From NCBI RefSeq assembly GCF_900177375.1, contig NZ_FWZU01000004.1, positions 310,001-374,000 on the forward strand: a stretch of 64,000 bases of DNA, read 5' to 3'. The translations under genes and the position numbers were made by a program. Shown here one piece after another: positions 1 to 64,000 of this stretch. Source of the DNA: Desulfovibrio gilichinskyi (GTDB lineage Bacteria; Desulfobacterota; Desulfovibrionia; Desulfovibrionales; Desulfovibrionaceae). The notes beneath the pieces were generated by a model. It made no database searches. It was not told where the DNA came from and saw only the letters and a program-made list of their open reading frames with translations. Position 1 is the first letter of the stretch, and each line of letters starts with the position of its first letter.

Positions 1-372
1 AGTAGGAGTGTGACTGTCTGAACCGATCAGAGTTGCGCCAGGTTTGGCGAAGTTCTCAAGGTGCAGTTGATGGCATATGCCTGTTCCTGCAGGAGAGAAA
101 ACAACGCCATGTTTAGCTGCTACAGTTCTGAGGTACTGATGGTCATCAGGATTACGGAATCCCATCTGTAATGTATTGTGGTCAACATAACTTACAGAAA
201 GGTCCGTTTGAACTTTATCAATACCCATGGCTTCAAATTGCAGATAGGCCATAGTACCAGTGGCATCTTGAGTTAATGTCTGGTCAATTTTAAGCCCGAT
301 TTCAGAGCCCGGTTCCATTTTGCCGCTTACTAAATGGCTGGAAATAATTTTCTCAGTAATATTAAAACCCAT
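1..372 (-). CDS. acn: Aconitate hydratase, N-terminal part (runs off the window)
   Basis: The first ~124 codons of an aconitase-family enzyme, which interconverts citrate and isocitrate using a [4Fe-4S] cluster in the cytoplasm. The reading frame opens with MGFNITEKI and carries YVDHN, GTGICHQ and GSDSHTPT, typical of the N-terminal substrate and cluster region of aconitase/homoaconitase proteins. The start at 372 is supported by GGAGGC a few bases upstream (forward 376-381). The rest of the gene, including the cluster cysteines, lies beyond base 1. Homoaconitase or isopropylmalate isomerase large subunit are related alternatives, but the motif spacing and the small protein upstream do not suggest leucine or lysine synthesis. 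Confidence 0.85.
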   Translation of the reverse strand, partial: MGFNITEKIISSHLVSGKMEPGSEIGLKIDQTLTQDATGTMAYLQFEAMGIDKVQTDLSVSYVDHNTLQMGFRNPDDHQYLRTVAAKHGVVFSPAGTGICHQLHLENFAKPGATLIGSDSHTPT

Positions 373-436
373 GATGCCTCCAAAGTAGCTGATACTCTAT
401 TGCAATTTAAAGATAAATAAGACTGTCCGATATGAT

Positions 437-706
437 TTAGGATTCTAATTCGGTTGTGCCGAGTTTTATCCGATTAATTTTATTTCGACGAGAGGTGATT
501 TCAACTTCCAGACGAAGTTTATCTCTCTGACTTTCAAAGATTTCTTGAGCAAAATAAATTCCTTTAGCAGGATCTTCGCCCTTGAGAAGTTCCTGAATTC
601 TATCTTTGCAAGCTTCAAGTTCTTTTTTAAAGGACTCAATAGCCTCTTCGATTTCAGGAATACTAATCAATTTTGATTCTTCTTCTGTTTGATTTTGCGT
701 CATCAT
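437..706 (-). CDS. Small charged helical protein, function unknown
   Basis: An 89-residue protein with no recognised domain, rich in Glu, Lys and Ile and predicted largely helical or coiled-coil (for example the stretch IEEAIESFKKELEACKDRI). The start overlaps the 3' end of the upstream chorismate-mutase/EPSPS-like gene by about 44 bases, and the ribosome-binding site is weak, which suggests translational coupling. The aconitase gene begins 64 bases downstream on the same strand. Codon use resembles the neighbours, so it looks like a real gene, but nothing in the sequence shows what it does. Confidence 0.65.
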   Translation of the reverse strand: MMTQNQTEEESKLISIPEIEEAIESFKKELEACKDRIQELLKGEDPAKGIYFAQEIFESQRDKLRLEVEITSRRNKINRIKLGTTELES

Positions 707-2315
707 TGCGATCTTTAACCTCAGGGTCTTTCAGCCCGTCTATTTCCGGGAGACTGTTGTACAGAGTCCAGTAACGAGGCCATAATTCGGTGATGTCGCC
801 CGGGTTCAGCAGGGAAAGTCCGGGACGAATCCAAGCCATCAGTCCAAGTGCTATTCCGAAATAAGGAGTCGGTGCATTCCATGCATCTTCCCACTGTAAT
901 CTGCCGGGGGTTATTTGAACTCCGTTTTCAGTGCGGGCGTATTGGAGTCCCAACCGTTCGAGCAGCTCAATTCCCTGTTCAAATAAGGCGGTATCGTTAA
1001 TTCCCTGAAGCGAACATTCTGTTCCGGAGTTTACAGCCAGTGCAATTCCGATTGGGAAAAGTTTTGAAGCCTGTCCGAAGTCAATATTGACTGACTGTGG
1101 TTGATCACCCTTGGTCGAACTGATTTCTGTGTCGGAAACTTTCACAACCAAACCGCCTAAAGTAAGAGCCTTAAGAGCATCTTTTGCTTTAGGGGAAGTC
1201 TTCGGCCATGTTCCTTTGATTGTTACATTTCCGCCTGCGAAAGCAGGGATTGAAAGTAGAGCTGCACTCAGTTCCGGGTCCAAAGCAATGCTTGGCTGTT
1301 CTGGGAATGAAAATGTCTTGGTCGGATGAACAGTACATGATGTATCAGTCAGATCCGCTTTGATTCCGCAAGCGTTCAGAACATCAACCGCATCGCGAAT
1401 TTCTGAAATTCCAGACCAGTCTTTTTCAAAGTTAAGTGTCAGTCCTTTAGGGTATGTCCAAGCTGCAAGGGTTAGTGCCGCTGCAAATTTAGGAGGAGTA
1501 TCCTCGGTAACTGTGAGAGAAGATACCAAGTTTCCGCCGCATTCAAGTCTGGCCGGCAATCCGTGACTCTGAAGATCAAGAGTATTGAGGCGGGCACCAA
1601 GAGGAGCCAGCAACGCGGTCAATGGTCTTGAGTCGTACTGCTTGAGAATTGTTCCACCAGCTATTTTGAACTTGCCCGGAGATTTCAGCCCGAATGCAAG
1701 TACTAAAAACATGGTCATTTCATCATCACCGGCAAAAACCAGTTTATCCTCAAAGGATACACCGTCTTCGGAAGCGCGTGATTCAATGGTGTCATTTTCC
1801 CATGATATATGCGCACCAGCCTGATTGAAAGCTTTTGCCAGCTCTGTCAGTTGATCATTAACAGATAGAGGGGACATTTTAGCATCGGCGGAGCACATTG
1901 CTGCAAGAGCAATCCATAGCTGAGACTGGAAAAGTGAACATGGTCCGTCAATAACAACCTTTACAGGTCTTCTCGGTGGTGAAAGTGCGTAAGAAGGCAG
2001 ATTGCGGTTTTCAGGTTTGGCAACGCACGTATATGCAAGAGCATTGAGCTGTTCAAAAACTCTGCGGGCAGCTTTGATATTAAATTTTTTATCTGTAGCT
2101 TCTGTGGTCCATGTTTCAAAGATACGTCTTTCCATGTCCGGGTCGCCAAGAGGTAAACCTTTCAATCTTCTTTTAGCTGCAGCTTTACCCATAAGGTTAT
2201 TTCTGCGTGAAATCAGTGAAATTAGGCGTTCGTCCAGATCTTTAATTTCTTGAAGCAGGGAAGGTCTGCGCGGTGAGTCGTCACCTTGGCTATCGAATTT
2301 TTTGTAATTGGGCAT
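663..2315 (-). CDS. aroA: Chorismate mutase-like domain fused to a divergent EPSP synthase-like domain
   Basis: A 550-residue protein. Residues ~18-95 resemble an AroQ-type chorismate mutase helix bundle (LLQEIKDLDERLISLISRR, then DPDMERRIFETW). The rest has the length and repeated beta-alpha pattern of 3-phosphoshikimate 1-carboxyvinyltransferase, the penultimate shikimate-pathway enzyme. Desulfovibrio species are known to carry such a protein as their only annotated AroA. The usual EPSPS signatures are hard to find: there is no clear KSxxxR near the start of the domain, no NxGT(A/T)xR, no SSQ and no KETDR. A degenerate YDSRPLTALLAP may correspond to the SLxxRPM region. The start is supported by AGGAA upstream. 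The symbol reflects likely orthology; the catalytic role is an inference. Confidence 0.7.
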   Translation of the reverse strand: MPNYKKFDSQGDDSPRRPSLLQEIKDLDERLISLISRRNNLMGKAAAKRRLKGLPLGDPDMERRIFETWTTEATDKKFNIKAARRVFEQLNALAYTCVAKPENRNLPSYALSPPRRPVKVVIDGPCSLFQSQLWIALAAMCSADAKMSPLSVNDQLTELAKAFNQAGAHISWENDTIESRASEDGVSFEDKLVFAGDDEMTMFLVLAFGLKSPGKFKIAGGTILKQYDSRPLTALLAPLGARLNTLDLQSHGLPARLECGGNLVSSLTVTEDTPPKFAAALTLAAWTYPKGLTLNFEKDWSGISEIRDAVDVLNACGIKADLTDTSCTVHPTKTFSFPEQPSIALDPELSAALLSIPAFAGGNVTIKGTWPKTSPKAKDALKALTLGGLVVKVSDTEISSTKGDQPQSVNIDFGQASKLFPIGIALAVNSGTECSLQGINDTALFEQGIELLERLGLQYARTENGVQITPGRLQWEDAWNAPTPYFGIALGLMAWIRPGLSLLNPGDITELWPRYWTLYNSLPEIDGLKDPEVKDRNDDAKSNRRRIKID

Positions 2316-2430
2316 TTTTTGTTCCTGATGTGTGATATAGGGAAGAACGCCTTTCTAGCCTGAAATCCGCCGATGAGCAAGCCCCAAAGGGGGGACAATA
2401 TATACTGATTATATCCAGTTGTAAAAAACT

Positions 2431-2465
2431 AAAAAAAAGGGAGGAAGCGGTGACCGCCTCCTCCC
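2431..2465 (-). terminator. Rho-independent terminator of sat
   Basis: On the minus strand a 12-13 bp GC-rich hairpin (GGGAGGAGGCGGT paired with a near-perfect partner) lies about 30 bases after the sat stop codon and is followed by eight U residues (forward A-tract 2431-2438). Confidence 0.9.
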
Positions 2466-2494
2466 TATAAAAGCAAGTAGTGGTACTACTTTAA

Positions 2495-3772
2495 TTACAT
2501 TGCGTCGCCGGAAGCTGCGCCCTGCATTTTGACTTCAACCTTTTCGGTGAGGCCTTCATAGTAAGCACGGAGAATGACGAGAACTTCTTCACGACCGAAA
2601 TGGTCAGCGACTTCAGCACCGTCAGAAAGAGCTTTACGGAGTTTAGTTCCGGAAAGGATAACGCGATCTTCTTTAGTATGAGGACAAGTACGCAGAGATG
2701 CCATACCGTCACATTTGTAGCAGTAGAAGGTCCAGTCAATTTTCATTGGCTGACAAAGAAGAGCTTTACCTGGTTCTGGACAAGCTTCTTTAGCGTAAGG
2801 AATTTTGTCGAAGATTTCCTGAGCTTCAAATAAGCCGTAGAAGTCACCAACACCAGCGTGGTCACGACCGATCAACATTCTGTTAACACCGTAGTTCTGA
2901 CGGAAAGTTGCGTGGAGCAGACCTTCACGAGGACCGGCATAACGCATATCAAGAGGGTAACCAGCTTGAATTACGTTGTCTTTAACAAAGTATTTTTCAA
3001 CGAGAGTATCGATAGCTTTAACACGAACGTCAGCAGGAATATCTCCTGGTTTCAGGTTACCGATCAAAGAGTGGATCAAGCAACCGTCGCAGACTTCAAT
3101 AGAAATCTTAGCGAGGAATTCGTGTGAACGATGCATTGGGTTACGAAGCTGAAGTGCGGAAACAGTGGACCAGCCTTTTTCTTCAAAAGCAGCACGAGTT
3201 TCAGCAGGACGGAGGTAAACACCTTTGTACTGTACAGGATATTCGCCTTCGGAAAGAACTTTAACAGGACCAGCAATGTTGAATTTCTTCTGAGCCATAA
3301 CCATCTTAACACCAGGATGGTCTTCAAGAGCGATTTTCCAGAAAACGTCATCAGCAGATTCTTCGCCTTCACCTTTGAATACTTTTTCGCATTCCCATTT
3401 CTTATCTTCTTCAGTCATTTCATAGACTTCTTCGATTTTCATGGTAGCGTATACTTCGCCTTTACGGACGAGAGCAATTTCTTCGCCGACTTTAACGTTT
3501 TCGTCTACATCAAGTGTTACTGGAACTGGCCAGAATGTACCGTCTGCCATCAGAAAATTTTCACAAACGCCTTTCCAGTCAGCTTTTTTCATAAAGCCGT
3601 TAAGCGGGCTGAAACCACCACAACCCATCATGATAAGGTCACCCTTAGCACGTCCGGAAATTTCGATCTGTTTAAGACCAGCAGCTTTTTTCTGTTCTGC
3701 TGCGAGTTCTGCGCCTTCGAGAAGGCAGCATACGAGGCCTTTTCCACCGTGAGGGGCTACGAGCTTAGACAT
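2495..3772 (-). CDS. sat: Sulfate adenylyltransferase (ATP sulfurylase), dissimilatory
   Basis: A 425-residue homo-oligomeric ATP sulfurylase that activates sulfate with ATP to adenosine 5'-phosphosulfate plus pyrophosphate, the first step of dissimilatory sulfate reduction in the cytoplasm. The catalytic motif [11 protein letters not shown] (the QxRNPxHxxHE signature) and [12 protein letters not shown] are present. A C-terminal [15 protein letters not shown] segment looks like a metal-binding site, as in other Desulfovibrio enzymes. An in-frame ATG lies 33 bases further upstream, but AAGGAG seven bases before 3772 and the [10 protein letters not shown] start fit this start better. It is divergent from aprBA-qmo, supplying their substrate. 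Its upstream region has a Rex-like site (see 3987-4015). Confidence 0.97.
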
Positions 3773-3986
3773 GTGTGTCTCCTTACTTGTAATTATTTTC
3801 AACACCTGGGCCTGTCCGCGGAACCGCGAGGAATATATCTCTGCCCCATATTTATTAGGGCTTGCTCTTCATATTATATAGAAGGCATGGTCCGCAGAAC
3901 GAAATTTTACAACAAAGTATTATAAGAAAGCTTACTTCGAAGCAAAGATGCCTCGTTATTTGCTTATTCATAATTCCTAAATGGAC

Positions 3987-4015
3987 TTATGAATCCTTTG
4001 TGAAAGAAATGTCAA
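3987..4015 (-). promoter_or_regulatory. Probable sat promoter with Rex-like operator
   Basis: The forward sequence at 3998-4015 reads TTGTGAAAGAAATGTCAA, an imperfect inverted repeat close to the Rex-type pattern TTGTGAA-N4-TTCACAA. On the minus strand its far half forms a perfect TTGACA -35 (4015-4010), with a poor -10 candidate about 17 bases on (near 3992-3987). Rex is known to repress sat in Desulfovibrio vulgaris in response to NADH. Here the operator would overlap the -35 element. The match is imperfect and the -10 is weak, so this is an inference. Confidence 0.4.
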
Positions 4016-4346
4016 GGGTAAAATGGAAAGAGGACTGATTTTTTCAGTAATAGGAGTCTTCAAGATAAGAGCAAAAGTAATTAAGGTGTATTAACTTGAG
4101 CAGTTATAGTAATATAAAGTGCATTTTAACCCAATGTGAAAATCATAACTCTATTCTTTCATGTTGTGAAGATTTAAAATTAAAAAGCTTGATTATTATT
4201 CAGACTTTAAAATAATAATCAAAAGTCACAAAAACGGCACTTTGTTTAGCTTTTATAAAGACTATTTTAAAATATAGTCTAGATAAGTTCTAGCAAAAAT
4301 AAAAAGAATAATTCGTAATTACATACTGTTATATAAAAAAATAAAT

Positions 4347-4526
4347 ATGTTCAACAAACTTAAAAAAAGGCTTGCATTAAAAGGTGGGAATGAACTAAAA
4401 GCTCATGAAGATGGAAAATTCAAAGACGCCGTTAAGGCTTTTTATGGTTTTGCGTCCCCAGCTGCTCTAGCTAGATATTGTGTTTTTTCACAAATACAAC
4501 GGTTCGTTGAAAAGAGCTTGTTCTAA
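4347..4526 (+). CDS. Doubtful 59-residue frame in the sat-aprB spacer
   Basis: An open frame from ATG at 4347 to TAA at 4524-4526, beginning MFNKLKKRLALKGG and containing AHEDGKFKDAVKAF, which looks like one helix-turn-helix unit of a TPR repeat. There is no ribosome-binding site (the upstream bases are only A and T), and the aprB promoter follows immediately. It may be a decayed fragment of a larger TPR protein rather than an expressed gene. Confidence 0.25.
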   Translation: MFNKLKKRLALKGGNELKAHEDGKFKDAVKAFYGFASPAALARYCVFSQIQRFVEKSLF

Positions 4527-4540
4527 ATTTCACTTTCGTC

Positions 4541-4578
4541 TTGACACCTTTTGTCGGGCTTGGTAGTCAATTGACCAC
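4541..4578 (+). promoter_or_regulatory. Probable promoter and palindromic operator of aprBA-qmo
   Basis: TTGACA at 4541-4546 and a weak -10 (TAGTCA, 4564-4569) are 17 bases apart, about 90 bases before aprB. The -10 overlaps a perfect 10-base palindrome GTCAATTGAC (4566-4575), which extends imperfectly to GT...AC on both sides. A dyad over the -10 suggests repression by a dimeric regulator. I cannot name the regulator from the sequence. Confidence 0.45.
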
Positions 4579-4661
4579 AGGCCTTGAATTTAAAGGCAAG
4601 AATATAAATGGTTAAGGATGTTGTCGGTGATTGATAACTTTAACTTTTAGGAGGACTAGGT

Positions 4662-5147
4662 ATGCCGACCTTTGTCAATCCAGAAAAGTGTGATGGCTGC
4701 AAGGGTGGAGAAAAAACCGCCTGTATGTACATCTGCCCTAATGATCTCATGATATTGGACCCCGAAGAAATGCGGGCTTACAACCAGGAACCAGAAGCAT
4801 GTTGGGAGTGTTACTCCTGCGTGAAAATTTGTCCTCAGGGCGCTATCGAAGCTCGTCCTTATGGCGACTTCGCTCCTATGGGCGGAACTTCTATCCCCAT
4901 GCGCTCTGCTGAAGACATCATGTGGACTGTTAAATTCCGTAACGGAAATGTTAAGCGTTTCAAGTTTCCTATCCGTACTACTCCTGAAGGTTCAATCAAA
5001 CCTTACGCAGGTAAGCCTGAACCATCTGATCTGGATAACGAACTTCTCTTTACCGAAACTGAACTTGCTAAACCGCAGGTTGTTTCCGGAACTAAGACTG
5101 AAGTTGGCGATGCAGGTAAGACTTTAGTAATAAAGGATCTGCTTTAA
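4662..5147 (+). CDS. aprB: Adenylylsulfate reductase, beta (iron-sulfur) subunit
   Basis: A 161-residue ferredoxin-like subunit that carries two [4Fe-4S] clusters and delivers electrons to the FAD of AprA for reduction of APS to sulfite and AMP. Cluster cysteines are visible in CDGCKGGEKTACMYICP (residues ~10-26) and CWECYSCVKICP (~46-57). The longer first spacing (CxxCx8CxxxC) is characteristic of AprB and tunes cluster potential. The C-terminal ~50 residues form the tail that wraps around AprA in known structures. A strong AGGAGG precedes the ATG. It is first in the aprBA-qmoABCD cluster, 68 bases ahead of aprA. It is soluble and cytoplasmic, and docks to Qmo. Confidence 0.97.
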   Translation: MPTFVNPEKCDGCKGGEKTACMYICPNDLMILDPEEMRAYNQEPEACWECYSCVKICPQGAIEARPYGDFAPMGGTSIPMRSAEDIMWTVKFRNGNVKRFKFPIRTTPEGSIKPYAGKPEPSDLDNELLFTETELAKPQVVSGTKTEVGDAGKTLVIKDLL

Positions 5148-5215
5148 TCATTAATTTGTTGTTATCAACATTTTTGATTAAATCTAAGAAATTTGTAACA
5201 TACTAAGGAGGACAC

Positions 5216-7207
5216 ATGCCTCTGCTCCCTACTAAAGAAGCTGCAAAGGGCGTTGCACTTGCAGAACCAGAACTTATAGAAAAAGACGTAGATCTTCTTC
5301 TCGTCGGTGGTGGTATGGGTAACTGCGGTGTTGCTTACGAAGCATGCCGTTGGATCGAAAAAGTTGGTGGAAATCTTTCTATCATGCTTCTCGATAAAGC
5401 CGCTATGGAACGTTCCGGTGCTGTTGCACAGGGTCTTTCCGCTATCAACACATATCTTGGTGAAAACAATGCTGACGATTACGTCCGCATGGTTCGTACC
5501 GACCTCATGGGCATCGTCCGTGAAGACCTTATCTTTGACTTAGGTCGTCACGTTGATGATTCCGTCCATCTTTTTGAAGAGTGGGGCCTTCCTTGCTGGA
5601 TCAAAAAAGATGGTAAAAACCTCGACGGTGCTCAGGCAAAGGCTGCTGGCCTCTCCCTGCGTAACGGCGATGCTTGCGTTCGTTCCGGACGTTGGCAGAT
5701 GATGATCAACGGTGAATCCTACAAGTGTATCGTTGCTGAAGCAGCTAAAATGGCTCTCGGCGAAGATAACTATATGGAACGTATCTTCATCGTTAAAATG
5801 CTTCTCGACGCTAAACAGCCAAACCGCATCGCTGGTGCTGTTGGTTTCTCCACTCGTGAAAACAAAGTATACGTATTCAAATGCAACGCAGCTGTAGTAG
5901 CTTGCGGTGGTGCTGTTAACGTATACCGTCCTCGTTCCACTGGTGAAGGTATGGGTCGTGCATGGTATCCAGTATGGAACGCAGGTTCCACATACACCAT
6001 GTGTGCTCAGGTTGGCGCTGAAATGACCATGATGGAAAACCGCTTCGTACCTGCTCGTTTTAAAGACGGTTACGGACCAGTTGGTGCATGGTTCCTGCTT
6101 TTCAAAGCTAAAGCAACTAACTACAAAGGTGAAGACTATTGCGAAACAAACCGCGCAATGCTCAAACCTTATGAAGATCGCGGATACGCTAAAGGACATG
6201 TTATTCCTACTTGTCTGCGTAACCACATGATGCTTCGCGAAATGCGCGAAGGTCGCGGTCCTATCTATATGGATACCGCTACTGCACTTCAGAACACTTT
6301 CAAAGATCTCAGTCCTGCTGAACAGAAACACCTCGAATCTGAAGCATGGGAAGATTTCCTTGACATGTGTGTTGGCCAGGCCAACCTCTGGGCTTCTATG
6401 AATATCGAACCAGAAAAATCCGGTTCCGAAATCATGCCTACTGAACCTTACCTCCTCGGTTCTCATTCCGGTTGCTGCGGTATCTGGGTTTCCGGACCAG
6501 ACGAAGAATGGGTTCCTGAAGAATACAAAGTTAAAGCTGACAACGGTAAAGTATACAACCGTATGACAACTGTTAATGGCCTCTTCACCTGCGCTGACGG
6601 TGTTGGTGCTTCTGGTCATAAGTTCTCATCCGGTTCACATGCTGAAGGCCGTATTGTTGGTAAGCAGATGGTTCGTTGGTGTGTAGATCACAAAGATTTC
6701 AAACCAACTTTGAAAGAAAATATTAAAGACCTCGCTAAAGAATTGTACCAGCCTTGGTATACTTACGAAGCAGGTAAATCCATCTCTACTGACCCAGTGG
6801 TCAACCCTAACTACATCACCCCTAAAAACTTCATGATGCGCCTCGTAAAGTGCACCGATGAATACGGTGGTGGTTGTGGAACCATGTATGTTACTTCCGG
6901 TGCTCTTCTTGACACAGGTTTCAAACTTCTTGGAATGCTTGAAGAAGATAGCTTGAAATTGGCAGCACGTGACCTCCACGAATTGATGCGTTGTTGGGAA
7001 CAGTTCCACAGACTGTGGACTGTACGCCTGCACATGCAGCACATCAGCTTCCGCGAAGAATCCCGTTATCCTGGATTCTACTACCGCGGAGACTTCATGG
7101 GTCTTGACGACTCAAACTGGAAATGCTTCGTAAACTCCAAATACGATGTAGAAAAAGGCGAAACCCTTATTTACAAAAAAGCATACCACCAGATCATTCC
7201 TGTTTAA
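5216..7207 (+). CDS. aprA: Adenylylsulfate reductase, alpha (FAD) subunit
   Basis: A 663-residue flavoprotein of the fumarate reductase/succinate dehydrogenase family that reduces APS to sulfite and AMP. The N-terminal dinucleotide-binding motif is VGGGMGNCG (residues ~30-38). The segment RSGAVAQGLSAINTYLG follows, as in all AprA, with SGCCGIWVSG and GASGHKFSSGSHAEGR further on. Length and motifs match the Desulfovibrio enzyme. AAGGAGG lies just upstream of the start. Codon use is strongly biased (many GGT, CGT, GAA, AAA), as expected for one of the most abundant proteins in the cell. It is followed by two hairpin regions before qmoA. Confidence 0.98.
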   Translation: MPLLPTKEAAKGVALAEPELIEKDVDLLLVGGGMGNCGVAYEACRWIEKVGGNLSIMLLDKAAMERSGAVAQGLSAINTYLGENNADDYVRMVRTDLMGIVREDLIFDLGRHVDDSVHLFEEWGLPCWIKKDGKNLDGAQAKAAGLSLRNGDACVRSGRWQMMINGESYKCIVAEAAKMALGEDNYMERIFIVKMLLDAKQPNRIAGAVGFSTRENKVYVFKCNAAVVACGGAVNVYRPRSTGEGMGRAWYPVWNAGSTYTMCAQVGAEMTMMENRFVPARFKDGYGPVGAWFLLFKAKATNYKGEDYCETNRAMLKPYEDRGYAKGHVIPTCLRNHMMLREMREGRGPIYMDTATALQNTFKDLSPAEQKHLESEAWEDFLDMCVGQANLWASMNIEPEKSGSEIMPTEPYLLGSHSGCCGIWVSGPDEEWVPEEYKVKADNGKVYNRMTTVNGLFTCADGVGASGHKFSSGSHAEGRIVGKQMVRWCVDHKDFKPTLKENIKDLAKELYQPWYTYEAGKSISTDPVVNPNYITPKNFMMRLVKCTDEYGGGCGTMYVTSGALLDTGFKLLGMLEEDSLKLAARDLHELMRCWEQFHRLWTVRLHMQHISFREESRYPGFYYRGDFMGLDDSNWKCFVNSKYDVEKGETLIYKKAYHQIIPV

Positions 7208-7225
7208 TATAGGCATGACACTACG

Positions 7226-7253
7226 CGGCTGCGAGCTTTACGGCTCGCAGCCG
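7226..7253 (+). terminator. Hairpin after aprA (weak terminator or processing site)
   Basis: A perfect 11 bp stem (CGGCTGCGAGC, 7226-7236, with 7243-7253) and a six-base loop lie 19 bases after the aprA stop. It is followed by TTCTCAT rather than a run of T, so complete termination is unlikely. It more probably protects the aprBA 3' end or attenuates read-through into qmo. Confidence 0.65.
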
Positions 7254-7275
7254 TTCTCATCTGGCGGACGCGCTG

Positions 7276-7333
7276 AAATGGTCTGAATCCGAATTGCGAC
7301 CGAAAGCGGTCGGTGTCCGGATTTGGGCCATTT
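7276..7333 (+). promoter_or_regulatory. Three-tier stem-loop ahead of qmoA
   Basis: Nested complementary blocks form one extended stem: AAATGG (7276-7281) with CCATTT (7328-7333), AATCCG (7286-7291) with CGGATT (7318-7323), and CGACCG (7297-7302) closing on loop AAAG with CGGTCG (7307-7312). It ends about 40 bases before the qmoA start, whose AGGAGG is left free. The structure could set the ratio of aprBA to qmo transcript by attenuation or RNase processing. No known riboswitch class is recognised. Confidence 0.55.
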
Positions 7334-7371
7334 TATGGCTAAGGGCCTAAAAGAGTTCAGGAGGATAGAGA

Positions 7372-8610
7372 ATGTCAAAAAGCATACTTGTCGTTGGTGG
7401 CGGGTTCAGCGGTATTACTGCTGCACTCGAAGCCGCTGAAGTAGGGCATGAAGTCTTCATCGTTGAGAAGGCACCATTCCTAGGTGGCCGAGTGATGCAG
7501 CTGAATAAGTATTTTCCGAAGCTGTGTCCCCCTTCCTGCGGTCTGGAGATCCAATTTCAGAGAATTAAAAAAAATAAGAACGTTAAGTTCTTTACCTTGG
7601 CTGAAGTAGAATCCATCAGTGGTTCTAAAGGTGATTTTGAAGTAAAAATCCGTATTAAGCCTAGGTATGTCGGTCCCGGTAGTGTTGAATTGTCCGAAGT
7701 CATCGCTAAACTTTCCAATAATGTTACTGATGAATTCGAATTCAAACTCTGTGATCGCAAAGCCCTTTACATGGATGTGCCTTTTGCGTTCCCCGCAAGA
7801 TACGTTCTTGAAAAGGAAAACTGCACAGATGAAGACCTTAAACTTCTTGAAGGTGTCGCTGCTGTAGACCTTAAAGATGAAGAAAAGGTAATCACTCTCA
7901 ATGTAGGTTCCATTGTATATGCGACCGGTTGGAAGCCTTATGATGTAACTAAACTTTCAAATCTCGGAGCAGGATCGGTTGCTAACTGCATTACTAATAT
8001 GCAGATGGAACGTCTGGCAGCTCCAAGCGGTCCCACATGCGGCAAGATTGTCCGTCCTTCTGACGGTGCACAGCCGAAAAACATTGCGTTCGTACAGTGT
8101 GCGGGCTCACGCGATGAAAATCATCTCAATTACTGTTCATACATTTGCTGCATGGCTTCTTTGAAGCAGGCTGCATATGTTCGTGACCAGTACCCAGATG
8201 CAAAGGTCACGGTATATTATATCGACCTGCGTACTCCGGGACGTTACGATAAGTTTGCCAAGCGGATTCTTTCAGATGACAAGATCAATGCCGTTAAAGG
8301 TAAGGTCGCTGAAGTTATCGAAATTTCCGGTTCAGGCAATGTTCTCGTCACAGTTGAGGATGCTGAAACCGGTATTAAGGCACAGAATGAGCATGATCTC
8401 ATCGTCCTTGCTACCGGAATGCAGCCTAGTCTCGCAGGAGTTCCGGTTCCCACCGGAGTTCAGGTTGATGATCAGGGCTTCATTGTTGGCGGAGAAGAAC
8501 AAGGCATTTTCGCCGCCGGGTGCGCAAAGCAACCTCTGGATGTCATGAAGACAGCCCAGTCGGGTACAGCTGCCGCTCTGAAAGCGATTCAAACGGTGAT
8601 AGGGAGGTAA
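7372..8610 (+). CDS. qmoA: QmoA, HdrA-like flavoprotein of the quinone-interacting oxidoreductase
   Basis: A 412-residue soluble FAD protein related to heterodisulfide reductase subunit HdrA, part of the membrane-associated Qmo complex that transfers electrons from menaquinol to AprBA. An N-terminal FAD motif VVGGGFSGITAALEAAE (residues ~7-23) is followed by the HdrA-type segment PKLCPPSCGLEIQF. CAGSRDENHLNYCSYICC matches the HdrA cysteine region. A C-terminal FAD-binding GIFAAGCAKQP block is also present. It lacks the extra ferredoxin domains of methanogen HdrA, as is usual for QmoA. The RBS is AGGAGG, and it is six bases from qmoB. Confidence 0.95.
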   Translation: MSKSILVVGGGFSGITAALEAAEVGHEVFIVEKAPFLGGRVMQLNKYFPKLCPPSCGLEIQFQRIKKNKNVKFFTLAEVESISGSKGDFEVKIRIKPRYVGPGSVELSEVIAKLSNNVTDEFEFKLCDRKALYMDVPFAFPARYVLEKENCTDEDLKLLEGVAAVDLKDEEKVITLNVGSIVYATGWKPYDVTKLSNLGAGSVANCITNMQMERLAAPSGPTCGKIVRPSDGAQPKNIAFVQCAGSRDENHLNYCSYICCMASLKQAAYVRDQYPDAKVTVYYIDLRTPGRYDKFAKRILSDDKINAVKGKVAEVIEISGSGNVLVTVEDAETGIKAQNEHDLIVLATGMQPSLAGVPVPTGVQVDDQGFIVGGEEQGIFAAGCAKQPLDVMKTAQSGTAAALKAIQTVIGR

Positions 8611-8616
8611 GTCGAC

Positions 8617-10923
8617 ATGCCCGAAAAAATCGGAGTTTATTTCGACCAAGCAAGCATTTCCCCTTACCTTAACGCTGAAGAACTTGCAGAAGTAGTCCGT
8701 AAGGTCTGCGCAAGTGAATGTCCGGTGATCAAGTGTCACCCGAGACTTAACAGCGAGGAAGGCAGAAAGCTTATTCAGGAAGATATCGACGCTGGCAACG
8801 TTGATGCAGTATGTATCTGCGGCACAAGCCCTCGCGTAGATTGGGACATTTTCAACTTTGACAACGTCATGGTTGAACGTGTTAATCTGCGTGAACAGTG
8901 CATCAAGGTTTTCAGGAACCCTGACGGCACATTGCCTGATCCAAATGGTGAAGTACCTGAACTCCTCAAAATAATGGCTAATGAATATGTCAGAATGGGA
9001 ATCACTAAACTTACCAAAGGTAAAACCTCTGAAAATCAGATTATAGGTTCTACTAAGGTCGTTATGGTTCTTGGTGGTGGTTTTACCGGTCTTACTGCAG
9101 CTCTTTACGCAGCAAAGACTAACCACGACGTTATTCTGGTTGAAAAGTCGGACACTCTCGGTGGTAAAGCCGCCGGAATGTACAAGACTTTCCCACTCGC
9201 ATACCCAAACACCGAAGCTCATGAAACAGGAATTGAAGATCTGATTGCTGAAGTTGAATCAAACTCTAAAATCAAAGTTTTCAAATCTGCACAGCTCGAG
9301 ACTCTTGAAGGTGCTCCCGGTGATTACACCGCCAGCGTTAAAGTTGGTTCCGGTAAAGAAGAAATGCCCGTTGGCGCAGTTGTTCTTGCTACTGGTTGGG
9401 TCCCTCAGGATACCAAGTATGTTGAGCCTATGGGTTACGGTTCTTCCAAAGTTGTTACCGCTGCTGAATTTGAGAAAATGGTCAAAACAGGAAAAATGGA
9501 CGCATCGTCTGTTGCTTTTGTTCTTGATACCCGCCTCAGTGAAGCAAAGTTTGCAGCCGAAGAAGATGCATATGCAAACCGTTCTGAAGAGCAGATTGCA
9601 TCTGATGATGCTGATGCTAAAGCCGCATCTGATGCAGCTAAAGCAGAAGGCGATGATGCAGAAGAAGAATTTGTTTATGAGGATATGGAATCCTATAAAC
9701 ATCTTCCTTACAGCTCAGAACTCAGCAGTTTGGTAGCTCTTAAGCAGGCTAACTACGTTCGTGAACTTAACGACGAAGGCATTGCATATATCATCTATGA
9801 CCACATGATGGTTCCGGGTGTGAACGAGCGTTACTATCGTGCTGCCCAGGATGATCCAGGTATCATGCTGACCAAAGGAACTGTCACTTCCATTAAGGAA
9901 GAAGGCAATTTCATGGTTGTTTCTGCCAGCAACACTCTGCTTGGCGAAAATATCGAAATCCAGGCTGATCTGGTCGTTGTTCCTACCGGCATGGTTCCAA
10001 CCACTGCTCACGATCCGACCATCAACCTTGTATATAGACAAGGACCTGCTTTCCCGGACCTTAAACAGTTCGCAGGATATGCAGATTCCAATTACATCTG
10101 TTTCCCTTATGAAACACGCCGTACCGGTATTTATGCCGCCGGGTGTGTTCGTCAGCCCATGTCAATGGGACTTGCAAGGGAAGATGCCGCCGGTGCTGTT
10201 CTTAAAGCGATTCAGTGTATTAACTCCGCCAATCACGGCGTAGCTGTTCACCCTCGCTCCGGAGACAACACTTATCCGGTTTTCAACTTCATGCGTTGCA
10301 CACAGTGTAAACGTTGTACTGAAGAATGTCCTTTCGGTGCACTTGATGATGATGAAAAGGGAACACCAAAGCCGAATCCGTCACGCTGTCGCCGCTGTGG
10401 TACCTGTATGGGGGCCTGTCCTGAACGCGTAATCGGATTCGACAATTACAATATCGACATGATCGGTTCCATGATCAAACAGGTTAAAGTACCTGATGAT
10501 ATGGAAGTCGGCGGTCCTAGATTTATCGTGCTTGCCTGTGAAAACGATGCTTATCCGGCACTCGACATGGCAGCTATGCGCGGTAAAGGTTGGTCCCCCT
10601 ACGTTCGTGTAATTCCTGTTCGCTGTCTCGGCTCTGTTAATACCATCTGGATTGCAGATGCTATGAGTAAGGGTATCGACGGAGTTCTGTTGCTCGGATG
10701 TAAGTACGGTGAAGATTATCAGTGCCATTTTGTGAAAGGTTCCGAACTGTGTAACCGCCGTATGGAAAACGTTGCTGACTCTCTTAAGAGACTTGGCGTC
10801 GAACCTGAGCGTGTTGTCCAGTCTGAACTCGCTATTGACGAATACGATAAGGTCTCCGACCTGATTGATACCTTCGTTAATGACATGATCAAGATCGGTC
10901 CTAACCCGTTCAAGGGCTACTAG
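8617..10923 (+). CDS. qmoB: QmoB, HdrA/MvhD-like flavo-iron-sulfur protein
   Basis: A 768-residue second HdrA-like subunit of Qmo. An N-terminal ~130-residue segment precedes the FAD motif VLGGGFTGLTAALYAAK (~149-165). Two [4Fe-4S] motifs, CTQCKRCTEECP and CRRCGTCMGACP, lie around residues 565-605. The C-terminus (~630-768) is an MvhD-type electron-transfer domain with VRCLGSVN and LLGCKYGEDYQC. Between the two halves of the FAD domain (about residues 308-355) there is a strongly acidic, Ala-rich insert that is likely disordered or surface-exposed. It is translationally close to both qmoA and qmoC. Confidence 0.95.
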   Translation: MPEKIGVYFDQASISPYLNAEELAEVVRKVCASECPVIKCHPRLNSEEGRKLIQEDIDAGNVDAVCICGTSPRVDWDIFNFDNVMVERVNLREQCIKVFRNPDGTLPDPNGEVPELLKIMANEYVRMGITKLTKGKTSENQIIGSTKVVMVLGGGFTGLTAALYAAKTNHDVILVEKSDTLGGKAAGMYKTFPLAYPNTEAHETGIEDLIAEVESNSKIKVFKSAQLETLEGAPGDYTASVKVGSGKEEMPVGAVVLATGWVPQDTKYVEPMGYGSSKVVTAAEFEKMVKTGKMDASSVAFVLDTRLSEAKFAAEEDAYANRSEEQIASDDADAKAASDAAKAEGDDAEEEFVYEDMESYKHLPYSSELSSLVALKQANYVRELNDEGIAYIIYDHMMVPGVNERYYRAAQDDPGIMLTKGTVTSIKEEGNFMVVSASNTLLGENIEIQADLVVVPTGMVPTTAHDPTINLVYRQGPAFPDLKQFAGYADSNYICFPYETRRTGIYAAGCVRQPMSMGLAREDAAGAVLKAIQCINSANHGVAVHPRSGDNTYPVFNFMRCTQCKRCTEECPFGALDDDEKGTPKPNPSRCRRCGTCMGACPERVIGFDNYNIDMIGSMIKQVKVPDDMEVGGPRFIVLACENDAYPALDMAAMRGKGWSPYVRVIPVRCLGSVNTIWIADAMSKGIDGVLLLGCKYGEDYQCHFVKGSELCNRRMENVADSLKRLGVEPERVVQSELAIDEYDKVSDLIDTFVNDMIKIGPNPFKGY

Positions 10924-10937
10924 GAGGTAGACGCGAT

Positions 10938-12158
10938 ATGGAAAAAGATGTTCGCATCAAACCGGATCTGCAGTTTATCAAAGAACTCCAGGAAGTCGGT
11001 GGAGACGCAGTCAAAAAGTGTTATCAGTGCGCAACTTGCTCTGTAGCATGTCCTTTGTCTCCTGCTGACAACCCTTATCCGCGTAAGGAAATGGTTTGGG
11101 CTCAGTGGGGCCTTAAAGATAAACTCGTTAATGACATCGATATATGGCTTTGTCACAACTGCGGAACATGTTCCGACCTGTGTCCTCGCGGCGCACGTCC
11201 TGCTGACATGCTCGCAGCTCTGCGTAACATGGCCTACCAGAAGATGGTAACTCCGTCCTGCTTCGGTAAGTGGATGAGCTCTCCAAAGCATCTGCCGAAA
11301 CTGATAGCTATCCCAGCAGTTCTTTACATGGTGATTTGGTTCATCATGGCTGGTGTTCGCGGTTCCTTCTTCCCTCTTGAAGATGGCAAAATTGTCTACG
11401 GATATCTTTTCCCCGGCGATTTTACTATTGACCCGATCTTTATGATTGCTTTCGGTTTCATGGCTTGGACCTTCTACAGGGGAGTCAAAAATCTTATTGC
11501 TTCATTTAAGGATCAACCGAAGGTCTTTGCTGTTGGTGACAAATCTGAAAGACCCAGCCTCTTGGAATGCTTCGTGGATGTGTGCAGAAAAGAAATTCTG
11601 ACTCACTCCAAATGGAAAGAATGCGGAGATACTGATGAAGCTGACGAACAGAAGTTTAATGGTCATAGACTCATTATGCTCGCTTTCGTCTGCCTGATGA
11701 TCGTAACAGGCATAGTCGCTGTTGCTCATTGGGGAGGAAAGATCATACCTTTCCTTTCAGCTGTCGGTCACACTCCAATGCCGCTGTGGCACCCGGTTAA
11801 GATTCTTGCCAACATTGGTGCAGTACTACTTGTTTATTCATTATTACTGCTCACCAAACGTCGCTTGAATCAGGATGAATCCGCTCACGGTTCCAGTTAT
11901 TATGACTGGTATCTGCTCGGACTTATCTGGACAATTGCAGGTACCGGCGTAATGAGTGAATTGCTCCGTCTTTTCGGAATCGCAATTCTCGCATACCCCG
12001 TATACTATGTGCATCTTGTCGCCGTGTTTATGATGTTTGTCTATCTGCCGTGGTCCAAACTTGGGCATCTGGTCTACAGGACTGCAGCTTTAACTTATGC
12101 AAGATACATCGGCCGTCTACCTATGCCGGTCCGTGAAGAAAAGACTTTTACTCTGTAA
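10938..12158 (+). CDS. qmoC: QmoC, fused HdrC/HdrE-like membrane subunit
   Basis: A 406-residue subunit that anchors Qmo and oxidises menaquinol. The N-terminus is HdrC-like, with two [4Fe-4S] motifs, CYQCATCSVACP (residues ~34-45) and CHNCGTCSDLCP (~73-84). The remainder is a NarI/HdrE-type di-heme cytochrome b domain with about six hydrophobic segments, and several His residues are placed to bind heme (for example in VAHWGGK and HLVAVFMMF). A GGAGG site lies upstream. It ends 21 bases before the QmoD-like gene. Confidence 0.95.
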   Translation: MEKDVRIKPDLQFIKELQEVGGDAVKKCYQCATCSVACPLSPADNPYPRKEMVWAQWGLKDKLVNDIDIWLCHNCGTCSDLCPRGARPADMLAALRNMAYQKMVTPSCFGKWMSSPKHLPKLIAIPAVLYMVIWFIMAGVRGSFFPLEDGKIVYGYLFPGDFTIDPIFMIAFGFMAWTFYRGVKNLIASFKDQPKVFAVGDKSERPSLLECFVDVCRKEILTHSKWKECGDTDEADEQKFNGHRLIMLAFVCLMIVTGIVAVAHWGGKIIPFLSAVGHTPMPLWHPVKILANIGAVLLVYSLLLLTKRRLNQDESAHGSSYYDWYLLGLIWTIAGTGVMSELLRLFGIAILAYPVYYVHLVAVFMMFVYLPWSKLGHLVYRTAALTYARYIGRLPMPVREEKTFTL

Positions 12159-12179
12159 TAGAGCAAGGAGGATTTAACC

Positions 12180-12863
12180 ATGTCTGAAGCACGTAAAACT
12201 TTCCCTATGAGCACTTTTGTTGCTTATGTTAAAGGTGGCGAAAGCAACAACTCTGTTCAGGAACTTCTGTCTTACATGACACAGAAGGATATTAATGCTG
12301 AATTCGAACCTTTTGCAGCTGCGCTTGCAAAAGCTTGGATCTATGAACAGCATCCTGAACTTGCTAAAATGAAAACAGGTCAGGTCGCAGGACTTGGCGA
12401 AAATGTTTCTGTCGGAGCACTTCCAGGTGACGTAATGGTACAGGTTGACAGCATCTTCACTAAACTTGCTGATTACCATACTACTATTAATGCACAGGCT
12501 GATGCCATCAAAGATCTCGAAGTTAAACTTGCTGCAGCTGAAGGCAAACTCAGTGTTTCTGAGAAAGCTCTCGCTGAATACAAAGGCAAATGTGAAGCTT
12601 TCGAAGCATCCGGAAAAGGCGAAGGCGATAAAGTCATCGTTACTTCACAGGCAAAAGTTGAAGAGTACATCGGCAAAGTTGATGAACTCCTCGCTTTGAT
12701 CGAAGATGTTAAAAAGAACGGTGTTGTAACTGTTGCTGCCGGAGCTCCTGCTGCCGGTGGTGCAGCTCCTGCTGCCGGAGAAACTAACGCTCCTGCAACC
12801 GGCGGTGCTCCTGAAGAGTCATTCGGTTTCGGTAGTGACCCATTTGGTGACTCCTCTTGGTAA
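12180..12863 (+). CDS. qmoD: QmoD-like protein of the qmo operon
   Basis: A 227-residue protein in the position of the fourth qmo operon gene of Desulfovibrio (DVU0851 in D. vulgaris). Residues 1-~95 form a compact domain. Residues ~100-180 are strongly predicted coiled coil (DLEVKLAAAEGKLSVSEKAL). Residues ~185-212 are an Ala/Pro/Gly-rich linker, and the protein closes with a short aromatic tail, FGFGSDPFGDSSW. There are no cysteines for clusters and no membrane segment. A role as an adaptor between Qmo and AprBA fits the context but is not shown by the sequence. The operon terminator follows directly. Confidence 0.8.
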   Translation: MSEARKTFPMSTFVAYVKGGESNNSVQELLSYMTQKDINAEFEPFAAALAKAWIYEQHPELAKMKTGQVAGLGENVSVGALPGDVMVQVDSIFTKLADYHTTINAQADAIKDLEVKLAAAEGKLSVSEKALAEYKGKCEAFEASGKGEGDKVIVTSQAKVEEYIGKVDELLALIEDVKKNGVVTVAAGAPAAGGAAPAAGETNAPATGGAPEESFGFGSDPFGDSSW

Positions 12864-12909
12864 GTCGAGTGACTTACTTTTAGCCGCTTTAGGTTAAAGT
12901 ATTTGAAAG

Positions 12910-12940
12910 CCCTGTCCGCTTAAGCGGACAGGGTTTTTTT
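12910..12940 (+). terminator. Strong terminator of the aprBA-qmo operon
   Basis: A perfect 10 bp stem CCCTGTCCGC/GCGGACAGGG with loop TTAA is followed by seven T residues, 46 bases after the qmoD stop. Confidence 0.95.
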
Positions 12941-13449
12941 GTTTTTTAGATAAAAGAAAAATTGTCGATACTACATAAATACAAATTTGTACTATAAATT
13001 TACAATAATGCAGAAAAAAGCTGTAGATGTAAATTTAGTAAATACACAAAAAAAAAGGTTTTTATGCAGTTAAAAATCATTATTAACTAAAAAAATGCGC
13101 CCTAATGTTGTAAATGGGAATCAAAATGAAAACTGAACTTTTAACTATTATTGTATTTTGCAAAAATGTATATTTCAAATGATATTTGAAAGAAATCGAT
13201 AAAGATGCTATATACTCTCTCAAGATAGTTGAATATAATTTATTAACTACGAATGTATATTTGATTAGCAGATCAACTTTGCTCCATGATATGTGACTAT
13301 CAAGCATTATTTACAGTAAGTATTGTAGTGGTAATGTTTGATGGATCAATAGTTATGCGAACAATGAACCCTCAGAACGGTCTAGTACGGAACAATAGTC
13401 GTGTACATGCTTGATCTCGAGAATGATAAAGTGTATAGGGATAAGTAAT
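12941..13449. other. AT-rich spacer between qmoD and livG
   Basis: About 500 bases of very AT-rich sequence with no convincing gene on either strand; the short frames present have low-complexity translations. It must contain the promoter for the liv operon, but I see no clear -35/-10 pair, no sigma-54 element and no recognised riboswitch. The only RBS-like bases before livG are AGGGAT about ten bases upstream. Confidence 0.5.
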
Positions 13450-14205
13450 ATGGAAGAACTACATTTACACGACGTGAGCGTCCGCTTTGGTGGGCTGCAG
13501 GCTTTGTCAGAGGTGAACTTCTCTCTTATGCCGGGGGAAATCGTAGGTCTCATCGGGCCGAACGGCGCAGGTAAGACCACTGTGTTTAATGTTATTACCG
13601 GAGTATACAACGCTTCCGGCGGAGATGTTGTTTATGGTGGAGAAAGTCTTCGGGGATTAAAGCCATATCAAGTACTTGCGAAAGGAATAGCGCGCACTTT
13701 TCAGAATATTCGCCTTTTTCAGAATATGACGGCTCTGGAGAATGTTATGGTTGCCCAGCATTCACGCACAAATTGCGGAGTTCTTGGAGCGATTTTTCGT
13801 ACTCCTGCACAAAAGCGCGAAGAGCAGAAAATCAAAACACGGGCAATGGATGAGTTGCGTTTTGCAGAACTGGAAAAGTTTGCAGATGAAGTCGCATCCA
13901 GTCTTCCTTACGGTCATCAAAGGCGACTTGAAATCGCACGGGCTTTAGCCTCTGATCCAAGCACTATCCTACTTGATGAACCGGCTGCAGGGCTCAATCC
14001 TGCTGAAAGTTCCGAGTTGATGGAAACCATCCGTAAAATATCTGCTAGAGGAATCAATGTGTTGATGGTGGAACATGATATGAAAGTTGTCATGGGAATC
14101 TGTCAGAAACTTGTTGTTCTTGATCACGGAGTGATGATTGCAAAAGGAAACCCTGAAGAAATTCAGAAAAATCCTGCTGTAATTGAGGCATATCTCGGTA
14201 ATTAA
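13450..14205 (+). CDS. livG: Branched-chain amino acid type ABC transporter, ATPase LivG
   Basis: A 251-residue ATP-binding subunit of a high-affinity branched-chain amino acid importer. Walker A is GPNGAGKT (residues 36-43), the signature region is LPYGHQRRLEIARAL, and Walker B is ILLDEPAAGLNP. The H-loop follows in MVEHDMKV. Length and the C-terminal GNPEEIQKNPAVIEAYLG tail are typical of LivG. A longer frame opens at 13411, but MEELHLHDV at 13450 matches the family start. It leads the operon livG-K-H-M-F, an uncommon order, and an upstream regulator is not visible. Confidence 0.92.
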   Translation: MEELHLHDVSVRFGGLQALSEVNFSLMPGEIVGLIGPNGAGKTTVFNVITGVYNASGGDVVYGGESLRGLKPYQVLAKGIARTFQNIRLFQNMTALENVMVAQHSRTNCGVLGAIFRTPAQKREEQKIKTRAMDELRFAELEKFADEVASSLPYGHQRRLEIARALASDPSTILLDEPAAGLNPAESSELMETIRKISARGINVLMVEHDMKVVMGICQKLVVLDHGVMIAKGNPEEIQKNPAVIEAYLGN

Positions 14206-14232
14206 CCATATTTACTTTTGGGAGGCGCTTTT

Positions 14233-15366
14233 ATGAAACGTTTATTTATGACAGTTTTGCTATCCGCAGCATTATTAATGCTCGGTTCCGGCATGGCTTT
14301 TGCGAAAACTTTAAAGGTTGGTACAATGGGACCTCTTACTGGTCCTTACGCCGCTGATGGTAATGACATCAAAAACGGCGTTTTAACTGCTGTTGAAGTT
14401 TTTAAAGCCAACGGTGGCATTCCCGGTTTTGATGATATCGAAGTCCTTCCTCAGGATACAGCATGTGAACCTCGTCAGGCTGTAGCAACAGCAAATAAAC
14501 TGATCAATGAAGGCGCAAACGGTGTTGTCGGTTCTTATTGTTCCAGCGCAACTCTTCCCGCATCCGAAGTTCTTGATGAAGAAAGTATCATCATGATTAC
14601 CCCTGCCTCCACTAATGAAAAAGTAACTTCCCGCGGTCTTCCATATATGTTCCGCATGTGCGGCCGTGATGATGATCAGGGAGCAATTGCTGTTAAATTC
14701 ATGGTTGATAAGCTCAAAGCTAAATCTATATATATAGTAGATGATAAAACAGCATATTCACAGGGTCTTGCAGACGGCGTTGAAAAAATGAGTGCTGCTG
14801 CCGGAATTAAAGTTCTTGGACATGAACACGTTAATCAGGGCGATAAAGATTTCTCAGCGATTCTTACCAAAGTAAAGACAGACAAACCTGATGTTTTTTA
14901 CATGAGCATGCAGAATTCAGCTACAGGTGCTTTGATGCTTATTCAGGCAAAGCGCATGGGGATTACTGCTGCAACTCTCGCACAGGATGCAGTTTATCAT
15001 CCTCAGTTGATCGAAATTGCAAAAGAAGCTGCAGAAAATGTATATCTTACTTTCGGATTTATAGATGATAATGCTCCTGCATATAAAGAATTCTATTCTG
15101 CCTATCAGCCTAAGTTCGGTAGCCCTGGTGCTTATTCCGGCTATGCATATGACAGCGCGATGGCATATCTGAAAGCCGTTAAAGCTGCTGGTTCTGCCGA
15201 TCCTGCAAAGGTTAAAGTTGAGCTTATGAAGCTTGATTATGATGGTGCAACAAAGCACATCAAGTTTAAAGATAACGGTGATTCCGGTTCAAACTACATC
15301 ATTCGTACTGTTAAAGATGGAAAATTCCGTAATTATTGGAACCCTGCAACTGATGAACTGTACTAG
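14233..15366 (+). CDS. livK: Branched-chain amino acid type ABC transporter, periplasmic binding protein
   Basis: A 377-residue periplasmic type 1 binding protein that captures leucine, isoleucine, valine or a related ligand for LivHMGF. A cleavable signal peptide MKRLFMTVLLSAALLML...AFA precedes the mature protein, which begins KTLKVGTMGPLTGPYAADG. A GSYCSSATLPAS segment lies in the ligand-binding region. GGGAGG lies directly before the ATG at 14233; an in-frame start 15 bases upstream would place the RBS inside the gene. The hairpin after the gene (15383-15408) probably raises its expression relative to the permeases. Confidence 0.92.
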   Translation: MKRLFMTVLLSAALLMLGSGMAFAKTLKVGTMGPLTGPYAADGNDIKNGVLTAVEVFKANGGIPGFDDIEVLPQDTACEPRQAVATANKLINEGANGVVGSYCSSATLPASEVLDEESIIMITPASTNEKVTSRGLPYMFRMCGRDDDQGAIAVKFMVDKLKAKSIYIVDDKTAYSQGLADGVEKMSAAAGIKVLGHEHVNQGDKDFSAILTKVKTDKPDVFYMSMQNSATGALMLIQAKRMGITAATLAQDAVYHPQLIEIAKEAAENVYLTFGFIDDNAPAYKEFYSAYQPKFGSPGAYSGYAYDSAMAYLKAVKAAGSADPAKVKVELMKLDYDGATKHIKFKDNGDSGSNYIIRTVKDGKFRNYWNPATDELY

Positions 15367-15382
15367 AGTTTAAGCAATGAAC

Positions 15383-15408
15383 GGCCCCTGCTCACTTGAG
15401 CGGGGGCC
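15383..15408 (+). terminator. Intercistronic hairpin after livK
   Basis: An 11 bp GC-rich stem (GGCCCCTGCTC with GAGCGGGGGCC, one G-U pair, loop ACTT) has no T-run after it. The binding-protein gene of ABC operons is often followed by such a stabilising element, giving more binding protein than permease. Confidence 0.7.
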
Positions 15409-15432
15409 ATTACGAATAGCCCACGGATACCC

Positions 15433-16335
15433 ATGGAATACTTTTTTCAACAACTCATTAATGGTATAACTCTAGGCAGCGTATATGCGCTTATCGCTCT
15501 CGGTTATACTATGGTGTACGGCATTATTCAGCTCATTAACTTTGCCCATGGTGAATTTTTCGCTGCCGGAGGCTATGTAGGCGTTATTTTCATGAGTTAC
15601 CTAGTTTCTCAAGGCGCGCCTGCATGGGTTTGTCTTTCCGGTTCATTAATATTGGCAATGGCATATTGCGCAATGCTTGCAGTTGCTGTTGAAAAAGTAG
15701 CTTATAAGCCGCTTCGTAACTCATCCAGGCTTTCTGTTCTTCTTTCTGCTCTGGGTATGTCCATATTTCTACAGAACGGTTTGATGTTAACACAGGGGGT
15801 GTACGACAAAGCTTACCCCACAGAACTGACTCAGGGTGGCTTTGAGATGGGAAACGTAATGCTTTCCTATATGCAAATTTTTATCGTCAGTCTTACCGCA
15901 TTCTTGCTAGTGGCCTTGAATGTTCTTGTTTTCAAAACTCGTATTGGTAAGGCGATGCGCTCAACAGCTCAGGATAAAATAATGTCTGCGCTTGTTGGTA
16001 TTAATTCTAACCGCACAATCAGCATTACTTTCGCAATCGGCGCAGCTCTTGCTGCTGCGGCAGGTATCATGGTCGGGCTTTATTATGGCTCAGTTCGTTA
16101 CGATATGGGCTTTGTTCCCGGTATCAAGGCGTTCGCCGCCGCCGTTTTAGGCGGTATCGGAAATATTACCGGTGCAATGATCGGCGGTTTTATTATCGGA
16201 ATGGTAGAGATTTTTGCCGCAGGTTATATTTCAGGGGAGTATAAGGACGTATTTGCATTCGTGATACTCATTGCGGTCCTTTATTTCAGACCTTCAGGAA
16301 TCATGGGAGAGAACATTGACGATACCAGAGTTTAA
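15433..16335 (+). CDS. livH: Branched-chain amino acid type ABC transporter, permease LivH
   Basis: A 300-residue inner-membrane permease with about eight hydrophobic segments and the family motifs GLTLGSVYALIALG-like (here GITLGSVYALIALG), INFAHGEFFAAGGY and AAVLGGIGNITGAMIGG. The C-terminal end RPSGIMGENIDDTRV is typical for LivH (RPxGLxG). Its last bases overlap the start of livM, indicating translational coupling. Confidence 0.94.
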   Translation: MEYFFQQLINGITLGSVYALIALGYTMVYGIIQLINFAHGEFFAAGGYVGVIFMSYLVSQGAPAWVCLSGSLILAMAYCAMLAVAVEKVAYKPLRNSSRLSVLLSALGMSIFLQNGLMLTQGVYDKAYPTELTQGGFEMGNVMLSYMQIFIVSLTAFLLVALNVLVFKTRIGKAMRSTAQDKIMSALVGINSNRTISITFAIGAALAAAAGIMVGLYYGSVRYDMGFVPGIKAFAAAVLGGIGNITGAMIGGFIIGMVEIFAAGYISGEYKDVFAFVILIAVLYFRPSGIMGENIDDTRV

Positions 16336-17533
16336 AAAACACTGGACATCCCTGGGTATTGGGATGGTCTGGCTGTTCATCCTATTGTGGCCTTTGCTTG
16401 GCGTAAAGCCTGAAGGGCTTGAGGTTGCCAGTACTTTTAATGTCTGGTGGAGAATTGCCGTCGGTTGTTCATTTATTTTGTTTTTGTACCAGTTAAATAA
16501 GATCGGAACATTTAATTTTATATCAAGACCTGCGTCAGCAGTCGCAGGTAATATTAAAAAAGCTTCTTCCACTGTACCTGTTGCGATCTGGTTTGTGGTA
16601 GGTCTTGCCTGCGCCGGTTTAATTCCTCAGTTTGCAGGGCGTTATGCTCAAGATGTCGCGATAAACTGTATGATCTACGTTTGTCTCGGACTTGGGCTCA
16701 ATGTAGTTGTCGGCTTAGCTGGTATGCTTGATCTAGGATATATCGCATTTTATGGTATTGGTGCATACACATATGCTCTTCTTTCAGTTCAGTTCCAACT
16801 TTCATTTTGGATTTGTTTGCCTATTAGTGCAGCAGCAGCCGGTTTTGGAGCATGGCTTATCGGTTACTGTTCCATGAGAATGAGAGGTGATTATTTAGCT
16901 ATTGTCACGCTTGGGTTTGCTGAAATTGTTCGAATGGTACTTAATAACTGGATGAGTTTGACCAATGGCCCTAACGGCGTAACCGGTATTAAGGCTCCCG
17001 GAGTTTACTGGTTCGACTTTACCAATGGTATGACTTTAGAGCATATTTGGCTCAAAAAGCTTTCACTTATCTATTATGTTGTTCTTCTTCTTGTGGCCTT
17101 CACTATTATTGCTGTTTACCGTTTACAGCATTCACGTACGGGTAGAGCATGGGAAGCAATTCGCGAAGATGAGACTGCTGCTGAGGTTATGGGTGTCCCA
17201 ACTTTTTATATGAAGCTTCTGGCATATTGTACCGGAGCATGTTTCGGCGGAATGGCCGGAGCATTTTATGCTGCCAGAATGAGATTTGTCAGCCCTGAGT
17301 CCTTCACCTTCCTTGAATCAGCTATGGTTTTGTCAATGGTTGTTTTAGGCGGTATGGGGTCAATTCCGGGCGTTATTCTGGGGGCACTTGCTCTTATCGC
17401 ACTTCCTGAAATATTCAGAGACTTTGAATTATATCGCATGCTGGTTTTCGGGGGAGTAATGACTCTTATGATGCTCTTCAGACCTCAGGGTATTTTACCT
17501 GCCAAACGTACAATGAGAGCCGGAAAGGATTAA
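16316..17533 (+). CDS. livM: Branched-chain amino acid type ABC transporter, permease LivM
   Basis: A 405-residue permease partner of LivH with many transmembrane segments. The family motifs GLGLNVVVGLAGMLDLGYIA and VLGGMGSIPGVILGA are present. The N-terminus has extra hydrophobic segments before the core, common in LivM. The start is chosen as TTG at 16316 because GGGAGA lies five bases upstream; an in-frame TTG at 16271 would overlap livH by 65 bases and lacks an RBS. It ends 3 bases before livF. Confidence 0.92.
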   Translation: MTIPEFKKHWTSLGIGMVWLFILLWPLLGVKPEGLEVASTFNVWWRIAVGCSFILFLYQLNKIGTFNFISRPASAVAGNIKKASSTVPVAIWFVVGLACAGLIPQFAGRYAQDVAINCMIYVCLGLGLNVVVGLAGMLDLGYIAFYGIGAYTYALLSVQFQLSFWICLPISAAAAGFGAWLIGYCSMRMRGDYLAIVTLGFAEIVRMVLNNWMSLTNGPNGVTGIKAPGVYWFDFTNGMTLEHIWLKKLSLIYYVVLLLVAFTIIAVYRLQHSRTGRAWEAIREDETAAEVMGVPTFYMKLLAYCTGACFGGMAGAFYAARMRFVSPESFTFLESAMVLSMVVLGGMGSIPGVILGALALIALPEIFRDFELYRMLVFGGVMTLMMLFRPQGILPAKRTMRAGKD

Positions 17534-17536
17534 TTC

Positions 17537-18250
17537 ATGACTGAACCAATATTAGAATTACGGGATATTAAGTCCGGCTATGGGAGCATTCAGGCTCTCA
17601 AAGGGATAAATATTAAAGTCTATGAAGGTGAAATAGTTTCCATTATCGGTGCAAACGGCGCCGGTAAAAGTTCAACTCTTATGACTATATGCAATATTGT
17701 TCACGCCACCAGCGGTGATATCTTTTACAAAGGTGAAAGAATAAATCAGATCGCATCTGACAAACTGCCTGCAATGGGGCTTTGTCAGGTTCCTGAAGGG
17801 CGCAGAATTTTTCCGCGCTTAACAATTGAAGAGAATCTAGATATGGGAGCTTTTTTCAGAAATGATAAGGAAATTGAAGATGACAAAGAAAGGGTCTTCG
17901 GTATGTTTCCTATCCTCCGTGAAAGATGCAAACAGGCCGGTGGTACTCTGTCCGGCGGTGAACAGCAGATGCTCGCCATCGGCAGGGCGTTAATGAGCAG
18001 GCCGAAAGTTCTTCTGCTTGATGAGCCTTCCTTGGGGCTTGCTCCGCTGATTGTTAAGCAGATTTTTGATATCATTAAAGAAATCAACAAGCTGGGAACA
18101 ACTATTATTCTGGTTGAACAGAATGCTAAAGTTGCGCTTAGTATGGCGCATAGAGGATATGTTCTTGAAACAGGTAATGTTGTCATGGAAGATGAAGCTC
18201 AAAAACTATTAAATAATCCTGATATTCAGAAAGCATATCTTGGAGAATAA
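17537..18250 (+). CDS. livF: Branched-chain amino acid type ABC transporter, ATPase LivF
   Basis: A 237-residue second ATPase of the importer. Walker A is GANGAGKS (38-45), the signature is LSGGEQQMLAIGRALM, and Walker B is VLLLDEPSLGLAP. The ending NNPDIQKAYLGE is the usual LivF C-terminus. Only three bases separate it from livM, and a terminator follows. Confidence 0.95.
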   Translation: MTEPILELRDIKSGYGSIQALKGINIKVYEGEIVSIIGANGAGKSSTLMTICNIVHATSGDIFYKGERINQIASDKLPAMGLCQVPEGRRIFPRLTIEENLDMGAFFRNDKEIEDDKERVFGMFPILRERCKQAGGTLSGGEQQMLAIGRALMSRPKVLLLDEPSLGLAPLIVKQIFDIIKEINKLGTTIILVEQNAKVALSMAHRGYVLETGNVVMEDEAQKLLNNPDIQKAYLGE

Positions 18251-18287
18251 TTTTTGATTTCTTTGAAAATATTTGTGTTGAATTTTT

Positions 18288-18323
18288 AAAGTCTCTTAAT
18301 CCGTTAAGGTTTGAGAGACTTTT
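18288..18323 (+). terminator. Terminator of the liv operon
   Basis: AAAGTCTCT (18288-18296) pairs with AGAGACTTT (18314-18322), with an inner TTAA/TTAA pairing and loop TCCG, about 40 bases after livF. The T-run is short, so strength is moderate. Confidence 0.65.
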
Positions 18324-18418
18324 CCATAACTATAAAAGAAACTTTGCAAGATCTGATTTTGGTGGTGTTGAGCAGGCATATAACTGCTTATTATCTTGGG
18401 TACACGTTTGTTCAAAAC

Positions 18419-18448
18419 TTGACGGAACAGGAAAGACTTGCATAACAT
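18419..18448 (+). promoter_or_regulatory. Possible ferredoxin promoter
   Basis: TTGACG (18419-18424) and TAACAT (18443-18448) are 18 bases apart, about 70 bases before the ferredoxin start. It is a moderate sigma-70-type match only. Confidence 0.35.
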
Positions 18449-18516
18449 AAGATGTTCATGTTTAATTTGTCTCTTATGTCCGTACTATACTTCTTCCAAA
18501 TATCTGGAGGGTTACA

Positions 18517-18708
18517 ATGGCTAGGAAAGTAGTGATTGATCACGATGAATGCATCGGTTGCGAAACTTGTGTTGAACTTTGTCCTGAAGTTTTTGCACTT
18601 GACTCAGATGGTGAAAAAGCTGAAGTAATTAAGGAAGATGCAGTTGATTTAGATTGTGTTCAAGAATCTATAGATTCTTGTCCTGTAGAGTGTATCTCTA
18701 TAGAGTAG
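18517..18708 (+). CDS. Ferredoxin, Desulfovibrio single-cluster type
   Basis: A 63-residue cytoplasmic electron carrier. Cys12, Cys15, Cys18 and Cys55 (CIGCETC ... SCPVEC) are the likely ligands of one [3Fe-4S]/[4Fe-4S] cluster. Cys22 and Cys47 fall where the cysteines that form a disulfide or a second-site ligand lie in D. gigas ferredoxin. A further Cys59 is present. The protein is very acidic, as expected. It stands alone between a terminator and a rho-independent hairpin, with GGAGGG before the ATG. Partners may be pyruvate:ferredoxin oxidoreductase, hydrogenase or others, none of which are in the window. Confidence 0.93.
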
Positions 18709-18736
18709 AAGGTCAGTTCTCACATGTCGAACAGAA

Positions 18737-18764
18737 AAGGCGTCTTAGTTAGATGCCTTTTTTT
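18737..18764 (+). terminator. Terminator after ferredoxin, shared with larE end
   Basis: AAGGCGTCT pairs with AGATGCCTT (one G-U pair) around loop TAGTT and is followed by seven T residues. larE ends in the same place on the other strand, so it may serve both convergent genes. Confidence 0.8.
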
Positions 18765-19518
18765 ATGTTTTTTTTAAAAACTTAATATCCATTTGGAATA
18801 ATGTCGGAAGATTTTTAACTATCTGAATTTTTATGCCGTCTTCATCAAGGGCAGAGCCTGCTCCATATTCAATTTTAAATTGATTCTCATCAATTCGCGC
18901 CCTGCACCATTTTGCCCCAGCCTCAAACATGCAGTCTTCAGTAAGCTCCACAATAGTAAGATTTTGCTGTGTTAAAGCCGTTCCTGTTTTGATTCTAGTC
19001 GCCAGACAACTGTTAGAAGGGCGGGGCATGGAATAAAGTTGCAGGAATTTTGCGGCTTCAATAATCTTCTTTTTATCGAATCCTGCGAGAGCTAAAGGTG
19101 AAATGACCCCGGCTTCACGAATTGCTCTTAGCCCAGGGCGATCATCCGTATCGTCTATATGGCTGCCGTCAAAAAGCGGCTGTTGATCAATGGTATTGAT
19201 AATTGTTTTTTTGCAATGGTAACAGCGTAGATCTGTATTTGCACTTATCAACTCATCTTTGAGAACCGATATTTTGATAACTTGATGGTTGATACCTATC
19301 GATTTTGCGGATTCTCTGGCGAATAGAATATCACGGCTTGCTGTGAGTTCAGATTCTATTGTAACCGCTGTAGCTTTAGTACCTAATACATCAACTGCCG
19401 CTTTAGCCACCAATGAGCTGTCAATTCCACCTGAAAACGCAATAAAAGCTTTATCGAATCTGCTGATGATATCAAGTATGGATTTGTATTGAGTTTGAAT
19501 TGTATGTGAATTCGTCAT
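18763..19518 (-). CDS. larE: LarE-type ATP-dependent sulfur transferase
   Basis: A ~251-residue PP-loop ATPase of the LarE family, which donates sulfur (sacrificially from its own cysteine, or from a cluster in three-cysteine members) to the pyridinium nickel-pincer cofactor of lactate racemase and related enzymes. The ATP motif FSGGIDSSLVA, the family segment DDTDDRPGLRA and NSCLATR with the conserved cysteine are visible. A CYHCKK pair near the middle is typical. A longer frame opens at 19578, but MTNSHTIQTQ fits the family better; no RBS is obvious for either. No larA, larB or larC is nearby. Confidence 0.82.
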   Translation of the reverse strand: MTNSHTIQTQYKSILDIISRFDKAFIAFSGGIDSSLVAKAAVDVLGTKATAVTIESELTASRDILFARESAKSIGINHQVIKISVLKDELISANTDLRCYHCKKTIINTIDQQPLFDGSHIDDTDDRPGLRAIREAGVISPLALAGFDKKKIIEAAKFLQLYSMPRPSNSCLATRIKTGTALTQQNLTIVELTEDCMFEAGAKWCRARIDENQFKIEYGAGSALDEDGIKIQIVKNLPTLFQMDIKFLKKT

Positions 19519-19682
19519 AGGCACATATTTTGTTAAGATACGGTTAAGACAGATTAAATTTATTGATAGCGTGATCAATAAAGCCCTTGGTATGTAATGG
19601 TTGCCAATAATGTAATAAGTGATTAATTATTAGCAACACGTGTTTGTTAAATGGTTCACGCAAATAGAAAGGTAAATAAAAT

Positions 19683-20900
19683 ATGATCATTAATATCACC
19701 CCGATGCACTTTCGGGCCTTATCAAGAACTGTTGGAATTTTCGCAGTTCTCATAGTTTTTATGATTACTTCAGTGGTGAGCAATGGGTATTGCTCTACAT
19801 TTTCATCTAATGAAAAAGAAAAAAAAGAAGTCAAACTCCCCGATCCTGTCTCTAACGGTATTGACTATCTCCTGTCTACTTTATCATCAAAAACAAAAGA
19901 TTTTGATGTCAATCAGGTAAAGGACTTGATCCGTTACGTTGATGAATTTCCGCCTACCAATAAAATAATCGAACTGCCCAAATATGATTCAGCCAATGGT
20001 GCAGGAATGCGCATAGAAGTGAAGGCTCCTTTAAAGAGGATTCTTGAATATACGTATAATCCTGAAATTCCGAACTATGCAATTTACCCTTCAGTTATCC
20101 GTCTAAGCGGATGGTATCCTGAGAGTGAATTTTTTGCAGATAAGGTTCAGCCATGGAAACATCTTAATGACTGCGATAGCCCGAAACTCTGGCGTGGGAA
20201 AGAGTTTGAGGTTAACACTCCTGACTCATTCGGCGGTGCTTATTATAGGTACGACCTGAATCGTCTATTAGTTATTATGAAGTATGAAGGAAGGGATGTT
20301 TTCTTTTCGATTTCCAGACAGGCGGACAAGTCCAGCGTCGGTATGAAGGGACTTGTCATGGATGATAACCAATGGAATTATTTTTATACTGGAATTCCGG
20401 GTTTGACTGCTGGAGGAATGGGTTGGATGGATACATTTATGTACGATTCCATTTCTGTTTCCGTCTACATACAAGATAAAAATAACCCTGAGTATACTGT
20501 TAACTGTCTCTTCAAATGGCTCCGTGCCGGGTGGGCCGGACTTAATGTTGTCCGTCCTAAACATATCTTTGAAGGCAGCCAGCGGTTTGCCAAGGCCTTT
20601 GTAGCTTTGATGGAATCAAAAGATCTTCCTGAATCGAAGGTACTTGCTGAAAAAGTTAAGGGTATAGAATCCATGACTGATCAAAAAATAGATAAGTACA
20701 TTTCAGAATACTCAAAAAATATAGAAGCTCTTGCCTGTAAGAACCCGGTGATAGTCGATAAATTCCCGGAAGTTTACGCAGACGGTAAGTATGCGAATGG
20801 TTTTACAAGGGAAGAGCGTATAGGTATCCTTGTTAAGGAGTATATTAAGCGTGCTATGGGCAAACAATGTCTGATTTATGACAAGGTTGTCCAAAATTAA
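19683..20900 (+). CDS. Secreted protein of unknown function
   Basis: A 405-residue protein with an N-terminal hydrophobic signal (residues ~12-38, FAVLIVFMITSVVSNGYCS). The Cys near its end might make it a lipoprotein or simply a signal peptidase I substrate. The mature part has no recognised domain. It is rich in Trp, Tyr and Asp (SGWYPESEF, GGAYYRYDLNRLL, GIPGLTAGGMGWMD) and looks like a globular periplasmic or surface domain with a helical C-terminus. The Cys-rich micro-protein gene starts 28 bases downstream. It is probably restricted to this bacterial group. Confidence 0.7.
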   Translation: MIINITPMHFRALSRTVGIFAVLIVFMITSVVSNGYCSTFSSNEKEKKEVKLPDPVSNGIDYLLSTLSSKTKDFDVNQVKDLIRYVDEFPPTNKIIELPKYDSANGAGMRIEVKAPLKRILEYTYNPEIPNYAIYPSVIRLSGWYPESEFFADKVQPWKHLNDCDSPKLWRGKEFEVNTPDSFGGAYYRYDLNRLLVIMKYEGRDVFFSISRQADKSSVGMKGLVMDDNQWNYFYTGIPGLTAGGMGWMDTFMYDSISVSVYIQDKNNPEYTVNCLFKWLRAGWAGLNVVRPKHIFEGSQRFAKAFVALMESKDLPESKVLAEKVKGIESMTDQKIDKYISEYSKNIEALACKNPVIVDKFPEVYADGKYANGFTREERIGILVKEYIKRAMGKQCLIYDKVVQN

Positions 20901-20928
20901 CCAAGACTCTTTTTAAAGAGGTAGTTTT

Positions 20929-21093
20929 ATGATTTGCTCAGAAAGTGAAGCTAAGTTCAAATATTGTCCGTACCTTATGACAAGTGATGATAAAATGAAG
21001 TTTTGTCAGGGAACGATGTGTATGATGTGGCGTTTTTGTGATAGTGATAAAGGATATTGCGGCCTTGCGGGTAAACCGGAAACAAGTAAATAG
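20929..21093 (+). CDS. Cys-rich 54-residue micro-protein
   Basis: A short gene with a good RBS (AAAGAGG, five bases upstream). The protein begins MICSESEAKFKYCPY and has six cysteines (3, 13, 26, 31, 37, 44), including CQGTMCMMWRFC and GYCGLAGKP. The ordered pattern CP-x12-CxGxxCxxWR-x2-C...GYCGLAGKP resembles a small metal- or cluster-binding domain found in phage and accessory proteins, but I cannot name it. It has no signal peptide. It lies between the secreted protein and fliJ and may be co-transcribed with either. Confidence 0.6.
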   Translation: MICSESEAKFKYCPYLMTSDDKMKFCQGTMCMMWRFCDSDKGYCGLAGKPETSK

Positions 21094-21120
21094 TCTGACT
21101 GTTTAGGATAATATTCTATA

Positions 21121-21558
21121 ATGCCCAAGCCTTATGCTTTTAAGCTTGAAAAAATTCTCGATTTTAGAAAGCAAGTTGAAGAGCAGGCTCGTTTAGCTTT
21201 GGCCGAAGCGAACAGGCTGCATGCTGATCAAAAAAAAATCGTCGACGGAATTGAACTGAAAAAAAACAATCATCAGAAAAAAGAATATGAAAAGCTGTCC
21301 GTAGATGATTTGTGGCTGTGGCGGCAGTACGATGAGGCTTTAACCAAAGACCTTCATGCAGCTCAAAACCGTCTCACGCAATTGGCCCTCAATTTGCAAA
21401 GATGCCGTACAGACGCTGTTCAAAAGTCAAAAGACCGTAAGTTGCTGGAAAAACTAAAAGAGAATCAGGCGAAAAAATACTATGAAGAAGAAAATCTTAA
21501 AGAACAGAAAGAGTATGACGAAATGGCAACGCTTCGGTTCAAGCCTAAAACTTTCTAA
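21121..21558 (+). CDS. fliJ: Flagellar export protein FliJ
   Basis: A 145-residue, almost entirely coiled-coil protein beginning MPKPYAFKLEKILDFRKQVEEQ, the usual FliJ start, and matching the family length. FliJ binds the export ATPase FliI and the gate protein FlhA and acts as a chaperone-escort in the flagellar type III system. The neighbouring motE gene overlaps its 3' end, which fits a flagellar pair, although no fliI is in the window. Confidence 0.8.
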   Translation: MPKPYAFKLEKILDFRKQVEEQARLALAEANRLHADQKKIVDGIELKKNNHQKKEYEKLSVDDLWLWRQYDEALTKDLHAAQNRLTQLALNLQRCRTDAVQKSKDRKLLEKLKENQAKKYYEEENLKEQKEYDEMATLRFKPKTF

Positions 21559-22159
21559 AATTCTTATCTGTTTGATTTTTCTTGCATTTTTTAAACTTTC
21601 TCTCATAGGTGCTTTAGGTTTAAATTTATTTGCTCCGGCGCATAATGCGGTAAAAGCTGTGGTTGAAAGCAATGTTGTCCGAAATGTGGTTTCCGCTCCC
21701 GATGCAGTTGCTGCTGAATCGGCTAAAAACCCTGCCGGGGGATCAGCCGTAAATGGAACAGACAAACGCCCTGAAAAAATGGCGGAAGCAGACTGGAAGG
21801 CCCTCAAGGCGAAAGAAGATGAATTGGCTCGCAAGGAAAGATCGCTCCGCACACTTGAGAAAAATTTAGATAAAAAGCTTGCTGACCTTAATGATCTTGA
21901 AGCCCGCTTGAAAAAAATGATCGCTGATGCCGATGTTCTAAAAGATGAGAAAATCAAACATCTGGTAGGCGTGTATACTGCGATGAAGCCTAAAAGCGCA
22001 GCACTTGTTATCGAATCTCTGGATAAGGATTTAGCTGTCAAAATTTTGTCCGGCATGCGTGGACGTAATGCTGGTGAAATCCTGGGATTTGTTGATCCGA
22101 AGAAAGCTGCAAATCTTTCTGAAGCGTTGACCAGATTACAGGTCCCTCTTGAGCAGTAG
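21515..22159 (+). CDS. motE: MotE-like flagellar motor chaperone
   Basis: A ~214-residue protein with one N-terminal membrane segment (LSKILICLIFLAFFKLSLIG), a periplasmic linker, a coiled coil (~residues 95-145) and a C-terminal MgtE-N-like domain (VGVYTAMKPKSAALVIESLD). This matches MotE, a periplasmic chaperone for motor proteins. The start is uncertain: 21482 is also in frame and neither has a strong RBS. Both overlap fliJ, which suggests coupled translation. Confidence 0.75.
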   Translation: MTKWQRFGSSLKLSKILICLIFLAFFKLSLIGALGLNLFAPAHNAVKAVVESNVVRNVVSAPDAVAAESAKNPAGGSAVNGTDKRPEKMAEADWKALKAKEDELARKERSLRTLEKNLDKKLADLNDLEARLKKMIADADVLKDEKIKHLVGVYTAMKPKSAALVIESLDKDLAVKILSGMRGRNAGEILGFVDPKKAANLSEALTRLQVPLEQ

Positions 22160-22192
22160 CACTCTGAAGTTTAAGAAATAGTTTTCAAAAAT

Positions 22193-22220
22193 TGCTCCAG
22201 TCGGTTTATCGGCTGGAGCA
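22193..22220 (+). terminator. Weak terminator after fliJ-motE
   Basis: TGCTCCAG (22193-22200) pairs with CTGGAGCA (22213-22220), extended by three inner pairs, then TTAATATTTG follows. The T-run is interrupted. Confidence 0.5.
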
Positions 22221-22308
22221 TTAATATTTGTATGGTCCAGTATTAAGCCCTGTAAAATAAAACCGGAGTTCGCAAGTTTGCAGCTTAGCTTTTGCGAAAA
22301 TATTTAAA

Positions 22309-23112
22309 TTGAAAAGAGTCAAAATAACAATTGCTTATGATGGAACTAAGTTCTGCGGCTGGCAGATTCAGCCAGGAGTACGGACAGTTCAAAACGAGCT
22401 TGAGAAAGCCATCTCGCGCATAACAGGGGAGTCGTTGCGGGTGTACGGTTCAGGTCGTACCGACAGCGGTGTGCATGCGCTTGGACAGGTGGTTCATTTT
22501 ACCGTTCCTGACAGCAAATCTAAAGTTCCGTGGCAGCGGGCTTTGAATTCCATTATGCCGGATGATGTGACCGTGCTGGACGTACAGTATGTGGATGAGT
22601 CTTTTCACGCTCAGTTCAGTTCAGTTCGCAAAACATATATTTATACTCTCTGGCTGGAGAACAGCTTTTTGCTACCATGTCGCCGTAATTATGTGTGGGC
22701 GTGCGGACCGCTTGATCTTGATGCGCTTGATAAAGGTACGAAGCATTTTCTGGGTGAACACGATTTTGCGTCTTTTCAAAATGTCGGAACTCCGGTCAAG
22801 AATACGATCAGAACTATTTTCAGCTTTTTACGTCTTCCCGGTGAAAACGAGTATGAAATAAGGCTTGAAGTCTGCGGGTCTGGTTTCTTGAAGCAGATGG
22901 TGCGTAATATGGTCGGCTGCCTTGTTGAGGTCGGTAGGGGTAAAGCAAATCCCGATTCAGTCCGATCAGTGTTAGAGGCGAAAGATCGAACTTTAGCACC
23001 GGCCACAGCTCCCGCGCAGGGGCTGTGTCTTGCTCACGTGTATTACGGGGAGCCTGAGCGTGGCGGATTTGAATCTGTACGAAATAAATCTCATATTAAC
23101 GGGAACGAATGA
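22309..23112 (+). CDS. truA: tRNA pseudouridine(38-40) synthase TruA
   Basis: A 267-residue enzyme that isomerises uridines 38-40 of tRNA anticodon arms. The catalytic aspartate lies in GSGRTDSGVHALGQVVHF. ITIAYDGTKFCGWQIQ and MVRNMVG are also family hallmarks. The start appears to be TTG at 22309 (no in-frame ATG upstream and the protein begins KRVKITIAYDG), with no clear RBS. Its 3' end overlaps the next gene by about 50 bases. Confidence 0.92.
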   Translation: MKRVKITIAYDGTKFCGWQIQPGVRTVQNELEKAISRITGESLRVYGSGRTDSGVHALGQVVHFTVPDSKSKVPWQRALNSIMPDDVTVLDVQYVDESFHAQFSSVRKTYIYTLWLENSFLLPCRRNYVWACGPLDLDALDKGTKHFLGEHDFASFQNVGTPVKNTIRTIFSFLRLPGENEYEIRLEVCGSGFLKQMVRNMVGCLVEVGRGKANPDSVRSVLEAKDRTLAPATAPAQGLCLAHVYYGEPERGGFESVRNKSHINGNE

Positions 23113-24856
23113 AACCGTTGAATCCCCGCAAAGAACTGTAATAAATTCTTTTTGGGGCGACAGGTTTTCTCGCGCTGCTCTGAAAAATAAGTATGAATTG
23201 ACCGGTACATCCACAGTCATGGATGTGCAAAGCCGCATACTGAGCCTAAGTGATGCTCTTGGTAAGTTCCGCTGGTCTAAAGACGGTTTCGGGTTAAGCG
23301 AAGCCCGTCTGGTTATTAACGATCCTTTCCTTGATAATAAAGTTTCAGCTTCTGAAACTCCCAAAAACACCGTAGCGCGTTATTATCGCGCATATTCGCG
23401 TGGCTTTACAGGAAGTTCTCCTACTATCCTTGATCCGGGCGAATATAAGTTTAACATGTCTTACGGTTCTGCGACTAAAGAGCTGAGCGTGACTGTTGAG
23501 AGCGGTATGGATAATGATGCTGTTCTTGATAAAGTGCGTGATGCTGTAAATGGAAGTACGCTTCCAGTTCAGGCTAGAAAGTTTATCCAAAATGTTCCCG
23601 GTTCAAATCTTGACGACCTTCTCGGCATCGGTTCCTCTTTAGCGTTCTCAGTAAATACAGCTTACAGCAATAATAACTCCGATATAGTAGGCGGTTATGA
23701 CGGCGAGACAAATAGTGAAGTTAATAGCCAATTGAAATTCAGTGATACAAGCGGACACCTGATTTCTCATCTTAAACTTGAAGACACGTTTTTGCCTGTT
23801 GGATCGGCGCAAGAGAGAAGCTACAGCTTGTCAGGTACAAGGCCAGGTTCTGTCTCAGAATATTTAACCAAAGGGTTTGACGTTAATGCAGTCTCAACTC
23901 TTTCCAGCGGATCTCATTCCATCGGCTATTCGATTGGAGAAGAAACCGGAACAATCGATTTTAATGTTGATGAAGGTGCTACGTGGCAGACTGTTCTGAA
24001 TTCAATTAAAAACGCAGCCGCAGGTACTTCTGAAAAATTTACTTCAGATGTTGTCGATGCAAAACTTCCATCTCCGGTTTACACAGGCAATGAGTATTAT
24101 CTGATTGATGGAAAAGCTGTAACAATTACTGCTGTTTCCCCAAAGCTTGGCGAAAGACTTGTTCTTGAGCCTGAAGCAGGACTTGAAGTTTTGGGACTAA
24201 GTGTTACCGCGCAACCCGGTACAGATGCTGAAATGGTGATTAACGGAGTGACAGAAAGTCGCGCCCCCGGTGAATTTGCTCTGGATCATGGCCGAGTAAT
24301 TGTAGACCTTGATGAGCCGTTCGGCGACACTTTGCCCTTGCGTGTGGTTAATGCTGTTTCTCAGATAGAAGAAAATATCGGCTTGTTTACTGATGCCTAT
24401 AATGATCTGCGTAAAACTCTATTGCCGTCTGAGGATCTTTTCAGAGATGGTTTTGCAGATATGTGGCGTGAGCCGATTGATAATAACAGAATAAATTATG
24501 AATGGATGGGGCTTAGGGAAGCTGAGAAGGATAATTTACTCTGGTTCGATTCAGATGTGTTTTACTCTGCAATAGGTTCAGAACCGGAAAGAGTCAGAGA
24601 CCTCTTGGAAGGTGGTGAAAATGGATTGGTTCCTCTTTGGAAAGAGGTTAATGCAACTGTATTAAAGAACAAGGTCAGTTCATATTTGATACCGAAAACC
24701 TCTCTGCCCGGGCCGTGGCTTCCTGAGCCTTCCCCCCGTACTGAACTGGAATTAGAGATTAAAAGAGAGCTTGTTGATACATTTGATACGGCGTTGAAAT
24801 TTAACTTTGATGACAACCTCGAAAGTACAGGAAGATTGATTTCCCGAAAAGGCTGA
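23060..24856 (+). CDS. Flagellar filament/hook-associated-like protein
   Basis: A ~598-residue protein rich in Ser, Thr, Asn, Gly and beta structure and without cysteine. Its C-terminal third (around VVNAVSQIEENIGLFTDAYNDL) and the preceding TDAEMVINGVTESR and LDHGRVIVDL segments recall FliD-type hook-associated or cap proteins. It lacks the typical N-terminal FliD start, so it may be a flagellin-related or accessory appendage protein. The start is taken as GTG at 23060 with GGGGAG eight bases upstream, inside truA; a TTG at 23030 is in frame. FliJ and MotE are nearby. It ends convergently with the FapA gene. Confidence 0.5.
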   Translation: MADLNLYEINLILTGTNETVESPQRTVINSFWGDRFSRAALKNKYELTGTSTVMDVQSRILSLSDALGKFRWSKDGFGLSEARLVINDPFLDNKVSASETPKNTVARYYRAYSRGFTGSSPTILDPGEYKFNMSYGSATKELSVTVESGMDNDAVLDKVRDAVNGSTLPVQARKFIQNVPGSNLDDLLGIGSSLAFSVNTAYSNNNSDIVGGYDGETNSEVNSQLKFSDTSGHLISHLKLEDTFLPVGSAQERSYSLSGTRPGSVSEYLTKGFDVNAVSTLSSGSHSIGYSIGEETGTIDFNVDEGATWQTVLNSIKNAAAGTSEKFTSDVVDAKLPSPVYTGNEYYLIDGKAVTITAVSPKLGERLVLEPEAGLEVLGLSVTAQPGTDAEMVINGVTESRAPGEFALDHGRVIVDLDEPFGDTLPLRVVNAVSQIEENIGLFTDAYNDLRKTLLPSEDLFRDGFADMWREPIDNNRINYEWMGLREAEKDNLLWFDSDVFYSAIGSEPERVRDLLEGGENGLVPLWKEVNATVLKNKVSSYLIPKTSLPGPWLPEPSPRTELELEIKRELVDTFDTALKFNFDDNLESTGRLISRKG

Positions 24857-26806
24857 CTATAGATTTACAGCAACAATAGTTCTGGAAGCAGAATCAAAAT
24901 GAAATTTAATCCTGTTTAACGGCTGGGTGACTGTAAGGGTTTTGTCGCCTATTTTTATTTGCACGCCGGGGTGAACAGTTCTTTTGACTCTTATCGATAA
25001 CCTTTCAAGGGATTGATAATAATCAGCAAGGTCATTGGAAAGCTTGTTGCGGACAGCCTTCAGCTTGCGCTTGATCTGAGCGCGAAGGATAAGAATTTTT
25101 TCCATCTGCTGCATTTTATCTGCCGGAGTTCTAGCTAAAATTTCTTCATCTGAATCCTGCCCTAATGCCGTGTTGATTTTCATTAACCTTTCTCGAAGAT
25201 TTTCTCTTTCTTTGACCAGCTCTTTGTTTATAGGTGGCCTCGAAATTATACTTAAAACGGTGCTGACTCCAATTTCAGAGCCAAGTTCGTTGGCTTCAAT
25301 TCCTGTAGCAGAGGCGATGGAGCCTCCTTGAATAACTCCTTTGCCGCTGGTCGCGGTTATGGGGCCTTTGCAGCGTACAAGGCAGTTGCTGAGTTCATGT
25401 GCTATTGTCAGTGAGTCCCCGCAATCAATGCGTGAATTGGCTGCAAATTGTGCTGTGATGTTATTTCCGGCTTTCAGGTGCCCCTTTCCAGCCATAATGA
25501 TGCCGCCTCCGACATCAATATCTCCGCCAGCGCGGACTTCCGCCCCTTCAATTGATTCCTTAACGAGAATATGACCGGGAACATCGACTACAAATCCTTC
25601 ACGAATAGATCCGGTAATATGAGTTGAACCTTTTTCAAGTCTGATATTGCCGGTGGAGTAGTCTACGTCGCCTTTTGTCTCAAGAATATCTACTACCGAT
25701 AATTCTCCTTTTTCAAGGGTAACCATACCGGTGGCTAAAGCTTTATAAGTTATTCCGTCCGGCATGGGCGCAACGTGCAGTCCTGGTTTAACTGCAAATG
25801 ATTGACCGCCGGGAGGCGGAGTCTGCCGTCCGTATACGTCTTCTCCGGCCAGGCCCTCTTCAGGGGGGTGGATTTTCCCGATGATATCACCGGGGCTGAC
25901 CATTGGATGTGTGCCTCTTTCTTTAAAATCAATTCTATCATTCTCAAGTGAGGTCCCGATCGATTTGGTTTCCTCTTTTGCATATTCAAACCAGCCGTTT
26001 TTACCTGCAATCGGTTCAGTGCCTTTTGCAATAACCGTTTCTTGGGCAATTCCTGTTTCTCTGGCTGTTTTGAGAGCTGTTTCTCCTGCTACCAGCAGTA
26101 TGGAGCGCGAAATTCCAAGGGACTTTAAGGCCGGCTCGATTTTTTGCAGGGTAATGGTTGCACCGAAGCAGTCTTGTGGGAAAAGTGTTGCCCTGACTTG
26201 CATCGCATCCTTTGAAACATGAATGAGAGAGTCAACGTAAATCTGGTTGTCTCTTATCTGTACCAAACCGTACGTTTCAGAAATGAGAGCATTGATTTCT
26301 TTATCGTGAAAGCAGCCTCCGCCAACTGCAACGGTAAGATCTTCGGGAATATTGGTTTTTGTTGCGGGGATTACTTCTCCGAGCAGGTTGGCTCCGTTTG
26401 AAGCTTTTACCGGAGCAAGCAGCGTTCCGAATATCATTTCCGGTAAAACCGGAAACTGGAAGTCGGCATCGCCCAGAATAGCGCCGTTTTCAGGCTCTTG
26501 CGGGTATGCTCCGCGAACGAGAGCAACGTTCAGAATGGACTTACCCTCACTTGCTCTCTGCAATGCAAACTTTGCTCCGTCAGGGTCGAGTTGTCCTTTG
26601 TAGCCTGCCCGTGCAAGTTCTTTTTTCATCAGCTCGATAGAAAGGGGCGCACCACTTCCTTGCTCAGGAGTATAATTTGAGATGAAGGCCGCCATCTGGT
26701 CGGAGGTAATACTGAATTCTAATTGAGCATCATGGCTTTCGTCTTCTCTTGAGGTGGAAGAAGACCGTAACTCAGAACCTCTTATAGGGGATTCTTGATC
26801 TGCCAT
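24857..26806 (-). CDS. FapA/DUF342 family polymer-forming protein
   Basis: A 649-residue cytoplasmic protein of the DUF342 (FapA) family, linked in other bacteria to flagella, sporulation or polysaccharide control. The N-terminal ~280 residues form the variable part. From ~290 the family core is present (GDIIGKIHPPEEG, GEDVYGRQTPPP). A right-handed beta-helix repeat region runs from ~400 to 500 (VRAGGDIDVGGGIIMAGKGHLKAG style turns). The C-terminal ~150 residues are a coiled coil plus a small beta domain. It is convergent with the flagellar-like gene. Its exact role here is not evident. Confidence 0.75.
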   Translation of the reverse strand: MADQESPIRGSELRSSSTSREDESHDAQLEFSITSDQMAAFISNYTPEQGSGAPLSIELMKKELARAGYKGQLDPDGAKFALQRASEGKSILNVALVRGAYPQEPENGAILGDADFQFPVLPEMIFGTLLAPVKASNGANLLGEVIPATKTNIPEDLTVAVGGGCFHDKEINALISETYGLVQIRDNQIYVDSLIHVSKDAMQVRATLFPQDCFGATITLQKIEPALKSLGISRSILLVAGETALKTARETGIAQETVIAKGTEPIAGKNGWFEYAKEETKSIGTSLENDRIDFKERGTHPMVSPGDIIGKIHPPEEGLAGEDVYGRQTPPPGGQSFAVKPGLHVAPMPDGITYKALATGMVTLEKGELSVVDILETKGDVDYSTGNIRLEKGSTHITGSIREGFVVDVPGHILVKESIEGAEVRAGGDIDVGGGIIMAGKGHLKAGNNITAQFAANSRIDCGDSLTIAHELSNCLVRCKGPITATSGKGVIQGGSIASATGIEANELGSEIGVSTVLSIISRPPINKELVKERENLRERLMKINTALGQDSDEEILARTPADKMQQMEKILILRAQIKRKLKAVRNKLSNDLADYYQSLERLSIRVKRTVHPGVQIKIGDKTLTVTQPLNRIKFHFDSASRTIVAVNL

Positions 26807-26940
26807 TTTACTTAAGCTCTTTTATATTAAGATTATGTACAGTAATTGTGATATACGGATAATACTATCCCAGTGAGGTCAACATTATACTATGTTGCAA
26901 TTTTGTTCAACAAATGTGGGCAGATATTATTATAAATATT

Positions 26941-28188
26941 TTACTGCCTTTTTTTGTTAATAATCCAGGTGAGCTCTTCAAGTGTTGAGAGCAGTTTTGC
27001 GTACATCCCTCCTGCTCCTGGCGGAGGTCCGAAAAGTGCATTTCGCTGTTCTTTAAGTCCTCTGGGGAATACGGAATGGGGTTCTACGCGGCGCATAGTC
27101 ATAGCTAATCTTTCCGCGAGCAGGTAACCTGTAACCCCTTTTTCGAATATTTCCATGTACCTTAAAAAATCTGTTTTGCAGGAAACCCACATTTGCAGAG
27201 CTTCATCATTAGGCTCAAGTGATGTCACTTCGCAGACAAGCGCGTAAAGGCTGTTGATAGATGCCCCGGGGATTCCCCTGCGCCAGCCCAGAAGCCAAGG
27301 ATTACGCCAGAAAAGTAGAAAATGACCTTGTCCGGTAGCAATGATTGTTTCAAGTGATTTGCGCGCCGAGTGCAATACGGGGTCATCCCAAAGCACAGGG
27401 GTGTCGGACAGTTCCCATGCAGGGACTGAAGGTCTTTGGGTGTGCGGTTCATTTTGCACCTGATCAAGTATATGAGACAGCCACATATTAGCCTGCGGAG
27501 AAGCGGGAGTCTCAAGATGCGGATAACTGAGAATGAATTTACCTTTACCAAATTCTCCTGAGATAATTGCGGGACGGTCCTGCAAAAAATTAGGCATTAA
27601 ACTGATACCGTAAAGGTTTTCCCAGTCGCTGAGTGTTCCTTCCGGCAGTGAACCTACGCAAAGGTCGGCTACCCAGAAATCCGGTCCTGGTTCACCATAC
27701 TTGCCGAGAGCTGTCGTTGCTCCTGCCCCGTGGGGTGAAAACTGGCCGGGCCACCATACGGGAACAAGTGCTTCTTTGCCGAGAGAATCGGGGACAAGAG
27801 GATGATCTTGATTCAAATTTAAATTTATATGACCGCTTAAAAAATGATGAAGGCGATTTTCAAATCCTTTGCGTTCCCAGTCCGTTAAGGACAGTCCGCC
27901 TGTGCCGGAAAGTGCAAGTCCGGCCCCGCCGCAAAAGCCTAAGTAAGTTCCGCCTTCACTTACATATTGCTGAACAGCGAGTATCCCGATGCTGCCGAGA
28001 CTGCTGGCTTTCCCTTTTGCCCAGCCGCCCGGAACAATGAGAGCCATGGGGGGCTTGCTTGAAAGCAATCCCTGAGCTATTTGATGCCCACGTACTAACT
28101 TGTGGTCTATGTTCCAAGCTTTTAGTGCCCGGTGGATTAAAAGTCCCCAGATGTGGGAGTCGTCCCATAATATATAGATACTTGACAT
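26941..28188 (-). CDS. BPL_N-type glutamine-amidotransferase-like protein
   Basis: A 415-residue protein whose first ~250 residues resemble the N-terminal domain of eukaryotic biotin-protein ligase (BPL_N), a class I amidotransferase-like fold: MALIVPGGWA, then GTYLGFCGGAGLAL with the nucleophile-elbow cysteine, and later FGKGKFILSYPHLETP. The C-terminal ~150 residues are helical and unrecognised. There is no biotin-ligase catalytic domain. Proteins of this group are frequent in Desulfovibrio but lack a defined substrate. Confidence 0.65.
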   Translation of the reverse strand: MSSIYILWDDSHIWGLLIHRALKAWNIDHKLVRGHQIAQGLLSSKPPMALIVPGGWAKGKASSLGSIGILAVQQYVSEGGTYLGFCGGAGLALSGTGGLSLTDWERKGFENRLHHFLSGHINLNLNQDHPLVPDSLGKEALVPVWWPGQFSPHGAGATTALGKYGEPGPDFWVADLCVGSLPEGTLSDWENLYGISLMPNFLQDRPAIISGEFGKGKFILSYPHLETPASPQANMWLSHILDQVQNEPHTQRPSVPAWELSDTPVLWDDPVLHSARKSLETIIATGQGHFLLFWRNPWLLGWRRGIPGASINSLYALVCEVTSLEPNDEALQMWVSCKTDFLRYMEIFEKGVTGYLLAERLAMTMRRVEPHSVFPRGLKEQRNALFGPPPGAGGMYAKLLSTLEELTWIINKKRQ

Positions 28189-28380
28189 GTTCGAGTCTCT
28201 CTATAAGTGTGTAGCGCAAGTTGACAAAGTAACTGATTGGCGGTGAGCCTGACCGTTGAAAACACGTAAATGTCGGGCTGTCAATGTATCTCATTTTAAA
28301 TATTTTATTGTTAAACATAACTTAGCATCCGAAACCGAAAATCGGAAGACTGAGAATTAAGATTATATAGGAGTCATATT

Positions 28381-31035
28381 ATGGCTGAATCCAATCTGCC
28401 TAAAGGTTACGAGCCTGAAGACGTTGAAAAAAAATGGCTTGATCACTGGAAAGAAAATAAAACTTTCACTCCTGATCCGGAAGCAGACGGTGATCCGTTC
28501 TCTATAGTTATTCCTCCGCCTAACGTAACAGGCGTTTTACATATGGGCCATGCCTTAAACCTTACTTTGCAGGATATCCTCTGTCGTTACAACAGACAGC
28601 TTGGTAAAAATGTCCTGTGGGTTCCCGGTACTGACCATGCCGGTATTGCTACACAGAACGTTGTTGAACGTCAGCTTAAGACTGAAGGTCTGACCCGTGA
28701 CGATCTCGGACGTGAAAAATTTGTTGAACGTGTCTGGGACTGGAAAGAAGAAAAGGGCGGACATATTCTGGAACAGATTCACCGCATGGGGGCTTCTGTT
28801 GACTGGAGCCGTGAATGTTTCACCTTTGATGACCAGCGCGCCAAAGCAGTCCGCAAAGTTTTTGTTAAACTTTTTGAAGAAGGTTTGATCTATAAAGGTA
28901 ACTACATTATTAACTGGTGTAATCGCTGCCACACAGCGCTCGCTGATGATGAAGTTGAACATTCTCCGAAACCCGGTCATTTTTACAATGTCCGCTATAA
29001 GCTTTCTGACGGTTCAGGTGAACTTGTTGTTGCTACAACCCGTCCTGAAACTATGCTCGGTGATACCGCTATCTGTGTTAATCCTGAGGATGATCGTTTC
29101 AACCATCTGATTGGTAAAACTGTAATACTTCCGCTTGTAGGGCGTGAACTTCCGATTATCGGTGATACCTATGTTGATATGGAATTCGGAACAGGCGCGC
29201 TGAAAGTCACCCCTGCGCATGATATGAATGACTGGGAACTGGGCCGTAAACATAATCTTGAAGTAATCGCTATTTTCGATGAAGCGGGAAATGTAAACGA
29301 GAACGCTCCTGAAAAATATCGCGGTCTATATAAAGACGAGGCCCGCACAGTAATCGTTGCGGACCTTGAAGCTGAAGGGTCGCTCATTTCTATTGAAGAT
29401 CATGAACATTCTGTAGGTGAGTGCTATCGCTGTAAGTCTGTAATTGAACCTCATGTTTCAGAGCAGTGGTTTGTTTCCATGAAACCTCTGGCGGAAAAAG
29501 CTCGCGCCGCAGTTCCGTCTGAAACTCAGATTTTCCCTTCTAACTGGGAAAAAGTATACTACGAATGGCTCGATAATATTCGTGACTGGTGTATCTCCCG
29601 TCAAATCTGGTGGGGACACCGTATCCCTGCTTGGACCTGCGAAGAATGCGGTGAACTCATAGTTTCTGAAACTGATCCGACTAAATGTACCAAATGCGGA
29701 AGTTCCAAGCTGACACAGGAAGAAGATGTTCTTGATACATGGTTCTCCTCAGCCCTCTGGCCTTTTTCCACTATGGGATGGCCTGACGAAACTCCTGAGC
29801 TGGCAAAATATTACCCGACATCCGTGCTGATCACAGGATTTGATATTCTCTTCTTCTGGGTTGCACGTATGATGATGATGGGAATTCATTTTCAGGGTCA
29901 GATTCCTTTCAAACACGTGTACATTCATGCTCTTGTCCGTGATGAAAACGGCAAGAAAATGAGTAAATCTACCGGCAACGTAATTGATCCGCTTGAAATG
30001 AGCGATAAATACGGAACTGACGCTTTGCGTTTCACTCTGACAGCTTTTGCCGCCATGGGCCGTGATATCAAGCTTTCAGAATCAAGAATCGAAGGATATC
30101 GTCACTTCGTAAATAAAATTTGGAACTCAGCCCGTTTTGCGCTGATGAACTTTGACGGCAAAAAGCCTGAAGCTTCAATTGATGATGCAACCGGACTTGC
30201 TAATAAGTGGATTCTGCACCGTTTGGAAGAAGTTAAAGTTTCCATGCGTGAAGGAATTGAAGGATACCGCTTCAATGAAGTGGCTCAGACCATGTATAAA
30301 TTTATCTGGAATGAGTTCTGCGACTGGTATCTTGAAATGATCAAACCTGATCTCTATAGTGAAGATGAGTCACGCAAAGCTCCTACTCTGAAAGTCCTGT
30401 GGACAGTCCTTTCTGAGACAATGGTTCTGCTGCACCCAGTCATGCCGTTTGTAACTCAGGAAATCTGGTCTGTACTCCCCGGCATCGAAAACGGAGACAT
30501 TGCAACCGTTCTTTATCCTGAAACAAGAGCCAACTGTATCAGCGAAAATGCTGTGTCGCAGATGGAACTCTTTCAGGGCATAGTCTCAGGTGTCCGTAAT
30601 ATCCGTACTGAGCTTCTTATCGCGCCTTCCAAAAAGCTGGAAATGATCATGCGCACAAGCTCTGATGAAGCACTCAGCCTCATCAATGACAACTCCGAAC
30701 TGGTAAAATTCCTTGCCCGTCTGGAAACTGTTGAAGCCGGACCGGATGTCCGCGGCCCTAAAGCTTCCGGTACAGCCGTTGTTCAGGGTAATGAAATCTT
30801 TATTCCTCTTGCCGGAGCGGTAGATTTTGAATCCGAACTTGCAAGACTGGATAAAGAGTTTGCCAAGCTGGACAAAGATTTGATTGTAATAGAAAAGAAG
30901 CTTTCTAATGATGCTTTTGTAAACAACGCTCCTGCTGCGGTTGTAGCTCAGGAACGCGAAAGACTTGCTGAAATTGATGACAAGAGAGCAAAGCTTACTG
31001 AGCTTAAAAACAGACTCATAAGCGTAATGAAATAG
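28381..31035 (+). CDS. valS: Valyl-tRNA synthetase
   Basis: An 884-residue class I tRNA synthetase that charges tRNA-Val and edits mischarged threonine. The HIGH-type motif is HMGH (residues 54-57, in PPNVTGVLHMGHAL), KMSKS lies at about 526-530, and TTRPETMLGDTA marks the editing domain. The C-terminal ~70 residues form the usual coiled-coil arm. The gene is full length. No leader-type regulation (T-box) is visible upstream. It lies 28 bases ahead of the CobA-HemD gene, so the two are likely co-transcribed. Confidence 0.98.
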   Translation: MAESNLPKGYEPEDVEKKWLDHWKENKTFTPDPEADGDPFSIVIPPPNVTGVLHMGHALNLTLQDILCRYNRQLGKNVLWVPGTDHAGIATQNVVERQLKTEGLTRDDLGREKFVERVWDWKEEKGGHILEQIHRMGASVDWSRECFTFDDQRAKAVRKVFVKLFEEGLIYKGNYIINWCNRCHTALADDEVEHSPKPGHFYNVRYKLSDGSGELVVATTRPETMLGDTAICVNPEDDRFNHLIGKTVILPLVGRELPIIGDTYVDMEFGTGALKVTPAHDMNDWELGRKHNLEVIAIFDEAGNVNENAPEKYRGLYKDEARTVIVADLEAEGSLISIEDHEHSVGECYRCKSVIEPHVSEQWFVSMKPLAEKARAAVPSETQIFPSNWEKVYYEWLDNIRDWCISRQIWWGHRIPAWTCEECGELIVSETDPTKCTKCGSSKLTQEEDVLDTWFSSALWPFSTMGWPDETPELAKYYPTSVLITGFDILFFWVARMMMMGIHFQGQIPFKHVYIHALVRDENGKKMSKSTGNVIDPLEMSDKYGTDALRFTLTAFAAMGRDIKLSESRIEGYRHFVNKIWNSARFALMNFDGKKPEASIDDATGLANKWILHRLEEVKVSMREGIEGYRFNEVAQTMYKFIWNEFCDWYLEMIKPDLYSEDESRKAPTLKVLWTVLSETMVLLHPVMPFVTQEIWSVLPGIENGDIATVLYPETRANCISENAVSQMELFQGIVSGVRNIRTELLIAPSKKLEMIMRTSSDEALSLINDNSELVKFLARLETVEAGPDVRGPKASGTAVVQGNEIFIPLAGAVDFESELARLDKEFAKLDKDLIVIEKKLSNDAFVNNAPAAVVAQERERLAEIDDKRAKLTELKNRLISVMK

Positions 31036-31063
31036 TCACGACAGTTAAAAACAGGATGTATAT

Positions 31064-32578
31064 ATGGGCATAGTATATCTCATCGGTGCTGGTCCCGGGG
31101 ACCCCGGTCTGCTGACAGTTAAAGCCAAGGAAATTCTGGAATGTGCAGATGTCCTCATTTATGACTATCTGGCTAACAGTGAGTTCATTTCCTACTGTAA
31201 AGAAGGTGCGGAAATTCTTTATGTCGGCAAAAAGGGCGGAGATCATACCCTTCCGCAGGATAAAATTAATGAGCTGATCATTAAGAAAGCGAAAGAAGGC
31301 AAAATTATTGCCCGCCTCAAAGGTGGCGATCCTTACGTTTTCGGACGCGGCGGAGAAGAAGCGGAAGAACTGGTTGAAGCCGGAATCAAGTTTGAAGTCA
31401 TCCCCGGTATCACTGCCGGTGTTGCGGCTCCTGCTTATGCCGGAATTCCCGTTACCCATAGAGATTTTACTACCTCCGTTTGTTTTATCACCGGACACGA
31501 AGATCCTACCAAGGAAACATCCGGTCACAACTGGGAAGTTTATGCTAAGTCCAACAGCACATTAGTTTTCTACATGGGCGTTAAAAACCTGCCCATGATT
31601 GCTGAAAAACTGATTAGCAACGGACGCGACCCTGAAACTCCTGTTGCCCTTGTTCGCTGGGGAACACGCTGCAATCAGCAGAGTTTTGTGTCCACTCTTG
31701 AAAATGTTGCAGAAGAGGCCGCTAACCGTAAGTTTCAGGCTCCTTCTATCATTGTTGTCGGCGGAGTTTGCTCTCTGCACGACAAACTGAACTGGTTCGA
31801 AAAGAAACCTCTGCTCGGAAAAGGAATTGTTGTCACCCGTGCCCGTGAACAGTCGAGCGGACTTGTTTCCACACTCGGCAAACTCGGTGCATGTGTTTAT
31901 GAATTCCCTACCATCACCATTGAGCCGATGGCTGATTATGCCCCTGTTCAGAAAGCTATCAGTTCGCTTTCCGATTGGGACTGGCTTATCTTTACATCCG
32001 TTAACGGTGTAAAGCACTTCTTCCAGCAGCTCGAAGAAAGCAATCTTGATGCCCGCGCTTTTGCTGGGTTGCAGATTGCCGCAATCGGACCTGCAACAGC
32101 TGAAGCGCTTGTTGCAAAAGGAATTAAACCTGACTTTGTTCCTGAAAAGTACGTTGCTGAAGGTGTTGTTGAAGGGCTGCTTGAAAGAGGTGTTAAAGGC
32201 AAAAAGGTTTTGATCCCGAGAGCTTTGGTTGCCCGCGAAATACTGCCTCAGGAACTTGAAAAAGCCGGAGCGCATGTTCAGATTCTGCCTGTTTACCAGA
32301 CAGGTCTTTCTGAAAATGATCCCGCTCCGATTCTGGACGCTCTTAAAAGCGGTAAAATTAATTACCTCACTTTTACCAGCTCCAGCACGGTTGAAAACTT
32401 TTTCAACCTTATTGAGCCTGAACAGTTCCACAAGTTTAAAAAATCAATAAAGATTGCCTGTATCGGCCCGATTACAACCAGAACCCTCGAAGGGTTCGGT
32501 TTTGAGCCGGATATACAGCCTGATGATTATACGATCCCCGGACTTGTTGACGAACTGGTCAAAGAATCCGCAGAGTAA
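31064..32578 (+). CDS. cobA-hemD: Uroporphyrinogen-III C-methyltransferase / uroporphyrinogen-III synthase fusion
   Basis: A 504-residue two-domain enzyme. Residues 1-~245 are the SAM-dependent methyltransferase (GAGPGDPGLLTVKA; YVGKKGGDH; LKGGDPYVFGRGGEEAEEL) that makes precorrin-2. Residues ~255-504 are HemD, which closes hydroxymethylbilane to uroporphyrinogen III (TSVNGVKHF; TFTSSSTVENF). The fusion is well known in Desulfovibrio and clostridia. Precorrin-2 feeds both siroheme and the cobalamin genes further along the window. A terminator follows directly. Confidence 0.95.
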   Translation: MGIVYLIGAGPGDPGLLTVKAKEILECADVLIYDYLANSEFISYCKEGAEILYVGKKGGDHTLPQDKINELIIKKAKEGKIIARLKGGDPYVFGRGGEEAEELVEAGIKFEVIPGITAGVAAPAYAGIPVTHRDFTTSVCFITGHEDPTKETSGHNWEVYAKSNSTLVFYMGVKNLPMIAEKLISNGRDPETPVALVRWGTRCNQQSFVSTLENVAEEAANRKFQAPSIIVVGGVCSLHDKLNWFEKKPLLGKGIVVTRAREQSSGLVSTLGKLGACVYEFPTITIEPMADYAPVQKAISSLSDWDWLIFTSVNGVKHFFQQLEESNLDARAFAGLQIAAIGPATAEALVAKGIKPDFVPEKYVAEGVVEGLLERGVKGKKVLIPRALVAREILPQELEKAGAHVQILPVYQTGLSENDPAPILDALKSGKINYLTFTSSSTVENFFNLIEPEQFHKFKKSIKIACIGPITTRTLEGFGFEPDIQPDDYTIPGLVDELVKESAE

Positions 32579-32583
32579 ATTAC

Positions 32584-32613
32584 AAAGGAGGGGCACTTGC
32601 TCCTCCTTTTTTT
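32584..32613 (+). terminator. Terminator after cobA-hemD
   Basis: AAAGGAGGGG pairs with the GCTCCTCCTTT region across a short loop and is followed by a run of seven T, five bases after the stop codon. Confidence 0.9.
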
Positions 32614-32690
32614 GATGGAGACTCTGTTTCCGGCGGCTTAAAACCTTTTTTAAAAAAAGTTTTTAAGAATTCCAAAAAATTTTAGTAGGG
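32614..32690. repeat. REP-like intergenic element
   Basis: TTTCCGGCGGCTTAAAACC is followed by an inverted repeat (CTTAAAAcCTTTTTT with AAAAAAAGtTTTTAAG, about 32637-32667) and AAGAATTCCAAAAAA. From memory, similar CCGGCGGC-plus-hairpin elements recur between genes in Desulfovibrio genomes. Only one copy is in this window, so repetition cannot be shown here. Confidence 0.35.
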
Positions 32691-32755
32691 ATAGTTCTGT
32701 TACCTGAGTTTACAGAAATTATATTTTGGCGGTGACCTCAGTTTAGGAGTTTTCT

Positions 32756-33439
32756 GTGAGCAAATTACCAATTGCTGTTCTTATTTCCGGCGGCGGTTCC
32801 AATCTTCAAGCTTTAATAGATAAGATTGAAGAAGGAATTCTTGATGTTGATATCAAAATGGTTCTTTCAAACAGAGCCGGTGCTTATGGTCTTGAGCGGG
32901 CAAAAACCCATTCTATTCCTACCTGTGTTCTGAGTCATAAAGATTTTAAGAGCCGTGAAGATTTTGACGGTGAAATGGTACGTATACTCAAAGAAACCGG
33001 CGCGCAGGCTGTTGTTATGGCCGGGTTCATGCGCATCATAACTCCTGTTTTTTTAAATGCATTTTCAGGCCGGATTATTAATATTCATCCTGCGTTGTTA
33101 CCTAGTTTTGCAGGAGCAGGCGGTCAGACTGAGGCCGGAGAATACGGCGTACAGATTTCAGGGTGCACTGTTCACTTTGTAGACGAAAAAATGGATAACG
33201 GCGCAATCATTATTCAGGCCGCAGTTCCGGCCATGCCGGGTGAAGACGTTGATGTTTTAGCAAAGCGCATTTTGCGGGTAGAGCACAGAATTTTACCGCA
33301 GGCGACGCAGTGGCTGGCAGAAGGGCGACTCCGTACCGAAGGTCGTTTTGTTAAACTCGGCTTGGCTGATGTCGCTAAGGCAGAACAGGATACTGATTTT
33401 CCTTGTCTTATCAATCCCCCATTAGAATACGGGTTTTAG
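32756..33439 (+). CDS. purN: Phosphoribosylglycinamide formyltransferase PurN
   Basis: A 227-residue enzyme that formylates GAR with 10-formyl-THF in purine synthesis. Motifs are VLISGGGSNLQALI at the start, MAGFMRIITP, then NIHPALLPSFAG with the catalytic Asn/His, and GCTVHFVDEKMDNGAII with the catalytic Asp. The start codon is GTG with TAGGAG upstream. The C-terminus is slightly extended relative to the E. coli enzyme. The next gene starts 18 bases downstream. Confidence 0.95.
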   Translation: MSKLPIAVLISGGGSNLQALIDKIEEGILDVDIKMVLSNRAGAYGLERAKTHSIPTCVLSHKDFKSREDFDGEMVRILKETGAQAVVMAGFMRIITPVFLNAFSGRIINIHPALLPSFAGAGGQTEAGEYGVQISGCTVHFVDEKMDNGAIIIQAAVPAMPGEDVDVLAKRILRVEHRILPQATQWLAEGRLRTEGRFVKLGLADVAKAEQDTDFPCLINPPLEYGF

Positions 33440-33457
33440 TGCTGCTTTGGAGTCATA

Positions 33458-34363
33458 ATGATGGACGCCCTTGAGCCGTGGGGCCGCCAGACTCTTCGTC
33501 GTCATACTGAAAAGAATATTCCGGGGAGTCCGGAAAGAGCTCTTTCTCGTTCCGTTATAGAAGATACTCAAAATAATTTATGGCTTATTGAGCGTATCGC
33601 CAATAAACAGCTTGTTCCGCGCGCTGCTATAGCTTGCAATCTTAAAACTTTGCATGATTCCGGTCTGGAGCACATTCTTCTTTATCAACAGATTGAGGAA
33701 GGGACTTATGTAGCGGATATTATGGGATTGCCGTGGCAGCTTTCTCCTTACTACAAATCTGATCCTTTGCCTCGTCCTGAGTTTGTTTATGATGAAGAGA
33801 GGGGCGAAGCTCTTGCTGACTTTCTTTGCTCACTTCGCAAACATGCCAAGGGAAAACAGCTTGAACAAGGAGAAGGCCATCTTGATTTACTGGGGTATGC
33901 GAAGACCTTGGTGAAAACAATTTCTGACCATGAACCTAAAGTTTTTGAGCGAATAGAGCCTGTTTGCAAAAGACTTTTTCCGGTGATGGAGACGTTTTCA
34001 GCACTCCCTACAGCTTTTTGCCACGGGGATTTTCATCCTTTGAATGTTCTTTGGCGTGGTAAAAATGTCGGAGCAGTTATCGATTGGGAATTTTCAGGTA
34101 TGCGCCCGGAAATATACGACGTGGCAAATATGATCGGGTGTGTTGCTTTCGAAAATCCCGATGGTTTAAACTCAGGATTGATTCCGAAGTTTTTGAAAGT
34201 TCTAAGGGATAAAACTGATATCGGGGATGACAGTTATGCAATACTGCCGTTCTTTATCCCTGCCCTGCGCTTTGCCTGGCTGTCCGAATGGCTGCGCAAA
34301 AAGGACTGGGAAATGCTCTCTATGGAATTAAACTTCATGAAAATATTATTGGATCGTATTTGA
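33458..34363 (+). CDS. Aminoglycoside/choline kinase-family phosphotransferase
   Basis: A 301-residue APH-fold small-molecule kinase. The catalytic loop CHGDFHPLNVLW and metal motif VIDWEFSG are intact, whereas the N-terminal glycine-rich loop is not obvious. The substrate is unknown: related bacterial proteins phosphorylate homoserine, choline, methylthioribose or sugars, and nothing here points to antibiotic resistance. It is co-directional with purN at short spacing and convergent with the histidine kinase gene three bases away. Confidence 0.75.
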   Translation: MMDALEPWGRQTLRRHTEKNIPGSPERALSRSVIEDTQNNLWLIERIANKQLVPRAAIACNLKTLHDSGLEHILLYQQIEEGTYVADIMGLPWQLSPYYKSDPLPRPEFVYDEERGEALADFLCSLRKHAKGKQLEQGEGHLDLLGYAKTLVKTISDHEPKVFERIEPVCKRLFPVMETFSALPTAFCHGDFHPLNVLWRGKNVGAVIDWEFSGMRPEIYDVANMIGCVAFENPDGLNSGLIPKFLKVLRDKTDIGDDSYAILPFFIPALRFAWLSEWLRKKDWEMLSMELNFMKILLDRI

Positions 34364-34366
34364 AAT

Positions 34367-36067
34367 TCAGTCCATGTCTGATGCAGGTAGTCTTATCAAA
34401 AAAGTTGTTCCTTTTCCCTCGACTGATTTGCAGGTGATGGTTCCATTAAGGTTGCGGATGATAGTATGAGTTCTGGTTAAACCTTCCCCTACACTTTCTC
34501 CAAGGTCTTTTGTCGTGAAGAAAAGGTCATAGATGTGGTGCATGTTTTCGTTGGGGATGCCGATACCTGTATCATTGATATAAAATTCTACCTGCTCTTC
34601 CACATTTCTGGTCCCTATAGTAATTAAACCTTGTTTTGCGCTCCCTGCATATTTTTTCCTGATTGAATCAGCGGCATTTATAATAAGATTCAAGATAGCT
34701 TGGCTTATTTCTCCGGGGCGTGCTGTTATTTTTGCCAGATTATGAGAGAAAGCCGTCTTAACTTCAGCAACCGGCTTCCACTCATTTGTGGACACCGTCA
34801 GAACATTTAAAGCTACTTCATTAAGGTCGAGAAGGATTGCAGATTCATAATCAAGGTGCGTAAAACTGTTTAAAGCCTTAACAATTGTTGAAACGTGTTC
34901 TATGCCTTCCTGTGATTCGTGTATTGCCAGAAAAACTTCTTCTCTCAAGTAGTCAACATTTTCTATGTCCTTCGGCGAAATAACATTAGAATCATATTTA
35001 TTGTCTGAAATATTTTTAGGAAGATGTTCGGTTAGTTTATTGATAAATTCAAATAATTCGCTGAAGGACTGATTAAGAAAGTTTAAATTTTGCGATAAAA
35101 ATTGCAACGGAGTATTAATTTCATGGGAAACTCCGGAAGCAAGCTGCCCTATGCCTTGTAGTTTATGGCTTTGCCACAACTGGCGTTCCATTTCTGTTTT
35201 TTGGGTTAAGTCGTCAATAAGAACTATCCCGCCTTGGGATTTTCCGCTTATATCGAGCATTTTGGACATCACGACGCTGTAGTAAAAAATGTCATCGTCT
35301 TCGCGGACTTCTTTATCAATTGTAAGGGAAGGTCTTCCTTCAGATATAAAATTTTTTATTTCATCTGCCAGCCATGGGAATGTTTCACTCAGCGGAGTTC
35401 CCTTTATCTCTTCCGGGTCTTTGCCCTTTTGCCCGTAATATACCGCCCCCGGGAGATTGGTGATTCCAAGCATAGAAAAAGATTTTGGATTCATATTGTC
35501 AATATTGCCGTGTTCATCAATTAAAATAGTCGGAACATTCAGACTTTCGAATATAGTCAGATATTTGTTTTTCTCATTGGTAATTTGTCTATTTGATTTC
35601 TGTAATTCTTTAATTGTATTGTCAGGGTCCAGACCAGACCACTCAGAGCAGAAAGCAATTTCAATCCGATCCAGTACTCTCTCAACAAATTTTTCATAGT
35701 GAAGTTTGCGTTCTTGATCTGTATCCATATTTCGGACTAGATCTACATAAGCATAGCGATAATATTTGTAGAGCCCGAGAAACATTTGAAGGCTTATACC
35801 CCGTTCACGGTGCACACGGGCTTCAATCACACCAAATACTGCTGCAGGGTCCTCTGCATAGTTCTCGTCCGCGCTAAACTGCGGTAAATCGTCGCCGTAT
35901 TCATTCAGAGCAATAATTATAGCTTCTGATAATCCCTGTATAGAAATTCGCCATGCTTCAATAAGTGTTGAGGTATAATCTGTATATTTTTGAGCTTTAG
36001 CGTAAGATAGAATGCGCTCCATCAACCAAAGTTCATTGTCAGAAATAAATTTAGCAAGAGTCTGCAT
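34367..36067 (-). CDS. PAS-domain sensor histidine kinase
   Basis: A ~566-residue cytoplasmic kinase. Residues ~1-150 form a helical input domain resembling the RsbR N-terminal type (tentative). A short coiled coil and a PAS domain (~170-300, FESLNVPTILIDEHGNI) follow, then HisKA with the phospho-acceptor in SGVSHEINTPLQFL and HATPase with the N-box LNLIINAADSI and INDTGIGIP. The G2 box reads GEGLTRTHTI instead of the usual GLGLAI pattern. No transmembrane segment is present. Start 36067 is chosen because GGAGG lies five bases upstream; longer in-frame starts reach 36118. No response regulator is adjacent. Confidence 0.85.
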   Translation of the reverse strand: MQTLAKFISDNELWLMERILSYAKAQKYTDYTSTLIEAWRISIQGLSEAIIIALNEYGDDLPQFSADENYAEDPAAVFGVIEARVHRERGISLQMFLGLYKYYRYAYVDLVRNMDTDQERKLHYEKFVERVLDRIEIAFCSEWSGLDPDNTIKELQKSNRQITNEKNKYLTIFESLNVPTILIDEHGNIDNMNPKSFSMLGITNLPGAVYYGQKGKDPEEIKGTPLSETFPWLADEIKNFISEGRPSLTIDKEVREDDDIFYYSVVMSKMLDISGKSQGGIVLIDDLTQKTEMERQLWQSHKLQGIGQLASGVSHEINTPLQFLSQNLNFLNQSFSELFEFINKLTEHLPKNISDNKYDSNVISPKDIENVDYLREEVFLAIHESQEGIEHVSTIVKALNSFTHLDYESAILLDLNEVALNVLTVSTNEWKPVAEVKTAFSHNLAKITARPGEISQAILNLIINAADSIRKKYAGSAKQGLITIGTRNVEEQVEFYINDTGIGIPNENMHHIYDLFFTTKDLGESVGEGLTRTHTIIRNLNGTITCKSVEGKGTTFLIRLPASDMD

Positions 36068-36307
36068 TGAACCCTCCATGGTATTCATTCGGGCATGGAA
36101 TAGTTTTAATCTGTTCAATAATTAAATAGCCCCTTTAATATGCACATTTAAAACTATAAATACAATTAAAAGCGTATAAAATTATATAGAAATGATTAAC
36201 ACAAAACAGCTCTGCTTTATTAAGCCAGAGATGTTTTGCGCTATTATAGATAAGATGACGGATTTAATTAAGGTCTAAGTGCTCTTTTAACTAGCAAATT
36301 TAGATAA

Positions 36308-36865
36308 TTAGAAGACTATCGCTTCAAACCAGAATATATTGGTAGCTTCATCCTGCCATGCCCTTGGTTCCATTCCTGCCTTCTGGCAAGTGTGCGCCAG
36401 AAATTGGTGGCGATTCCATTTCCATTCAGTTGCAACCTGCGGCAACAGCAGCCCCGAATTTCTTCCTCTTTGCATGATCAGTCCGTGTTTTCCTATTTCT
36501 ATCTGCTCTATGTCAGGGCAGATGGAAATAGGACTTAGAATCGAAATTTCGTAATCAAGTTCTTCATATTCACTTAAAGTGAGCTCTGGAAATCTGGGGT
36601 CTTCAAATGCTGCCGCGCGGGCCATTGCCCATATTGTTTGATAAAGCGGTCCGGTCCCTTGAACATTACCTATGCACCCGCGAAGATCGCCACCAAGCTT
36701 AAGTGTAACAAAGGCCCCAAGGTTCTCTTTCAGGTGTCCAGTTGGCGGATCCGGTATTTCATGCTCTTTATCACCGCGCAGGTTGCTGACAATGCTCAGC
36801 TTTACAATCTTTTTGAGATATTCTTTTTCTTCGTCAGTAAGCGAAAAACTGAAATTTTCTGTCAT
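36308..36865 (-). CDS. AMMECR1 family protein (AmmeMemoRadiSam protein A)
   Basis: A 185-residue AMMECR1-domain protein. The hallmark LRGCIG appears as GGDLRGCIGNVQG, followed by AAFEDPRFPELTLSEYEEL and the conserved SGLLLPQVATEW. In many anaerobes it is one part of an AmmeMemoRadiSam set with a Memo protein and a radical SAM enzyme. Neither is in this window, and the biochemical role is not established. A clear AAGGAGAG precedes the ATG. It lies nine bases downstream of the Cys-rich domain gene, as the last gene of the operon starting at 39257. Confidence 0.85.
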   Translation of the reverse strand: MTENFSFSLTDEEKEYLKKIVKLSIVSNLRGDKEHEIPDPPTGHLKENLGAFVTLKLGGDLRGCIGNVQGTGPLYQTIWAMARAAAFEDPRFPELTLSEYEELDYEISILSPISICPDIEQIEIGKHGLIMQRGRNSGLLLPQVATEWKWNRHQFLAHTCQKAGMEPRAWQDEATNIFWFEAIVF

Positions 36866-36874
36866 GGTCTCTCC

Positions 36875-37117
36875 TTACTTAGACTTATTTCGTTTGAGCT
36901 TGCCTATGATGTAATCATACATCTCAGGGCGATGAGGCAGGGCGCAGTCCGAGCACCATTTAATGCCGTCTTTAACTTCATATGTGCCGCCGCATTTTTC
37001 CAGATGATAGAGTGGGCAGAAGCAGAACAGGCAGTTGAATTCCAAGTTGTTTTCCACTTCATGGCAGGGAAAATACCGGCATTGATAATTTCTAAAAAAA
37101 CGGAAACTGTTTTCCAT
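36875..37117 (-). CDS. Cysteine-rich small domain protein
   Basis: An 80-residue protein with seven cysteines, most likely two metal knuckles: CRYFPCHE, then CLFCFCPLYHLEKCGG and KWCSDCALPHRP. It matches the cysteine-rich small domain often found beside cobalamin-synthesis or Memo-type genes. Zinc or iron-sulfur binding is likely but unproven. Its ATG lies one base after the stop codon of the PP2C phosphatase gene (stop 37121-37119, ATG 37117), so translation is coupled. Confidence 0.8.
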   Translation of the reverse strand: MENSFRFFRNYQCRYFPCHEVENNLEFNCLFCFCPLYHLEKCGGTYEVKDGIKWCSDCALPHRPEMYDYIIGKLKRNKSK

Positions 37118-37118
37118 G

Positions 37119-39257
37119 CTACGACTCACAATTCAGTTTGTTAACTTTGATAATGACGAGAGTTATATCGTCTTCCTGCTCCATTTCGCCTTGAAACTCT
37201 TGTACTGCATTGATTATTTTGTTTTGTATTTCAGATGCAGGCAATGCTGCATTTTCCAGAATAAGTGCATCAAGTTTTTTCCGCCCGAACATTTCATTGT
37301 CACTGTTTCGAGCCTCCCATATTCCGTCTGTGCCGATGAACACGATTTCACCTTCTGCCAGTGGTGTTATGGATTCTGCGTAGTCACTTGCGTCAAATAT
37401 GCCTAAGGCAAGCATTGCATCGCCTACGAGTTCTCTCGTTTCACCTGTTGCCGGAGTGTAAACAGTGGCCGGATCGTGTCCTGCTCTGACATAGGTGGCG
37501 GTGGAATTGTCGGAAGAAATCTCCATACAAAAAAGAGTCATAAAGCGTCCGGTATTGCCTATGTCATTGCATAGCAACCGATTAACTTCGGCAATTCTTG
37601 CTGCAAGAGGCAACTTGTGTCCTGATGCATGTTTGAGGTGTGCGCGACCTGTCGCCATAAGCAGTGCGGCTGAAACTCCGTGTCCGGTTACGTCTCCAAG
37701 TAATATTCCTGTCCCGCCGTCGCTTGGGACTTTATAGTAATCGAAATAATCCCCGCCGGTTTCGTCACAGGAGATGCTTATGCCGGAAATATCAAGTCCG
37801 GCTACTTTCGGCGAAATTTCAGGAAGGAGATTGTTATGAACCTCTTGAGCAAGTTCCATGGATTTAGTTATCCGTAAATGGTCCTGCAGTTTAGGAATCA
37901 TAGAATTGAACGCTTCCGCAAGGGTCTGCCGCTCGTCATTGGTGCCGACTTCAACGTGTGTGGAAAGGTCTCCCCCTGCGATTCTCTTTGCCGCATCGGT
38001 CATCAGAATGAGAGGGGCAATGATTGCCTTGCTGCCGAGATAGGCGACAAGCGCGACCGTAAGCAGAATAATGAAAGCCGCAGTTCCGACAGCAATGTAA
38101 AGATTCTGACTGAGGTCAAGGGTTCTTTCTGCCGCTGCGTCTGGTATTTCTGTTATTACTTTTTCCGGAACTATCAGCACATAACTGCCTTGATCTCTAA
38201 ACGGTGCATATGCCCAGACTGAATCAATTCCGTTATGGGGCATTCTCACTACACCGGATTTCTTAGCTATAATATCCTGAGTTGTTATGGCCAGTTTTTC
38301 TGCGTTTGAAGATTGCAAAAATTTGAGATCGCTTGGAAGTTGGGCGCGCCATGAAATAGATTTTTCTTCATGGCCTGATTCTGCCCAGATTCGAAGCTCG
38401 TTTTTGCCGTTTGATACAACCGGCCCCACCACGAAAGCCTGAATTGCGGAGGACCATTGCGATGACAACTCATCTTTTCGCAGCAACTGAACCAACTGAA
38501 TATCGATTGCCGCAACTCCCAGAATCTTTCCGCCCCTGCCTCTGATGGGCATGGAGAGAGTGTAGACCTGCTGACCTGTGCTTACGTCGATAAACCTTTC
38601 CCATACAATCCGGCTTGTTGAGATGGCATTTGTAAACCATTTCCTTTTTCTAGGATCGTAATCTCGGGGATAATTGCCGTGTCCCGGGTACTCCATATGC
38701 AGCCCGGAAGTAAGAGTTACATGAATTCTATGCAACCCTGTTCCGGCTTCTGAAAAAAAGGATTTGAATTCAGGTTTTAAGAGATTCAGCCGTGCAATAT
38801 TCTGATCTTTTTTCATGTATTGTTTGTCTTTCGGGTAAAAGAAAACGGGTTCTTCAAGGCTTATGGAAGAAGATTTTCGTTCACCTGAATCATCAATGCT
38901 GAAATATTGATCTGAGGGGGCAAGGTCAGGCGGCTGTTTACCCGCTGTTTTAAAATCATCAGCAAAATAAACTTTCGGCAGTCCGTTTACCGGATCATTA
39001 AGCACATCTTCAGCATCAGATACAATTGCTTTAAGTGCGAATTCAAGTGAAACAGCCTGCTGTTGCACCAGTTTGGCAGAGTCCTTTGCAGATTGGCGCA
39101 TTTCACCTTGTAAAATGTTGATCATCCCGGATCGCAGAGTTTCAGATTGAGTCTGTCCGAGACTGAGAATACCCTGTCTGCTGATAGAGGCAACAACCAG
39201 AAGTGGAATCAGGCTGAAAACCAACAAGAGAAAGAATAATTTTGTACGTATACTCAT
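37119..39257 (-). CDS. Membrane sensor with Cache, HAMP and SpoIIE/RsbU-type PP2C phosphatase
   Basis: A 712-residue signalling protein. It has a TM segment at ~6-27 (FFLLLVFSLIPLLVVAS), a large periplasmic double-Cache sensor (~30-385), a second TM segment (~390-412) and HAMP (~415-465). The PP2C-like serine/threonine phosphatase domain (~490-712) has metal motifs GDYFDYY, GDVTGHGVSAALLM and GTDGIWEARN. Such proteins dephosphorylate an anti-sigma-factor antagonist in partner switching; no antagonist or anti-sigma gene is adjacent. It is first in an operon with the Cys-rich and AMMECR1 genes. Confidence 0.9.
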   Translation of the reverse strand: MSIRTKLFFLLLVFSLIPLLVVASISRQGILSLGQTQSETLRSGMINILQGEMRQSAKDSAKLVQQQAVSLEFALKAIVSDAEDVLNDPVNGLPKVYFADDFKTAGKQPPDLAPSDQYFSIDDSGERKSSSISLEEPVFFYPKDKQYMKKDQNIARLNLLKPEFKSFFSEAGTGLHRIHVTLTSGLHMEYPGHGNYPRDYDPRKRKWFTNAISTSRIVWERFIDVSTGQQVYTLSMPIRGRGGKILGVAAIDIQLVQLLRKDELSSQWSSAIQAFVVGPVVSNGKNELRIWAESGHEEKSISWRAQLPSDLKFLQSSNAEKLAITTQDIIAKKSGVVRMPHNGIDSVWAYAPFRDQGSYVLIVPEKVITEIPDAAAERTLDLSQNLYIAVGTAAFIILLTVALVAYLGSKAIIAPLILMTDAAKRIAGGDLSTHVEVGTNDERQTLAEAFNSMIPKLQDHLRITKSMELAQEVHNNLLPEISPKVAGLDISGISISCDETGGDYFDYYKVPSDGGTGILLGDVTGHGVSAALLMATGRAHLKHASGHKLPLAARIAEVNRLLCNDIGNTGRFMTLFCMEISSDNSTATYVRAGHDPATVYTPATGETRELVGDAMLALGIFDASDYAESITPLAEGEIVFIGTDGIWEARNSDNEMFGRKKLDALILENAALPASEIQNKIINAVQEFQGEMEQEDDITLVIIKVNKLNCES

Positions 39258-39269
39258 AATTTTTAAATT

Positions 39270-39596
39270 TTAAGAAAAGTCAATTTTAGAAGAAGGAGAT
39301 TCACAGTTTGATGTTTCCGGTAGATCTGAAAAAGGGAAAGGTTTCCGGTTATCATTAAGCGTAGCATAGCGTAGTAGTTCATAAGTATAGGCGCTGAGTC
39401 TGTTGCCGAATCTGCGAAGCGGGGCGGAAGATTTGGCGAAAATCAGCAGGTAGGCATATTGAAAAAAAACAACTGCTTGAAGTAATAGTCTAACCAGCTC
39501 AAAGGCGATCATGCATATGATTGTTCTTAAAAGTCTTTTGAGTATGTCGATCCGGCTGTTTTTACATTCGGTAAAGTTTTCCATCTTTTTATGCAT
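39270..39596 (-). CDS. DUF4389-like membrane protein
   Basis: A ~108-residue protein with one or two hydrophobic segments (RTIICMIAFELVRLLLQAVV, then YAYLLIFA) and the characteristic following part, SAPLRRFGNRLSAYTYELLRY, seen in DUF4389 proteins. The frame extends upstream to 39731, but MHKKMENF with AAGGA near it is the more plausible start (39596 or 39584). It lies 12 bases upstream of the PP2C sensor gene, so it may belong to the same transcript. Function unknown. Confidence 0.6.
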   Translation of the reverse strand: MHKKMENFTECKNSRIDILKRLLRTIICMIAFELVRLLLQAVVFFQYAYLLIFAKSSAPLRRFGNRLSAYTYELLRYATLNDNRKPFPFSDLPETSNCESPSSKIDFS

Positions 39597-39750
39597 CCTT
39601 TTATAAAACAGTTCACAAACATTTATTAAAAGTGTTAGATTAGAAGTAACTCCGATATTATATACAATCTTCTTTCCATTGGATTGTACCTTCTTTGTTT
39701 TCAGACAGCAATGGAGGATTGAAAATTGCATCAGAACCCGTAACAGGGAA

Positions 39751-39765
39751 ATAACCGTCGGTTAT
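39751..39765. promoter_or_regulatory. Small palindrome between divergent genes
   Basis: ATAACC-GTC-GGTTAT is a perfect 6 bp inverted repeat midway between the divergent starts at 39596 and 39823. It may be an operator; it has no T-run for termination. Confidence 0.3.
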
Positions 39766-39822
39766 CCGGCTTATCCGCTAGCTTGGCAGAAATTATGAAC
39801 TTCGACCTCCGGGAGGTGTTTG

Positions 39823-40104
39823 ATGAACACCATGCTGATAGAAGAATTGGTAAGAAGAAAGGCTCAGTCGTTCAGGTCTGACGGGGCTTCAATTTCAGAA
39901 GCTCTTGACCGTGCAGGGGAAGAAATCTTATTGCGCTTCGGAGCAGGGCGCGGACATGGCTCCCTTTTTTGTCTGCGTATGTGTTTGCAAGCGGCAAAAG
40001 AACGAATTTCTCCGGAATATCAGAGTGAATCCGGTAATGCGGAGGGGGACAAAAGGCTTCCGCTAACAAATTTTGTGCAGGCAGGAGAATATTGTTCCCT
40101 TTAG
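39823..40104 (+). CDS. Small conserved-looking protein, function unknown
   Basis: A 93-residue protein starting MNTMLIEELVRRKAQSF, with a helical first half and a polar, probably disordered tail. GGGAGG lies six bases before the ATG at 39823, a good site, though partly inside a short palindrome ACCTCCGGGAGGT that could hide it. The 3' end abuts the convergent yjbQ gene. No domain is recognised. Confidence 0.55.
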   Translation: MNTMLIEELVRRKAQSFRSDGASISEALDRAGEEILLRFGAGRGHGSLFCLRMCLQAAKERISPEYQSESGNAEGDKRLPLTNFVQAGEYCSL

Positions 40105-40506
40105 TTACTCCTCAGACGGAAGCCACTTAATCCACAAGTTGCGGTTTCGCGGTCCGTCAAATTCGCAGAAGAATATTTTTTGCCATGTACCGAGCATTAT
40201 TTCTCCGCCTTCCACGATAAGCATCTGTTCAGGACCGAACATGCTGGTCTTGATGTGTGCATCGCTGTTACCTTCTGCGTGCTGATAATCTCCGGCATGC
40301 GGAACAAGTTTCCTTAGATTAACTATGATATCTCTGACCACATCGGGGTCGGCTCCTTCGTTTACAGTGACAGCTCCTGTTGTGTGTGGGCAGTACAGAA
40401 GAACTGCGCCGGATGACCAGCCTTTATCGCGAACAATCTTCCTCACCATTCCGGTAATGTCGATCATTTCGTCTCTGACATTTGTTCTGATATTAAGTGT
40501 TTCCAT
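40105..40506 (-). CDS. yjbQ: YjbQ/UPF0047 family protein
   Basis: A 133-residue single-domain protein of the YjbQ family, with the hallmark CPHTTGAVTVNEGADPDV, HAEGNSDAHIK and GTWQKIFFCEFDGPRNR. Some members show weak thiamin phosphate synthase activity, but the physiological role is unsettled. It follows cobM by two bases, as the last gene of the cobalamin-rich minus-strand run. Confidence 0.9.
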   Translation of the reverse strand: METLNIRTNVRDEMIDITGMVRKIVRDKGWSSGAVLLYCPHTTGAVTVNEGADPDVVRDIIVNLRKLVPHAGDYQHAEGNSDAHIKTSMFGPEQMLIVEGGEIMLGTWQKIFFCEFDGPRNRNLWIKWLPSEE

Positions 40507-40508
40507 AT

Positions 40509-41267
40509 TTAATCCTCACCTTTTCTGAACATGTGAGTGAAACCGGAGTCGTAGAGTAATGATTCCGTTTCCTTATTTTTACCCGGAAGAATGAGAAAAA
40601 TGGTCTGCCGTTTGAAGCCGTTCTCTTCTGCTGTTGCAGCAAGGTTGCTCAAAGTTGTTTCAACTGATTTTTCTTCGGGCCAGCCTATACGGTATCCGAT
40701 GATTACAGGTGTTTCCGGTCCCATTCCGCCTTTGACAAGTTCTTCCTGAATTCTGGAAGGATTGCCTGCGGAAAGATAGATGGCCATAGCACTGCCATGC
40801 ATAGCAAGCTTTTCCAAGCTTTCACTTTGCGGAACAGGTGTGCGGCCTTCCATGCGGGTTATGATAAGAGTCTGTGTGCCGCTTGGTACGGTGAAAGATG
40901 CGCTGGAGGCCGCCGCAGCGGCGCAGGCAGAAGTCACGCCGGGGATAACTTCATATTCAATTGAACTTTGTTTAAGCAGTCTGGCCTGTTCCTGTACAGC
41001 TCCGTAGAGGGAAGGGTCGCCTGTATGAACGCGGGCAACAATGTTACCTTTTAAGGCATACTCAATCATGATGGAGTTTGTTTCTTCAAGTGACATTGCC
41101 GCAGAATTTTCAATGCGCGCATCAGGAGAAGCTTCGGCAATTACCGCTTCCGGCACAAGTGAACCTGCATACAGCACAAGCCCTGCCTCGCGAATTATGC
41201 GTTGACCTTTGACTGTTATGAGTTCGGGGTCTCCCGGTCCTGCTCCAATGAAATATACTTTGCCCAT
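40509..41267 (-). CDS. cbiF: Precorrin-4 / cobalt-precorrin-4 C11-methyltransferase
   Basis: A 252-residue SAM-dependent corrin methyltransferase (CbiF/CobM). VYFIGAGPGDPELITVKGQ at the start, YAGSLVPE, ARVHTGDPSLYGAVQEQ and VIPGVTSACAAAAAS are characteristic of the C11 enzyme. It is three bases after cbiET. With CbiD in the same run, the anaerobic (early cobalt insertion) pathway is implied, so CbiF is the better name. Confidence 0.93.
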   Translation of the reverse strand: MGKVYFIGAGPGDPELITVKGQRIIREAGLVLYAGSLVPEAVIAEASPDARIENSAAMSLEETNSIMIEYALKGNIVARVHTGDPSLYGAVQEQARLLKQSSIEYEVIPGVTSACAAAAASSASFTVPSGTQTLIITRMEGRTPVPQSESLEKLAMHGSAMAIYLSAGNPSRIQEELVKGGMGPETPVIIGYRIGWPEEKSVETTLSNLAATAEENGFKRQTIFLILPGKNKETESLLYDSGFTHMFRKGED

Positions 41268-41270
41268 AAT

Positions 41271-42491
41271 TTATGACTCCGGCTTGTCAGCCCACATTAT
41301 TGTGACGGGATTTTGCGCTTTAAAACGGATATCGCCGGCGAGTTTATCTGAAATACTGGCTTGAAGCTGCATAGCCTGCCATTGCCATCCTAATTGTTCA
41401 AAAATTTCTTTTGTGCGTTGAACTGAACCCATAAGAATGGCGTGAACTACAATACGCCCGCCGGGTTTGAGTCTTGCTGTTGCTTCAGTTATTGTTGAAC
41501 TGTCTTTTCCTATTCCTCCGCCGATAAAAATTCGGTCAGGGTCGGGTAGCTCTGCTAAAGCTTGCGGCATTGTTCCTTGAACCGGTACAACCGTGAAGGC
41601 TCCAAATTTTCGCACATTTTCTTTTATCATTTCAAATCTATCCGTGTCCTTTTCTACCGCAAAAACTTGTGAATTTTTCGCAAGAAAAGAAGCTTCAATA
41701 GAAACTGAACCGCATCCCGCGCCGAGGTCCCATATTGTTTGTCCTCTGCTAAGCCCCAGCAGGGCGAGACCCGTAGCGCGAACAGGAAGTTTTGTAATAA
41801 GCCCTTTCTGGCGTGTAAAATCATCATCACTGCGCCCGATAACTGGATGGTTGCAGGAGCAGTGCCCAACCGTAAGCATCACAAGATTTAGGTCTGAACA
41901 TGTGAAGTCTAGAAATTTATCCAGAGGTCCTGTGGTAATTTTTTCAGACGAAGTACCAAGCTGATCCAGAACCGTCATAGTGTAATTTGCAACACCTTTT
42001 TCGAGTAATTTTTTTGCGATTACAGCAGGATTATTGATATGATCGGTATACACTGCGCAGTCTGCTACGCGCTGCAATGCTCCGAATAGAGGGGAGGAGT
42101 TTGTCCTGCCGTGGAGCGATATGATTTCGAAATTTTTCCATCCCTTGCCTATTTTCGCCGCGGCAAGCTGAACAGTTGATACACAGGGAATAACGCAAAC
42201 GCTGTCGCTGCCGAGATTCCTGATCATGCTTTCTGCTATTCCGAAAAGCAGCGGGTCTCCGTCAGCCAGAAGAACAATTCTTTTCCCAGACTGACGCAGT
42301 TCATCAAGTTTTTCTGCAAATGCTGCAACCGGGGTAAAGAAAGTCAGGAGTTCGCCATTAAACTCAGGGAATTTATCCAGCAACCGTTTGCCGCCTGCCA
42401 GTACATCCGCTTCGCAGATGATCTGACGTGATGATTCCATCGGTTCCAGACTGCCGGGATGTAGGCCTATTATGTGTACAGCGTGTTTCAT
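41271..42491 (-). CDS. cbiET: Cobalt-precorrin-7 C5/C15-methyltransferase and decarboxylase, CbiE-CbiT fusion
   Basis: A 406-residue fusion. Residues ~1-205 are CbiE (IIGLHPGSLEPM; LADGDPLLFGIAESM), a tetrapyrrole methylase acting at C5. Residues ~215-406 are CbiT (IWDLGAGCGSVSIEASFLA; RIFIGGGIGKDSSTI), a Rossmann methyltransferase that methylates C15 and decarboxylates the C12 acetate. The fused form corresponds to CobL. It is separated from cbiD by 217 bases that hold a degenerate repeat of the cbiD 3' end. Confidence 0.93.
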   Translation of the reverse strand: MKHAVHIIGLHPGSLEPMESSRQIICEADVLAGGKRLLDKFPEFNGELLTFFTPVAAFAEKLDELRQSGKRIVLLADGDPLLFGIAESMIRNLGSDSVCVIPCVSTVQLAAAKIGKGWKNFEIISLHGRTNSSPLFGALQRVADCAVYTDHINNPAVIAKKLLEKGVANYTMTVLDQLGTSSEKITTGPLDKFLDFTCSDLNLVMLTVGHCSCNHPVIGRSDDDFTRQKGLITKLPVRATGLALLGLSRGQTIWDLGAGCGSVSIEASFLAKNSQVFAVEKDTDRFEMIKENVRKFGAFTVVPVQGTMPQALAELPDPDRIFIGGGIGKDSSTITEATARLKPGGRIVVHAILMGSVQRTKEIFEQLGWQWQAMQLQASISDKLAGDIRFKAQNPVTIMWADKPES

Positions 42492-42576
42492 TTAAGCCTT
42501 ATACAATGGAAATTAAAGATGTGAAAGGAGCCATATTCACGGCACTGTGTCCTATATATATCACCCAAATCAAGCT

Positions 42577-42625
42577 CAATATTTTCCCGTCAAAGTCAAA
42601 TAGACAGTACTGAGTAGATACATTA
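42577..42625 (-). pseudogene. Degenerate copy of the cbiD 3' end
   Basis: On the minus strand the frame here reads QYCLFDFDGKIL, matching KYCLFDFDGNML at the C-terminus of CbiD (coded at about 42715-42750). CCGTCAAAGTCAAA is identical in both copies. The copy lies just after cbiD in transcription order, has no start, and a stop lies upstream in frame near 42658. It looks like a partial tandem duplication that has decayed. Confidence 0.5.
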
Positions 42626-42708
42626 TAATATACTGTAAATAAATGTTCTTTACATTTTTAGATTACCGATAAGTTCCGCTTTAAATGTGACTATTAGCTC
42701 TTAATTGG

Positions 42709-43791
42709 TTATTTCAGCATATTACCGTCAAAGTCAAACAAGCAATACTTAATTGACATGCTGTCATCCCCTGTGAATGAAGTAGCATTGCGTTTTGCCT
42801 TATCGATCAGTGTCGTGATGAAGAGTTGTGTTGAGCCTTGAGGGATCATTTCAAAAACTTGTCTGGCGGTATTGGCTCCGGCTATTTCTTTTGTAATTGC
42901 GGAAGGTATATCTAATTCTTCGCACCATCTGGCTAGCCGCTCAAATTCAATATGCCAGTCTTTCGCGTGGGTGTAAGGGAATCCCATGGCGTGCTTGACC
43001 AGCTTACCGATGAAAAGCGACCAGCGAACTTTGCGAAAACCGCTTGCTTGCGCTTCAAGCATTGAGAATTTAAAAAAGTCTGCGGCTTGAATCATTGCCA
43101 GTTCTTGTGTGTTTGGAAAGTGCTCCAGATAGAATCGCTCGCTTCTCCGGCCGGTAGTGAAGATTATTTCTTCAACTCCCGCGGCTTTCGCAACATTTAT
43201 TCCCTGCGCAATAGACGCTTTCCATGACGCATGGCTGAAAGGTCTGACGATTCCCTGCGTCCCGAGAATTGAAATCCCGCCGATAATGCCGATTCGTGCG
43301 TTCATGGTTTTAAGGGCGATAGCTTCACCTTGCGGGACTTCTATACGTACTTTGATGGTCCCTGTAAGGCTTGGTGTCATCATGGAAGCTTCTTTCAACA
43401 CTCCGGCAATGATCTGTCCCCGAGGGGCCGGATTGATAGCAGGTTCGCCAACAGGCACAGGCAACCCGGGCAGGGTAACTTTGCCGACTCCTGTGCCTCC
43501 TGAAACCTCAACGCGGATTTCATTCTCATCTGATATTAGCTCAACAACTGCATGAATTTCGTGTCCGCTTGTAGCGTCCGGGTCATCTCCGCCGTCTTTA
43601 ATAACTACGCCGCGTGCGCATGTCTTTTCTAACTCGACACGTTCAACAGGAATTACGAGAGTTCCTTTTTCAGGAAGAGGAATTTCTATTGATTGCGGTT
43701 TAGATCCGCCAAGCAGAACCCGAAGCGCGCTCATTGCTGCGGCTGTAGCTGATGAACCTGTGGTGTACCCTTCGCGAAGATTTTCTCTCAT
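42709..43791 (-). CDS. cbiD: Cobalt-precorrin-5B C1-methyltransferase CbiD
   Basis: A 360-residue enzyme specific to the anaerobic cobalamin route, methylating C1. REGYTTGSSATAAAMSAL at the start, GGDDPDATSGHEI, EPAINPAPRGQI and ISILGTQGIVRPFSH are conserved family motifs. The C-terminal end YCLFDFDGNMLK is partly duplicated downstream. It starts 9 bases after the dinB stop codon, in the same direction. Confidence 0.95.
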   Translation of the reverse strand: MRENLREGYTTGSSATAAAMSALRVLLGGSKPQSIEIPLPEKGTLVIPVERVELEKTCARGVVIKDGGDDPDATSGHEIHAVVELISDENEIRVEVSGGTGVGKVTLPGLPVPVGEPAINPAPRGQIIAGVLKEASMMTPSLTGTIKVRIEVPQGEAIALKTMNARIGIIGGISILGTQGIVRPFSHASWKASIAQGINVAKAAGVEEIIFTTGRRSERFYLEHFPNTQELAMIQAADFFKFSMLEAQASGFRKVRWSLFIGKLVKHAMGFPYTHAKDWHIEFERLARWCEELDIPSAITKEIAGANTARQVFEMIPQGSTQLFITTLIDKAKRNATSFTGDDSMSIKYCLFDFDGNMLK

Positions 43792-43800
43792 TCTATGCCT

Positions 43801-44979
43801 TTACTTGTCAGAAGGGGATTTTAGCAGGCTGCCACGGGTGAGCATTGCACTGCCGAATTTTTCACGTACTTTATCAACAGCTTTATCAAGCTGGTCCAGT
43901 TTTTTGTCGTCACGCACATTCTGTTCAGGTTCCAGCAGTGAAAGCTGTCTGCTGCGCTCTTCAAAATTTGATATTCCTATTCCGATGAGTCTTACAGGCC
44001 CGAGACAGCCTTCTGCATCAAGAATAGCGCACCCTGTTTTATAAATAATTCCGGCATTTGATGTCCGCTGGTCTAAAGTCTTACTGCGGGTAATCTGCCG
44101 GAAATCAGGGAATTTAACTTTTAAAGTTATAGTACGTCCTTTCAGCCCATACCTGCGGACATCTGCCGCAATGCGTTCGGATTGACTCAGCAGCCATGTT
44201 TTTAGAATTTGCGGGTCGCGAACGTCTTCCCCGAAGGTGTTTTCTGCGCTGGAAGACTTCATCTGCCCGCCTACAGCCACCGGAGTGGGATCAATTCCCG
44301 AAGCTTTGGCATAAAGAACACTTCCGCGTTCACCAAATCTTTCCTGCCAGAATTCAGGAGGATAACGGAGCATATCCGCGGCATACTTGATGCCGAATGA
44401 CTGGAAGCGCGGCAAGGCTTTTTTACCAACACCGGGTATTTTTTCAATGGGAAGTGTCTTTAAAAACTGCTCAACTTCATGAACTTCAATAATGGAAATT
44501 CCAGCAGGTTTTTTTAAGTCTGAGGCTATTTTCGCCAGAAATTTAACAGGCGCAATGCCTATGGACGCGGTGAGTCCTACTGTGCTTAATATTTCCTGTT
44601 TCACGCTTTCCGCCAGTGTGAGCGGTGGTCCGAAAATTTTCTCTGTTCCGGTGATATCGAGGTACGCTTCATCAATTGAAGCCTGCTCCACAACAGGTGA
44701 ATAGTTTCCAAGTACAGCCATGACCTGTCGTGAAATCTCTTTATACCTACTCATTCTTCCAGAAACAAGAATCAGCTGAGGGCAGAGCTTTAAAGCCTGT
44801 TGCGAGGGCATTGCCGAGCGGACTCCGAATTTTCTGGCTTCGTATGAAGCGGTGCTCAGCACGGAACGTTTGTGAGATGAGCCTATAGCAATGGGTTTAC
44901 CGCGAAGTTCCGGATTATCCATTTGCTCTACGGACGCGAAAAAAGCATCCATATCAAGGTGCATAATATATTTTTGCAT
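43801..44979 (-). CDS. dinB: DNA polymerase IV (Y-family, DinB)
   Basis: A ~392-residue translesion polymerase. The catalytic motifs MHLDMDAFFASVEQ and SIDEAYLD carry the metal-binding acidic residues, the palm and fingers include SYEARKFGVRSAMPS, and a helix-hairpin-helix EKIPGVGKK follows. The little-finger domain is present. The start is MQKYIMHLD at 44979; a longer frame to 45057 would overlap cbiA. It sits between cbiA and cbiD in the same direction, unrelated to cobalamin. The C-terminus has LLEPEQN, but a beta-clamp motif cannot be assigned with confidence. Confidence 0.95.
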   Translation of the reverse strand: MQKYIMHLDMDAFFASVEQMDNPELRGKPIAIGSSHKRSVLSTASYEARKFGVRSAMPSQQALKLCPQLILVSGRMSRYKEISRQVMAVLGNYSPVVEQASIDEAYLDITGTEKIFGPPLTLAESVKQEILSTVGLTASIGIAPVKFLAKIASDLKKPAGISIIEVHEVEQFLKTLPIEKIPGVGKKALPRFQSFGIKYAADMLRYPPEFWQERFGERGSVLYAKASGIDPTPVAVGGQMKSSSAENTFGEDVRDPQILKTWLLSQSERIAADVRRYGLKGRTITLKVKFPDFRQITRSKTLDQRTSNAGIIYKTGCAILDAEGCLGPVRLIGIGISNFEERSRQLSLLEPEQNVRDDKKLDQLDKAVDKVREKFGSAMLTRGSLLKSPSDK

Positions 44980-45023
44980 GGCTTTTCTCAGAGTCTGAAA
45001 AGAGGCAGTCCTGAAGTCTACGA

Positions 45024-46400
45024 CTAAATTTTTTCCTGCTTGGAAAAGTTGATACATGCTTCAACAAAGTTTTTAGCAAGATCAGGATTGCTTGCAAAAT
45101 GCAGGTGGATATAGCTTCCCAAGGTGTTTCCTTCAGTTAAGAATCCTTCTGCTTTTATGTCGCCATTTTTCCCGTGGACAAGAAAACATTTATTTAAATC
45201 TTCGGGCATATCCGCAAGAGCTGAATAATGGAATTCGTGTCCTCTGGCGGCAGTTCCGGCCTTGCCCAGTATGCAGTCACCTGACAGTTCAATTTCTTTG
45301 TAGCCGAGGGCCTGAAATCTGTCTTTCATGGTTGAGCGGAAAGGGAAGACTCCGCACATGGGGAAAACTCGATCCCCTTTAGAAATGGACTCCATCAGGT
45401 ACATGAAGCCGCCGCATTCGGCATAAACCGGTTTGCCGGATTTTGAAAATTCCGCAACGGCGCGCCGCAGACGGGTGTTTTGAGCTAGGTCGAATGCAGA
45501 CAGCTCAGGGTAGCCTCCGCCGAGATATAGCCCTGAAAGATCAGGAGGTAATTCTTTGTCGTTTATGGGGGAGAACGGCACAAGTTCGGCTCCGGCATAT
45601 CTGAGCATGCGGAGATTTTCCTCGTAGTAGAAAGAGAAAGCCTCATCCTGTGCAATTCCGATTCTGGTATGAGGAATCATGGGAAGTTCGTCAAAGCGCG
45701 GCGGCATCGGGATATCCGGCAGAGCTTCTAAAATAGTATCAAGGTCGAGATGTTCTTCAACCCAGTCGGCAAGGGCAGAGTATTTACCTTCAAGATCTTC
45801 CAGATGTTCAGCTGTGATCAGCCCTAAATGGCGGGAAGGGGTTTCGATTTCATTTCTTTTCGGCAAACATCCTACAAGCGGGATGTCTGTAAGTGAAATG
45901 GCTTCTTGAAGTGTCTGCGCGTGGCTTTCACTGCCGACTCTGTTAAATATAACCCCGGCGATTGCTGTTTCAGGGTCAAATTCGCTGAACCCTTTAATCA
46001 GTGCCGCTGCGGATCTTGCCATCGCACGGGCATCCACAACGAGTATTACCGGAAGATTGAGTTCTTTTGAAAGATGAGCGGTGGAACCTGTTTCTTCCAG
46101 AGCTGAAAAACCGTCGAAAAGACCCATTACTCCCTCAACAATACAGACATCTGAGTCCTGAGAGTATCTTGAGAAGATATCGCGCAGCACTTCTCCTGAA
46201 AGCATCCATCCATCAAGGTTGTGACAGGTCTTACCGGCTGCTCTTGAATGATGACCGGGGTCGATAAAGTCCGGACCTACCTTGAATGGTTGCACTTTCA
46301 GACCTTTGCGGGCGAAAGCAGCCATCAGTCCGAGGGTGACTGAAGTTTTGCCGCATCCGCTGTGCGTTCCTGCTACGATAAAGCCTTTAATAGAGTTCAT
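45024..46400 (-). CDS. cbiA: Cobyrinate a,c-diamide synthase CbiA
   Basis: A 458-residue glutamine-dependent enzyme that amidates the a and c side chains of cobyrinate. The N-terminal ATPase has a P-loop-like AGTHSGCGKTSVTLGL (residues ~11-26) and KVGPDFIDPGHH. The C-terminal triad-type amidotransferase shows PVYAECGGFMYLM with the catalytic cysteine and a final SYIHLHFAS histidine. The gene ends just before dinB, and the cbi genes continue beyond it. No cobalamin riboswitch is visible upstream. Confidence 0.95.
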   Translation of the reverse strand: MNSIKGFIVAGTHSGCGKTSVTLGLMAAFARKGLKVQPFKVGPDFIDPGHHSRAAGKTCHNLDGWMLSGEVLRDIFSRYSQDSDVCIVEGVMGLFDGFSALEETGSTAHLSKELNLPVILVVDARAMARSAAALIKGFSEFDPETAIAGVIFNRVGSESHAQTLQEAISLTDIPLVGCLPKRNEIETPSRHLGLITAEHLEDLEGKYSALADWVEEHLDLDTILEALPDIPMPPRFDELPMIPHTRIGIAQDEAFSFYYEENLRMLRYAGAELVPFSPINDKELPPDLSGLYLGGGYPELSAFDLAQNTRLRRAVAEFSKSGKPVYAECGGFMYLMESISKGDRVFPMCGVFPFRSTMKDRFQALGYKEIELSGDCILGKAGTAARGHEFHYSALADMPEDLNKCFLVHGKNGDIKAEGFLTEGNTLGSYIHLHFASNPDLAKNFVEACINFSKQEKI

Positions 46401-46427
46401 ATATTTTCTATAATGTTTTTTGTATGA

Positions 46428-47171
46428 TCAGCCTAGCTTCTTTTTATCTAGGTAGGCGATAAATTTAATAGCTTCTTCAAAATCGGCTCTAAGTTCCAGA
46501 CAGGTCTTTAATGCTTCACGTGTTTTAGCGTAGTCTTTTGCTTCAAAGTAGGCTCTTGCAAGATTGTAGTGCAGATTTTCATCTTCGGAACTGAGAGACA
46601 GAGCCTTGCTATAGTACTGAATGGCTTGCGGAATCATTTTTGATTTACGAAGACTTATCCCGAAATCATTAAACAAATGCTTATGCTTTCCTTCAAAGGC
46701 TGCGTCCATGGAGATGAGTCTGGCAAACACATCATTTGCCCGTTCTGTTTCACCTCTTTCCATAAAGCAGAGTCCCACTCCGAAATTCCCGCGGACGTTC
46801 AGTTCGTCAACTTTAATCGCATTTGTATATTCCATTTCTGCGCTGTAGGAGTTGCCTTGTTTACGGTGTCTGTCCGCACGGGCGAGTGTTTTCTGCAAAT
46901 CCTTCATATTAGGAAGAACTTGTTTATGATACATTTCCGGCTCAGGCGTATAGTCAGTCAAAAGTGAGTCTCGTGAAACTTTTTCCGAGTTTCCGGTAGG
47001 AACAAAATTGCTGTTCAAAGGGCGTACTTCGAACAGATCATCTTCAAGCTGCTCAATGAAGTAATAGCCTATCTGCGCAACTTTTCTTGAAGTTGTTCCT
47101 GTTCCTACTTTTGCTATTTTTTGGCGGGAAAAAACCCCTGTTAAGTCATGAATCGTATTGGAATCAGTCAT
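46428..47171 (-). CDS. TPR-repeat protein
   Basis: A 247-residue soluble protein. The N-terminal ~80 residues are unassigned (IYD-like beta part, KVGTGTTSRKVAQIGYYF). Then come about four tetratricopeptide units (AEMEYTNAIKVDELNVRGNF; AIQYYSKALSLSSEDENLHY; AKTREALKTCLELRADFEEA). It is probably a scaffold for protein-protein contacts. It lies upstream of cbiA by 27 bases but has no evident tie to cobalamin. Desulfovibrio-type genomes carry several proteins of this architecture. Confidence 0.75.
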   Translation of the reverse strand: MTDSNTIHDLTGVFSRQKIAKVGTGTTSRKVAQIGYYFIEQLEDDLFEVRPLNSNFVPTGNSEKVSRDSLLTDYTPEPEMYHKQVLPNMKDLQKTLARADRHRKQGNSYSAEMEYTNAIKVDELNVRGNFGVGLCFMERGETERANDVFARLISMDAAFEGKHKHLFNDFGISLRKSKMIPQAIQYYSKALSLSSEDENLHYNLARAYFEAKDYAKTREALKTCLELRADFEEAIKFIAYLDKKKLG

Positions 47172-47260
47172 TTATATACTCCGAAAATAATATAGACAAT
47201 TTAGCTGTTATAGTAGCTGTCTTTTGCCTCATTGAGAAGGGCGATTTATTCATTCAACAA

Positions 47261-48004
47261 TTATTTCTTTGGGGATGATTTTTCAGCAATCCATTTGATT
47301 TGCCGGCAAATACCCATAAGTAAATTGAATTCATTTCTTTTAATATTTATTCTGGACATGAACCGTTTAACGGGAAGCATCCAGTAGTCGGAATTCTCTT
47401 CTTTCAAAAAATCAATTGCCAATAAAGTTTCTTGCAAATTGGCCGCCAAAATTTCCTGTTCTTGAAATGTGGTGATTCTTTCTTCAGGCGGACCTGCCGG
47501 AGTGAACGGCGTTTCAAGGGCTTCTTTAAAGCATTCGTAAAGAATTATAAGAACAGCCTGTGAAAGGTTAAGTGAACTGCTTTCTTCACTTGTCGGAATA
47601 TTTATCAGTCTTGAACAAAGTTTTGTTTCATCGTTGGTCAAACCTCTGTCTTCCGGCCCGAATACAAGGGCAATCTTTTCTCCGTCCTTAAGCTGCTGCA
47701 CAATTAAAGGCGCAGCTTCTGCGGGAGTCAGTACCCCTTTTCTCCATCCGCCTGTACGGGCTGTAGTTCCATAAATTTTGGAATGATCGGCAAGAGCGGT
47801 TTCAAGGTCAGGGCATATACGGGCTTTTTCAACTATTTCATGACCTTTAGCGGTAGCCAAAGGCATGGCCCTCTCCATATTCCATAGCGGTGGGTTGACT
47901 AGAATAAGATCAGAACAGTCCATGTTTCTCATGGCACGGGCTGTTGATCCGACATTCTCAGGGTATTTGGTCCCGAAAAGTACTACACTGATATTTTTAA
48001 GCAT
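47261..48004 (-). CDS. trmJ: TrmJ-family RNA 2'-O-methyltransferase
   Basis: A 247-residue SPOUT methyltransferase. The knot motifs are ENVGSTARAMRNM, LVFGPEDRGLTNDE and SSLNLSQAVLI. The C-terminal ~80 residues are the helical extension of TrmJ, which 2'-O-methylates nucleotide 32 of some tRNAs. The assignment to tRNA rather than rRNA is by family resemblance only. Confidence 0.9.
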   Translation of the reverse strand: MLKNISVVLFGTKYPENVGSTARAMRNMDCSDLILVNPPLWNMERAMPLATAKGHEIVEKARICPDLETALADHSKIYGTTARTGGWRKGVLTPAEAAPLIVQQLKDGEKIALVFGPEDRGLTNDETKLCSRLINIPTSEESSSLNLSQAVLIILYECFKEALETPFTPAGPPEERITTFQEQEILAANLQETLLAIDFLKEENSDYWMLPVKRFMSRINIKRNEFNLLMGICRQIKWIAEKSSPKK

Positions 48005-48209
48005 ATTTTCTCCGGGGGCAACAATAAAAAGGCTTTTTGTACCCGTGGAATAATCTTCAGAAAAGCTGAATTTAATTTGTGGATTATCACATTAGCAGAA
48101 AGTAGGTGGAGGCTTAATAGATTTATCTTTCACACATGTCCACTGTATAAAAAAGCGGGCGTGGACTTTATGGCCAGAATAGAAAGTATTACTATATTAC
48201 TTAGAATGC

Positions 48210-48238
48210 TTGACCATTTTTGATGTCAGCAATAGAAA
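48210..48238 (+). promoter_or_regulatory. Possible promoter of malic enzyme
   Basis: TTGACC (48210-48215) and TAGAAA (48233-48238) are 17 bases apart, about 57 bases before the start codon. It is a moderate match. Confidence 0.4.
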
Positions 48239-48294
48239 AGGGTATGTAATTGATCAGTCAATCATCTGCAAACATTTTCAACGGGGGTTCAGGT

Positions 48295-49614
48295 ATGGCT
48301 CTTTTCACAAAAGAGGAAGCTCTAAGGTATCATAGTGACGGTAGAAAAGGTAAGTTGGAAGTTATTTCCATCAAGCCTTGCAATACCCAGAAAGATTTAT
48401 CTATGGCATATTCTCCAGGCGTAGCTGAAGCTTGCCGCGCAATACACGCTGATGAAGATCTGTCTTACAAGTACACAGGCAGAGGAAACCTTGTTGCTGT
48501 TGTTTCTAACGGAACCGCGGTCCTTGGACTGGGTAATATCGGTCCTGCCGCAGGCAAGCCTGTTATGGAAGGCAAAGGTGTGCTCTTTAAAATTTTTGCT
48601 GATGTTGATGTCTATGACCTGAATATTGATGCTTCCGATCCTGAAAAAGTCATTGAATTTTGTAAAATGATTGAGCCTTCCTTTGGTGGTATTAATCTTG
48701 AAGATATTAAAGCCCCAGAGTGTTTTGAAATAGAAAGAAGACTTATTGAAGAAATGGATATTCCTGTTTTCCATGACGATCAGCATGGAACAGCAATCAT
48801 TTCTACTGCCGGAATTTTGAATGCTCTTGAAATTACCGGTAAAAAAATTGAAGAAATTAAAATTGTTGTTTCCGGCGCCGGCGCTGCAGCAATTGCCTGC
48901 TCTAAATTATATGTGACTATGGGTGCACGCCCGGAAAATATTTATATGTTCGATTCTCGCGGACTTCTTTATGAAGGCCGTGCAGGTGTAACCGGATTCA
49001 AAGCCGACTTCGCCCAGAAAGAAAATGCAGGATCACTTGCTGACTGCATGGTCGGCGCAGATATGTTCCTCGGACTCTCTGTTAAGGACGCAATTAATCA
49101 GGAAATGGTTAAAACCATGTCTAAGGGCGCAATCATTTTTGCCTGTGCTAATCCTGATCCTGAAATCTCTTATCCTGATGTTAAAGAAGTCCGTCCTGAT
49201 ATTCTTATGGGAACCGGACGTTCCGACTATCCTAATCAGGTTAATAATGTCCTTTGTTTCCCATTCATTTTCCGCGGAGCACTGGACTGCCGCGCGACCA
49301 CGATCAATGACGAGATGAAGTTGGCCGCAGCTCAGGCTCTTGCCGCTCTTGCCAAGGAACCTGTCGCACAGGATATTTGTGATGCTTTCGGTGTGGATAA
49401 ACTTGAGTTCGGCATGGATTATATCATTCCGAAACCTACAGATCCCCGCGTTTTAACCCGCCTTGCCCCTGCAGTTGTCAAAGCTGCTATGGAAACAGGT
49501 GTTGCCCGCATCCAGATTGATCTTGACCAGTACAAAGCAGATCTCGAAGAACGCATGGCCGCTTCTAAAGCTCGTGGTAAAATGGTCGTTGACTCATTTA
49601 ATTATGACTTTTAA
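48295..49614 (+). CDS. maeB: NAD(P)-dependent malic enzyme
   Basis: A 439-residue oxidative decarboxylase turning malate into pyruvate and CO2. Motifs include [34 protein letters not shown] with the catalytic region, [11 protein letters not shown] for metal and substrate, and a dinucleotide fold [16 protein letters not shown]. It lacks the phosphotransacetylase-like domain of long MaeB proteins. The ATG at 48295 follows a G-rich RBS; an upstream in-frame TTG at 48250 is less likely. It has its own promoter and terminator, so it is monocistronic. Cofactor choice cannot be settled by eye. Confidence 0.94.
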
Positions 49615-49678
49615 TTAAACTTCCAGCCTGTTCTTTTTGCAAAAAGAGAGGCAGAGCTACTTTGAACCGATTAATAAA

Positions 49679-49720
49679 ACGGCTCGGTCATCAGTAAAAT
49701 GATCGAGCCGTCTTTTTTTT
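49679..49720 (+). terminator. Terminator of malic enzyme gene
   Basis: ACGGCTCGGTCAT pairs with ATGATCGAGCCGT (one G-U pair) and is followed by TC and then T9. Confidence 0.92.
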
Positions 49721-49770
49721 TGTTCAATCTAATGCTTTGCAAATCACAAGTATGAAAGTATTCTAATTAA

Positions 49771-49947
49771 ATGAAGCGCATTGAACTTACAGAAAAACAG
49801 ATTGCCTTTGTAAATTCGTCAGGATTGACAGAACAAGAACTTATTGAATTGTTAACAGGGGACGGTTTGATCCCTGCTGAACTTTTGGAGATTGTCCAAA
49901 AGGTTGCTGCGCATACTGCGCAAGTCTTAGAAAAAGAAGATTCCTGA
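49771..49947 (+). CDS. Small hypothetical protein, 58 residues
   Basis: The frame begins MKRIELTEKQIAFV and ends LEKEDS. Composition is protein-like and helical, with a leucine-rich middle (ELIELLTGDGLIPAELLEIV). No convincing RBS precedes the ATG and no domain is recognised. It lies just after the malic enzyme terminator. Confidence 0.5.
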   Translation: MKRIELTEKQIAFVNSSGLTEQELIELLTGDGLIPAELLEIVQKVAAHTAQVLEKEDS

Positions 49948-49985
49948 TAGTCTGATCTGTGTATTTTATACCTGACAAATGAATG

Positions 49986-50168
49986 CTATCTTTTACGTTT
50001 GCTAACGGGAAAAACATCTCCTTCCTCATTCACTTCTCCTATCAGCTCAAAATCAGGAAAAAATTTCGGGTCAAAAGTATAAGAGTAGTAATCCCTGAAT
50101 TTAATCAAGTATGTTTTCCACCCATATTCTCGTCGCGCACTAGCGGCTGCCTTTATTGCATCTGCCAT
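49986..50168 (-). CDS. Small basic hypothetical protein, 60 residues
   Basis: The protein begins MADAIKAAASARREYGWKTY and is rich in Tyr, Phe, Asp and Lys (FRDYYSYTFDPKFFPDFEL), ending in KRKR. GGAGT stands eight bases before the ATG. It could be a nucleic-acid-associated small protein, but no family is recognised. Confidence 0.6.
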   Translation of the reverse strand: MADAIKAAASARREYGWKTYLIKFRDYYSYTFDPKFFPDFELIGEVNEEGDVFPVSKRKR

Positions 50169-50204
50169 TTTATACTCCGATGATTTTACAGTTTGAGACT
50201 TGCT

Positions 50205-50393
50205 CTAAGAATTTGGGGAAATGTTCTCAAAATTTTCGTCTTCGGCGTTTCCGTTATGGAAATAATTTGGTTCAGATAAAATTGAGCTGGCTGAAGCTTG
50301 GATGGTTGAGCTGTTACCAGTTGAGAACCCTTTAAAAGCCTTTTTTAAAAATGATTTTTTATTCCTGGATGAAATGCTGGCGGTTTGAGTCAT
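50205..50393 (-). CDS. Small Ser/Asn-rich hypothetical protein, 62 residues
   Basis: The frame begins MTQTASISSRNKKSFLKKAF, with a basic N-terminus and an acidic, polar tail, probably disordered. AAGGAAG lies eight bases before the ATG, a good RBS. It is downstream of the chemoreceptor gene, separated by terminators, so it probably has its own promoter. Confidence 0.5.
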   Translation of the reverse strand: MTQTASISSRNKKSFLKKAFKGFSTGNSSTIQASASSILSEPNYFHNGNAEDENFENISPNS

Positions 50394-50498
50394 GTCGCTA
50401 CTTCCTTTGTTCTTGGTGATTGTTTATGTTGAGATAAATCTATACTGAATATGATAATCAATTTCAATCAAAAACAGTCTTTTTTTAAATTAATCAAT

Positions 50499-50533
50499 AA
50501 AAAAGGTTCTTCTGCTATTCAGAAGAACCTTTT
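50499..50533 (-). terminator. Rho-independent terminator between mcp and the small gene
   Basis: A 14 bp perfect stem (AAAAGGTTCTTCTG with its complement, loop of five) is flanked by A-rich and T-rich runs on both sides, so it could work in either direction. On the minus strand it is a second stop after the chemoreceptor gene. Confidence 0.8.
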
Positions 50534-50575
50534 TAAATTTGTAACAAGCTAAAATATTGCTTTATATTTTAGAAA

Positions 50576-50594
50576 GAGCGGGTTTTACCCGCTC
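50576..50594 (-). terminator. First terminator after the chemoreceptor gene
   Basis: GAGCGGGT pairs with ACCCGCTC over a 3-base loop, followed on the minus strand by TTTCTAAAATAT. It lies 23 bases after the mcp stop. Confidence 0.65.
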
Positions 50595-50616
50595 TAATTT
50601 AATTATATGTCAGGAA

Positions 50617-52773
50617 CTAAACATCCTTAAGTTCTACAATTAAAGATTGCAGCTCTGAGGATAGGCGGGCCAGATCAGAAACCGCCTGCATTGACTGACT
50701 CATCGCTCCGGCTGTTTCCGCGGCAATACGGTTTACTTCTTCGGTGCCACGGCTGATCTGTTCACTGGCCGCAGATTGTTCTTCACTGGCAGTGGCTATA
50801 GCACGGACCTGATCAGCGGTTGACTCGACAATTTCCACAATGCTTTTAAGACTATGCCCGGCTTCACCGGCAAGCTTCGTGCTTTGGTCGACCATAGTTG
50901 CCGCACTGTTCATTTCACTGATACTTTTGCGTGTTCCACCTTGGATAGCTTTTACCGCTTCTCCTACTTCATGGGTGGCCTGCATGGTTTTTTCAGCAAG
51001 CTTCCTAACTTCATCAGCTACGACTGCGAAACCGCGACCGGCTTCACCTGCGCGGGCCGCTTCGATGGCCGCATTCAGTGCCAGCAGGTTTGTCTGATCA
51101 GCTATGTCAGTAATGACAGTGATTACTTTACTGATACCTTCCGCTTGTGAACCGAGATCATTAAGTCCTGAAACCATGATCTTCGTTGCATTATTTACTT
51201 CATTGATGGATGAAACGACATCGGCGACAATTTTACCACCTTCTTCTGCATTGCCCTTGGCTTCCATGGCACTTTCCGCTGCCCTTGAAGCGTTTTGAGC
51301 AACTTCCAGAACGGAGGCATTCATTTGTTCCATTGCTGTTGCAGATTCAGATGTCCTGTCACGTTGAATTTCAGTTCCTCTGCTGGATTCTTCAATCTGA
51401 GATGCCAGCTCTTCGGATGCGGAGGTAACCTGTTCAACAATACCTTCAAGCTGTCTTGCCGCGTGTAGCATTCCTTCTGCTTTAGCTCGTTCGGCCTTCT
51501 CTTTTGCTTTACGTGCATCTTCTAACGCAACTTCTGCGACTTGTGTATGATGCTCAGCTTCTTTAGTCTTCTCTTCGGAAGTTGCAATGAGCTCAACAAG
51601 GCTTTTTACCATGCTGGATAATGCATTATATAAAGTGAGAAGTTCTCCGCCAAAGTTGCGAACATCCGGTTTAGAGTCGAAGTTGCCGTCTGCAATATCC
51701 TGAGCAAAGCCGACCATACTGTTGATAGGTTTTGACACACTGCGAGCAATGAGAAACGCTACGATTAGTACTAAGCAGATGCCGACAATGGATAAAATCG
51801 TGCTCACTATAAGGAATTCATGAGATTCTGCGTCAATAGTTTGTATTGGAATCGCTAGACCTATGGTCCAAGGTGTACTTGTTCCTTGAATAACGATCGG
51901 AGCAAACAGGAAAAAGTAATCTTTCCCATCAAGGGGAGAAATAATATCTTTGTGGAAGGTTTTACCATTTGCGATTGCAGAGGAAATTTCGTTACGTTCG
52001 TTTTCAGGGAATGCTTCAGTGATATTTTTCCCGACCAGTTCTTTATCTGGGTGAGCAACGCAATATCCTTTATTGGAAGCCAGAAAAGCAAATCCGTTCC
52101 CCATCGGGTGAATGTCATCAACCATTTCCTGGAACGAGTTGATCATAAAGTCTATGCCGATTATTCCGATAAAGCTTCCGTTTTTGATTATCGGAACACT
52201 CACTGTCGCCATAGTTCCTTTAACAACACTCGTAGTATATGGTTCTGTCAGGATAGGACGTCGTGTGTCGCGAGGAATTTTATACCAATCACGGGTTTGA
52301 GCAGGGTTATGCTGAATCATATCTTCAGCTTTAAGCTCTCCGTTTTCGCGCCAGAAATATGGTCCGTATTCTCCGTTTGGACCATACCATTCCTTTGTTC
52401 CCTTATAATCGGCATCGCGACCATCAAACTTATTGGGTTCGAACACTACTTGTATTCCAAAGAAAGTGGGATCAGATAACGTAAGCTGTTTTATGAAATT
52501 ATCAGCTAAAGTTCGATCAAACTTATCGTCGAAATCGGAAAATGTTATAAAAGCAGCAGCGCCAGCCTTAGAGGCATCAAGGGCTTTTTCTATGTTATTT
52601 TTAACCTGATTGCCATATCTGATTGCCATTTCATCAGCCATTTCCATAGCTTGATTTCTGGACATCTGTCTGGTTTTGGTAACAGTTATGCTTGTAAAAG
52701 TTACAAAAATTAAAATTACCAATACGCTGATACCTATGGCAATTTTAGGTCCGATTTTTAAATTTTTAAACAT
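50617..52773 (-). CDS. Methyl-accepting chemotaxis protein with Cache sensor
   Basis: A ~718-residue membrane chemoreceptor. TM1 is at ~10-32 ([21 protein letters not shown]) and a periplasmic double-Cache domain spans ~35-320 ([29 protein letters not shown]). TM2 (~325-350, [20 protein letters not shown]) and HAMP (~350-405) follow, then a long coiled-coil signalling domain with the invariant hairpin tip [20 protein letters not shown]. Start 52773 has a G-rich RBS; 52791 is also in frame. There is no CheR-binding pentapeptide at the C-terminus (ends LIVELKDV). The ligand is unknown; double-Cache domains often bind small organic acids or amino acids. Confidence 0.95.
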
Positions 52774-52928
52774 GTACCCCCCCGGGAACAAATAATTAAA
52801 TCTTGAAAAGTTTTCTCTTATTTATCATTTTCATCTAAGAGAATGGTGATTTTTATAATAGATTTTTAAAAGAGGCTATATAATAATGACCAGTCTAGTA
52901 ATATTATTCTTAGTCTAAGGTGTCACTG

Positions 52929-53693
52929 TTAGAAAATAAGTTCTATCCCGATCGGACAATGGTCAGAACCTAAAACATCCTGTTCGATCCACGCTTTTTT
53001 TACATTATCTTTGAGTTCTTCCGAGACAAAGAAGTAGTCAATTCGCCACCCTGCGTTGTTCTTGCGAGCGTTAAAGCGATAACTCCACCATGAATAATTG
53101 CCCCCATCAGGTTCAAACATTCTAAAAGTATCAATATAACCATGCGCCGTAAATTTATCCAGCCATTCCCGTTCAATAGGTAGAAAACCTGATCTTTCAG
53201 AATTTGCTTTAGGATTTTTGAGGTCTATTTCTTTATGCGCAGTATTAAAATCACCGCCGACAACAATCGGTTTTTTTTTGCGCAGTTCCTGTGCATATTC
53301 AAGGAAGCAGTCATAGAACCCTAATTTATACTCAAGTCGTCCGTCATCCATTTGTCCGTTAGGGTAATAAATATTAAACAGGTAGAATTGTTCGTATTCA
53401 GTAAGGATCACACGGCCTTCTCCCTGATATGCTTCATCCGGCAGGCCGTAAGAGTGGGAAAGTACAGGAGTGCGTGAAAAACAAGCTGTGCCGGAGTATC
53501 CTTTTTTGCCTTTGGACCAGTTCCAGAATGATTCATATCCCTTAAAATCGCGGTGGGTGTCCGGTATCTGGTCAGGGTGGGCTTTTGTTTCCTGAAGCAT
53601 TACAACATCTGCATCGCTCTGCTGAAACCACTCTGTAAAATCTTTTTTTATTACAGCGCGATATCCATTAACGTTCCAAGAGTATATTTTCAT
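52929..53693 (-). CDS. xth: Exodeoxyribonuclease III
   Basis: A 254-residue AP endonuclease/3'-exonuclease for base-excision repair. Motifs are MKIYSWNVNGYRA, MLQETKAHPDQIP, SGTACFSR, VVGGDFNTAHKEIDL, WRIDYFFVS and GSDHCPIGIEL, carrying the metal-binding Asn and Glu and the catalytic Asp/His. It is full length and stands alone. Confidence 0.95.
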   Translation of the reverse strand: MKIYSWNVNGYRAVIKKDFTEWFQQSDADVVMLQETKAHPDQIPDTHRDFKGYESFWNWSKGKKGYSGTACFSRTPVLSHSYGLPDEAYQGEGRVILTEYEQFYLFNIYYPNGQMDDGRLEYKLGFYDCFLEYAQELRKKKPIVVGGDFNTAHKEIDLKNPKANSERSGFLPIEREWLDKFTAHGYIDTFRMFEPDGGNYSWWSYRFNARKNNAGWRIDYFFVSEELKDNVKKAWIEQDVLGSDHCPIGIELIF

Positions 53694-53741
53694 TATTCAG
53701 TCCTTTTCGGCGATGGCAGTAATTTTTAAGTTTTTAACGAA

Positions 53742-53766
53742 AAAAGCCCACATAATGCGGGCTTTT
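53742..53766 (-). terminator. Terminator after the 29-residue membrane protein gene
   Basis: AAAAGCCC (53742-53749) pairs with GGGCTTTT (53759-53766). On the minus strand it lies about 40 bases after the small gene's stop and leads into a short U-run. It separates that gene from exodeoxyribonuclease III. Confidence 0.75.
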
Positions 53767-53807
53767 CAGGAAAAATAAAACGGGATTGCCCGCAAATAAA
53801 ACTAAGA

Positions 53808-53897
53808 CTATTCGTCAGTTGTGCTGCTAGCCTTAATGAATCCGATGACTGCAATGGTCATCGCCAGACCTAGAAAAAACCAGAAAAAGCTCATCAT
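53808..53897 (-). CDS. 29-residue single-span membrane micro-protein
   Basis: The frame encodes MMSFFWFFLGLAMTIAVIGF, then IKASSTTDE: a hydrophobic helix of ~20 residues followed by a short polar tail. GGAGGAAA lies eight bases before the ATG (forward 53903-53910), the strongest possible RBS context, and a terminator follows, so it looks like an independent transcription unit. The fold suggests a bitopic inner-membrane peptide that could be a subunit or regulator of a larger membrane complex. No partner is adjacent and no family is recognised. Confidence 0.7.
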   Translation of the reverse strand: MMSFFWFFLGLAMTIAVIGFIKASSTTDE

Positions 53898-54015
53898 ATC
53901 CGTTTCCTCCATGTAAAGCTTGTCGATACAATCTAAGATTAATAGCAAAAAAAAATGAGCTTGAACAGCCTGTAGTCAAAAGAGGATTACTTTTGTGACT
54001 ATTGAACTGATTAAC

Positions 54016-54846
54016 TTATACAGAAAGATTCAGTACTGACCCTTTTGCAGGGGGCTTTAAATATCCTGAGTTCTGAATTTGATCCATCAGCTCACCCGCG
54101 GCGTCAGGTGCAGCCTGAGCTGTTATACCGGGATGAAGTTCTTCGGCTTTTTCTAGTGCCTTCTCCAATCCTTCTTTAAAAGAACTGAGTGAGTTGCCTT
54201 TTGTTTTCATAATCTGATCGATCATGCTTTCAATGGCTTCAGATGTTCCCGTGCCGAACTCCTCGTTCAGTTTGGCAAAGGTGTTACTGAGATTTATTTT
54301 TGCCGCAGTGCCCGGTTTTGCTGCAAAAAAATGTTCCTGCAAACCGTTTTCAAAATGATTGTTCATCACATTATTCAGGTTCGCGTTGAAGTGGTCCATA
54401 ACCTTATCTCCGGCAGAAAAACCGAAGTTGCGGTCAATGAATTGAATGGACTGTAACAACCCGTTACTAAGGGATTCCTCAGTAACCGTGTCCCCTGAGT
54501 TCGCAATGACAATTCCTTTAAAGGCGGTAGCCGCATCTTTACCGAATTCACTTTCAATAAAGTTTGAAGCCTCAGCAAGAGCTCCGGCAAGTTCAGAAGG
54601 GTCTTTGGAAGACTGTCCGTTTTCCAAAGCTCCCTTCTGAGCTTCTGCGCCTGAAGTCTTAGAACTAACGGTTTTTTGAGCGATCAAATCGGCGAATTGT
54701 TCAGCAGTATTAACGGGTGGGGCCGAAACATTAAGGCGCGTCGCTCCCACGCCGAAAGTCCGGCTCCCGCCCAAAAGCGAAGCCCGACTGTCTTGCCAAC
54801 TAGTTGCTCCGTAGGTACTTTTTAATGCTGATGCGTCAATTTGCAT
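54016..54846 (-). CDS. Hypothetical protein with helical core
   Basis: A 276-residue protein without cysteine or signal peptide. Residues 1-~85 are Ser/Ala/Gly-rich and probably flexible. Residues ~90-250 are helical (FIESEFGKDAATAFKGIVI; IQFIDRNFGFSAGDKVMDHF). A short tail, PAKGSVLNLSV, follows. The composition and the start MQIDASALKSTYG recall small flagellar or secreted-type proteins of this group, but no domain is recognised. It is divergent from the membrane-anchored protein at 54974. Confidence 0.65.
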   Translation of the reverse strand: MQIDASALKSTYGATSWQDSRASLLGGSRTFGVGATRLNVSAPPVNTAEQFADLIAQKTVSSKTSGAEAQKGALENGQSSKDPSELAGALAEASNFIESEFGKDAATAFKGIVIANSGDTVTEESLSNGLLQSIQFIDRNFGFSAGDKVMDHFNANLNNVMNNHFENGLQEHFFAAKPGTAAKINLSNTFAKLNEEFGTGTSEAIESMIDQIMKTKGNSLSSFKEGLEKALEKAEELHPGITAQAAPDAAGELMDQIQNSGYLKPPAKGSVLNLSV

Positions 54847-54938
54847 AACCGAATTCCGTCCTTAGGGGTTGTATCGGTTCATTTGTAAATTAACTTTATA
54901 TTTCTTTAGAAAAATGAATATAAAATATGCGCATATTA

Positions 54939-54967
54939 TTGACGTACTTACCTGCTGACCGTATCTT
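54939..54967 (+). promoter_or_regulatory. Promoter directly in front of the 54974 gene
   Basis: TTGACG (54939-54944) and TATCTT (54962-54967) are exactly 17 bases apart. Transcription would begin within a base or two of the ATG at 54974, implying a leaderless mRNA or a later start codon (ATG at 55001). Confidence 0.5.
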
Positions 54968-54973
54968 CCGTGC

Positions 54974-55885
54974 ATGAATATTTCCACAATTAAAGAATTT
55001 ATGAAGCGTAAGAAGCTAATTCTTATTGGAATTGCAGGCGCAATTGCCTTGATTGCAATAATTTTCTGTGTATTAGCAGTGCAGAATAACTTTGCAGAAG
55101 AGCGGGCGCGTATTGCGGAGCAAAGTCGCATAGAGCAGGAGCGAATCCTCAAAGAAAAACAGGATAAAGCCCGTGAGAATGTAATTTTCAGCATGAAGCG
55201 ACTTATTGAAACAGGAAACGCTGAAACAGCCCTTGCTGTTGCTGAAAAAAATAAAGAGTTAATGAATGACGAGCTTGAGGCGCTCATTCATCTGGCGACA
55301 GAGAAAGATCTGCTGTTCAGGATAGAGAATACATCCAAGTGGAATTATTCAGAATTGGCAAAATATTATGCCCGGCTAGCAGCCCTTGAGCCTGATAATT
55401 CAAAATATATCAAGGCCCTTAAAGGGTACGACAGTAAGCTTAACAGAAAGTTGGAAAAGAAGCTTTATGCGCGCGCGCAGACACTGCCCGCTGGAGACTA
55501 CAAGGCAAATATGGATATTTATGCTGAGCTGGTGAGGCTGAACCCTGATGAGGGTTTATATAAAAGCAAATACGAGCGTTATAAATCCATGTACGATGAT
55601 TTTATGAAGGATCTTGAGAAATTCGGAGATAAGCCGGAAAAAACATCCGCAGACGGCTACTATGTAGAAGTTGAAAAATACTTAAAAGAAAAGTCGGAAT
55701 TCCCCGAAACTTTGCAGATGGAACGCTGCACAGATTGCTATTATACAGATAAGGGCTGGCTTGTCGGTTGCAACTACAGTGAAAAAAATGCAGCAGGTTC
55801 AAGGTTCAGCGAATTTTTATGGTTCACTATTACCAATTCCACAGTGCAAAAAGTGGAATCTGCCGGAACATATACGGTAAATTAA
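54974..55885 (+). CDS. Membrane-anchored helical-repeat protein, function unknown
   Basis: A 303-residue protein. A basic N-terminus and one TM helix (KKLILIGIAGAIALIAIIF, ~13-31) are followed by a coiled coil (~40-75) and TPR-like helices (~75-215, ELAKYYARLAALEPDNSKYI; YAELVRLNPDEGLYKSKY). The C-terminal domain (~225-303) has a CTDC pair and a GWLVGCNYS segment. It probably projects into the periplasm. The start is ambiguous: 54974 leaves no room for an RBS after the predicted promoter, and 55001 (MKRKKLILIG) is an alternative that keeps the whole anchor. Confidence 0.65.
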   Translation: MNISTIKEFMKRKKLILIGIAGAIALIAIIFCVLAVQNNFAEERARIAEQSRIEQERILKEKQDKARENVIFSMKRLIETGNAETALAVAEKNKELMNDELEALIHLATEKDLLFRIENTSKWNYSELAKYYARLAALEPDNSKYIKALKGYDSKLNRKLEKKLYARAQTLPAGDYKANMDIYAELVRLNPDEGLYKSKYERYKSMYDDFMKDLEKFGDKPEKTSADGYYVEVEKYLKEKSEFPETLQMERCTDCYYTDKGWLVGCNYSEKNAAGSRFSEFLWFTITNSTVQKVESAGTYTVN

Positions 55886-55906
55886 TTTTGCGTTCTCTTT
55901 TTCGCT

Positions 55907-55948
55907 AAAAAGCTCCGCTCAGATATATTTATCTGGGCGGAGCTTTTT
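55907..55948 (+). terminator. Terminator, probably bidirectional
   Basis: AAAGCTCCGCTCAGATA pairs with TATCTGGGCGGAGCTTT (one G-U), followed by T-rich sequence on both strands. It ends the 54974 gene, and the convergent gene at 55990 may use it too. Confidence 0.9.
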
Positions 55949-55989
55949 TATGAGTGATGAAAAAATGCGCGAATCGCAGAAACTTAAGT

Positions 55990-56283
55990 CTATTCTTCGA
56001 CTTCTTTCAGCCACTCTTCCAAAGTATCAATAATTTTGCGGGCCTGAGCAGGACTGGAAATATTGAATTTAGACTGCGGGCGGTATTCACCGTTCATTTT
56101 ACGGAAGCGGCGGATTGTGTACATATCTTTTCCGAACTCTTCGGTCTTGCGATCAAGCTGCTGATAACGGAAGATGATCGTGGTCCATGCACCCTTGGTA
56201 AGGACTTCTTTTGCCAGCTCTTTTACAACTATTTGTCCGTCTTCTTCATATTGTATGGTCAAGTCTTCGATTGTAGAACTCAT
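55990..56283 (-). CDS. Conserved-looking small protein, function unknown
   Basis: A 97-residue protein with an alpha/beta pattern: MSSTIEDLTIQYEEDG, KGAWTTIIFRYQQLDRKTEEF, YTIRRFRKMNGEYRPQSKFN, ending in an acidic helix. Even composition and an AGGAG-type RBS (forward ctcct just after the start) support a real gene. It lies 123 bases downstream of the ATP-grasp gene on the same strand and may be co-transcribed. No domain is recognised. Confidence 0.7.
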   Translation of the reverse strand: MSSTIEDLTIQYEEDGQIVVKELAKEVLTKGAWTTIIFRYQQLDRKTEEFGKDMYTIRRFRKMNGEYRPQSKFNISSPAQARKIIDTLEEWLKEVEE

Positions 56284-56405
56284 ATAATCTCCTTGAAGGG
56301 TTGTTTTTATAATCTAGGAATTGCCGTAAATGCGCGCTCTTGTCAAAGGCGATCATTATGGGGATTGTGCTTACGGGATTTTCTAATTTCCATTTCAATT
56401 CCCTT

Positions 56406-57575
56406 CTACTCAAATACAAAATACTTACTAAAATCAGCATGCAGCACATTCTTAAGTTCTGCCATATTCTCCTTTTCCACTTCCGCAAACATGAAAGCGA
56501 AAACTGGGAATGTTTTGTAATCAATCTTACGTAATTCAAGTGGTTTAGTGAAATAAGAATTAAATTCTTCGTAATCAACTTTTTTGATTTTTGTACGGTC
56601 AATGCTCGAATCTACATCGGCGATAATCATTGCGTAGACTTTATCTTTGTTCTTCTCGAATATTTCATTCCAATCGGGAGTTAGGCCTTGCATGAAATAC
56701 TTATACGGGTTGATTCCATATGCAAAGTAGGCAAGGTCCGTTACGCACCATCCTGCAAAGCGCATGGGGTTGACTTCTATTACTCCTAGATTGCCTTTCT
56801 CGTCGCCTCTGATTTCTATATGGAGCGGGAAGTTTGTGAGTTCGGTTCTTTTACCTATTTCCGCAAGCAGAGCTTTAAACTTGTCATGCCATTTCTTGAT
56901 GATTTCAGTGGATGTTATGTAAACTCTGTCGCTGACATCATCGCTGGATGCGAAAAGGTGTCCGAAAATATTTAGAATTATAGGCTTTCCTTCTCCGTCG
57001 AAATAGGCGTCAACTGCGAACTCTTCACCTTCAATACATTGCTCAATGATAAACATATCCAGTTCAAGAACTTTTGCCGGATACATAGTTTTGATGTGCT
57101 CAACTTCGCCTTTGATTTTGGCTACTGCGTCATGCCAGCCCTTGATAGATTCAACCATATGCACGCCAAGGCTGAAAAAACCTACGCTAGGTTTTACCAC
57201 GCAGGGGATGGGCAAATCTGCCGGATTGACGGAATCTAGCTCTTCAAAGGCTACTGTTTTATAAAAAAAGTTTGGATATAGATCCTTTACTAAATCGCGG
57301 AAGGCGGCTTTGTCTTTAAACAGGCGGATCTTTTGCGGCAACCCGTTGGAAATCAGATGGTTGTCGATCCAGTCTATAGCATTTTCAGAATTGGAATAAA
57401 CAGGCTGGTTGGGATTCGATTTGTATGAATTAACGAAATCCTGCTCACTTACGAGCGAAAGGGGAGAACCGTGCAGTGCCGTTTTTGCGATATCGTTGCT
57501 CAGCACTTTTGCGTTAAGTTCGATCAGTGTGTTTTTTAACAGATCAGATACGTATGGCTTTTCTAAGATAAACAT
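56406..57575 (-). CDS. ATP-grasp domain protein
   Basis: A ~389-residue ATP-grasp enzyme, a family that joins a carboxylate (as acyl phosphate) to an amine or thiol. Evidence is the order DKAAFRDLVKDLYPNFFYKT, PCVVKPSVGFFSLGV (nucleotide lysine and loop), FIIEQCIEGEEFAVDAYFD and LHIEIRGDEKGNLGVIEVNPMRFAGW with the metal-binding Glu/Asn. The N-terminal ~110 residues are the substrate-side domain. The start is taken at 57575 (AGGA seven bases upstream); 57608 is in frame. The substrate is unknown; carboxylate-amine ligases for dipeptides or modified sugars are the nearest general class. Confidence 0.8.
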   Translation of the reverse strand: MFILEKPYVSDLLKNTLIELNAKVLSNDIAKTALHGSPLSLVSEQDFVNSYKSNPNQPVYSNSENAIDWIDNHLISNGLPQKIRLFKDKAAFRDLVKDLYPNFFYKTVAFEELDSVNPADLPIPCVVKPSVGFFSLGVHMVESIKGWHDAVAKIKGEVEHIKTMYPAKVLELDMFIIEQCIEGEEFAVDAYFDGEGKPIILNIFGHLFASSDDVSDRVYITSTEIIKKWHDKFKALLAEIGKRTELTNFPLHIEIRGDEKGNLGVIEVNPMRFAGWCVTDLAYFAYGINPYKYFMQGLTPDWNEIFEKNKDKVYAMIIADVDSSIDRTKIKKVDYEEFNSYFTKPLELRKIDYKTFPVFAFMFAEVEKENMAELKNVLHADFSKYFVFE

Positions 57576-57946
57576 CTGCAATCCTGTGGTTATTGAATAA
57601 TGTTTCAATATAATGATGAAACTTTTTAAGGAATGCAGATATTAATAATAAGAGAAAGGTAAATTGTACAGCGGCAGATTGCGAAAGCTTGCAGATAATA
57701 GAAGGTGGGGAATAGATTTTTTAATAAGAGAAGGGGAGGAGTGAGCCACCCCTCTCTTTTTTTGGGAAAATTTAGCCTGTCGGCACCATTTTGAGCTTTC
57801 GGCTCCACCCGAACTCTGATGCTGGACTTTTCGAACAGTCAGGGCTTCCTTAGCCAATCCATTCTCGTATACCTGACTGTTCGTGGCATAAAACTGGAAA
57901 CGGTCGATTCCGAGTTGCCCACCGGAATCGACCGGAGTTCGTTTAA
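57576..57946. other. Hairpin-rich spacer between adh and the ATP-grasp gene
   Basis: About 370 bases without a convincing gene. It contains three separate inverted repeats. One is a bulged stem ending in T7 (57726-57764, terminator-like on the plus strand, where no upstream gene exists). One is a perfect 12 bp repeat CGAACAGTCAGG with a 28-base loop (57832-57843, 57872-57883). The third is the adh terminator (57901-57934). A short minus-strand frame across it (57642-57857) has an unconvincing translation. It may encode a structured small RNA or be the remains of an inserted element. Confidence 0.5.
57901..57934 (-). terminator. Terminator of adh
   Basis: A perfect 12 bp stem CGGTCGATTCCG/CGGAATCGACCG with loop of 10 lies 13 bases after the adh stop on the minus strand, followed by TTTCCAGTTTTA. 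Confidence 0.8.
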
Positions 57947-59128
57947 TTAAAGTGCTGCTTTGTAGATTGCTGAAACTGCTGCGTCAGACATGCAACGTGG
58001 GTTAGTAAGACCACATGCATCTTTCTGTGCATTAGCTGTCATAGTCGGGATATCTTTTTCTGAAACTTTCTTACCATAACGTTCGCCAAGAGCAATCAAG
58101 CCGTCAGGAATACCTACATCGGTTGAAAGTTTGCGAATTGCTGCGAGACATTCATCTGCACCATCGCGTTTGGACATTCCTGATATATCTGCGCCGAGCC
58201 ATTCAGCCATGTCGCAGAAGCGGTCAATGTTCGCAATCAGGTTGTACTGTTCAACGTGTGGAAGAAGAATAGCGTTACATTCACCATGTGGAAGGTCATA
58301 GAATCCACCGAGCTGATGAGCCATAGCATGAACATGACCGAGGCTGGCATTATTGAAAGCCATACCACCTAGATACTGTGCGTAACACATACCTTCACGT
58401 GCTTCGATGTCTTGACCGTTAGCAACTGCGCGGCGCAGGTACTTGGAAACGAGTCTGATAGATTTTTCAGCACAAGCGTCTGTGATCGGGGTAGCGATTG
58501 TTGAAACATATGCTTCAACGGAGTGAGTAAGAGCGTCCATACCGGTAGCAGCGGTAAGGGATGGTGGCATTCCCATCATGAGTAATGGATCATCAAGAGC
58601 GATACCAGGAGTTACACGCCAGTCAACGATTGCCATCTTAACTTTACGTGATGTGTCGGTGATAATACAGAAACGGGTCATTTCTGAAGCTGTTCCTGCT
58701 GTGGTGTTAACTGCAATGTAAGGAGGCATTGGGTTTTTAGATTTGTCCACGCCTTCGTAGTCATGAATTGTTCCACCGTTGGCAATAACAAGTCCGATAC
58801 CTTTACCACAGTCATGCGAGCTACCGCCGCCAAGGGTGATAAGTGAATCACATTTGTTGTCCTGGTAAACTTTTACACCGGCAGCAACGTTTTTATCGGT
58901 TGGGTTAGGGATAGTTTCATCGTAAACAACGCAATCCATTCCTTCTGCTTTTAAGATGTCTACAATCTGTTTGGTGATACCAACGCCAGTGATTCCCTTA
59001 TCTGTTACTAGAAGTGGCTTTTTGCCGCCTAGTGAACGAATGCGAACTGGAATTTCTTTGTGTGCACCGATACCGATCAGGGTAACACTTGGAATAAAGA
59101 AACCGTGTACTTCTTCGCGTACTGCCAT
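57947..59128 (-). CDS. adh: Iron-containing alcohol dehydrogenase
   Basis: A 393-residue group III alcohol dehydrogenase oxidising ethanol and similar primary alcohols with NAD. It has a nucleotide-binding GGGSSHDCGKGIG and an iron site with Asp in DPLLMMGMPPSL...DALTHSVEAYVS and His residues in HVHAMAHQLGG and LPHGECNA. It matches in length the abundant Desulfovibrio enzyme (DVU2405-type). Start 59128 is firm: AAGGA lies eight bases upstream, and the sigma-54 promoter at 59198-59213 excludes the longer frame to 59227. Codon bias is strong, suggesting high expression. Its own terminator follows. Confidence 0.95.
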   Translation of the reverse strand: MAVREEVHGFFIPSVTLIGIGAHKEIPVRIRSLGGKKPLLVTDKGITGVGITKQIVDILKAEGMDCVVYDETIPNPTDKNVAAGVKVYQDNKCDSLITLGGGSSHDCGKGIGLVIANGGTIHDYEGVDKSKNPMPPYIAVNTTAGTASEMTRFCIITDTSRKVKMAIVDWRVTPGIALDDPLLMMGMPPSLTAATGMDALTHSVEAYVSTIATPITDACAEKSIRLVSKYLRRAVANGQDIEAREGMCYAQYLGGMAFNNASLGHVHAMAHQLGGFYDLPHGECNAILLPHVEQYNLIANIDRFCDMAEWLGADISGMSKRDGADECLAAIRKLSTDVGIPDGLIALGERYGKKVSEKDIPTMTANAQKDACGLTNPRCMSDAAVSAIYKAAL

Positions 59129-59197
59129 TTTGACCATCCTTAAGCTACAGGTTTTTGAAGGTTGTACTTGCCGAGTGCTTATTAATGGTTCTCTATA

Positions 59198-59213
59198 AGC
59201 AATAACGGGGCCA
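59198..59213 (-). promoter_or_regulatory. Sigma-54 promoter of adh
   Basis: The minus strand reads TGGCCCCGTTATTGCT, matching TGGCAC-N5-TTGCW with GG and GC exactly ten bases apart. Transcription should start near 59187, giving a leader of ~59 bases before the adh ATG. A sigma-54 response regulator gene lies directly upstream. Confidence 0.85.
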
Positions 59214-59333
59214 AACTGTAATATCATTTTATTTAAGTATGTTATGTGTTATGAAGGGTGGGCATAGTGGATCGGTTTCATCTAAAAAAAACAGTCGTTC
59301 AAGGTTTAGCATTACAAAAGAGAGAGTGATGAA

Positions 59334-59367
59334 CCTCGCAATGGTTATAAAACGTACCATTGCGAGG
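59334..59367 (-). terminator. Perfect 12 bp inverted repeat between regulator and adh
   Basis: CCTCGCAATGGT (59334-59345) pairs with ACCATTGCGAGG (59356-59367) around a 10-base loop. It lies 61 bases after the regulator stop codon and ~120-155 bases upstream of the adh sigma-54 promoter. It can be the regulator operon's terminator (though without a T-run) or the enhancer site bound by the regulator. Confidence 0.55.
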
Positions 59368-59428
59368 GCTGTGTCATTTTGTCTCAAGATATAACGGCTG
59401 TGTGTCATTCATTGTGGGGTTGGTTGGT

Positions 59429-60769
59429 CTACAGATTGTACTTATCAATTTTGCGGTAGAGGGTTTTGCGGCCGATACCAAGGGCCTGTGCAGCTTTAAG
59501 TCTGTTGCCGTTAAAAAAGTCTATAGCCTTGATAATATGTTCCCGTTCCATACGCTCAAGAGAAAGTATACCTGTTTCGCGGTCTCGCTCCGGCTGATCG
59601 GCAATTTCGCGGGGAAGACAGTTGCAGGTGATTACATAATTATCGGATAGGATGATACTGCGTTCCAGAACGTTCCTGAGTTCACGGACATTTCCAGGCC
59701 AATAGTAGGAAAGCATGCACTGCATGGCCCGCTCACTTACTGTGTACTCGCCTTGCCCTATCTGCTGTCCGAGCTTGTTAAGGAAAAAATCTACCAGAAG
59801 AGGAACATCTTCGCGGCGATCTTTCAGCGGAGGCAGGTTGATATTGAATACATTGATACGGTGAAAAAGAGCTTCATGGAATCTTCCGGCTTCAACTTCC
59901 TGTGCAAGGTTCCGGTTAGTGGCGAAGAGAAAGCGTATGTCGACTGTCCGTTCGTCTTTTTCTCCGACTCGGCGGAAAGTATGCGATTCCAGAACGCGCA
60001 GCAGTGAAGCCTGCACTTCCATCGGCAGTTCGCCTATTTCATCAAGAAAAAGAGTTCCGGTATGGGCAAAGGTCATCAGCCCGTCACTGTTGTCCATGGC
60101 TCCGGTAAATGAACCTCGTGTATGTCCGAAAAGTTCACTGCGTGCGAGTTCTTTTTGCAGAGTCGCACAGTTCTTTACGATGAGCGGTTTGCCTGCGCGC
60201 TGGCTTGCGGTGTGGATGCTGTGTGCAACCACGTCTTTACCTGCTCCGGAATCTCCGGTGATAAGGACTGGAACTCCTGTAGGGGCGACTTTACTGATTA
60301 AATGATGAATATGTTTTATTGAAGCAGCTTGTCCTATCAGCTGCGTGCTTGCGGTATCACTTTGTGAATGCTTATAGCTGCGGTTTTCACGTTGCAGACA
60401 GACTCTCTGCCATGCTCTTTCAACAACTAATTCCATTCTATCAAGCCTGAAAGGTTTGGTGATATAGTCGTAAGCACCGATGCGGATAGCCTCTACTGCG
60501 TTATCAATATTGCCGTGTCCGGTGATGAGAATAACTTCTATCTCCGGTTCAATATCTTTGAATTCTGTGAGTAGTTCAAGTCCGTCTCCATCAGGTAATC
60601 TTATATCTGAAACGACAATGTCAAAGCGGACTTTACGCATATGCTCTCTCGCCGCCTCAGCGCAATTTGCCGTATGAATAATCCGTTCGGGACTTGCAAG
60701 TTCTTTACTAAGTAATTTCAGTATGGATTCTTCATCATCTACAACAAGAATTTTATACGATTCAGGCAT
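59429..60769 (-). CDS. Sigma-54-dependent two-component response regulator
   Basis: A 446-residue NtrC-family activator. The receiver domain (1-~120) has VVDDEES and phospho-acceptor Asp55 in VSDIRLPDGDG. The AAA+ domain (~140-375) has Walker A TGDSGAGKDVV, sigma-54 loop GSFTGA (usually GAFTGA) and Walker B LFLDEIGELP. The Fis-type helix-turn-helix at the C-terminus is NRLKAAQALGIGRKTLYRKI. It is encoded after its probable cognate kinase (13 bases) and ahead of adh, whose promoter is sigma-54 dependent. In D. vulgaris the comparable regulator DVU2394 has been assigned to the adh region, which supports the link. Confidence 0.93.
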   Translation of the reverse strand: MPESYKILVVDDEESILKLLSKELASPERIIHTANCAEAAREHMRKVRFDIVVSDIRLPDGDGLELLTEFKDIEPEIEVILITGHGNIDNAVEAIRIGAYDYITKPFRLDRMELVVERAWQRVCLQRENRSYKHSQSDTASTQLIGQAASIKHIHHLISKVAPTGVPVLITGDSGAGKDVVAHSIHTASQRAGKPLIVKNCATLQKELARSELFGHTRGSFTGAMDNSDGLMTFAHTGTLFLDEIGELPMEVQASLLRVLESHTFRRVGEKDERTVDIRFLFATNRNLAQEVEAGRFHEALFHRINVFNINLPPLKDRREDVPLLVDFFLNKLGQQIGQGEYTVSERAMQCMLSYYWPGNVRELRNVLERSIILSDNYVITCNCLPREIADQPERDRETGILSLERMEREHIIKAIDFFNGNRLKAAQALGIGRKTLYRKIDKYNL

Positions 60770-60782
60770 TTCTATCCTCTCA

Positions 60783-61964
60783 CTATATTGGAAGAAGTAC
60801 TGTGAAACATGAGCCTTTGTCAGGTTCGCTGTCCACTATGATTTCACCGTTATGCTCGCGAACGATATTGTAGCAGGTAGATAAGCCAATGCCTATTCCG
60901 TGTCCTACTGATTTAGTCGTAAAAAAAGGTTCAAAAAGCATGTCTTTGTTTTCCGGTGGAATGCCGCATCCTGAGTCACTGACTTTCAGCCCCACGTGGG
61001 TGGCTGTGGAAAATGTTTGCACATGAATTTCCCCGGACTCACCTACGGCATCAATTGCGTTGGTCATTAGATTCAGTATTACTTGTTTGAGCTGAGCTTC
61101 ATCCCCATATATGTGGGATAGCGATGGAGCCAGTTCTGTTCTAAGGTTGATATCTTTTCTTTTACGGAATTGATGGTCCAGTAATCGTAGAGTATCTTTT
61201 GCAACTTGATTTAAGTCGACAGGAAGGAAATCAGCTGCAACGGGACGGCTGAATGAAAGCAGTGTTTTTACAATATCCTGACAACGCAGACATTCTTTCA
61301 GAATGGTGTTTGTGTAGTCGTTCAGATCTTCCGCCAATTCGTCCGGCACGGAGTCGTCCAGTCTGGCCAGCCTACGCTGAATTCCTTCTGCAAATCCGGC
61401 TACGGCTGCCATAGGGTTGTTAATTTCATGGGCGACGCCGGCGGCAAGAACTCCGATGGTAGCCATCTTTTCTGCCTGATAGAACTTTGCCTGATATTCT
61501 TTTTCTAAAGTAACATCCCGCTTGAATATGAGGATACGGTTTTCAGTAAGATCAGGATTTTTCAGTGGTGAGGCAACCATATCAAATTGCATATTCTTGC
61601 CGTCAACACGGAATATAGCCGTTTCTTTACAGACGGAATTGGTGGAAAGCGCGCGGAAAGCAGGGCATTCAGAGCAAGGTTTATTGTCATGTCTGAACAG
61701 GCTGTAGCATTTTCTGCCTATAGGATTAACACCGGGGAAAAGCTGTTCAAAAACATGATTGACCGAAATTATTTCAAGATTTTCAGAAAGAACCATCATT
61801 ACATCGGTTATGCCGTCAAGGATGGCAGCAATTTCGCGTCTTTGGTCCTCTGATTGAAGGTTCAGCTCAGTCAATTCCTGAATATTTTTTTGCAATTCTT
61901 GAAAGAAATTAAGTTTATTATGCTCAATGCCTATAAGGTCAAGAAGTGAAGTCTTGCTGGTCAT
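60783..61964 (-). CDS. PAS sensor histidine kinase, partner of the sigma-54 regulator
   Basis: A ~393-residue soluble kinase. A short coiled coil (~15-45) is followed by a PAS domain (~45-160) with an unusual cysteine set, CYSLFRHDNKPCSECPAF, and a further NSVCKE, which may bind metal or sense redox state. HisKA with AAGVAHEINNPMAAVAGFAEG and HATPase with LNLMTNAIDAVGE, VSDSGCGIP and GIGIGLSTCYNIV complete it. The ATG at 61964 overlaps the stop of the upstream dehydrogenase gene (TAATG) and has GAGG seven bases ahead, so translation is coupled. No membrane span. Confidence 0.92.
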   Translation of the reverse strand: MTSKTSLLDLIGIEHNKLNFFQELQKNIQELTELNLQSEDQRREIAAILDGITDVMMVLSENLEIISVNHVFEQLFPGVNPIGRKCYSLFRHDNKPCSECPAFRALSTNSVCKETAIFRVDGKNMQFDMVASPLKNPDLTENRILIFKRDVTLEKEYQAKFYQAEKMATIGVLAAGVAHEINNPMAAVAGFAEGIQRRLARLDDSVPDELAEDLNDYTNTILKECLRCQDIVKTLLSFSRPVAADFLPVDLNQVAKDTLRLLDHQFRKRKDINLRTELAPSLSHIYGDEAQLKQVILNLMTNAIDAVGESGEIHVQTFSTATHVGLKVSDSGCGIPPENKDMLFEPFFTTKSVGHGIGIGLSTCYNIVREHNGEIIVDSEPDKGSCFTVLLPI

Positions 61965-63124
61965 TACCATGCCTCGTTACAGATATTAAGAAGATCGCGC
62001 CAGTCGGCCTCTCTGGGATTTGGAACAGCGCAGGCATCCTGAACAGCCAGATGACATATTTCTTCCAGATGATTGTTATCAGGAAGGATATCACGCAGCC
62101 TCATTGGAATACCCAGATCTTCAAACATATGCTGCAATGTGTTGCAAACCTGTTCGGCCTGTATCTCTGTCGAGCAGATGTGTGCACCGTTAATAGTACG
62201 GGCTATAATTGCCATTTTGGTTTTACAGCTTGGGATGTTGAAGCGCATGACCGCCGGAAGTAATATAGGAAGAGTCATGCCGTGCATTACATCATAGCGA
62301 CCGCCGAGCGAATGAGCCACCGCATGTCCTATACCTAGTCCTGCATTGCTGAAAGACATCCCTGCCGCGGTACTTGCAATTGATAGATTCGTTAACGCTT
62401 CTGGATCTTTCGTATCTGCCGCAGGTTTGAGGTTTTCAGTAATCAGCTTGATAGCGTTTAAAGCTTGCGATTCCGTGAAAGGAGAAGCGAGCCTCGAAAC
62501 ATAGGACTCAATGGCGTGAGTCAGTGCGTCAACAGCTGAGGACAGGATTAATTTACGGGATTTAGTAATGAGTAGGTCTGGATCTATGATTGAAATATTG
62601 GGAACCAGTGAACGGCTGATAATGGACATCTTTACTTGCCGTTTTGTGTCTGTGATAATTGCGTACTGTGATACATCTGATCCGCCGCCGGCAGTGGTAG
62701 GGATAAAAATCATGGGCGGCAGGGGGTGGCTTATTCTGTTTGCTCCCTCGTAGTCGCTGATTTGTCCGCCGTTGCTGACTATTGTTGCGATTCCTTTTGC
62801 TGTGTCAATGGGACTTCCGCCGCCCAGTCCGATTATGACATCGGCCTTGTGCTCAATATACAACTTTGCCCCTTCATGAATTTGGGTGTCACGAGGGTTT
62901 GAAGTCACATCATTAAAATATGCACAGTCCATCTTTGAATTTTCAAGAATCTTTAGAACTTGTTTCACCCATCCGGAGTCTTCAAGTCCTTTATCGCTGA
63001 CCAGTAAAACCCTTTTGGCCCCAAGTCGCTGTGCACATGAAGCAAGGTACTTGATACTGCCGTTACCGAAGATTATTTCCGGTATGGCAAACTTAGTTAT
63101 CTGCACAAAGACTCCTTGTTTCAT
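61964..63124 (-). CDS. Iron-containing alcohol dehydrogenase in the regulatory operon (ErcA-like)
   Basis: A 386-residue group III alcohol dehydrogenase paralogue of the 57947 gene. GGGSPIDTAKGIATIV binds nucleotide. The iron ligands lie in the AVDALTHAIESYVS region, GHAVAHSLGGRYDVMHG and beyond. It is translationally coupled to the kinase and upstream of the sigma-54 regulator, so all three likely form one operon. In Pseudomonas a similar dehydrogenase, ErcA, acts in a two-component cascade controlling ethanol oxidation. A sensing role here is an inference; it may also simply be a catabolic enzyme. Confidence 0.9.
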   Translation of the reverse strand: MKQGVFVQITKFAIPEIIFGNGSIKYLASCAQRLGAKRVLLVSDKGLEDSGWVKQVLKILENSKMDCAYFNDVTSNPRDTQIHEGAKLYIEHKADVIIGLGGGSPIDTAKGIATIVSNGGQISDYEGANRISHPLPPMIFIPTTAGGGSDVSQYAIITDTKRQVKMSIISRSLVPNISIIDPDLLITKSRKLILSSAVDALTHAIESYVSRLASPFTESQALNAIKLITENLKPAADTKDPEALTNLSIASTAAGMSFSNAGLGIGHAVAHSLGGRYDVMHGMTLPILLPAVMRFNIPSCKTKMAIIARTINGAHICSTEIQAEQVCNTLQHMFEDLGIPMRLRDILPDNNHLEEICHLAVQDACAVPNPREADWRDLLNICNEAW

Positions 63125-63208
63125 AAGGTATATATATTATTATAAAAATTCTATTTATCATTTTATTCTCCGCGCTGAAAGCTGTAAAGTCAATAGGCCC
63201 TTTAGGCT

Positions 63209-63793
63209 TTAGCTTGGAAGTATATTGAAGTTTTCAAGAATTAACCCTGAAGATTTTTTTTTCAAAACAGTAGTACAGCAGTGTAGAGGAGACAGTTTAA
63301 ATATATTGGATAAAGGAAATTGGAGAGTAATATGAAGGATGATGCGGATAACTCCGGCATGAGTAACAATGACTACAGGTTTTTTATGTGCAAGGATTTT
63401 ATCCAGCCCGGTTTGAACCCTTTGCTTCAAGTCTGCAAAGCTTTCTCCCTTGGGAGGACGATAGTTTGCGAAATCCACTCCTCGCTTGATGTATTCATTT
63501 GGAAATTGTTCTTTTATTTGCTTGAAACTAAGTCCGTCCCAGTCTCCTAAGTTAATCTCAGCAAATTCCGGGCAGGATACAGCTGTAAGATTGCACTTTG
63601 TTTCAATTTCCGCAGCTGTTTCGCGTGTTCGTAAAAGAGGGCTTGTGTAGAGATGATCAAACGGTACATGACATAGTGATTTAGCTAGAATCTTAGCCTG
63701 TTTCAGTCCTGTATATGAAAGCGGAAGATCCGTTTGTCCTATGGCACATCCTTCAGCTTTTTCAGCCTCACCATGACGGATGAGTATAATCAT
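63209..63793 (-). CDS. Histidine phosphatase superfamily protein (phosphoglycerate mutase/CobC-like)
   Basis: A 194-residue enzyme with the catalytic LIRHGEAE at the N-terminus, GQTDLPLSYTGLKQA, YTSPLLRTRETA and the second His in VTHAGVIRIIL. Size and motifs fit alpha-ribazole-5'-phosphate phosphatase (CobC) or a phosphoglycerate-mutase-like phosphatase. Cobalamin genes occur in this window but some 17 kb away, so the CobC assignment is tentative. The upstream neighbour is a probable glycosyltransferase gene. Confidence 0.82.
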   Translation of the reverse strand: MIILIRHGEAEKAEGCAIGQTDLPLSYTGLKQAKILAKSLCHVPFDHLYTSPLLRTRETAAEIETKCNLTAVSCPEFAEINLGDWDGLSFKQIKEQFPNEYIKRGVDFANYRPPKGESFADLKQRVQTGLDKILAHKKPVVIVTHAGVIRIILHITLQFPLSNIFKLSPLHCCTTVLKKKSSGLILENFNILPS

Positions 63794-63836
63794 ATTTGAG
63801 CCTTGATGCTTTTAATTGCGTATAGTCAGTAAAATC

Positions 63837-64000
63837 TTAGGATACGAGTATTTGGTCTGACAACAAATCAATTATTCTGATTTTTGTTTCATCTTCATAT
63901 CTGGCCAGCAGGTTCTCGGCTCTTTTCTGGCGTTCTCCGATAGCTTTTGCGGCTTCGGGGTCGTCAGCCCATTTACACATTGTTTTTTCATATCGTTTTT
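63837..64000 (-). CDS. C-terminus of a probable glycosyltransferase (enters from outside the window)
   Basis: The last ~54 codons of a minus-strand gene ending in DLLSDQILVS. The part KWADDPEAAKAIGERQKRAE resembles the end of group 1 glycosyltransferases, where a DPE...A..G..+R helix closes the protein. Too little is visible to be sure. Confidence 0.5.
   Translation of the reverse strand, partial: KRYEKTMCKWADDPEAAKAIGERQKRAENLLARYEDETKIRIIDLLSDQILVS

Follow-up and report, generated by a model that had tools for sequence, protein, structure and literature searches.

Introduction

The closest described counterparts of the locus analysed here are the DVU2394 regulon of Desulfovibrio vulgaris, in which we take DVU2395 and DVU2396 to be the kinase and the iron-containing alcohol dehydrogenase (ADH), and the ped/exa YiaY/ErcA-PP_2683/ErcS module of Pseudomonas. 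DVU2394 was mapped to the adh operon DVU2405-2397 (PMC3333781; listed in PMC4641369) and is listed with the GSFTGA variant (PMC4641369). Its published motif is a direct repeat that, by the account given in PMC3333781, was found besides the type strain only in D. vulgaris Miyazaki. In laboratory evolution of D. vulgaris, DVU2394 and DVU2395 rank as high-parallelism genes of the syntrophy lines (PMC8319347), and DVU2394 and DVU2396 count as convergent genes of the temperature lines (PMC7439460). The parallel mutation of DVU2394 during syntrophy evolution lends such a regulator practical relevance (PMC8319347). In Pseudomonas, induction of alcohol oxidation requires the YiaY/ErcA-kinase pair, with enzyme activity or binding proposed as the signal, and mutation of YiaY H281 (Pseudomonas numbering) impairs induction (PMC12997753). 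Sigma-54 control of adh genes with an activator, as proposed below, is likewise described for AdhR-SigL of Clostridium beijerinckii (PMC7017808). A point that weighs against our proposal comes from Solidesulfovibrio fructosivorans, where adh does not respond in the same way as Aor, a different (ferredoxin) enzyme (PMC10084766).

The locus lies in a stretch of 64,000 nucleotides from Desulfovibrio gilichinskyi (hereafter, the window). Like the DVU2394 regulon, it combines a sigma-54 response regulator carrying GSFTGA with a presumed alcohol dehydrogenase target (PMC3333781, PMC4641369). The presence of a cassette with a kinase and a second iron ADH, together with an adh target, would also agree with the layout of that regulon if the g38 genomes, in which adh lies ~12 kb before the same cassette, are the D. 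vulgaris group, as we presume. Unlike in the DVU2394 regulon, the window adh adjoins the regulator, and the window element is a palindrome plus a half-site whereas the DVU2394 motif is called a direct repeat (PMC3333781). A further difference from the regulon as published is that the predicted regulon here also takes in an aldehyde oxidoreductase operon and a gene-less unit; the term “aldehyde” and the genes DVU1558/1559 are absent from the main texts of both PMC4641369 and PMC3333781, as is DVU1553 from that of the former. With the Pseudomonas module the locus shares an iron ADH encoded together with a histidine kinase, but the Pseudomonas system uses a hybrid kinase and the LuxR-type AgmR/ErbR where the window has a PAS kinase and an NtrC-type sigma-54 activator. 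Our literature search, which covered main-text material of largely open-access papers, returned no report of the palindromic pair, the aldehyde oxidoreductase target or the gene-less unit.

Here, we propose, and consider very likely, that an ErcA-like iron ADH, a PAS histidine kinase and an NtrC-type regulator (59429-63124) act as one alcohol/aldehyde-responsive cassette that drives adh through a bipartite element (59370-59407) and sigma-54. The proposal builds on the anatomy of the locus, its conservation, and the recurrence of element and promoter at three loci, all of which we observe; from these we infer the signal, phosphorylation, binding, transcript starts, pathway direction and the role of a nearby hairpin. 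The kinase would be stimulated, probably by turnover or ligand binding of the ErcA-like protein, and the phosphorylated regulator would bind the bipartite element. From 156 bp upstream the bound regulator would then reach sigma-54 RNA polymerase at the promoter, with adh being transcribed from near 59187. With the same element at nearly the same distance, the regulator would also turn on a molybdenum aldehyde oxidoreductase operon, so that alcohol could be taken to aldehyde by adh and on to acid by the aldehyde oxidoreductase. A third, gene-less unit would probably be driven by the element as well, and a 12-bp repeat beside the element would form the 3'-end hairpin of the cassette's own mRNA.

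Results and discussion

The adh gene and its sigma-54 promoter

On the minus strand, the genes for the ErcA-like iron ADH, the PAS histidine kinase and the NtrC-type response regulator are followed by an intergenic stretch and then by adh (Table 1). The top NCBIfam model for the adh product is L-threonine dehydrogenase (PRK09860), at 502.7 bits and so under the cut-off of 581. That adh starts at 59128, as an earlier reading made from the sequence alone had claimed (hereafter, the sequence-only reading), is borne out by the alignment of residue 1 in most relatives and by the position of the sigma-54 promoter, which is downstream of the start (59227) of a longer, 426-aa reading; on that account the 426-aa reading would not be whole on the transcript.

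Table 1. Features of the locus and of the related loci discussed in the text. Positions are those of the window unless a locus (L) is named.
Feature	Position	Strand	Basis or remark
adh, iron-containing alcohol dehydrogenase (YiaY-like), presumed target gene	57947-59128	-	Pfam Fe-ADH 155 bits, ADH_Fe_C 225 bits
Presumed ribosome-binding site of adh, AAGGATGG	59134-59141	-	Read from the sequence; invariant in the alignment with five genus mates
Sigma-54 promoter, TTGGCCCCGTTATTGCT	59198-59214	-	Conserved pattern; predicted transcript start ~59187
12-bp perfect inverted repeat, interpreted as most likely a 3'-end RNA hairpin of the regulator operon	59334-59367	-	Pairing changes in four genomes; -20.3 kcal/mol predicted
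Proximal full site of the candidate enhancer, TGAGACA-AAA-TGACACA	59370-59386	-	12/14 to the palindromic consensus TGTGTCA-N3-TGACACA of other genera
Distal half-site TGACACA of the candidate enhancer, 31 bp from the proximal one	59401-59407	-	Invariant in 15 genus loci; not found in G093
Response regulator (receiver, AAA+ sigma-54 activator with GSFTGA, Fis-type HTH), presumed activator	59429-60769	-	Pfam domains
PAS histidine kinase, presumed partner of the regulator	60783-61970	-	Directly upstream of the regulator in 73/73 loci examined
ErcA-like iron ADH, presumed sensory partner of the kinase	61964-63124	-	7-nt overlap with the kinase gene
Operon of molybdenum aldehyde oxidoreductase and maturation genes, preceded by the same element	L235 973-12728		
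Gene-less unit (element, promoter, adh-like leader, terminator)	L367 673-1290; L364, L361 (-), L362 (-), L363		
adh leader of G031 (another genus), resembling the gene-less leader	L134 3640-3736	-	

The near-consensus sigma-54 promoter that had been claimed upstream of adh was confirmed; the last base of its TTGC is 59199, and from there to the A of the adh ATG is 71 positions. The predicted transcript start (Table 1) follows from the GC element at 59200-59199. By itself, the pattern TGGC-N7-TTGC is not rare, as it occurs 4 times in the window against 2.75 expected, and 26 of 100 shuffles also reach 4. What makes the promoter convincing is the conservation of its position across loci, the pattern count alone being at chance level. 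All 15 genus loci, the window among them, have a looser pattern, TGG[CA]-N7-[TA]TGC, at -130 to -50 of adh, as do 40 of the 52 other adh upstream regions, versus 0.37 in shuffles; the strict pattern is absent from 8 of 46 adh upstream regions. The site thus has the features by which we recognise a sigma-54 promoter, namely GG and GC 10 nt apart and a fixed place before adh. On the other side of the gene, a search of 57500-63500 against Rfam at E<=1 gave a single match, a weak PrrB/RsmZ covariance hit after adh (57726-57858, minus strand; 18.1 bits versus a gathering score of 44, E 0.64) that is probably due to chance.

A conserved bipartite element upstream of adh

The sequence-only reading had suggested the 12-bp inverted repeat as a possible activator site and had called for a comparison of that repeat with the upstream regions of related adh genes. 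Once made, the comparison showed that the repeat is not general and that the adjacent bipartite element is conserved instead. On the minus strand, this element reads TGACACA-N24-TGACACA and begins three bases beyond the repeat. Five close genus mates served for comparison of the regulator-adh stretch, and 15 genus loci for that of the adh upstream regions (the window and L113-L126; the adh upstream region of G199 falls outside this count). With its second box written as YGACACA, the element is present in 15/15 of these and in 15 of the 16 genus adh upstream regions examined; G093, which is placed in the same genus, has no element at adh and a best site of 9/14. Without gaps, the first eight bases of the element have a mean pairwise identity of 1.00 and the second site one of 0.80, while the sequence between and after them is at 0.38-0.46. 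The end of the element lies 156-158 bp from the promoter in all 15 genus loci, and when the aldehyde oxidoreductase promoters of the genus are included the distance is 152-158 bp in 30 promoters. The adh spacer has diverged, being only 38-44% identical without gaps, yet its length is nearly constant. Sigma-54 enhancers are commonly thought to be tolerant of distance.

In other genera, each box is often a palindrome, TGTGTCA-N3-TGACACA, and commonly occurs twice, at a spacing of 30-33 bp. Among 52 further adh upstream regions, 37 have a site that matches at 11 or more of the 14 positions (100 shuffles of the set give a mean of 0.87 and a maximum of 4), and 31 have a pair of sites at that spacing (shuffle mean 0.15, maximum 1). 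The 52 regions (51 from other genera or named relatives, plus G093) are related sequences, so these counts are not independent; L133 and L137, with adh upstream regions of <400 bases, were left out of the site and promoter counts. Sites of 10-13 matches remain where adh is divergent (L011, L013) or lies away from the regulator (L176-L183, L189). No strong site was found in 15 of the 52 regions. In group g25, only 1 of 8 adh upstream regions reaches 11/14 (two regions per genome in four genomes, the exception being the first copy of the fourth genome), and two of the three D. vulgaris-like g38 genomes have 10/14 at best and no strong site.

Within the 3.96-Mb genome, the exact bipartite pattern has two copies, one upstream of adh and the other 12.7 kb past the end of the window. 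Beyond these, matches with up to 2 or 3 mismatches are no commoner than in the reversed control, and near the start of the ErcA-like gene no candidate autoregulatory site scores above 9/14. On this comparative sequence evidence, the DNA recognised by the regulator is probably the bipartite element beside the repeat and not the repeat itself. A site model for the adh regulator can hence be given across many genera, as compared with a published motif in two strains.

Two minor observations concern related arrangements. In group g36 (G036), the regulator is followed by two tandem adh genes (L127 5690-8446, in the orientation of the regulator), and each of these has a sigma-54-type promoter as well as sites of 10-12/14 matches. 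Other sites that resemble the enhancer and end in TTCAAAACGACACA are found at G172:C1:18619-18656 and G157:C1:246750-246787.

The 12-bp inverted repeat

As a sequence feature the repeat is just as it had been described, perfect over 12 bp (59334-59345 and 59356-59367, with a loop of 10) and 121-154 nt upstream of the promoter, where ~120-155 had been claimed. It is very improbable, on the other hand, that it is the regulator's binding site. In favour of this reading, the repeat is a perfect dyad at the usual enhancer distance and its symmetry is retained with sequence change in three relatives. Against it, the repeat is kept at its place in only 4 of the 15 genus loci (the window, G149, G172 and G157), and the other 11, which have no repeat of at least 9 bp there, all keep the neighbouring element; the letters of the repeat differ between species whose regulators are 93-98% identical; and since the repeat has one place only in the genome, it is missing at the second target. 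A plausible but probably wrong enhancer is in this way replaced by a conserved candidate.

What, then, might the repeat be? Among the four genomes that carry it, 8 of the 12 pairs are formed in all, pairs 1, 6, 7 and 9 have double changes, and the stem is broken at pair 1 in two of the four and at pairs 10-12 in G172 and G157. Since G172 and G157 are nearly identical here, few of these changes are independent. The keeping of the pairing despite changed letters points to selection on the stem and not on a particular sequence. In the same four genomes, just 24-26 bases lie between the end of the regulator alignment and the enhancer (in the window, the enhancer comes 21 bp after the stop codon). 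G074 and G007, which are without the repeat, have a gap of ~99 bases containing a strong hairpin and then a T-rich stretch. Because the pairing is kept and a hairpin stands in the same gap in G074 and G007, as is expected if both hairpins end the same regulator mRNA, we think it most likely that the repeat forms a 3'-terminal hairpin of that mRNA, though no T-run follows at once.

The “terminator-like hairpin” of the sequence-only reading therefore stands in part: the compensating changes and the substitute hairpin in two relatives speak for a hairpin, whereas the lack of an immediate T-run and a negative terminator scan speak against a terminator of the usual kind. That scan result, together with the fact that symmetric changes preserve a DNA dyad as well as an RNA stem, would also suit a DNA site for another protein, such as a repressor or an architectural protein. 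We hold this to be unlikely given that the repeat is kept where the regulator alignment ends so close to the enhancer and that the two relatives without it have a hairpin in their longer gap. Two further candidates were rejected. As a canonical intrinsic terminator, the repeat has the GC-rich stem but not the immediate T-run, and the terminator scan finds none; as a dispersed element, it has a single place in the 3.96-Mb genome, even when as many as 3 mismatches are tolerated.

The regulator, the kinase and the ErcA-like protein

The regulator has the domains of an NtrC-type protein (Response_reg 94 bits, Sigma54_activat 205 bits, HTH_8 49.9 bits), including the GxFTGA loop, and a close homolog at E<=1e-130 is encoded in 74 of 199 family genomes. 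The order ErcA-like gene, kinase, regulator holds in 70 of 73 loci, among them Syntrophobacteraceae, Desulfobacteraceae and Desulfosoma records outside the family; the 73 comprise the best 13 of 80 loci and 60 stretches around regulator matches, with some genomes represented twice. The three exceptions, without an ErcA-like gene, are L012, at a contig edge, and L167 and L168, which hold second regulator copies. An enzyme-kinase pair like that of Pseudomonas would thus be a usual part of a sigma-54 system in sulfate reducers.

For the ErcA-like protein, the top NCBIfam model is ErcA (NF041833), at 412.8 bits and ahead by >100 bits but below the cut-off of 550; the target adh scores 412.9 bits on the same model. 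By the NCBI cut-off the window protein is outside ErcA, and it possibly works like ErcA. Columns D199, H203, H267 and H281, which we take from knowledge of the family to be the metal ligands, are invariant in 69 aligned ErcA-like proteins, and their counterparts are invariant in 45 adh proteins. With the presumed metal-ligand columns invariant, the ErcA-like protein is probably a working enzyme or a ligand binder.

The claim of the sequence-only reading that adh is controlled by the neighbouring NtrC-type regulator is well supported, and such control is published for D. vulgaris DVU2394. In a genome with many NtrC-type proteins (the regulator matches 25 other places in its own genome at E<=1.2e-45), a different enhancer-binding protein might use the element in place of the neighbouring regulator, and the published direct-repeat description of the DVU2394 motif does not obviously match a palindrome. 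Yet element and regulator gene adjoin in many genera, and in D. vulgaris the regulator itself, DVU2394, is reported to target the adh operon (PMC3333781); we therefore think it improbable that another activator is at work, and retain the neighbouring regulator as the presumed activator.

A probable second target: the molybdenum aldehyde oxidoreductase operon

The second perfect copy of the element lies 154 bp before a sigma-54-like promoter, TGGACCTCTTCTTGCT. Behind this promoter is an operon for a MoeA-like protein, a molybdopterin aldehyde oxidoreductase (NF045668, 1657 bits, above the curated cut-off of 1100), a dicluster oxidoreductase, and DVU_1553/DVU_1556-type, TrsS and XdhC-type maturation proteins. 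In the genus, the element precedes the aldehyde oxidoreductase in 15 of 17 genomes (14 without a mismatch and one with one), at a promoter distance of 152-157 bp. It is missing at the aldehyde oxidoreductase in G093 and G199 (match begins at residue 184), and it is absent from three paralogous oxidoreductase copies (of four weaker copies in G117 and G093). Outside the genus, where the best match of 20 of 21 genomes was used (G121 being left out), the paired site occurs in only 2 of 20 aldehyde oxidoreductase upstream regions, so the link to the aldehyde oxidoreductase is mostly genus-specific. Alcohol dehydrogenase and aldehyde oxidoreductase are in this manner tied into one predicted regulon in the genus; together the two enzymes make up an alcohol-to-acid route, which would presumably run in that direction. 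ORFs at L235 13524-14926 resemble, by eye, a molybdate-type ABC transporter.

A probable third target: a putative transcription unit with no recognisable gene

One site with 2 mismatches is an inverted bipartite element before a sigma-54-like promoter, TTGGTTCGTATCTTGCT. The ~370 nt that follow TTGGTTCGTATCTTGCT contain no recognisable gene and lead to an intrinsic-type terminator, and an aldehyde dehydrogenase gene starts ~590 nt after this promoter. The unit is found in five species (Table 1), with the element (best site 11-12/14) starting 199-206 nt before the promoter and the terminator stem starting 339-377 nt after the promoter start. No ORF of at least 20 codons is common to the five units, and over the stretch read G000 and G149 lack any. 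The leader is matched by the 5' leader of the adh that adjoins the regulator in G031, and the match extends to the GGAGTGTGT preceding the ATG of that gene. A search for ADH coding remnants behind the leader found none (best E 1.7), and Rfam returned none for the five loci at gathering scores. These observations expose a conserved, putative sigma-54-type transcription unit without a recognisable gene, which may be an adh upstream region that has lost its gene and persists as a candidate non-coding transcript.

In light of this resemblance to an adh upstream region, does the unit still have a function? A decaying remnant without function is a serious possibility, if short of an even chance. Such a remnant would be consistent with a leader that is similar to that of adh in another genus and is followed by no shared ORF, with folds of the leader that are no more stable than those of shuffles (z-scores -1.24 to 1.68), and with the finding of the unit by DNA similarity in only 5 of 17 genus genomes, the rest of which may be too diverged or without the unit. 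What argues against mere decay is that five species have all retained element, promoter, leader and terminator, similarly spaced, in otherwise diverged sequence: identity is 64% over the 125 nt of promoter and leader, as against 43% for the next 200 nt and 48% for the 150 nt before the promoter. We tentatively suggest, as a rather speculative extension of the model, that the regulator also drives a small RNA derived from an adh whose coding part was lost, with enhancer, promoter, leader (including a GGAGTGT site) and terminator kept in at least five species as a transcript of ~350-390 nt. Such an RNA might act on adh/aor expression or on a global RNA-binding protein, with the ErcA-like enzyme as the sensor.

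In four of the five genomes, the divergent ORF upstream of the gene-less unit looks, by eye, like the same MFS-type transporter.
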